Both the position numbers and the translations under genes were made by a program. Under the pieces are notes generated by a model that had not been told where the DNA came from, did no database searches, and saw nothing but the letters and a program-made list of their open reading frames with translations. A stretch of DNA of 25,084 bases. Origin: a virus. Of this stretch, positions 1 to 25,084 are shown one piece after another. Location: positions 1 through 25,084 of the IMG/VR virus record IMGVR_UViG_3300037184_000055. One strand, given 5' to 3'. Within the stretch, counting starts at the first letter, position 1. Each line of letters starts with the position of its first letter.

Positions 1-789
1 TGTTCTAAATGTAATAAAGAGTTTGATAAGTACGAGTCATTGAGTAAACATGTTGGTAGAGTCCATAAGATACACTCCATTGACTTTTTGGTTGAATATA
101 AAATGAATGGAGTGTGGCCGCTTTGTAAATGTGGTTGCGGAGAAAAAGTAAAATGGACATATCAATTAAAATCATTCAGAGATTATTGTCAAGGACATCA
201 AAGTCGTATAAAAAATAATTGGGGTCATAACCAGTCGGCGATAGATAAATCATCGGAGACACGTCGAAAGCAATATGCTACGGGCGAGCGTCATACATGG
301 AATGATGGTTTGACTGTATCCGATCCACGAGTTAAGAATAATATTGATATTCTTACAGAGTTTACGAGGACTCCGGAAGAAAGGAAGGTTCGGTCGGAAC
401 GTATGCAACGATGTAGATTGGATGGAACTGTTCCTACTCTCCACGGTTCACAACATTCTCAATGGAAAGGTGGAGCATCGAGCATCAATGTTTTAGTGAG
501 AGCGAGGGCGAAGTTGTACAAAGAGTGGAAGTATCCTATTCTCATAAGGAATGGATTCAAATGTGTGGAGTGTGGAAGTACAACCAAACTTCATGTACAT
601 CATGACAAGGAGTCAATGTCAGAAATTATAGCGAAGCATCTTGTAGATGATATGAAACCAAAAACGTTTGAAGAAAAAGAAATGATTGCCGACGCAGTAG
701 TTGATTATCACATCGCCAACCACGTTTCGGGTGTTACCCTCTGTGGTAAGTGTCATGAAGAAAAGCATCCCTCTTTGAATTTCCAATGA
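1..789 (+). CDS. HNH homing endonuclease with N-terminal C2H2-like zinc finger (5' end outside window)
   Basis: The frame is open from base 1, so the gene is 5'-truncated by the window; a TTG at 40 is an internal codon, not a convincing start. The first residues form a C2H2-like finger (CSKC, then H at residue 17 and H at 22). A second Cys-rich patch, CKCGCG followed by a CQGHQ, is typical of DNA-binding segments in phage homing endonucleases. The C-terminal 80 residues carry the HNH nuclease: CVECG, then the HVHH catalytic strand, then a late CGKCHEEKH zinc-knuckle/HNH end. Such enzymes are known to nick or cut a cognate site so that their own gene is copied into endonuclease-free phages. 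It lies directly before a block of structural-type genes, with only about 13 bp to the next ATG. The nuclease family is clear; the target is unknown. Confidence 0.88.
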   Translation, partial: CSKCNKEFDKYESLSKHVGRVHKIHSIDFLVEYKMNGVWPLCKCGCGEKVKWTYQLKSFRDYCQGHQSRIKNNWGHNQSAIDKSSETRRKQYATGERHTWNDGLTVSDPRVKNNIDILTEFTRTPEERKVRSERMQRCRLDGTVPTLHGSQHSQWKGGASSINVLVRARAKLYKEWKYPILIRNGFKCVECGSTTKLHVHHDKESMSEIIAKHLVDDMKPKTFEEKEMIADAVVDYHIANHVSGVTLCGKCHEEKHPSLNFQ

Positions 790-797
790 TATTTATA
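789..797 (+). promoter_or_regulatory. Start-adjacent ATATTTATA element
   Basis: ATATTTATA ends 5 nt before the ATG at 803 and there is no Shine-Dalgarno sequence. The same element is found close before the starts at 4429, 7071, 14266 and (minus) 14209. It is a candidate late promoter or leaderless-start signal; the role is inference. Confidence 0.4.
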
Positions 798-802
798 CTC
801 AT

Positions 803-1669
803 ATGAAGATTCGAACTGAGCTTTTGGAATATCTTGTCCGTCAATGTGTTGTGGAGGTTCTCGACCAAATCGAGGAAGAAGCAAAGGATAGTAAGTTAAA
901 GTCCTCTGGTATTGGCAAGGGGGATGATGTTAAACCAGTCAAACAAAAAATTGGTGTCAAACCATTCAGAACGGGAAGTAAAAAGAATGTAAATATCAAG
1001 AAGCTTGACGAATCTGAGAATCCAGAACTTGCGGGTGATATGGCTCCTCCGGGTGATGGTCAGGGTACTGGGGACCAACCAGCGGTTCCAAAAGACGATC
1101 CAAATCCAAAGGAACCAATGCCAAAAGAACCAACCCCAGAAGAGCCGCCCCAACGCATTCCAAAAGGTGCAGTGGTTCTCAATCCCAAAGACAAGTCAAG
1201 ACTTGACCCTATCAAGTGGCAAGGTCGGGACGAATCCGCTATTGAGAGAACACTTCATCAAGTGGCAGTTTCTACTGCCGGTCCTCGCACGAAGGTTTCC
1301 CTTGGAGCAAAACGCATGGCACGAGAAGCGGTGACTAATCCAAGCATTAATGTATTCTTCTATATTGGGCAAATGGACCCGGAATCCGATGAGGTTTTCT
1401 TGATGGCGGATAAGAGTCTTCAACTTGCAAAAGACGGTTCCGTTAATCCGGGAGAATTGACTGGATCGCCCACGGCTATGCCACCAAATAAATCTCTAAA
1501 CTATACTAATATGACCGCTGCCGATTATGAGGACCATATGAATCGTAGGAATCTTCCAGCGCCTCGTTACGGTGTTGATGAACCCGAATCCACCGGTGAA
1601 CCCGAAGCCATTGGTGAGGGTGCCGCCAAGTTGATTAAGAAGATGGTCAATCAAATTCTTGACTCCTAA
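803..1669 (+). CDS. Hypothetical proline-rich phage protein
   Basis: A 288-residue protein that I do not recognise. It opens with a short amphipathic helix (MKIRTELLEYLVRQ), followed by a charged Lys-rich stretch. Residues about 85-120 are a Pro/Glu-rich linker with repeated PKEP/PEEP units, then a more globular C-terminal half with DPIKWQGRDESAIERTLHQ. The C-terminus again looks helical (AAKLIKKMVNQILDS). The stop overlaps the next start in a TAATG junction, so the two genes are probably translationally coupled. There is no Shine-Dalgarno before its ATG; an ATATTTATA element sits 5 nt upstream. Its position between a homing endonuclease and the baseplate genes suggests a virion or assembly role, but that is inference only. 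Confidence 0.75.
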   Translation: MKIRTELLEYLVRQCVVEVLDQIEEEAKDSKLKSSGIGKGDDVKPVKQKIGVKPFRTGSKKNVNIKKLDESENPELAGDMAPPGDGQGTGDQPAVPKDDPNPKEPMPKEPTPEEPPQRIPKGAVVLNPKDKSRLDPIKWQGRDESAIERTLHQVAVSTAGPRTKVSLGAKRMAREAVTNPSINVFFYIGQMDPESDEVFLMADKSLQLAKDGSVNPGELTGSPTAMPPNKSLNYTNMTAADYEDHMNRRNLPAPRYGVDEPESTGEPEAIGEGAAKLIKKMVNQILDS

Positions 1670-2082
1670 TGAAAATTTCCCGACGCCAACTTGATGAGCT
1701 TCTTTGCTTGATTACCAAGAAGGTATTGAAGGAGTATTCATCTATGTCATCTATGTCTTCGAGTAGTAATTCCACGTCCAATGCCGGTTCCAATTCTGGA
1801 ACTGCTGATGACGGGGTGAAACCACAGGATGCTCAAACATCCAGCGAGAAGATTAAAGCTCAACGGGATGCTAAGAAGGCACAGGTAGATCAAGTCCGAA
1901 CTACTGATTTGGATTTGAAGAACGTGGAGACTCGGCAAAAATATTACCTGCAACAAGCGGAGAAGGATAAGAAGGATACTGTTGCTTTGCAGAATAAACT
2001 TAAACAGTTGAAGGGTGCTCCTAAAACTACAATTCCTGCTGGCGGTACTGTTGTCGAAAATATAAGAAAGATGCGGGATTAA
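1669..2082 (+). CDS. Hypothetical Ser-rich coiled-coil protein
   Basis: A 137-residue protein of unknown function. It starts with MKISRRQLDELLCLITKKVL, an amphipathic helix similar in pattern to that of the preceding protein. A low-complexity Ser/Met/Asn stretch (residues about 24-45) follows, then a Lys/Gln/Asp-rich segment (about 60-120) with heptad-like spacing that should form a coiled coil. The ATG overlaps the upstream TAA by one base and has no strong ribosome-binding site, so coupling to the upstream gene is likely. Its stop at 2080-2082 directly abuts the stop of the minus-strand endonuclease at 2083-2085. A linker, scaffold or assembly role would fit the composition, but nothing proves it. 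Confidence 0.75.
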   Translation: MKISRRQLDELLCLITKKVLKEYSSMSSMSSSSNSTSNAGSNSGTADDGVKPQDAQTSSEKIKAQRDAKKAQVDQVRTTDLDLKNVETRQKYYLQQAEKDKKDTVALQNKLKQLKGAPKTTIPAGGTVVENIRKMRD

Positions 2083-2805
2083 TCAAACGGATAAAAGTTT
2101 TGGAGAAGGATTTTCCCCCCGCTTGAATTTATTCCAATCGGATTCCCAAATGTATTTCACTTCATACCCGAGAGATTTTACACGATTGAGATTGGTCATT
2201 GTTCTATCGTTAAGTTCTCTGTAGGTTATTTTTCTCTTGGGATGTAACTTTTCGGGTGGATATTTGTTAAGATTCCCATGCCAATAATCTCCAAGAAATT
2301 CGTAGATTGTGTTTGTTGTTGGGTCATATCCATCTACGGGTTTTTTCTTCCATTTTGGCAAATAATAGTTTCTCGTGGGAATGTTGTAATAATTCAGAAA
2401 CTCAATTTCTGGGTCTGAAATAATGTGTGTGCATTTTATACATCCCTTACCATATAAATGCTCGCTTGGGGATTGAAGGAAGTCTCCGTGTATTGGGCAT
2501 TTTATTATAATTTTGTCAAAACACCCAATATAGTTGCTTTTAGAATAATCATACTTGAATTCGTGGATTGCGTTGGCTTTACATACGAACTCGGGGGTAG
2601 TATATTTTTTGTTCCCTGAACATGACGGACACCCCTTTCCGCTATAAATATGATTATTGGGGGTTTGCTCAAATCTACCATGCAGCGCACATATGATTTT
2701 TACTTTTTGGCGGGCCGATGAGTACATGATTTCGGAATAGTCGTATGTGTCTCCATGTATTTCTTTTGCTCTGGAGATAAACTCAGCGGTCGTTAGTTTT
2801 CTCAT
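2083..2805 (-). CDS. DUF723-repeat / Vsr-like homing endonuclease
   Basis: 240 residues from the ATG at 2805. Two tandem zinc-binding repeats, residues about 5-65 and 69-127, each follow the pattern F..+A..IH..KYDYS..Y....K..I.C..HG.F.Q.P..H...GKGC..C, which is the DUF723-type arrangement. The C-terminal part (about 156-225) has VDGYD (D158), IYEFLGDYWHGN (E169, D173, H176) and YEVKYIWESDW, matching the Vsr/EDxHD-like nucleases found in phage homing endonucleases. It lies antisense between two plus-strand structural-type genes, as expected for a mobile endonuclease gene. The frame stays open upstream to a TTG at 3036, but residues there do not look like this family, while a different frame there encodes a plausible endonuclease N-terminus; hence the ATG at 2805. 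The family is clear; activity is unknown. Confidence 0.85.
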   Translation of the reverse strand: MRKLTTAEFISRAKEIHGDTYDYSEIMYSSARQKVKIICALHGRFEQTPNNHIYSGKGCPSCSGNKKYTTPEFVCKANAIHEFKYDYSKSNYIGCFDKIIIKCPIHGDFLQSPSEHLYGKGCIKCTHIISDPEIEFLNYYNIPTRNYYLPKWKKKPVDGYDPTTNTIYEFLGDYWHGNLNKYPPEKLHPKRKITYRELNDRTMTNLNRVKSLGYEVKYIWESDWNKFKRGENPSPKLLSV

Positions 2806-2938
2806 ATCTGTTTTTCCAGTAGTAATCCATATTTGCGTTCTTAATGCGTTCAGCGTTCCGATAATACCAATTTCGTTTTCTCTGTTTTTCGGCATTGTGC
2901 CGTTCCTCTTCGGTCTGATATACTTTATTTCTTCCCAT
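2783..2938 (-). CDS. Small ORF, possible detached N-terminal segment of the endonuclease
   Basis: A 51-residue ORF reading MGRNKVYQTEEERHNAEKQR and then basic, Tyr/Asn-rich helices (NWYYRNAERIKN, DYYWKNRYEK). This style of sequence is often the N-terminal arm of phage HNH/DUF723 endonucleases. It runs in another frame and its TGA (2783-2785) overlaps the ATG of the endonuclease (2805) by 23 nt. Either it is a separate, translationally coupled small protein, or a single frameshift has split a once continuous protein. The codon sense and composition are much better here than in the overlapping upstream extension of the endonuclease frame. Which alternative holds cannot be settled from one genome. 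Confidence 0.5.
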   Translation of the reverse strand: MGRNKVYQTEEERHNAEKQRKRNWYYRNAERIKNANMDYYWKNRYEKTNDR

Positions 2939-2951
2939 GTTGTTACATAGT

Positions 2952-2976
2952 AAGCGTCTAAATGAAAGCGTCTAAA
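2952..2976. repeat. 11-bp direct repeat, two copies
   Basis: AAGCGTCTAAA occurs at 2952-2962 and again at 2966-2976, separated by TGA. It lies just upstream (on the minus strand) of the small endonuclease-associated ORF. It could be an operator, a replication slippage product or a scar of insertion. Confidence 0.6.
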
Positions 2977-3049
2977 AAATGTGAAAATAATTTTGGAATT
3001 TTGCTGAGGAATCTCTATGTATTGGAAAGACAACAAGTAGATTACAATT

Positions 3050-3880
3050 ATGCAAGATCAAATAATACCGATTACACGTCCTACTATTTCTCAACCAACC
3101 CCCGCTCCACAAAAAAAAGAGAGTAGGTTTCCTACAGAAGTTATTAATTTGCCATCAAAAGGTTGGTTCTATCCCACCGATAATCCTTTATCGGAGGGAA
3201 CCCTCGAACTCAAGATGATGAGCGCCCACGACGAGGATATTTTGACTTCCCCGAATCTTATCCAAAAGAACATCGTTCTCGATAAGCTTCTTGAATCGGT
3301 GGTAATCAACAAAGCTATTCCTCTCGATGACATGCTTATTTGTGATCGGAATGCTGCTTTCTTTGCTATTCGTCGTTTGGCGTACGGCGACCAGTATGAG
3401 GCTACTATGACATGTCCTCGTTGTGGAAAAGAGAATTCTATTACGATTGATCTTGGTAAGATGGATAATCGTGAATTTGATTTTAACAAGTACCCGAAGG
3501 GAGAAAACGCATTCACATTCAAGCTTCCGTATTCGGGATATACTGTCACTTTCAAACTTCTGACAAAAAAGGATGAAAATCTTATTGATCAGGAGTTAAA
3601 GGGTATGGAAAAGATTTCTAAAGACCTACGTCGTGAGATTACAACCCGTCTTGGTCATATTATTACTGCCCTAAACGGAAATGCGGATCGTGCCGCCATT
3701 CGTCGATTCGTTAACGAAGAACTTGTTTCCAAGGATAGTCTTGCTCTTCGCACTCACTTGCGAGAGACTATGCCCGACATTGATACTACATTTGATTTCC
3801 AATGTGCCAACTGTAGTTTGGAGCGAAAGGAGGAAACCCCTATGGGAGTATCCTTTTTTTGGCCTAACGCAGGAGTATAA
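3050..3880 (+). CDS. Baseplate hub assembly protein, T4 gp26-like
   Basis: 276 residues. The N-terminal 30 residues are Pro/Gln-rich; the core begins with PTEVINLPSKGWFYP and LELKMMSAHDEDILTSPN, the pattern I associate with the T4 gp26-like baseplate hub family in distant T4-like phages. Two Cys pairs (C122/C125 in CPRCG and C252/C255 in CANC) should bind zinc. It starts at ATG 3050, just after the endonuclease insertion. Near the 3' end lies a textbook Shine-Dalgarno (AAAGGAGG, 3826-3833) 8 nt before an in-frame ATG at 3842, and a T7 run at 3854-3860. In the zero frame translation ends after MGVSFFWPNAGV; a +1 shift on the T run enters the next gene. Function is from family resemblance. Confidence 0.75.
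   Translation: MQDQIIPITRPTISQPTPAPQKKESRFPTEVINLPSKGWFYPTDNPLSEGTLELKMMSAHDEDILTSPNLIQKNIVLDKLLESVVINKAIPLDDMLICDRNAAFFAIRRLAYGDQYEATMTCPRCGKENSITIDLGKMDNREFDFNKYPKGENAFTFKLPYSGYTVTFKLLTKKDENLIDQELKGMEKISKDLRREITTRLGHIITALNGNADRAAIRRFVNEELVSKDSLALRTHLRETMPDIDTTFDFQCANCSLERKEETPMGVSFFWPNAGV
3826..3833 (+). promoter_or_regulatory. Internal Shine-Dalgarno inside the gp26-like gene
   Basis: AAAGGAGG sits 8 nt upstream of ATG 3842, near the 3' end of the gp26-like gene. It is among the strongest ribosome-binding sites in the window. It marks the likely start of the gp51-like gene, although that ATG lies in the gp26 frame. Confidence 0.75.
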
Positions 3881-4100
3881 AGTTCAACTCCACGAACTCA
3901 TATTTGACCTGACTCATTTCGGGAACATTGAATATTTTGCCGTGTATGAGATGCCTGTGCAGTACAGGTCATTTTACCTCCGCAAGCTCGTTAATACAAA
4001 GGAGCGAGAGAAGCGTGATTTGGAGAAGGCATCCTCAAATGCCAAAGAGGCAACCGCTCAACCCAAGACAGTCAAAGGTCCAGCTATCAATCGGGGCTAA
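3842..4100 (+). CDS. Baseplate hub assembly chaperone, gp51-like, apparently reached by +1 frameshift
   Basis: The conserved part reads FFGLTQEYKVQLHELIFDL, then YFAVYEMPVQYRSFYLRKLV and a Lys/Glu/Ala-rich tail. The (V/I)Y.MP..(L/Y)R.FY..KL core resembles the small T4 gp51-like baseplate hub factors that sit next to gp26 in distant T4-like phages. In its own frame there is no ATG, GTG or TTG with a ribosome-binding site; only a GTG at 3804 without Shine-Dalgarno. ATG 3842 has an excellent Shine-Dalgarno but is in the gp26 frame and would stop after 12 codons unless the ribosome moves +1 on the TTTTTTT at 3854-3860. With that shift the product is about 85 residues, or a gp26-gp51 fusion of about 350. 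A one-base indel in the T run, real or from sequencing, is the alternative. The 3' end overlaps the minus-strand gene by 4 nt. Confidence 0.6.
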
Positions 4101-4351
4101 CGGTTGCACCAGAAGACGAAAGCCCATGCCATAATCGCCACAAGCCACAAAAAGACGGTAATGGGCTTCATATCGGCGTTTACTTTCTCTTCCCAATCTC
4201 GGTCCATCACATATTCAATCGCCAATTTCCTCCGTATCCACGGGGCAAATGTTGGAGCTATCATACATCCCACGAGAATTGCGAGCAATCCGATAATACC
4301 GACGCTAATAATCAATCGGGCAAGCCAACTCGGTTCATTTGTTTCATTCAT
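4097..4351 (-). CDS. Small membrane protein, two transmembrane segments
   Basis: 84 residues with two hydrophobic segments: about 10-34 (LARLIISVGIIGLLAILVGC) and about 64-82 (ITVFLWLVAIMAWAFVFW). A basic/acidic loop (WIRRKLAIEYVMDRDWEEK) lies between them. It has no Shine-Dalgarno. A candidate sigma70 promoter is positioned so that transcription would begin at the A of the ATG. The stop codon overlaps that of the gp51-like gene (CTAA, 4097-4100). A holin, spanin-like or superinfection-exclusion protein are all possible, but there are no lysis genes nearby to support one. It is called as a gene because the plus strand here is otherwise empty and the composition is clearly membrane-type. Confidence 0.6.
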   Translation of the reverse strand: MNETNEPSWLARLIISVGIIGLLAILVGCMIAPTFAPWIRRKLAIEYVMDRDWEEKVNADMKPITVFLWLVAIMAWAFVFWCNR

Positions 4352-4357
4352 AGGGGT

Positions 4358-4386
4358 ACATTACCACGTTTTTATAACGTTGTCAA
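4358..4386 (-). promoter_or_regulatory. Sigma70-like promoter for the small membrane protein gene
   Basis: Read on the minus strand: TTGACA (4386-4381), 17-bp spacer, TAATGT (4363-4358). The -35 is perfect and the -10 keeps the three key positions. The predicted start, 7 nt after the -10, is at 4351, the first base of the ATG, which would give a leaderless mRNA. Confidence 0.45.
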
Positions 4387-4409
4387 TGGCGCAAAAGTAA
4401 GCTAACGCC

Positions 4410-4418
4410 CTATTTATA
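4410..4418 (+). promoter_or_regulatory. Start-adjacent CTATTTATA element
   Basis: This is a variant of the ATATTTATA element, 10 nt before the tape measure ATG at 4429, which has no Shine-Dalgarno sequence. It is a candidate late promoter. Confidence 0.35.
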
Positions 4419-4428
4419 ATCGTAACCT

Positions 4429-7059
4429 ATGGCCGACATACCTCTATATCCAACTCCCGAGAACATGGATACTTTCCATGACTTCGTAAATTTACAGAAG
4501 GAAGTTCTCAATCTGCTTTTGTCTCAAAAGAAGGAATATGAGCAAATCGGTCGAATAAACCTTGATATTGAGAAACGGGTAGGTTTACGCCGACAGTCCG
4601 AGTCCAAAATGATGGATTTGATTCAGACCAAAATGATTGAAAACGAAGGATTGATGAGACTGAAGGCTAAAGCCACATCGGATACGGCTAAGGACTCCAT
4701 TGATCGTTTGCTTAAGGCTAATAAGAGAACTAGAGATGATACCAATCAGCTTCTTGCTATGTCCCGAGAGGCTAATACTATCGAAATGGACATGGCAAAA
4801 CGCAAGTACGACTATGAGCACCGGTACTTCACTTTAGCATCCACCCAAATGCAAAAGTTATTTGGATTCAAAGTTGAAGAATATGATTTGACCAAGAGTA
4901 TAGGAGAGGAGCTAATCAAGGTAGGAGTTCGGGGAGAGATGATTGCTTATACATGGGGTGGAATTATCATGATGCTTAAGGGAGCCTATGACCTTTTCAA
5001 TAAGTTTGATAAAGCAGCACAGACTTTCCGTATGTCAATGGGGATGACTCGTGTTGAGTCGGAAGTTATTCGAAAAGATGCACAGAGAATTGCCATTGAC
5101 TATATGGCAATGGGTGTAACCATCGAAGGAGTTTATAAGTCCTATCAGGCACTGGGCGGAGCGGTTGGTGGCGTTCACAATGTTTCAAAGTCTCTGGTAG
5201 AAACCGTGGCCATCATGGCGGCTCAACTCGGGGTTTCCGAAGAAATAAGTACTCGGTTTCTTCGTAACATGGCAGTCATTTCCAAGAGTTCGATGGAATC
5301 CCAGACCTCTTCGATGTATATTGCTCAATATATGGCAGCGGCGGCTGGGGTTCCTTTTCCACAAGTAATGGAAGATGTTTCCAAGGCTACCGCTCAAACA
5401 TTATTGTTAATGTCCAGAGTTCCGAATGTAGTATTGCGATCTACCATTGAACTGAGACGCATGGGGACTTCTATGAATGATGCCGCAAGGTCTGGTGCTC
5501 ATGTTCTTGATTTCACCCAAAGTATTAACGAAGAAATGGAGGCGTCAGTATTATTGGGTACGTCTATTAACATGCAGCGTGTCCGTGAGTTAGCATATAG
5601 TAGAAATTTAGAGGGTTCTACCAAAGAGATTTTGAGATTGGCACAGCAACATGGCTTTGCGACAAAAATGGATTACTTCCAGATGAAGGCATTTGCTCAA
5701 ATGACTGGATTCTCGGTGGATCAATTGCTCAGCATGGTACAAACCAGTGAGCAGATTAATGCAATAAGACGCCGTGGAACTCCCGAACAGCAGACACAGT
5801 TGAAACTTTACGAACAGATGCGTCAGGAAAACGAAGCAGCAGCGAAAGCAAAAGCCATAGATAGTAGTGCTCTTCTACGCACCATGAATAATCAGACTCG
5901 TTTAGTGGCTATATCATCTAAGTGGAATCAAATTCTAGCACGAGTACAGGAATACTTGTTTCCGATTATTGACAAAATGTTTAGTGGAATTATATGGGCA
6001 ATGGACATTGGAAAATATCTTGCGCCGGTTATTGGGCAGATGTACACCGCTTATACAATTGGTGGTGATATTGTTGAGTCTCTCATAAAAATTAGTAATT
6101 ACACAGGACGATGGGGTGGAATGCTGAGACCTATACATGTGTTTTTCAGAGTTCTTGCCCTGAATGTTAGTCGTGTATGGCACAGTGTACTTGCAATTGG
6201 GGACGGACTTTCTAGCTTTGGAAAGTATTTTAAGTTTCTTAAAGGATTAGAATCTCTTAAAGTTATTACAGCAGTTGGGAAATCACTGGGAAAGTTTACA
6301 GTAATACTTAACGTTATTTTTGCAGTGTGGAACGTACTTAAAGCGATTTTTCATGGCGCAAAAAATTTCGTCGAAGGATTTATGATGCTATTTGAGAAGG
6401 GAAAATTTCTGGCGGGTTTAGGTAAGATGCTCCACGGATTAATTCAGATTACCATTGGCTCCATTTTGGGTGCTCTTGAAGGTGTTTTTGGGTTTGTCGT
6501 TGATATTCCTATTCTTTTATTAAAAGGACTGGGATGGGCATTCGGGGGTGCAACAAAGAAATTTGCAGATATGGTATCCGGGTGGTGGGATTCAATTAAA
6601 GATTGGCTTGGGTTTTCACCTTCCAAAGTTGGATTGCTAATTGTTAAAGGAATTACATCAATTGGAGGAATGTTATTCCGTGCTCTTACTTCACCGTTTA
6701 GAATGGCTTTCTCTTGGATAGTGGATAAATTTTCGCATATGGGTCGTTCTATAAAGGGGTTGTTTGGTAAGGGAAACTCAGTCGAGAAGAAAGCGACTGC
6801 GGCATATATTCCAGCCGTCACAGTAACTCCTAATGGCACAAAGATTGAGACGGCTAAGGAAAAGACCAAGCGTGCTGGTGAGAAGGAAAAGGAAGAGTTG
6901 CTTCTTATGACCGAGGAGACGGGATGCAAGATGGTTGCCTTGCTGGAGAAGATTCTCGCCAAAGATACGAATGTCAATATGGATGGTCAGTTACTTAGTG
7001 TCCACCTTGCTCGTCAGACCGAGTTTCGTGGAGGTTACGGAGTAAACAAGGTAGCGTAA
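4429..7059 (+). CDS. Tail tape measure protein
   Basis: 876 residues, long and mostly helical. Residues 1-150 are strongly charged and coiled-coil-like. A hydrophobic segment lies near 170-190. The middle part has the phage tape measure pattern: ETVAIMAAQLGVSEE, later ASVLLGTSINMQRVRELAYS, and YFQMKAFAQMTGFSVDQLL. A glycine-rich hydrophobic region follows (about 590-720), as expected for the segment thought to meet or cross the host membrane during DNA ejection. The protein normally sets tail tube length; at roughly 1.5 angstrom per residue this would be a tail of about 130 nm. It lies between the gp26/gp51-like hub factors and large baseplate proteins, which fits. Start at ATG 4429 has no Shine-Dalgarno. 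Confidence 0.85.
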   Translation: MADIPLYPTPENMDTFHDFVNLQKEVLNLLLSQKKEYEQIGRINLDIEKRVGLRRQSESKMMDLIQTKMIENEGLMRLKAKATSDTAKDSIDRLLKANKRTRDDTNQLLAMSREANTIEMDMAKRKYDYEHRYFTLASTQMQKLFGFKVEEYDLTKSIGEELIKVGVRGEMIAYTWGGIIMMLKGAYDLFNKFDKAAQTFRMSMGMTRVESEVIRKDAQRIAIDYMAMGVTIEGVYKSYQALGGAVGGVHNVSKSLVETVAIMAAQLGVSEEISTRFLRNMAVISKSSMESQTSSMYIAQYMAAAAGVPFPQVMEDVSKATAQTLLLMSRVPNVVLRSTIELRRMGTSMNDAARSGAHVLDFTQSINEEMEASVLLGTSINMQRVRELAYSRNLEGSTKEILRLAQQHGFATKMDYFQMKAFAQMTGFSVDQLLSMVQTSEQINAIRRRGTPEQQTQLKLYEQMRQENEAAAKAKAIDSSALLRTMNNQTRLVAISSKWNQILARVQEYLFPIIDKMFSGIIWAMDIGKYLAPVIGQMYTAYTIGGDIVESLIKISNYTGRWGGMLRPIHVFFRVLALNVSRVWHSVLAIGDGLSSFGKYFKFLKGLESLKVITAVGKSLGKFTVILNVIFAVWNVLKAIFHGAKNFVEGFMMLFEKGKFLAGLGKMLHGLIQITIGSILGALEGVFGFVVDIPILLLKGLGWAFGGATKKFADMVSGWWDSIKDWLGFSPSKVGLLIVKGITSIGGMLFRALTSPFRMAFSWIVDKFSHMGRSIKGLFGKGNSVEKKATAAYIPAVTVTPNGTKIETAKEKTKRAGEKEKEELLLMTEETGCKMVALLEKILAKDTNVNMDGQLLSVHLARQTEFRGGYGVNKVA

Positions 7060-7067
7060 TATTTATA
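7059..7067 (+). promoter_or_regulatory. Start-adjacent ATATTTATA element
   Basis: ATATTTATA begins on the last base of the tape measure stop region and ends 3 nt before the next ATG (7071). There is no Shine-Dalgarno at usual spacing. It is part of the recurrent set described for 789-797. Confidence 0.4.
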
Positions 7068-7070
7068 CCT

Positions 7071-9434
7071 ATGGCACAAGCACATTTTGAACCAACCTGG
7101 GCGTTAATACAAAGGCCCGATGGCTATCCAACAGGACCAGCCGTTGGTAAGCCGGAAATGATTTTGCAGTATAACGGCAATACGAATTCTTTGTATCATC
7201 GCCTGTCGCCATACTCTAATTACAGTCAAGGTCTAATTTCTTGGGGAGACGAACCGTATTACTACATTTATCCTGACCAAGCCAAGGATTTCCCACAGTC
7301 ATTGAAGAGATATGATTCACACATATTTGCTCCCGGCTCTGGAATTATTGATGTAATCCGAACTACCAAGTTTCTGGTATCGGGGCGTGGTGTTGGGTTT
7401 CTTGCCACACAATTGCTTCTTCAAACGGCGTCACCATACAATGAGAGACGTATTTATAACCCGACCTCACCTATTGTTGCGGCTGGGTTGACTCTCGCTC
7501 TTGGGTCCGTAAGACCGGAGCGGTCGTTTGATACTTCGGCGGGGCTGGTGGGTATCGCAACGACTTTGTTGGGGGGATTGGGAAGCACCATATTTGGTCC
7601 TCCAAAGACTAATCCAGTTTCGGGGACGGCATATGACATTAATTCTAATGCTTTGCCAAATGCTACAAAAACATTTGGTGCTAAGGGAAATCTTCGTGCA
7701 GGAACAGCTCTCCGAGGACTGGCAAATCTTCAATCCGCCTGGCCTGGAACGACTAAATCAGGTGGGAGTTCATCGGGGTTTCTTTCTGCGGTGACAGGAA
7801 TGGTGACTTCTTTATTTCAGAATTTTATTCCTCAGACTCAGAAAAATATTCAGTTTCGAAGTGATGAAGGTGCTTATGGTATGATGATTGATAGTGGAAC
7901 TTCTAAATTTGGATACACAAATACGTTTGGTCTTTCGAGGGGATTCCGACAAAGATGGTTTGGGGGGGCACCGCTGACGACAGGAATCAGAAAAACTGGA
8001 CAGAATAATGCAGATCATGCAGGAATTCTGATTAACCAACCAAATGGTACACTAGATATTTTCAATCATCAATCCTATAGTTCATTAATAACTGGAACGG
8101 GTGGATTTATTAGAGTAGGATATGACATTCATGAGAGCACTAATCGTCTAAGACCCGGCATAAGATACGGCGATTCATTCGGATCGGGTGTAAATGACAA
8201 GGGGATTGATGGAGCAAATTATCAGGCTTCGGATCAGATGATAGTATGGGGGCAGTACTATGCCAATCCAAACAATGCATATAAAACCAAAGACCCAGAA
8301 TCGCAACGTGCCGCTGATACCAGAACTAAACTTACGGCAGTCTTGAATAAAATCAAGGCAGCAAGTGAAAATACCTATAAAGTTACGCCGGACGAGAACT
8401 CTGTTCTGCTGATGCAGGACTCGGTGAAATACAACTATGACCGGTTGTTTAATACCAGAAACAAGGGTGACGCCCCAAACAATTTCGCTCTTGGGTCGTT
8501 AGCAGCATATCGTAATTCTGGGGTGACGATGGTTAGTGATGAACTGAATAGTAGTAATTATTCAGTAGGTCTTCCCACCGCCGGAAAATTAGATACGATA
8601 AATATGTTGAATGTTTTAGATGAGAGTGAAGTAATAGACCCTCTCACGTCTGAATGGCAACCTTATGAGGATGATTTGATTGCGTTGTACTTCTACGATG
8701 TTGTTAACGAGAAGTACATCCCGTTCCGAGCAGCTATTAAGGGTATCTCGGAGGCTGGCAATGCATCGTGGGAAGAAATGCCGTTCATTGGTCGTGCTGA
8801 CAAAGTGTATTCCTATGGCGGATTTAATCGGAATCTCAGTATCAATCTTAAGGTTGTGATTAGCAGTATTGCCGAACTGGCTCCGACGTGGCAACGCATT
8901 AATTATATGATGACATCTTATAAACCAGCGAATTACACAAAAGCGGTGGGAGTCGTAGCAGGCGGAAACAATGCCTATGACCGATTCATGGTGCCCCCAA
9001 TGTTTATGCTTACGATGGGCGACTTGTATCGAGATCAACCAATACTTATTCAGGCCGTTACATTGACCGTTCCTGATGATGCTGCATGGGAAACGTACAA
9101 TGAGGATAATGTTGGTACAGGAAATTGGGGATACATGGCTAATCTTATTAAGTCGCCCAATGCTATGTTTGGTCAAGTTCCACGAGAAGTTGAACTTGGA
9201 TTCACAATGGTATTACTTGAAAAGGAACGTGCAGTTGTTGGCGGTGCTAATTTTGGTCATGCTCCACGAACCGAGGAATTTGTGGAATGGAACGATGATA
9301 CTGTTCCTAACAACAAGTCACTTAATCATTGGAATAAGAATTACGTCGTAAATGTAATTGACAATAAATCCCCCACTATTACCAGGGTAAACCATCGTGG
9401 ACAGACATATAGTGGTACACAAGGAACTGGATAA
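7071..9434 (+). CDS. Large baseplate / tail tube-junction structural protein
   Basis: 787 residues. The N-terminal part contains TTKFLVSGRGVGFLATQLLL, then YNPTSPIVAAGLTLALGS, a pattern seen in large phage baseplate or tube-initiator proteins (F..S..G..F...Q..LQ...P...R.YNP.S). The C-terminal third (about 520-710) has EEMPFIGRADKVYSYGGFNR, a run on fitting tube loops, and PPMFMLTMGDLYRDQPILIQ, again typical of phage tail hub or tube-junction domains. It directly follows the tape measure gene with an 11-bp gap and precedes the gp53-like gene, so it belongs to the baseplate/tail module. I place it in that module with confidence, but not to a named T4 protein; a gp48/gp54-like role is only a guess. 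Confidence 0.65.
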   Translation: MAQAHFEPTWALIQRPDGYPTGPAVGKPEMILQYNGNTNSLYHRLSPYSNYSQGLISWGDEPYYYIYPDQAKDFPQSLKRYDSHIFAPGSGIIDVIRTTKFLVSGRGVGFLATQLLLQTASPYNERRIYNPTSPIVAAGLTLALGSVRPERSFDTSAGLVGIATTLLGGLGSTIFGPPKTNPVSGTAYDINSNALPNATKTFGAKGNLRAGTALRGLANLQSAWPGTTKSGGSSSGFLSAVTGMVTSLFQNFIPQTQKNIQFRSDEGAYGMMIDSGTSKFGYTNTFGLSRGFRQRWFGGAPLTTGIRKTGQNNADHAGILINQPNGTLDIFNHQSYSSLITGTGGFIRVGYDIHESTNRLRPGIRYGDSFGSGVNDKGIDGANYQASDQMIVWGQYYANPNNAYKTKDPESQRAADTRTKLTAVLNKIKAASENTYKVTPDENSVLLMQDSVKYNYDRLFNTRNKGDAPNNFALGSLAAYRNSGVTMVSDELNSSNYSVGLPTAGKLDTINMLNVLDESEVIDPLTSEWQPYEDDLIALYFYDVVNEKYIPFRAAIKGISEAGNASWEEMPFIGRADKVYSYGGFNRNLSINLKVVISSIAELAPTWQRINYMMTSYKPANYTKAVGVVAGGNNAYDRFMVPPMFMLTMGDLYRDQPILIQAVTLTVPDDAAWETYNEDNVGTGNWGYMANLIKSPNAMFGQVPREVELGFTMVLLEKERAVVGGANFGHAPRTEEFVEWNDDTVPNNKSLNHWNKNYVVNVIDNKSPTITRVNHRGQTYSGTQGTG

Positions 9435-9436
9435 TT

Positions 9437-9733
9437 ATGAAGAGGTATTCCGAAATTTCAGTACAAACACGATGGGATGGTAAACGAGTTTATCAGACTG
9501 CCACTTATCCTCCCATTATTCCACAAGACAGCGACATTCAAGTGGTGTCCAATTCGGAAGATTACCTCGATACACTGGCGTACAAGTACTATGGAGACCC
9601 GACGCTTTATTGGATTATTGCACTTGCCAATAACTTGGGTAAAGGACGCTTTAGCATCCCCCCAGGATTGACGTTGCGTATTCCGATTGATGTCGGAAGT
9701 ATTCTCATAGCTTATAATCAACTTAATTCATAG
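9437..9733 (+). CDS. Baseplate wedge protein, gp53 / LysM-like
   Basis: 98 residues. The core EDYLDTLAYKYYGDPTLYWI, then ALANNLGKGRFSIPPGLTLR, ends with an IP motif. This is the short LysM-like fold found in T4 gp53-type baseplate wedge proteins and in gpX-type tail proteins: an initial strand, an (A)YKYYGD.(T/S)LYW.I...N helix pair, then a PG..LRIP strand. It acts in the virion baseplate. The ATG follows the preceding TAA by 2 nt with an AAGGAA about 10 nt upstream, so it is part of the same transcript. The length suits a minimal LysM-like domain with a short N-terminal arm and no extra wedge domain. Confidence 0.75.
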   Translation: MKRYSEISVQTRWDGKRVYQTATYPPIIPQDSDIQVVSNSEDYLDTLAYKYYGDPTLYWIIALANNLGKGRFSIPPGLTLRIPIDVGSILIAYNQLNS

Positions 9734-9737
9734 TAAG

Positions 9738-9757
9738 AAAGGAGAAGTACCTCTATT
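9738..9757 (+). promoter_or_regulatory. Ribosome-binding site that points to an AUU start codon
   Basis: AAAGGAG (9738-9744) is followed after 10 nt by ATT (9755-9757). No standard start codon is in frame until 9815. The strong Shine-Dalgarno has no other nearby start to serve, so initiation at AUU is the best reading. Confidence 0.5.
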
Positions 9758-12277
9758 CCAGCACCGCTTGTACCTTGGACTCCATGCAACATCCCCGAAG
9801 AGATTCAATCTGAGATGAATCGGAGAAAGATAAACCGCAGTCTTCGATACGTTGAAAATACTCAGGGGAACTGGGGTAGCAATACGGGGGATTGGTCTAA
9901 AAGTAAAGGACCAATGTCTCCATGGGTGAGATTTTGCTCAAATGGGATGGGACCACAATATAAAACTGATAAGAATGGAAATATTGCTATGAATGCGGAT
10001 GGAACTCCTATTCCCGTGAGTAATCCCAAGCCAGGGTTTGTATTTTACGGTGGAAAAGGATTTTACTCCGACTACGGATTTAACAAGTCTGATGGAAATC
10101 CATCCATTATTGGGTATGTTCCAAATGCGACCAGTAGCCCCCACACGATAGACAACGACCTTACCGCCGATTATCCAATTCATGTTCCCGCACCGGAAAT
10201 TGAACGAATTCAAGTAACTATTCAGAAGGAACTTTATCGTCTTGCGGTGGTGGAATGGGTGTGTTTTTCGAAAAAACAACTCGAATACATGACTCCCTAT
10301 TTCCTAGTACCTGGAATTACGTGTATTTTGGAATGGGGGTGGAACCTCTATAATCCAACGTCACTTGTTGATTTAACTAATCCAGGAAAACTTCAGGATT
10401 TGTTCAATAATCCCTATCCTCTCTATACGAAAAACATTATAAACTCAAGAGGAAACTATGATGTAATTTTCGGAATAATTTGGAACTTCGAGTGGACTGT
10501 GGACGGCAACAAGTTTCGATGCAAAACGGAGATATTGTCGAAGGATCGTATTTATGCGGGTCTGATTGTGGACGCTACGGCAGTCGATCAATCTTCCATA
10601 AATGAAAAGGAAGAAACAAGTGCCACACCACTAAACAACCTTGTCCAATTTGTGGACAAATCTCTCGACAAGTTCCGTGGTGTATTGACAACGCCTCCAG
10701 ACTCGATACCCGAGATTTCAGAATTTTCTGATTACGTCCGTAAAGCTCATCCCGACAACTATAAGGAGTATCTTTATGGAGTTTTTTATGGCAGAGACAA
10801 AAACGATCACCAGAACAAATTCCAGTCCGGACGTTCTGACGAGGATTTTGATCGCAAAAATGAAAACCTATGGATGAATTTGGGACTTGTAATCGAGGCC
10901 ATCAATTTTCATGCCCGCCCTCTCAAAGGAACAAAAGGCAAAGAAATGCTGCGAGTGGATATTGATGATGTCGTTATTGGTGGGCATCCTAATATGATTT
11001 CAAGTGATGGTTCCATTTGCTTTATTCCAAACTCTGAAGCTCCCAAGTATTTTTATGGAATGTATGGACCATCTGAAACCATTACCAATACTTACGATAG
11101 CCCCGGCGATTTTTCCGAATTGAAACCTGCTGATATAGTGGTTAAGGTGCCCGTTTCTTTCGCTGGCTGTAAAACCGCTGGACATGGGCAACTTGCAAAC
11201 TTTAGACTAAGAACTATTTGTGGTCAAACGGGCGGCGAAGTTCGACGGGATGATATTGATCAAGTTATAAATTCGATACGCTATGAGAATGATATTGTGG
11301 CGGGAAGTTGCTGCTTTCCATTCAAAGTTGACACGCCATCGGTCGCAAATCCAAAGAGTTTATATCCTGCTCACTATTCGGGGTATTTACGTCACATTTA
11401 TGTTAGTCTTTCGTTTTTGAAGGGTCTGTTGGACAGCAGTTCAGACATTACTACTTATTACCAGTTCGTAGAGAAAATTCTTGGAGAGGTAAACAGTGCA
11501 TGTGGAGGATTTTGGGATTTTAGACTTGTCAGTGGACTTGGGGACGCAACAGTTCCTCCTGATGAACCCGCACCGATGAAGATTGTGGATTATAAATTCA
11601 TGTCATTCGCCAATCGGGGTACGGTGTGGTCGTTTGACTACCTTGCCGCCGATAGTTTGCTTTTAGGAATAGGGTTCAAGCCAACTTTGAGTACTGCACA
11701 GGCAATTCGTACTATTTATGCTCCGACTAACAACCCCAACAATATAACGACCATTACAAATGGTGCAAACGAATTGCTCGATTATAAGTTCAAAGATAGG
11801 CTAAAGTTGGGAACGAATGTTGGAAATTCACCAACACCAAGAGCAGATAAAAGTGGATTTAGGAGAACGATGGCTGGATTGCAACAAATTTCTCCGTGTG
11901 GTGGTACTTACCCGATAACATCTGATTACTCCCCCCAACAGAATACGACGGGCACCCTCTATTATCGAAGACTTGCTCTTCCTGCTCCAGATATTCTGCA
12001 ACTTTTGCTTGATGATGGAGACGAAGACAATAACCCTAAATATACGGGTATTATGCCGGGTATTCAAGCAACCTTTACTGTTCAAGGTATCGGTGGATTG
12101 CGAACATTTATGATGTTTTTGTGCCGTGGTCTTCCAGAACCGTATTCAGAGAAGAACATAGTTTTTCGAATTGTGGATATTCAGGAGACTGTTGAGGCGG
12201 GTAAGTGGGTTACTCAAATTACTGCGGGAGTTATCCCTCTCCGAGCACATATCAAAACACGCCTTGGTATTCAGTAA
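9755..12277 (+). CDS. Large baseplate hub-like structural protein, probable ATT start
   Basis: 840 residues if started at ATT 9755; the first ATG in frame is at 9815 (820 residues) and has no ribosome-binding site. Between the in-frame TAA at 9734 and 9815 there is no ATG, GTG or TTG. A good Shine-Dalgarno (AAAGGAG, 9738-9744) lies 10 nt before ATT 9755. The extra residues, (M)PAPLVPWTPCNIPEEIQSE, run smoothly into the conserved NRRKINRSLRY and KGPMSPWVRFCSNG, as in related phage proteins. A later block reads APEIERIQVTIQKELYRLAV, then PGITCILEWGWN, typical of hub-like tail proteins that define a central axis. It follows the gp53-like gene in the same frame. Baseplate/tail membership is well supported; exact identity with T4 gp27 or another part is not. 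Confidence 0.65.
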   Translation: MPAPLVPWTPCNIPEEIQSEMNRRKINRSLRYVENTQGNWGSNTGDWSKSKGPMSPWVRFCSNGMGPQYKTDKNGNIAMNADGTPIPVSNPKPGFVFYGGKGFYSDYGFNKSDGNPSIIGYVPNATSSPHTIDNDLTADYPIHVPAPEIERIQVTIQKELYRLAVVEWVCFSKKQLEYMTPYFLVPGITCILEWGWNLYNPTSLVDLTNPGKLQDLFNNPYPLYTKNIINSRGNYDVIFGIIWNFEWTVDGNKFRCKTEILSKDRIYAGLIVDATAVDQSSINEKEETSATPLNNLVQFVDKSLDKFRGVLTTPPDSIPEISEFSDYVRKAHPDNYKEYLYGVFYGRDKNDHQNKFQSGRSDEDFDRKNENLWMNLGLVIEAINFHARPLKGTKGKEMLRVDIDDVVIGGHPNMISSDGSICFIPNSEAPKYFYGMYGPSETITNTYDSPGDFSELKPADIVVKVPVSFAGCKTAGHGQLANFRLRTICGQTGGEVRRDDIDQVINSIRYENDIVAGSCCFPFKVDTPSVANPKSLYPAHYSGYLRHIYVSLSFLKGLLDSSSDITTYYQFVEKILGEVNSACGGFWDFRLVSGLGDATVPPDEPAPMKIVDYKFMSFANRGTVWSFDYLAADSLLLGIGFKPTLSTAQAIRTIYAPTNNPNNITTITNGANELLDYKFKDRLKLGTNVGNSPTPRADKSGFRRTMAGLQQISPCGGTYPITSDYSPQQNTTGTLYYRRLALPAPDILQLLLDDGDEDNNPKYTGIMPGIQATFTVQGIGGLRTFMMFLCRGLPEPYSEKNIVFRIVDIQETVEAGKWVTQITAGVIPLRAHIKTRLGIQ

Positions 12278-12279
12278 AA

Positions 12280-12295
12280 CTTGACTTTTGGTCAA
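12280..12295. promoter_or_regulatory. Perfect inverted repeat over the -35 box (possible operator)
   Basis: CTTGAC TTTTG GTCAAG is a perfect 6+5+6 inverted repeat. Its left arm contains the -35 hexamer of the polymerase promoter. There is no T tract after it, so a terminator is unlikely; an operator is more plausible. Confidence 0.5.
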
Positions 12296-12309
12296 GCATC
12301 TGTTACTAT
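12281..12309 (+). promoter_or_regulatory. Sigma70-like promoter with extended -10 for the DNA polymerase gene
   Basis: TTGACT (12281-12286), a 17-bp spacer, TACTAT (12304-12309), with an extended -10 TGT just before it. The predicted start, 7 nt downstream, is at 12316, the A of the ATG. The mRNA would be leaderless; no Shine-Dalgarno is present. It separates the tail genes from the polymerase gene. Confidence 0.65.
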
Positions 12310-12315
12310 GGGTTG

Positions 12316-13665
12316 ATGATAGAGACGCTCTCAGACTTGACCCGTTTTCAACTGGAAAATCAACAAGGAGATTGGATTGTACATTCCGTGCCCATTTCTG
12401 ATAGTCACCCCGCTACTGCTCAGCCGAGTATTCTATTTATTCGTAATATAATCACAGGAAAGACTTATTACTATGCTTTTCATCACCCCGACTCCAAGCC
12501 ACAAATAGGTTCTGAAATGGTTCGGGGAATTCTCCAAATGAAGAATTGCAAATGGACACTCGACAAGAAAGCCTTTGACCAGTGTTACTGGAGAGTTCCT
12601 AATGTTTATGACGCCAATGCTCTTTCGTGGATGCGGACCAATGAGATTTTTGAACTTTCGGAGTATGAAACTTCCGCCCATTATCTTATTCGAAAGAATG
12701 CGTTGGAGCATGATTGTTTGAACCTTGTTATTCCGCTAATGAAGCACAAGGAGATGTTTGATGACTTGGCGGATGATCTTACGGAATTGGTGAAAGGGTA
12801 TAAACCCGATTTGCCGTTCATTCGTTTTAATGACCTTATCATTGGAACTCTTGGGGATTTGGAGAGGCAAGGTATTTGTGTGGATCGGAAATTATTCGTG
12901 GAACGCTACAAACAAGACCCCGGCATCACGGGTATTGTGTACAGTCAGTACAATGTTTATACCTCTACGGGGCGTCCGAGCAACCGATACGGGGGTGTGA
13001 ACTATGCCGCACTCAACCAGACTGACAGCACCCGAAAATGCTTTATCTCAAGACATGGTGAAAACGGGGCAGTCGTGGTGCTAGACTATACCGCTTTCCA
13101 TCCCCGAATTATCAGTCGGCTGGTCAAGTACGACGTTCCGATAACCACCGATGTTTATGAGTATTTAGCCAAGCTGTATTTCAACAAAAAGACGGTGGAC
13201 GAGACAGACATCAAAGAGGCTAAGAACCTCACTTTTCGGCAGTTTTATGGTGGAATAGAGGATAAGTACTCACATATCAAGTATTTTGCTTCCACCAAGG
13301 ACTTTATGACTGAACAGTGGGAGAACTTCAAGTCGAACGGATATGTTCTAACCCCGTTTTTTAAGCGCCAGATAACCGCCAAGCACGTTTCAGACCCCAA
13401 CCCATCCAAAGTATTCAATTATATTCTCCAAGCGACTGAGGGCGAATTGAGCATTCCCAAGGTCAAAGCTGTTTTGGAGTATTTGAGGGGATATAAGACT
13501 TGTGCGGTGCTTTATACATACGATGCTGTCCTTTTCGATTACTATAAGCCCGAGGGGATGGACCTTCTTAGGGACATTCAGAGGATTATGAGTTTTGAGG
13601 GACGCTTTCCAATGAAAGCGTATATGGGGGAGACGTATGATGACGTGAAGCAGATTGTTATCTGA
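12316..13665 (+). CDS. Divergent family A DNA polymerase without an evident proofreading domain
   Basis: 449 residues from ATG 12316. The C-terminal 240 residues carry the family A signature: YTSTGRPSNRYGGVNYAALN (215-234), motif A VVLDYTAFHPR (D257), motif B EAKNLTFRQFYGG (K303, F307, Y311), motif C VLYTYDAVLFDY (D403). Catalytic aspartates in A and C, the O-helix Lys and the tyrosine are kept. The position of the motif A Glu (E710 of E. coli Pol I, the steric gate) is His, and the Glu after the motif C Asp is Ala. The first 200 residues may be a worn-down exonuclease fold, but I see no DxE exonuclease motif. The length is well below that of Pol I. The gene has its own promoter, separate from the tail operon. 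Polymerase identity is clear; fidelity properties are inference. Confidence 0.85.
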   Translation: MIETLSDLTRFQLENQQGDWIVHSVPISDSHPATAQPSILFIRNIITGKTYYYAFHHPDSKPQIGSEMVRGILQMKNCKWTLDKKAFDQCYWRVPNVYDANALSWMRTNEIFELSEYETSAHYLIRKNALEHDCLNLVIPLMKHKEMFDDLADDLTELVKGYKPDLPFIRFNDLIIGTLGDLERQGICVDRKLFVERYKQDPGITGIVYSQYNVYTSTGRPSNRYGGVNYAALNQTDSTRKCFISRHGENGAVVVLDYTAFHPRIISRLVKYDVPITTDVYEYLAKLYFNKKTVDETDIKEAKNLTFRQFYGGIEDKYSHIKYFASTKDFMTEQWENFKSNGYVLTPFFKRQITAKHVSDPNPSKVFNYILQATEGELSIPKVKAVLEYLRGYKTCAVLYTYDAVLFDYYKPEGMDLLRDIQRIMSFEGRFPMKAYMGETYDDVKQIVI

Positions 13666-14209
13666 AATGTTTTTCCAAATCGGATATAATCTTGGAAAAT
13701 CCTCCGGTATCTACGTACAGAACAACTCTGGTGGTTCTCCACGAGTTTGTGGAATAGTCATAGGGGTTTTCTGGTTCGATTTCTGTATAGACGAATCCCT
13801 TCTTTAGTTTGCGAATAATTTCCATAAAATCTATTCGATCACATTTTCCTGAGTATAATAGATGACCGTTTATTACTGAGCGAATTTCTACAGTTACTTT
13901 CATCGTGTACATACCCTTCGTGTGCGGGTCTTTTGGATACGTTTTGTGCGGGGGATATATGCCTGAGGACGCTACTTGATGAGATGGGTCTGCGCCTTTG
14001 AGAACATCATACGCAGCATTGATGTATTGCATGTTTTCGCTACTGTCGGTGTGTAATACAGGATGATATTTTTTAACGAGGGCGATGTAATAGTCTTTCA
14101 ACTTCCCTTTGTCCAAAGAGGACGCATTTTCGACTCCGAATTTTGAGAAGATGGTGTCAGCGACATCTATGGTCATTCCCTCCAGCAGTATGTTCTTGAG
14201 TCGTATCAT
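13658..14209 (-). CDS. J-domain-like protein lacking the HPD aspartate
   Basis: 183 residues. It begins MIRLKNILLEGM, a short N-terminal helix of a kind common in phage proteins. Residues about 36-72 look like helices II and III of a DnaJ J-domain: LKDYYIALVKKYHPVLHTDS, then QYINAAYDVLKG. The invariant HPD is HPV here (residues 49-51); the Asp is needed by known J-proteins to stimulate Hsp70, so a co-chaperone role is doubtful. The second half (about 100-183) is a separate uncharacterised domain with a TMKVTVEIRSVINGHLLYSG strand pair. The start has an ATATTTATT element 3 nt upstream and no Shine-Dalgarno. The 3' end overlaps the polymerase gene by 8 nt, tail to tail. It may be a structural or assembly protein; unknown. 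Confidence 0.7.
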   Translation of the reverse strand: MIRLKNILLEGMTIDVADTIFSKFGVENASSLDKGKLKDYYIALVKKYHPVLHTDSSENMQYINAAYDVLKGADPSHQVASSGIYPPHKTYPKDPHTKGMYTMKVTVEIRSVINGHLLYSGKCDRIDFMEIIRKLKKGFVYTEIEPENPYDYSTNSWRTTRVVLYVDTGGFSKIISDLEKHFR

Positions 14210-14212
14210 ATG

Positions 14213-14221
14213 AATAAATAT
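14213..14221 (-). promoter_or_regulatory. Start-adjacent ATATTTATT element (minus strand)
   Basis: On the minus strand ATATTTATT ends 3 nt before the ATG at 14209, with the same spacing as at 7071. There is no Shine-Dalgarno. This minus-strand copy shows that the element follows gene direction. Confidence 0.4.
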
Positions 14222-14245
14222 ACCGTTTTTTGGTTAAGACATATC

Positions 14246-14254
14246 ATATTTATA
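14246..14254 (+). promoter_or_regulatory. Start-adjacent ATATTTATA element
   Basis: It lies 11 nt before ATG 14266 in a 56-bp divergent intergenic region that holds an element for each direction. No Shine-Dalgarno is seen. Confidence 0.4.
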
Positions 14255-14265
14255 TTTCAAATGAT

Positions 14266-15030
14266 ATGAGTAACATCTTAGACCGGGTATTTAATGAAGT
14301 TTGTTTGGACGAGCGAATCACCGATGGAATTTTCCAAATGGAAAATGCGACCCACATGGATGCTCTCCGTGATTATTTTCTCAAGAAAGGTGTCGCCCGA
14401 GAGGCGGCAATTAACGTTACCAACCGAATGGTTGAAGGCAAGTTTCCCGAAAGACAAGCTTACAATAAGGACGGAATCCTCGTAACCTTTCCCACTCCGC
14501 AGCACAAGGCCCGTGCCATTGCTCGTGGTACTCACTTTGAGAAGAATCCCGTTCCACAGGTTCATAACCCCGAGCAGGAAGAACCTAAACAGGCACCCCC
14601 CGGTTCTAATCCAGAACCCGGAGAACTTCCTCCCGATGAAGATGAAGATGATCATGAGAAGGATGATGAAGATGATGACGATGGTGAAGGAGGTAGTCAT
14701 GGCGGTGGCGGAAAAGAACCAACAATTTTTCAAGGCGACAAGCAACTGGCTGTAGAACCTCCTCGTGGTGAAGAACAACCGGAACCACCGCCGCAGCCTC
14801 CACAACCAACCACTCCTCTAGTCCCGAGAACTCCCGAGCGAATAGCCGCAGAGAAAGAAATCGCTAAACGTATTTTTGCAACAGATGACACAACTCTTTC
14901 AAATGTTGCCACGCCGCTCACTACAATGAATGAAAAGACACGATGCCAGTTGCAAGAGTTATTCAAGAAAGCAGACGAGTTAGGTTATCGGGAAGCCATC
15001 AAGTTTTTGTCCCATTATGTAAAGCCTTGA
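14266..15030 (+). CDS. Hypothetical protein with acidic and proline-rich low-complexity centre
   Basis: 254 residues, unknown function. ATG 14266 is chosen because an ATG at 14261 stops at once and upstream in-frame codons (TTG 14230) fall in the promoter region. The N-terminal 80 residues look globular and helical (SNILDRVFNEVCLDERITDG, DYFLKKGVAREAAINV). The centre is a long disordered region: Pro-rich, then an Asp/Glu run (about 132-153), a short Gly-rich stretch (GGSHGGGGK) and a PPPQPPQP segment. The last 60 residues are helical again (RCQLQELFKKADELGYREAI). The overall plan, globular end plus long disordered linker, is like the protein at 803-1669. It may be a virion or scaffold component, but no homology is recognised. 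Confidence 0.7.
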   Translation: MSNILDRVFNEVCLDERITDGIFQMENATHMDALRDYFLKKGVAREAAINVTNRMVEGKFPERQAYNKDGILVTFPTPQHKARAIARGTHFEKNPVPQVHNPEQEEPKQAPPGSNPEPGELPPDEDEDDHEKDDEDDDDGEGGSHGGGGKEPTIFQGDKQLAVEPPRGEEQPEPPPQPPQPTTPLVPRTPERIAAEKEIAKRIFATDDTTLSNVATPLTTMNEKTRCQLQELFKKADELGYREAIKFLSHYVKP

Positions 15031-15049
15031 TTAACCATGTTTCAAATCT

Positions 15050-15448
15050 ATGACATATCAAGACACTAGACAATTATTGTGTACATTTTCCAACGCCAAA
15101 GATTTCCACACTGTTGCCAATGAGATACGCAAATTTTACGAGGTGTACAGCAATCGTATTTTTGCCTTTGCTAATGTCCAAAACCCCAAGGAAGTGTATT
15201 TGACTTACAATGTTCTGAACATGCGAAAGGATGCTCCGAAGTTTCCAAATACCATATTGATCCACCGAAAGAAACAGGTTAATTGTTTGTACACGTTGAA
15301 CGCAATGAACCGGCTCATCGAGGAAGAACATGGGTGCGCCGACAATACGTATCAGGTCAATTGGAAGCTGTATGAGAACTCCCTCATAATAACAGGAGAT
15401 GTGTCTGTGCGAATCATCCCTCTAAAAATTCATAGTATTATTGAGTAA
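15050..15448 (+). CDS. Conserved-looking hypothetical phage protein
   Basis: 132 residues, compact, with alternating strands and helices and no low-complexity region. Its best-marked stretch is FPNTILIHRKKQVNCLYTLN, then AMNRLIEEEHG and YQVNWKLYENSLIITG. This pattern (N-T-I-x-I-H-R-K-K ... L-Y-T-x-N-A-x-N) reminds me of a small conserved protein of T4-like and marine phages, but I cannot name it. It starts 20 nt after the preceding gene. Upstream sequence has no clear Shine-Dalgarno; a first ATG at 15037 opens only a 10-codon frame, so ATG 15050 is used. It stands at the edge of the replication genes and may belong with them. Confidence 0.65.
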   Translation: MTYQDTRQLLCTFSNAKDFHTVANEIRKFYEVYSNRIFAFANVQNPKEVYLTYNVLNMRKDAPKFPNTILIHRKKQVNCLYTLNAMNRLIEEEHGCADNTYQVNWKLYENSLIITGDVSVRIIPLKIHSIIE

Positions 15449-15458
15449 AATAAAAGAT

Positions 15459-15468
15459 GTTAAAATAA
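15459..15468 (+). promoter_or_regulatory. GTTAAAATAA motif, copy 1
   Basis: The first of three identical 10-mers (also 16037-16046 and 17085-17094), each in the gap before a gene of the SSB/RecA region. It contains TAAAAT, a good -10 hexamer, without a clear -35. It is a candidate early or middle promoter element. Confidence 0.35.
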
Positions 15469-15504
15469 ATAGTTTTCATTTTCCTTCTATGCTATGTATA
15501 GTGT

Positions 15505-15975
15505 ATGAAGAAACCACAAAATGAAAAACGAGTTATAAACGTCCCCAAAGCGGACTTCGATCTAATCAAGAAACACTGTGAGGCAAACTCGCTGGATATG
15601 GTTTCTTGGATGGTAAAAAACACAACGGAGAAACTTACTAAGAAAATACCGGAGTACCGCATAACGGCGAAGGAAGCCAGAGAAATATTTCAGGATTCCA
15701 GATTAATGGAACTCCCCGAAGATTGGTTAGATAGGGTTTTGAAAGAGATTGATGAATGCATCAAATGGGGAGTTTCTGGGGGCACAAATAAGTCATATGT
15801 GCGTTGTGGCGGAACTCTCGAATCTACCAACAAATATGGGCATTCTTGTGAATTGTCGTTATCAGAACATCAACTTGAAATAGTAAAAACAGAGTTATCT
15901 CGAATGGGGTTCTTTCTCCAAAAACAATCAGATGGCGGCGGTCTGGCGAAGTTGTCGTACATAGTGGGATGGTAG
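15505..15975 (+). CDS. Hypothetical protein with a possible ribbon-helix-helix N-terminus
   Basis: 156 residues. The N-terminus, KRVINVPKADFDLIKKHCEA, followed by a second helix (MVSWMVKNTTEKL), has the strand-helix-helix plan of ribbon-helix-helix DNA-binding proteins, though I cannot confirm it. The middle (about 53-95) is helical and acidic; the C-terminal part has SYVRCGGTLESTN, GHSCELSLSEHQ, then a Gly-rich end GGGLAKLSYIVGW, suggesting a second small domain. It lies directly before the SSB gene and a 197-bp non-coding region. It could be a regulator of the replication operon; this is inference from position and fold pattern only. Confidence 0.65.
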   Translation: MKKPQNEKRVINVPKADFDLIKKHCEANSLDMVSWMVKNTTEKLTKKIPEYRITAKEAREIFQDSRLMELPEDWLDRVLKEIDECIKWGVSGGTNKSYVRCGGTLESTNKYGHSCELSLSEHQLEIVKTELSRMGFFLQKQSDGGGLAKLSYIVGW

Positions 15976-16036
15976 CTTGACAAGGCAAAAGAATATCTGG
16001 CGAAACATCGTTAGATATAAAAACTCAAAAATTTTT

Positions 16037-16046
16037 GTTAAAATAA
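16037..16046 (+). promoter_or_regulatory. GTTAAAATAA motif, copy 2
   Basis: Identical 10-mer to 15459-15468. It directly follows a CAAAAATTTTTG palindrome and would give an SSB leader of about 120 nt. Confidence 0.35.
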
Positions 16047-16136
16047 GTTGTTAGTTCGAGGCGTTTGTGGTCTAATGATACTAGTTATGGGAGAGAAAGT
16101 TGAGATTTGATCTGTTGTGATTGATGATTGACTTGC

Positions 16137-16149
16137 TTAACCTAGTTAA
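16137..16149. promoter_or_regulatory. Short inverted repeat TTAAC-CTA-GTTAA
   Basis: A perfect 5+3+5 inverted repeat 23 nt upstream of the SSB start, close to its Shine-Dalgarno (AAGGAAAA). It is a possible protein-binding site or a weak mRNA hairpin. Confidence 0.3.
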
Positions 16150-16172
16150 CCAATTAAAAAAGGAAAACACAT

Positions 16173-17069
16173 ATGCCAGTTAATGTCCAAAAGCTTGCAG
16201 AGCGCCTCAAGCAATTTGAAGACGGCGCAAAAGCCTCAGAATTCGCAAAACTTCTTTGGAAGCCCAAAGAAGGAACTCAAACCGTTCGCATTGTTCCCTA
16301 TAAGTTCAATCCGGAGAACCCATTCATAGAATTGAAGTTCTATTATAAGCTTGGTGGGAACAACTATCTCGCCCCATGTACCTTCGGTAAGCCAGACCCC
16401 ATTCTGGAAACCATCGAAGCCCTCCGTGCCAGTGGAAGCAACGAAGAGAAGGAAATTGCTGCTAAACTCGCTCCCGTCACTCGTACCTACGCACCTGTTA
16501 TTGTGCGTGGTGAAGAGGATCAAGGAGTTCGTTTCTGGGGGTTCGGTGTGCAAGTCTATAAGCAGCTTTTGAAGCTGATGACCAATGCCAAATACGGGGA
16601 CATTACGTCATGGACCGATGGTCGTGACATCGAAGTTGAATTCCACAAGGAATCCAAGAAGAAGGGTAAAGACGGAAAGTCATTCCCTGAGACCACGATT
16701 CTTGCCGACCCTAACACGTCACCGGCAGTTGATCCCAAACGCCGTGATTACATGGAGAAACTGAGGGAGCAAACAGACATCCTCACAATTTTTCCCCTGA
16801 AGTCCTACGACGAACTCAAGGCCGCTGTTGAGAAGTGGTTGAACCCCGACGATGCCGAGGCTGCTTCCGAAGCTGCCACCGAAGCTCATGTCGCTTCTAC
16901 AACCGCTGCTGCAACTACGTCCGCCCCCATTCACGAAACGGCACCCGCTGCCGCAACGCCAGCCACACCTACTGCGGCTGCTCCTGTAACTCAAGCAACA
17001 ACGGCAACGGCTACGCCATCAAACGCAGACCTTGCCAATGAGTTTGATAAGTTTTTCGAGAAGCCCTAA
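16173..17069 (+). CDS. Single-stranded DNA-binding protein, gp32-like
   Basis: 298 residues. The N-terminal region opens with a basic helix (MPVNVQKLAERLKQFEDG) and a KEGTQTVRIVPYKFNPENPF strand, followed by an OB-like core rich in aromatic residues (FYYKLGGNNYLAPCTFG, RFWGFGVQVYKQL). This layout is typical of phage gp32-like SSBs. Residues about 227-285 form an Ala/Thr/Pro-rich flexible linker, ending in a short acidic/aromatic tip, ANEFDKFFEKP, the kind of C-terminus with which SSBs recruit replication partners. No zinc-binding Cys set like that of T4 gp32 is visible. It starts at ATG 16173 with AAGGAAAA upstream and is followed by recA, so it sits in the replication and recombination operon. 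It coats single-stranded DNA during replication. Confidence 0.85.
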   Translation: MPVNVQKLAERLKQFEDGAKASEFAKLLWKPKEGTQTVRIVPYKFNPENPFIELKFYYKLGGNNYLAPCTFGKPDPILETIEALRASGSNEEKEIAAKLAPVTRTYAPVIVRGEEDQGVRFWGFGVQVYKQLLKLMTNAKYGDITSWTDGRDIEVEFHKESKKKGKDGKSFPETTILADPNTSPAVDPKRRDYMEKLREQTDILTIFPLKSYDELKAAVEKWLNPDDAEAASEAATEAHVASTTAAATTSAPIHETAPAAATPATPTAAAPVTQATTATATPSNADLANEFDKFFEKP

Positions 17070-17084
17070 TTCTCGGAGAAATAG

Positions 17085-17094
17085 GTTAAAATAA
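17085..17094 (+). promoter_or_regulatory. GTTAAAATAA motif, copy 3
   Basis: Identical 10-mer to 15459-15468 and 16037-16046. If TAAAAT is a -10, transcription would start near 17099, just before the hairpin at 17102-17125. Confidence 0.35.
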
Positions 17095-17101
17095 CTTGAA
17101 G

Positions 17102-17125
17102 GAGGGTAGCTGTTGTGCTACCCTC
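17102..17125 (+). terminator. 9-bp hairpin between the SSB and RecA genes
   Basis: GAGGGTAGC (17102-17110), loop TGTTGT, GCTACCCTC (17117-17125), then TTTCG. The stem is perfect but the T tail is short. It may be a weak intrinsic terminator for SSB mRNA or a 5' stabilising hairpin of a RecA mRNA started at the GTTAAAATAA motif just upstream. Confidence 0.6.
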
Positions 17126-17148
17126 TTTCGCATACACAGGAGAATTTT

Positions 17149-18345
17149 ATGACCGAAAAAAAGAAAACCCCCAGTAAACATGTCGAGTCCGACGCCAGCA
17201 TTGAACGTGATGAATTGGCAGTCCTACTTCAGAAGGAACTTAACAAAGCACAGAAGGATGGAACGAAAGTATCATTTTTCTTGGACGAAGATGACAATCC
17301 CGTTGATGTGAGGGAATGGGTGAGCACTGGTTCTACTCTTCTTGATCTCGCTATTTCAAATCGCCCTCACGGCGGATTTCCCGTTGGAAGAATGGTGGAA
17401 CTGAGCGGATTGGAGAGCACTGGCAAGAGCCTTATGTGTGCTCAAATTATTGCTGAAACTCAGAAGCGTGGCGGTCTCGCAGTATTCTTTGACTCGGAGT
17501 CAAGCGTTGACAAGAAGTTCTGGACTGCTCTCGGAGTAAACATACGGAATGTCAATTACCAGAAATTCACGACCCTCGAAGAACTTTTCACCATGATTGA
17601 ACTCGTCATTGGGGTATTCCGAAAGAAGGATGACGGGCGACTGCTCACCATCTTCATTGACTCGGTTGCTCAAGCCTCGGTTGAGACCGAAATGGAGTCT
17701 GAGCATGGCGTTAGTGGATACAACACGGGAAAAGCAATCATTCTCAGCAAGGCAATGAGAAAGATTACCAATCTTGTCTCCAATCAGCGTGTTCTCATTG
17801 TGTACACAAATCAGGTTCGTTACAACATGAACGCCGGTCCTTTCGGTGACAAGTGGGTTGTTCCCGGTGGAAAGGCTCTTCCATTTGCTTGTTCAGTTCG
17901 TATCCGCCTCGCCAACCTCGGAAAATTGAAAGTTAAGAGAAGCGGACTTGATGAAGTGATTGGTATGAAGTGTTCATCCCAAGTCATCAAGAATCGTTGC
18001 GGTCCCGGCTATCGTCAAGCACAGTTCGAGATTCACTATGACTCGGGTATCCAAGACCTCTCAAGCTGGCTTACCTATATGAAACTCCACGGTCTTATTA
18101 CGGGTGACAAGAGTGGATACACATTCAAGAGACCGGATGACACCAAGGTTGAATTCGATACGCCGAAGTTCGTGGAACTTATGCATACCGACGAGACTTT
18201 GAAGGAAGAGGTTTATCAAGCCTTATGTAATGAGTACATAATGGCATACAGAGACCCCAACTCGAAAATCGTGGAAGACGTTGAGGAGACAAATACTGAG
18301 GATGATGACATCACCAAAAATGCCGTCAAAGAAGACGAAGGATAG
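17149..18345 (+). CDS. RecA/UvsX-type recombinase
   Basis: 398 residues from ATG 17149, which has AGGAG 6-7 nt upstream; the frame is open further up but that part lies in the intergenic hairpin region. The RecA core begins near residue 58 (VSTGSTLLDLAIS). Walker A is GLESTGKS (87-94), Walker B LLTIFIDS (D171), followed by an L1/L2-type region with SEHGVSGYNTGKAIILSKAM and VLIVYTNQVRYNMN. The C-terminus is strongly acidic (VEDVEETNTEDDDI), as in many RecA proteins, where it tunes DNA binding. It pairs homologous DNA during recombination-dependent replication and repair, loading on SSB-coated DNA. It follows the SSB gene and ends 1 nt before the next gene. Phage UvsX or host-like RecA cannot be told apart by eye; function is clear. 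Confidence 0.93.
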   Translation: MTEKKKTPSKHVESDASIERDELAVLLQKELNKAQKDGTKVSFFLDEDDNPVDVREWVSTGSTLLDLAISNRPHGGFPVGRMVELSGLESTGKSLMCAQIIAETQKRGGLAVFFDSESSVDKKFWTALGVNIRNVNYQKFTTLEELFTMIELVIGVFRKKDDGRLLTIFIDSVAQASVETEMESEHGVSGYNTGKAIILSKAMRKITNLVSNQRVLIVYTNQVRYNMNAGPFGDKWVVPGGKALPFACSVRIRLANLGKLKVKRSGLDEVIGMKCSSQVIKNRCGPGYRQAQFEIHYDSGIQDLSSWLTYMKLHGLITGDKSGYTFKRPDDTKVEFDTPKFVELMHTDETLKEEVYQALCNEYIMAYRDPNSKIVEDVEETNTEDDDITKNAVKEDEG

Positions 18346-18346
18346 C

Positions 18347-18670
18347 ATGAAGAAAAGAGCCAAACAATTAAATTACTATCCTACACCTAATAGACAATAT
18401 CATAGTTATGGCATTCGTTATTGGAATGGTGAGAAATGGATGTATTGGGGAAGTAAATACTCCAAGAATAAAGGGCATGTAGAACAGTGGTTGGATAATG
18501 ATTATAGATGTTGGACTACCACCGGTCTTCTCAGTGCTATGTTAAAATCTCAGGGATTATCCACCAAATCCCAAGTGGTTGTTGAAGTAATTCAGTTCGA
18601 GGAACCCAAAGTAATGTGGCACGCTTGGTATAAGAATCGCCCGCTTGAATTAGGTGAGTTTGAGAAATAA
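18347..18670 (+). CDS. Small hypothetical protein rich in Trp and Tyr
   Basis: 107 residues from ATG 18347, chosen for the AAGGA (about 7 nt upstream) that overlaps the end of the RecA gene; only one base separates it from the RecA stop. It reads MKKRAKQLNYYPTPNRQYHS, then IRYWNGEKWMYWGSKYSKNK, and VMWHAWYKNRPLELGEFEK. It is basic, with many Trp and Tyr residues, which may point to nucleic acid binding or a small beta-rich domain. I do not recognise a family. Tight spacing to RecA and to the 5' nuclease gene places it in the replication operon. A downstream GTG in another frame belongs to the next gene region. Confidence 0.7.
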   Translation: MKKRAKQLNYYPTPNRQYHSYGIRYWNGEKWMYWGSKYSKNKGHVEQWLDNDYRCWTTTGLLSAMLKSQGLSTKSQVVVEVIQFEEPKVMWHAWYKNRPLELGEFEK

Positions 18671-18671
18671 T

Positions 18672-19739
18672 ATGGAACTGAGCCAAGCAGAAAAATCTAA
18701 ACTCTATGGTATCCTTCACAACATGAAGGACCGTAAAGATTGGAAAAGAAGCACCAATTCCAGTGTTCTGTTGGTGGACGGAAATAATCTTTTTTTGAGG
18801 GCGTGGAATGCAAATCCGGCTATGGATGAAAACGGAAATCATACCGGAGGAATAATAGGTTCCTTGAAATCTTTAGGATACGCTATTAAATTACTCGCTC
18901 CGACTCGTTGTATTGTAATTTTTGATGGAGTAGGAGGGTCCCTCAAGCGGCGTCAAATATTTCCCGAATATAAGGCACACAGGAAGAATAAAATTCGTCT
19001 TAATAGAGCATATGAAGAAATGTCAGATGCTCCCACGGAAGAAGAAAGTTGTAAGCGGCAGTATATTAGATTTACTCAGTATTTACAAGTTCTTCCTGTC
19101 AATATCCTTTCCCTCGACCATCAGGAATCAGACGATGTTATTGCTTATTTGGCACTGGATTATTTTGAGAGTTCCGATAAAGTCTATGTCATGTCTGCTG
19201 ACCGTGATTTCCTACAACTTTGTGATGGTCGTATTAGCGTCTATTCCCCTACCAAGAAGCGAATTTATGGTCCTGCCGAAATCCTGACCGAGTACAATAT
19301 CCATCCTAATAACTTCGTTTTGTATCGGGCACTTGACGGAGATGACTCTGATAATGTTCCCGGTATAGAACTCGCCGGTCCTAAGACCATCGTGAAGCAT
19401 TTCCCGTGGCTCAACGAAGAGAAATTGCATACCGTTGACGAAATCATTCATCACGCCGACGGACTGAAGAACAAATACAAGGTTTGCGATAATATCTACA
19501 ACGGAAAGAGTGTTCTGGATAGGAATGTGGCTCTTATGCAGTTGAAGGAGACCATGCTGACTACAGTTGGTCAGTTGCATTGCAATGAATGTCTTGTAAC
19601 GGATAAGATTCCTATGCTCGACCGCAATGCGTTCTTCAAGATGGTTAGGGAAGATGGAATTGACAGTAATTTACCAAATTACATTACTTGGATACAGGAT
19701 GTGTTTGGCCCGCTCGATGCGGCGACGAGAAAGGAATAG
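18672..19739 (+). CDS. 5'-3' exonuclease / RNase H, FEN family (T4 rnh-like)
   Basis: 355 residues from ATG 18672. It shows the FEN/5' nuclease plan: VLLVDGNNLFLRAWN (first metal-binding Asp), CIVIFDGVGGSLKRRQIFP and EYKAHRK, the helical arch, QESDDVIAYLALDYF and VYVMSADRDFLQLCDGRI with the second acidic cluster, then the helix-hairpin-helix YRALDGDDSDNVPGIELAGP. All expected acidic positions appear present. Family members remove RNA primers and 5' flaps during lagging-strand synthesis. Because the phage polymerase at 12316 has no 5' nuclease domain, this gene would supply that activity. The start lies 1 nt after the previous stop; a GTG at 18654 would add only six residues and overlap the upstream gene. 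Confidence 0.88.
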   Translation: MELSQAEKSKLYGILHNMKDRKDWKRSTNSSVLLVDGNNLFLRAWNANPAMDENGNHTGGIIGSLKSLGYAIKLLAPTRCIVIFDGVGGSLKRRQIFPEYKAHRKNKIRLNRAYEEMSDAPTEEESCKRQYIRFTQYLQVLPVNILSLDHQESDDVIAYLALDYFESSDKVYVMSADRDFLQLCDGRISVYSPTKKRIYGPAEILTEYNIHPNNFVLYRALDGDDSDNVPGIELAGPKTIVKHFPWLNEEKLHTVDEIIHHADGLKNKYKVCDNIYNGKSVLDRNVALMQLKETMLTTVGQLHCNECLVTDKIPMLDRNAFFKMVREDGIDSNLPNYITWIQDVFGPLDAATRKE

Positions 19740-19741
19740 AA

Positions 19742-19945
19742 ATGAATGAACTAACATTAAATATGGAAATAGAAAATATACCGTCGAGTTATTTTGTTGA
19801 CCCCAATAACATACCAATCGTTTATCAGAGCGACGATGCACTTTGTTTTGAATATGTAACAACTATAGATGGTAAAAAGCAACACTCATTTATACAGTTG
19901 AGGAAGTCCTTGTTGCGGGATATTTTGAATGGAACATTGAAATGA
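19742..19945 (+). CDS. Small hypothetical protein
   Basis: 67 residues from ATG 19742, with AAGGA 8 nt upstream at the 3' end of the nuclease gene. It is acidic at first (MNELTLNMEIENIPSSYFVD), with a strand-rich middle (CFEYVTTIDGKKQHSF) and a final helix (LRKSLLRDILNGTLK). Its stop overlaps the next start in ATGA (19942-19945), so the two are translationally coupled. No family is recognised. Its link with the small metallopeptidase that follows suggests a shared job, such as an inhibitor or partner, but that is speculative. Confidence 0.65.
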   Translation: MNELTLNMEIENIPSSYFVDPNNIPIVYQSDDALCFEYVTTIDGKKQHSFIQLRKSLLRDILNGTLK

Positions 19946-20289
19946 AACACCTAATAATTCCGAAGTATTTCTATATTCATGGGCATAAAATAGATGTAAA
20001 AATAAACCCATGCCTGAATAAGAAGGGTCATTCGGGAGAATCGGATTTTCGAGGGAATAAAATAGAATTGAGTTCGACGAGGCAGAAGCGGTCTTTGGTG
20101 GAGGAAACGTTTTATCACGAGTTGATGCATTTTGTTTTTTGTCATGCCGCACAAGTAAAAGGTAGTTATTTATTGAAGGATGGAAGGAAATTAACAGATG
20201 CCGAGGATTTGGTTGAAATTTGTGCTCGGTTACTACATCAAGCAGCAGTTTCTTCTCGTGGTAATTGTAATTGTAAAAAGTGGAAATAA
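19942..20289 (+). CDS. Small HExxH zinc metallopeptidase-like protein
   Basis: 115 residues. The motif HELMH (59-63), in the helix SLVEETFYHELMHFVFCHAA, is the classic zincin site with two His ligands and the catalytic Glu. A candidate third ligand is E92 in DAEDLVEICARLLHQ, about 29 residues on, as in gluzincin-type small domains of phages and plasmids. The N-terminal part is strand-rich (IPKYFYIHGHKIDVKI) and leads into IELSSTR. The C-terminal tail has GNCNCKKWK with two Cys. It is much shorter than typical bacterial metalloproteases and looks like a minimal catalytic domain. Its start overlaps the preceding gene by 4 nt. The substrate is unknown; it could process a phage or host protein. 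Confidence 0.75.
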   Translation: MKHLIIPKYFYIHGHKIDVKINPCLNKKGHSGESDFRGNKIELSSTRQKRSLVEETFYHELMHFVFCHAAQVKGSYLLKDGRKLTDAEDLVEICARLLHQAAVSSRGNCNCKKWK

Positions 20290-20304
20290 CGAGGAAGGAA
20301 TAAG

Positions 20305-20748
20305 ATGCAACGTGAAGAACTCATCAAGAAAGCACAACGAGAACGTCGGGCTGCACGCACATATGCCAAGTCGAGGATGGCAGACATGTTCACTCTTTTC
20401 GGTGAGAAGTATGGCGGAGAAACCATTACTATGGATGACCCCATTAAGGTTAACCCCGACGAATTAAAGAGTCTTGAGAAAGAACTCAACAAAGATGTTT
20501 CCATCTCCCGCAAATCTAAATCAGCAGAGGAATATGCAGCGGTTGTATCCTGTGAAGTGGCGGTTCTCAAATACAAACTGGATTGCGCCGAAGCCATTTT
20601 CAATACGTACAAACTGAGCAATGATGTCAAGATGAGAATCATTGAAATGTTTGATTTGGGGGTTGCGATTAGAGATATTAATATTGTCTATCTCACAGTG
20701 GTAAATGTTTTGGAATCCAAGAAGGACGAAAAGGATGAAAAAGTATAG
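20305..20748 (+). CDS. Hypothetical helical protein
   Basis: 147 residues, unknown function. It starts with a very basic helix (MQREELIKKAQRERRAARTY), followed by MADMFTLFGEKYGGETITMD, an acidic/lysine-rich helix (KSLEKELNKDVSISRKSKSA) and a long helical C-terminal half (EEYAAVVSCEVAVLKYKLDC, MRIIEMFDLGVAIRDINIVY). The end is highly charged (ESKKDEKDEKV). GGAAGGA lies about 6 nt before ATG 20305. It shares 14 nt with the next gene. The arrangement suggests an all-alpha protein, perhaps nucleic-acid binding through its N-terminus; no family is recognised. Confidence 0.65.
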   Translation: MQREELIKKAQRERRAARTYAKSRMADMFTLFGEKYGGETITMDDPIKVNPDELKSLEKELNKDVSISRKSKSAEEYAAVVSCEVAVLKYKLDCAEAIFNTYKLSNDVKMRIIEMFDLGVAIRDINIVYLTVVNVLESKKDEKDEKV

Positions 20749-21001
20749 ATTACTTAGGCATGGTCATTGTTACATCACCAAGAATGGTGATTTTGCCATT
20801 GCGTTACTAGGTGGAAATAAGAGTCGAGGTTATGTTTTTCAAGTCAGTCACACCCGTCGAGATTTCATTCCCGGAAAAGTTAATATTCAATCCCGTATTG
20901 TTCCGAATGATGGCTATTGGACAGAAATCCCACCCCAAGAGTTCGCCGTTGTGGCTTACCATCATGGGATGGGAAATTATGTTAGGTTAGTCAAGTATTA
21001 A
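20735..21001 (+). CDS. Small hypothetical protein
   Basis: 88 residues from ATG 20735, which overlaps the end of the previous gene and uses the AAGGA within its last codons. It is basic at the start (MKKYRLLRHGHCYITKNGDF), with several strand-like segments (AIALLGGNKSRGYVFQVS, NIQSRIVPNDGYWTEIPP, EFAVVAYHHGMGNYVRLV), suggesting a small beta-rich fold. No family is recognised. Its TAA overlaps the TAA of the minus-strand His-rich gene in TTAA (20998-21001). It is the last gene of the plus-strand run that began at the SSB gene. Confidence 0.6.
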   Translation: MKKYRLLRHGHCYITKNGDFAIALLGGNKSRGYVFQVSHTRRDFIPGKVNIQSRIVPNDGYWTEIPPQEFAVVAYHHGMGNYVRLVKY

Positions 21002-22047
21002 CCGTTCCATCCGGGGGGCGGGGTTGAGTATTTAGAATCCCCGAATGGTTCTGGGAAGCTTACTTGTTTCTCATTTCCGAGTGGTACACCCATCTCGATA
21101 AGACTTTGGCGACTAGCGTAATAGATGTTTGTGATGAGAGCGAGAACACCCTTCTCGAACTCAACTTCGATGACTCGGCTTTCCTTGGCTTCCCCATATT
21201 TGGTGCCCATATCGAACCCGAGAGGCTGTGCGTTTTGGGCACAGTTCATGGAACGGATCATGTTCTCTTTCGAAGCATTAGATGCTTGAGCGGAAGAGGC
21301 ATTTCCCATGAAGTTGATCGTTTGTCCGATTCCCTTCTTAGTGCTTGCACCATAGGAAGTGGTCGAACGTTTACGGGGAACCGTAGGCGCACCTTTGGTG
21401 GGAATGTTGTTGCAGGAATAATTTTCAGCTTCACGCTCTTGTTCTTTGCAGAAGTCGAGGGTATCGCCCATGCTTGCGCCGGGAGCCGAGTTGCAAGAAG
21501 TACCATAAGTACCAGTAGCATCGTTGTCAATATTGTTGGTCATTCCGTTGCACCAGATGGTAGTGTTATCCCACCAGTAGGGTCGGTTGTACCATGGGTT
21601 GGTGGGGTAATGGTCATGATAGTGATGATGTTCTTCCCGAATAATTGTGGGCGGGATGGGTTTGATTTTTTCAGCGAAGATGCGGACTCCGATTACGCCA
21701 ACATTGCGTTCCGAGCCATCTTCTTTGGAAGCAGCATAGGAACTACCCTTATAGTCAAAGAGGAACTTTGCAACTTTTTCATTGGAAACACGGAAGCCGT
21801 CAATAGTCAATGAATTATAACCATTTATGACGTATCCATTCCCATTTTCAAGTGCTGATTTTCCTGTGAGAACGTCTAATCCATCAACGGAAGATACAGC
21901 CAGAATTCGGCTGTATGAATTGTTTTTGATGCGGATAGAATATTCCTGTCCCTTACGGGATTCGACAAAGAGTTTGTCATTGAATGGGAATTTCCTCACT
22001 GGTTTATCGTTGATGAGGATGTCAACCGTGTAGTTTTCGTTTGTCAT
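20998..22047 (-). CDS. Hypothetical protein with beta-type N-terminal domain and His-rich linker
   Basis: 349 residues. The N-terminal 125 residues form a recognisable but unnamed domain: GQEYSIRIKNNSYSRILAVS, DGLDVLTG (55-62), NGYVINGYNSLTIDGF, FLFDYKGSSYAA and RNVGVIGVRIFAEK. I recall the same pattern in uncharacterised bacterial and phage proteins. A His cluster EEHHHYHDHY (138-147) follows, then an aromatic patch (NPWYNRPYWWDN), low-complexity Ser/Asn/Ala/Thr sequence with several Cys, and a C-terminal region with VIEVEFEKGVLALITNIYYA. The His-rich part could bind metal. It has a strong Shine-Dalgarno (AAAGGAG) and a near-consensus sigma70 promoter, so it is likely expressed early by host polymerase. 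It is the only minus-strand gene in the replication block. Confidence 0.75.
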   Translation of the reverse strand: MTNENYTVDILINDKPVRKFPFNDKLFVESRKGQEYSIRIKNNSYSRILAVSSVDGLDVLTGKSALENGNGYVINGYNSLTIDGFRVSNEKVAKFLFDYKGSSYAASKEDGSERNVGVIGVRIFAEKIKPIPPTIIREEHHHYHDHYPTNPWYNRPYWWDNTTIWCNGMTNNIDNDATGTYGTSCNSAPGASMGDTLDFCKEQEREAENYSCNNIPTKGAPTVPRKRSTTSYGASTKKGIGQTINFMGNASSAQASNASKENMIRSMNCAQNAQPLGFDMGTKYGEAKESRVIEVEFEKGVLALITNIYYASRQSLIEMGVPLGNEKQVSFPEPFGDSKYSTPPPGWNG

Positions 22048-22077
22048 ACTATTTTACTCCTTTGGAGATTTTTATGC

Positions 22078-22095
22078 TCAGCGTTATTGCTGAAC
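22078..22095 (-). promoter_or_regulatory. Leader hairpin of the His-rich protein mRNA
   Basis: On the minus strand TTCAGC AATAAC GCTGAG forms a 6-bp stem (one T-G pair) near the predicted 5' end of the transcript. It may stabilise the mRNA. Confidence 0.35.
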
Positions 22096-22101
22096 GTATC
22101 A

Positions 22102-22130
22102 TATATAGCATAGACACAATGTAATGTCAA
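22102..22130 (-). promoter_or_regulatory. Near-consensus sigma70 promoter for the His-rich protein gene
   Basis: On the minus strand TTGACA (22130-22125), 17-bp spacer, TATATA (22107-22102). This is the best host-type promoter in the window. The predicted start is near 22095, giving a leader of about 48 nt with a Shine-Dalgarno before ATG 22047. Confidence 0.75.
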
Positions 22131-22181
22131 GAGAAATTATAATTTGAGACTTATTATATTTTGTGGAGAAGTTATTATAAG

Positions 22182-22210
22182 TTGCTACTTGATTTTTTAT
22201 AACGTAAACT
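22182..22210 (+). promoter_or_regulatory. Weak sigma70-like promoter before the helicase gene
   Basis: TTGCTA (22182-22187), 17-bp spacer, TAAACT (22205-22210), each 4 of 6 to consensus. It lies in the AT-rich divergent region, with a predicted start near 22217 and ATG at 22236. This is suggestive only. Confidence 0.3.
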
Positions 22211-22235
22211 ACGCTCAAATAAGAGTTGAAGAAGT

Positions 22236-23633
22236 ATGAATGAAGAGAATAATACCTTGAAAGCATTTGGAGTTGCCTTTCAATCGAAATGTTTAGCCGC
22301 AATGCTTTCAGACCGTTCATTTTTGGAAAGAATCATCGACATCGTGTCCCCCGATTATTTCGAAACTGATGCACACCGATGGGTAGTGAAATTTGTTTCT
22401 ACTTACTTTCCGGCATATCGGGACGTTCCAACCATGTCAGTATTTGCATGTGAAATTATGCAGATACAAGACCCATTGATGCAAGTGGCAGTAAGAGAGC
22501 AGGTCAAGATGGCTTACAGTGAAGTATCCCACGCAAAAGATTTGAAGTATGTGAAGGAACAGTTTTTGACTTTTTGTCGAAACCAGAAGTTGAAGAATGC
22601 TATCTGGGCTTCTCAAGTCATGTTGAAGGACGGTGACTACGAAGGTATATGGCACGCCATCAATGAAGCGTCTAAGGCGGGAATGGAACGCAACCTTGGG
22701 CACGAATACCTCGTTGAAATGGATCAACGTATGTCGGAAATGGCTCGTGAAGTTGTCAAGACTAATTGGTCTATTATTGACACCCATCTCGATGGTGGAC
22801 TTGGAAAAGGTGAACTTGGATTTATTGTTGCTCCTGCTGGGAGTGGTAAATCATGGGTTTTGGCTCATATTGGAGCCGAGGCTATGTTGCAAGGCAAGAA
22901 TGTCATGCATTTCACAATGGAGTTGAACGAGAAGTATGTTGGACTCCGATATGATTCTATTTTTTCAGGCATAGCGTTTCAAGAAGTTCGCAAGAATCAA
23001 CCTCTTATCCAAAAGAAGCTGGACGAAATAAAGTCGAAGGGGTGCGGTAAACTTTTCATCAAGTACTTCCCCACCAAGGTTGCCTCTGCTGCAACTTTGA
23101 AGATGCATATTGATCGTTTGCAGTTAATCACGGGTGTCAAGATTGACCTTGTGATTGTTGACTATGCTGACCTTCTTCGACCGTTTTTGCAAGAGCGGAA
23201 TTCCAACTCCTATAATGAGGCGGGGAATGTGTACGAAGAACTCCGAGGAATGCTCGGCGAATTACAAGTGCCGGGATGGACTGCTTCTCAAGCCAATCGG
23301 GGCGTTCACGAAGAGAACATTATCGAAGCAATGGGAGTTGCTGACAGCTATCGTAAGATTATGATCGGCGACTTTATTCTGTCTTTGTCTCGCAAAAAGG
23401 AAGACAAAATGGCGGGCACTGGTCGTGTCTATGTGATGAAAAATCGTTTCGGTCCCGATGGAATCTGGTATCCATGCGCCTTCGATACATCGTGCGGCAA
23501 GCTAGACATTTTCAAACAGAACAGTGTTGAAGGTGCAGAAGTCCTCAGCCGTGTCAAGACCGCCGAGGAACAACTCAAAGAGATTTTTGGAAAGCGTTGG
23601 AAAGAAACTCACGGCGGGGACGATCCTCATTAA
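22236..23633 (+). CDS. Replicative DNA helicase, DnaB / gp41-like
   Basis: 465 residues. The N-terminal half (about 1-150) is helical like a DnaB N-terminal and linker region (KCLAAMLSDRSFLERIIDIV). The RecA-like ATPase follows: HLDGGLGKGELGFIVAPAGS with Walker A APAGSGKS (199-206, K205), the FTMEL motif (H2-like), Walker B IDLVIVDYADLL (D309), then the Gln-containing switch WTASQANR and an RKKEDKMAGTGRVYVMKNRF region near the C-terminus. This matches DnaB/gp41 hexameric helicases that unwind DNA 5' to 3' ahead of the fork. No primase domain is fused, and none is seen in this window. It starts the gene pair with ribonucleotide reductase, after a promoter region divergent from the His-rich gene. 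Confidence 0.9.
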   Translation: MNEENNTLKAFGVAFQSKCLAAMLSDRSFLERIIDIVSPDYFETDAHRWVVKFVSTYFPAYRDVPTMSVFACEIMQIQDPLMQVAVREQVKMAYSEVSHAKDLKYVKEQFLTFCRNQKLKNAIWASQVMLKDGDYEGIWHAINEASKAGMERNLGHEYLVEMDQRMSEMAREVVKTNWSIIDTHLDGGLGKGELGFIVAPAGSGKSWVLAHIGAEAMLQGKNVMHFTMELNEKYVGLRYDSIFSGIAFQEVRKNQPLIQKKLDEIKSKGCGKLFIKYFPTKVASAATLKMHIDRLQLITGVKIDLVIVDYADLLRPFLQERNSNSYNEAGNVYEELRGMLGELQVPGWTASQANRGVHEENIIEAMGVADSYRKIMIGDFILSLSRKKEDKMAGTGRVYVMKNRFGPDGIWYPCAFDTSCGKLDIFKQNSVEGAEVLSRVKTAEEQLKEIFGKRWKETHGGDDPH

Positions 23634-23637
23634 ATAT

Positions 23638-23682
23638 CACAAGAGAATCTCATAGTGCGTGTCACGTAATAATTTTCTTGTG
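23638..23682. other. Long imperfect stem after the helicase gene
   Basis: CACAAGAGAA (23638-23647) can pair with TTTTCTTGTG (23673-23682) through one G-T pair, with a 25-nt loop. It begins 5 bp after the helicase stop. It has no T tail; it may be an mRNA processing or stabilising structure. Confidence 0.3.
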
Positions 23683-23740
23683 GATTTACGTATTAAAATT
23701 ATCTACTTATTCTTGCCAATCAAAAAACAAATTTCAATAT

Positions 23741-25084
23741 ATGGAAACCCCAACTAAGTTCGAAGACGTAAAAAAAGTTACTACCGAAGAATATTTCCAA
23801 GGCAACCAGTTCAGCATAGATGCGTTCAAAAAGAAGTACTCGATTACCCCCGAAGAGTCATACCCCCAAGCAGTTAAACGAGTTTGTGACTTTATAGCCT
23901 CTGTTGAATCTACCCAAGAACTACGAGATTATTGGAGTGCTCGATGGTTTGATGAAATCTATAACGATTGGTGGCACCCCTCGGGCGGCATCATGCAAGG
24001 TGCTGGCTCTGGTAGAAAGATTTCTTTAGCCAACTGTACCACTGTATCCCTCGGTGCCAAACGAGAGGATGAAGAGTGGGACAGCCTTGAAGCTATCGTC
24101 AAAAACGCCGCCTATACAATAGCCAAATGTGCTGCTTACCGACAGGGATTGGGAATAGATTTCAGTCGTCTCCGCCCAAACGGATGCAAAGTTCTAAATT
24201 CAGCCAACCAAAGCACTGGCGTAGTTCATTGGATGGAATTTGAGGACAAAATAGGATACTTTGTGGGTCAAAAAGGGCGTATTCCCGCCATGTTGTTCAG
24301 TATTTCCTGCGACCACCCCGATGTTGAAGAATTTATCCAAGTAAAGTCGGATTACACCAAGATTCAGAACGCTAACATTAGCGTTCAATGTACGGAAAAG
24401 TTCTATAAAGCCGTGGAAAACGACGAGGAATGGGAAATGACTTTCACTGTACCCGCCATCAAAAAAGGAGACAAAATTTATGTGGACGTGCATAGCATTG
24501 ATATGCATACCACGAAGGAAAAAGAGACTGGGCGTTATTATCGACTCGCCACACACGACCGTAAGAAGGAAGTTTTCTCCAAGTCAATCAAAGCTCGTAA
24601 GTTAATGGAACTGATTGCCAAAAATATGCATCAAAATGCAGAACCCGGTATTCAGAACATTGACATTGCCCGCAAGTATAGTAATTCAGATGCTCTGTAC
24701 AACGAGAAGGATGAGTATGATTCCAGAATATTGAGCACTAATGCTCCTCTTACGGGAGATACCCTGATTCCCACACCAAATGGTATTATTTCTATGGGAC
24801 AATTGTATGGTCAGTCCGAAGCAATAGTACTTAGTGATTCGATAGTAACTCTTCCCCCACAACTTATTGATCATAACAACACTAAGCAAGTATGGGGAAA
24901 ATATAATTTTCCAACTAAAACATTTCCTGTTCTAGCTAAGTTCAGAAAATATGAGAATCAGAAAGTATGGGAACTTAGACTAAATAACGGGCAAATGTTT
25001 AGATGTAACGGGGAGCATAAATGGCTAATAAACGGAGAAATGGTATCAACAAAAGATGTCAAGATTGGGGATAAACTATTCAAA
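23741..25084 (+). CDS. Ribonucleotide reductase catalytic subunit with an intein, probably class II (3' end outside window)
   Basis: 448 codons are present and the frame is still open at the window end. The N-extein is residues 1-335. It has no N-terminal ATP cone. Family motifs: GRKISLANCTTVSLG (C99), GLGIDFSRLRPNG, STGVVHWM, AMLFSISCDHPDVEEFIQVK, IQNANISVQCTEKFYKAVEN and, at the end, RILSTNA. The sequence resembles adenosylcobalamin-dependent (NrdJ) enzymes most, but a class I assignment is not excluded. It makes deoxynucleotides for phage DNA. After STNA, where reductases continue with the active-site Cys, the sequence switches to an intein. The start is ATG 23741, 107 bp after the helicase, without a clear Shine-Dalgarno. 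Confidence 0.85.
   Translation, partial: METPTKFEDVKKVTTEEYFQGNQFSIDAFKKKYSITPEESYPQAVKRVCDFIASVESTQELRDYWSARWFDEIYNDWWHPSGGIMQGAGSGRKISLANCTTVSLGAKREDEEWDSLEAIVKNAAYTIAKCAAYRQGLGIDFSRLRPNGCKVLNSANQSTGVVHWMEFEDKIGYFVGQKGRIPAMLFSISCDHPDVEEFIQVKSDYTKIQNANISVQCTEKFYKAVENDEEWEMTFTVPAIKKGDKIYVDVHSIDMHTTKEKETGRYYRLATHDRKKEVFSKSIKARKLMELIAKNMHQNAEPGIQNIDIARKYSNSDALYNEKDEYDSRILSTNAPLTGDTLIPTPNGIISMGQLYGQSEAIVLSDSIVTLPPQLIDHNNTKQVWGKYNFPTKTFPVLAKFRKYENQKVWELRLNNGQMFRCNGEHKWLINGEMVSTKDVKIGDKLFK
24746..25084 (+). mobile_element. Intein within the ribonucleotide reductase, Pro at position 1 (3' part outside window)
   Basis: It begins at codon 336: P-LTGDTLIPTPNGIISMGQL, a clear intein block A except that the first residue is Pro, not Cys or Ser. 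Block B is GQMFRCNGEHKWLI (His at intein position 91, Trp at 93). Typical inteins have a small or aliphatic residue two after the block B His; Trp here, with Pro1, is the mark of class 3 inteins, which start splicing from an internal Cys. STKDVKIGDKLF after it fits the usual splicing-domain strand. The insertion point, before the expected catalytic Cys, is a known favoured site in reductases. The C-terminal blocks and any homing endonuclease lie beyond the window. Confidence 0.85.

Follow-up and report, generated by a model that had tools for sequence, protein, structure and literature searches.

A Pro1 intein interrupts a phage ribonucleotide reductase before its radical cysteine and probably splices by a class 3-like route

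A linear 25,084-base fragment of a virus genome (IMG/VR record IMGVR_UViG_3300037184_000055, positions 1 to 25,084; hereafter the window) ends within an insertion in its ribonucleotide reductase gene. With a probability of roughly two in three, this insertion is a mobile intein that lies between STNA and the catalytic cysteine of the phage enzyme, has lost its first nucleophile and splices in a class 3-like manner, a reading that draws on the junction and block B of the window and on a complete homologue at the identical codon.

Genes of the window are T4-like and include those for a baseplate protein, a tape measure, a gp32-like SSB, UvsX, a 5'-3' exonuclease and a DnaB-like helicase. Reductase and intein share a single open reading frame (23741-25084, + strand; ...EYDSRILSTNA/PLTGDTLIPTPNG...FRCNGEHKWLINGEMVSTKDVKIGDKLFK), which is open at the contig end and has no stop codon. 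The N-extein (23741-24745, +), ending in STNA, consists of the first 335 residues of a phage reductase large subunit (NrdJ/NrdA-like), as identified by profile matches (Pfam PF02867, 1.4e-29; NrdJ_Z, 7e-38; PHROG 84, 3e-36). The frame reads on past STNA as PLTGDTLIPTPNGIISMGQL...FRCNGEHKWLINGEMVSTKDVKIGDKLFK for 113 intein codons (24746-25084, +), about the N-terminal third of the intein, and the contig stops upstream of blocks F and G. An earlier note on this DNA had placed the intein start at STNA/P and had read H-K-W, with Trp at B:12, in block B. Both observations hold: the in-frame start at position 24746 is a Pro codon (CCT, 24746-24748, +) replacing Cys or Ser, and block B is CNGEHKW (25004-25024, +), with His B:10 at 25016-25018 and Trp B:12 at 25022-25024. 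An in-frame stop, which the same note had named as evidence against an intein, is absent from all 113 codons. Two intein models match the insert weakly, below cut-off but correctly placed (TIGR01445, residues 2-93, 8.8e-4; PF14890, 1.9e-3), and its G+C content of 36%, against 44% in the adjacent extein, fits a recently acquired element.

The complete homologue is found in two nearly identical contigs, L042 and L044, which come from two metagenomes, represent one phage lineage and carry at the window's codon a 385-residue intein (in L042, GTNA/PLIGSTKIPT...LFCNGEHSWLVNGEMT...DVQDMYCAVVDGIHSFVANGCLSSN/CSEQYL). Residues 1-116 of the L042 intein show 48% identity to the part in the window and have Pro1, CNGEH and Trp B:12 in common with it. 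Read along its length, L042 has Pro1, CNGEHSW, a MYC motif containing Cys F:4, Ser G:5, Ser G:6 and an SSN end, with Ser as the penultimate residue and without THN, followed by Cys+1 in CSEQ. The F:4 assignment comes from an alignment with 38 other inteins, in which the MYC cysteine falls in the column that holds the F:4 Cys of the seven canonical class 3 inteins and the F:4 Asp of class 1 inteins; by homology at the same site, the window copy would also have Cys F:4. PF14890 matches L042 above cut-off over residues 13-383, and a LAGLIDADG_3 domain (8e-15) is present, a homing endonuclease that would spread the intein into empty sites.

L042 and L044 contain the sole complete Pro1 homologue. 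Viral contigs were scanned with the window intein, the L042 intein and the two aligned, and bacterial and archaeal genomes were scanned too; no further members were found, and therefore no longer copy of the window intein. The junction pattern STN[AP]/P-x-x-GDT matched 6 viral and 22 genome stretches, none of them a reductase. A sequence search of the PDB returned weak matches only, to gp41-1 (E 4.7e-4 for L042) and polymerase-type inteins, and the AlphaFold2 model of L042, built from a six-row alignment, was poor (pLDDT 47.9, pTM 0.34). The records that contain L042 and L044 (G027 and G029) are intein-rich, their helicase-like and portal-like genes being interrupted too.

The insertion point follows STNA and directly precedes the radical cysteine of the NrdJ/NrdA-like phage reductase, which by homology we take to be the thiyl-radical cysteine, C439 of E. 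coli NrdA. Among 44 distinct alleles of reductase relatives gathered by IMG/VR scans, the site is empty in 35, where STNACSEQ (or GTNACSEQ and similar) runs uninterrupted, including relatives 93-94% identical to the window reductase. Three alleles (window, L042 and L044) carry the Pro1 intein and one (L137) a Cys1 cis intein, while in five (L041, L043, L045, L145, L146) the inteins are split, begin with Cys1 and lie at STNAC/S, one codon further downstream; the split state was read directly in L041, L043 and L045 and is assumed for L145 and L146 from their like beginnings. The halves of the class 1 split intein in L043 and L045 are separated by what seems to be a free-standing gene. The insertion codon is common to L042/L044 and to other phages with class 1 inteins (L002, L003, L103 and L137). 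Judged by these alleles, the sequence after STNA is an insertion beyond chance, and its status is firm because close relatives are uninterrupted and a homologous intein occupies the identical codon in L042/L044. The features expected of an intein are there: the insert is in frame, contains splicing blocks and occupies a conserved position left empty in relatives, the full set of blocks being seen in L042 only.

A class 3-like route, through Cys F:4 and then Cys+1, is the most likely path of splicing, and is the best reading of the window intein because the same-site L042 has Cys F:4, a terminal Asn and CSEQ. Cys F:4 would attack the STNA/Pro1 bond, the N-extein would pass from Cys F:4 to Cys+1, and Asn would cyclise in the final step; for the window and L042 inteins alike, splicing and branch chemistry are predicted from sequence. 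Class 1 inteins have Cys, Ser or Thr at position 1, where the window, L042 and L044 have Pro; class 3 requires no nucleophile there, and this agrees with Pro1 in the window. Trp B:12, a class 3 residue that is not class-specific, occurs as HKW in the window and HSW in L042. The proposal that this is a class 3 intein thus stands in part: Pro1, Trp B:12 and, in L042, Cys F:4 speak for it, but the triad is Trp-Cys-Ser, Cys+1 is present, THN is lacking and the best trees place the intein elsewhere. Likewise, the downstream features that had been anticipated appear in L042 as Cys F:4, a terminal Asn and a C-extein starting with CSEQ, but G:5 is Ser, not Thr, and there is no penultimate His.

Relative to canonical class 3, L042 departs by Ser G:5, Ser G:6 and Cys+1, Ser or Thr being usual at +1. 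Mutation of Cys F:4 abolishes class 3 splicing, whereas that of Thr G:5 can have little effect (PMC5222942), so that Ser G:5 is tolerable; Thr G:5 deviates in 4.6% of class 3 inteins (PMC7891396). For Cys+1, Bvi IcmO was in 2016 the sole known case in class 3 (PMC5222942). AceL NrdHF, which has Ala1, Met at the Trp position and no His in block F or block G, splices by class 3 chemistry (PMC7891396).

The main chemical rival is class 2-like splicing, in which Cys+1 would directly attack the N-terminal junction without a block F branch. L042 shares with the class 2 KlbA inteins the lack of a position-1 nucleophile, Ser G:6 and Cys+1, but known class 2 inteins are KlbA orthologues, occur in a different host gene, have Ala1 and require Asp F:4 (PMC4031507), where L042 has Pro1 and Cys F:4, and this route is considered improbable. 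Still less probable is that a class 1 intein, having lost its nucleophile, is now inactive or capable of cleavage only. Ser can become Pro by one base change (TCT to CCT) and Trp B:12 occurs in class 1 inteins, but Pro1, intact frames, His B:10 and Trp B:12 have been kept in two diverged lineages, L042 retains Asn-Cys, and the reductase would be inactive unless the intein splices. Nonsynonymous change between the window and L042 intein parts is also low (0.34 differences per site, against 0.79, saturated, for synonymous sites), which indicates that both copies are under constraint. A sequencing or assembly artefact, suggested by the position of the intein at the very end of the record, is hardly credible, as the junction codon is the same as in L042/L044 and in the class 1 inteins L002, L003, L103 and L137; an error at Pro1 itself is unlikely because the homologue from two other metagenomes has the same residue, again encoded by CCT.

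Residue specificity was examined in a small, hand-picked set of 40 phage inteins, seven canonical class 3, two Pro1 and 31 Cys1/Ser1. Trp B:12 had been put forward as diagnostic of class 3, a view that does not survive its presence in 11 of the 31 Cys1/Ser1 inteins of this set, in agreement with a survey that counts Trp among the usual class 1 residues at B:12 (Hoffmann 2020, PMC7891396). Cys F:4 occurs in 12 of the same 31 and is telling only when combined with loss of nucleophile 1; the spacing from F:4 to the block F His (7 or 8) was dropped as a class marker, since class 1 inteins show both values. Eight of the 31 have the whole Trp-Cys-Thr triad while keeping Cys1. These reductase or NrdD inteins (Vibrio phages L103 and L104, Morganella phage MP1 L107, Thermobifida phage P318 L236, and L238, L239, L240 and L017) have Trp B:12, Cys F:4 and Cys+1 in common with L042, from which they differ by Cys1, Thr G:5 and Gly G:6. 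Since the canonical class 3 clade does not include them, possession of the triad may be insufficient to define the class. In L017 (IMGVR 3300009502_001060, 5128-7543), the reductase is 94% identical to that of the window over the shared part and carries three inteins, among them the Cys1 Trp-Cys-Thr intein, at a SLAN/C site, and one split after STNAC.

Canonical class 3 is taken here as the MP-Be DnaB, MchDnaB1 and phage TerL/RecB/helicase type (for example Anglerfish TerL L099, CN1A L162, Toto L164, KP13-16 L108 and DAC15 L167). These inteins likewise lack a position-1 nucleophile (Pro in Anglerfish) and have Trp B:12, Cys F:4 as in L042 and, in many, a LAGLIDADG endonuclease, but they combine Thr G:5, a THN end and Ser/Thr+1 where L042 has Ser G:5, SSN and Cys+1. 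That L042 is a true member of this monophyletic group, transferred to the reductase and since altered by drift at G:5, G:6 and +1, concerns descent rather than chemistry and is rather unlikely. In its favour, Pro1 and PLxxDTxxPTPNG resemble the TerL class 3 intein of Mycobacterium phage Anglerfish (55% over 20 residues), CNGEH(I)W also occurs in the KP13-16 helicase class 3 intein, and AU tests on the splicing domain do not reject grouping of the Pro1 pair with canonical class 3 (p 0.16 and 0.20). Against it, the seven canonical inteins group together with support and exclude the Pro1 pair even after removal of the diagnostic columns (99/95; 99/94), and the full-length tree pairs L042 with the ctwe8250 reductase intein, which has Ser1 and Asp F:4 (91/27 in the smaller set, 95/83 in the larger); on full length, a union of L042 with canonical class 3 gives a borderline p of 0.05 with the smaller set and is rejected with the larger at p 0.001. 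BLAST with L042 finds the ctwe8250 intein (1e-22) and then other reductase inteins, the best class 3 match (6e-6) covering mostly the endonuclease. The placement among class 1 and class 3 inteins that had been suggested as a check thus puts L042 outside canonical class 3 in the best trees, while the splicing domain taken by itself leaves the grouping unrejected; since the endonuclease may have a separate history, the splicing domain could still derive from canonical class 3.

By descent, the Pro1 intein looks like a reductase-site intein whose nucleophile has moved to F:4 rather than a canonical class 3 intein. The ctwe8250 intein (MW202615, L102), 27.6% identical to L042 over 333 amino acids, also precedes the radical Cys and has Trp B:12 and Cys+1, but with Ser1 and Asp F:4 it is an ordinary class 1 intein. 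A second origin of class 3-type splicing, in which class 1-lineage reductase inteins gained Cys F:4 with Cys1 or Ser1 still in place and then lost nucleophile 1 to yield the Pro1 Trp-Cys-Ser inteins of the window and L042, is entertained as a tentative reading, held at a little under even odds; reductase inteins with Cys F:4 that keep Cys1 are a plausible stepping stone. If true, it would contradict the published view of class 3 as monophyletic (PMC7664689; also PMC4031507) and the argument of Aranko, Iwai and colleagues that direct evolution of class 3 from class 1 was not possible, several simultaneous changes being needed (PMC7664689). The abundance of reductase inteins with both Cys1 and Cys F:4 would provide a stepwise path beyond the single graft experiment of that study, and the position of a class 3-like intein within the class 1 inteins of reductases bears on how class 3 arose.

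Already known are class 3 inteins (1701 in Hoffmann 2020, PMC7891396), Pro1, triads that deviate and the presence of a class 3 intein in the beta subunit of a reductase, so the suggestion that a reductase example widens the range of targets is not wholly new. The beta-subunit case, AceL NrdHF (PMC7891396), shares with L042 a phage reductase gene, a non-nucleophilic residue 1, an internal Cys, a deviant triad and the lack of a penultimate His; it is split, with Met-Cys-Thr and Ala1, whereas L042 is a cis intein of the large subunit with Trp-Cys-Ser and Pro1, the window copy being partial. New, as far as the accessible literature shows, are the location of a class 3-like intein in the large subunit, ahead of the radical cysteine, and the hint of its origin from among the class 1 inteins of reductases. 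With class 3-like chemistry at this position, the catalytic residue of the reductase would also serve as a splicing nucleophile.

Elsewhere in the window, an ORF at 2083-3036 (-), oriented opposite to its neighbours and matching treble-clef zinc-finger and DUF723 models, is perhaps a free-standing homing endonuclease, and 12313-13665 (+), where a weak and short hit to family A DNA polymerases (1e-5) stays below cut-off, may encode a polymerase that is split or reduced. Fractured genes that carry split inteins were also seen in Salmonella phage S16 uvsW (L096, 2311-5037), Lactobacillus phage CL2 terL (L097, 506-2733) and Listeria phage LIS04 terL (L098, 2501-4351), the pieces of which are annotated as separate or hypothetical genes.
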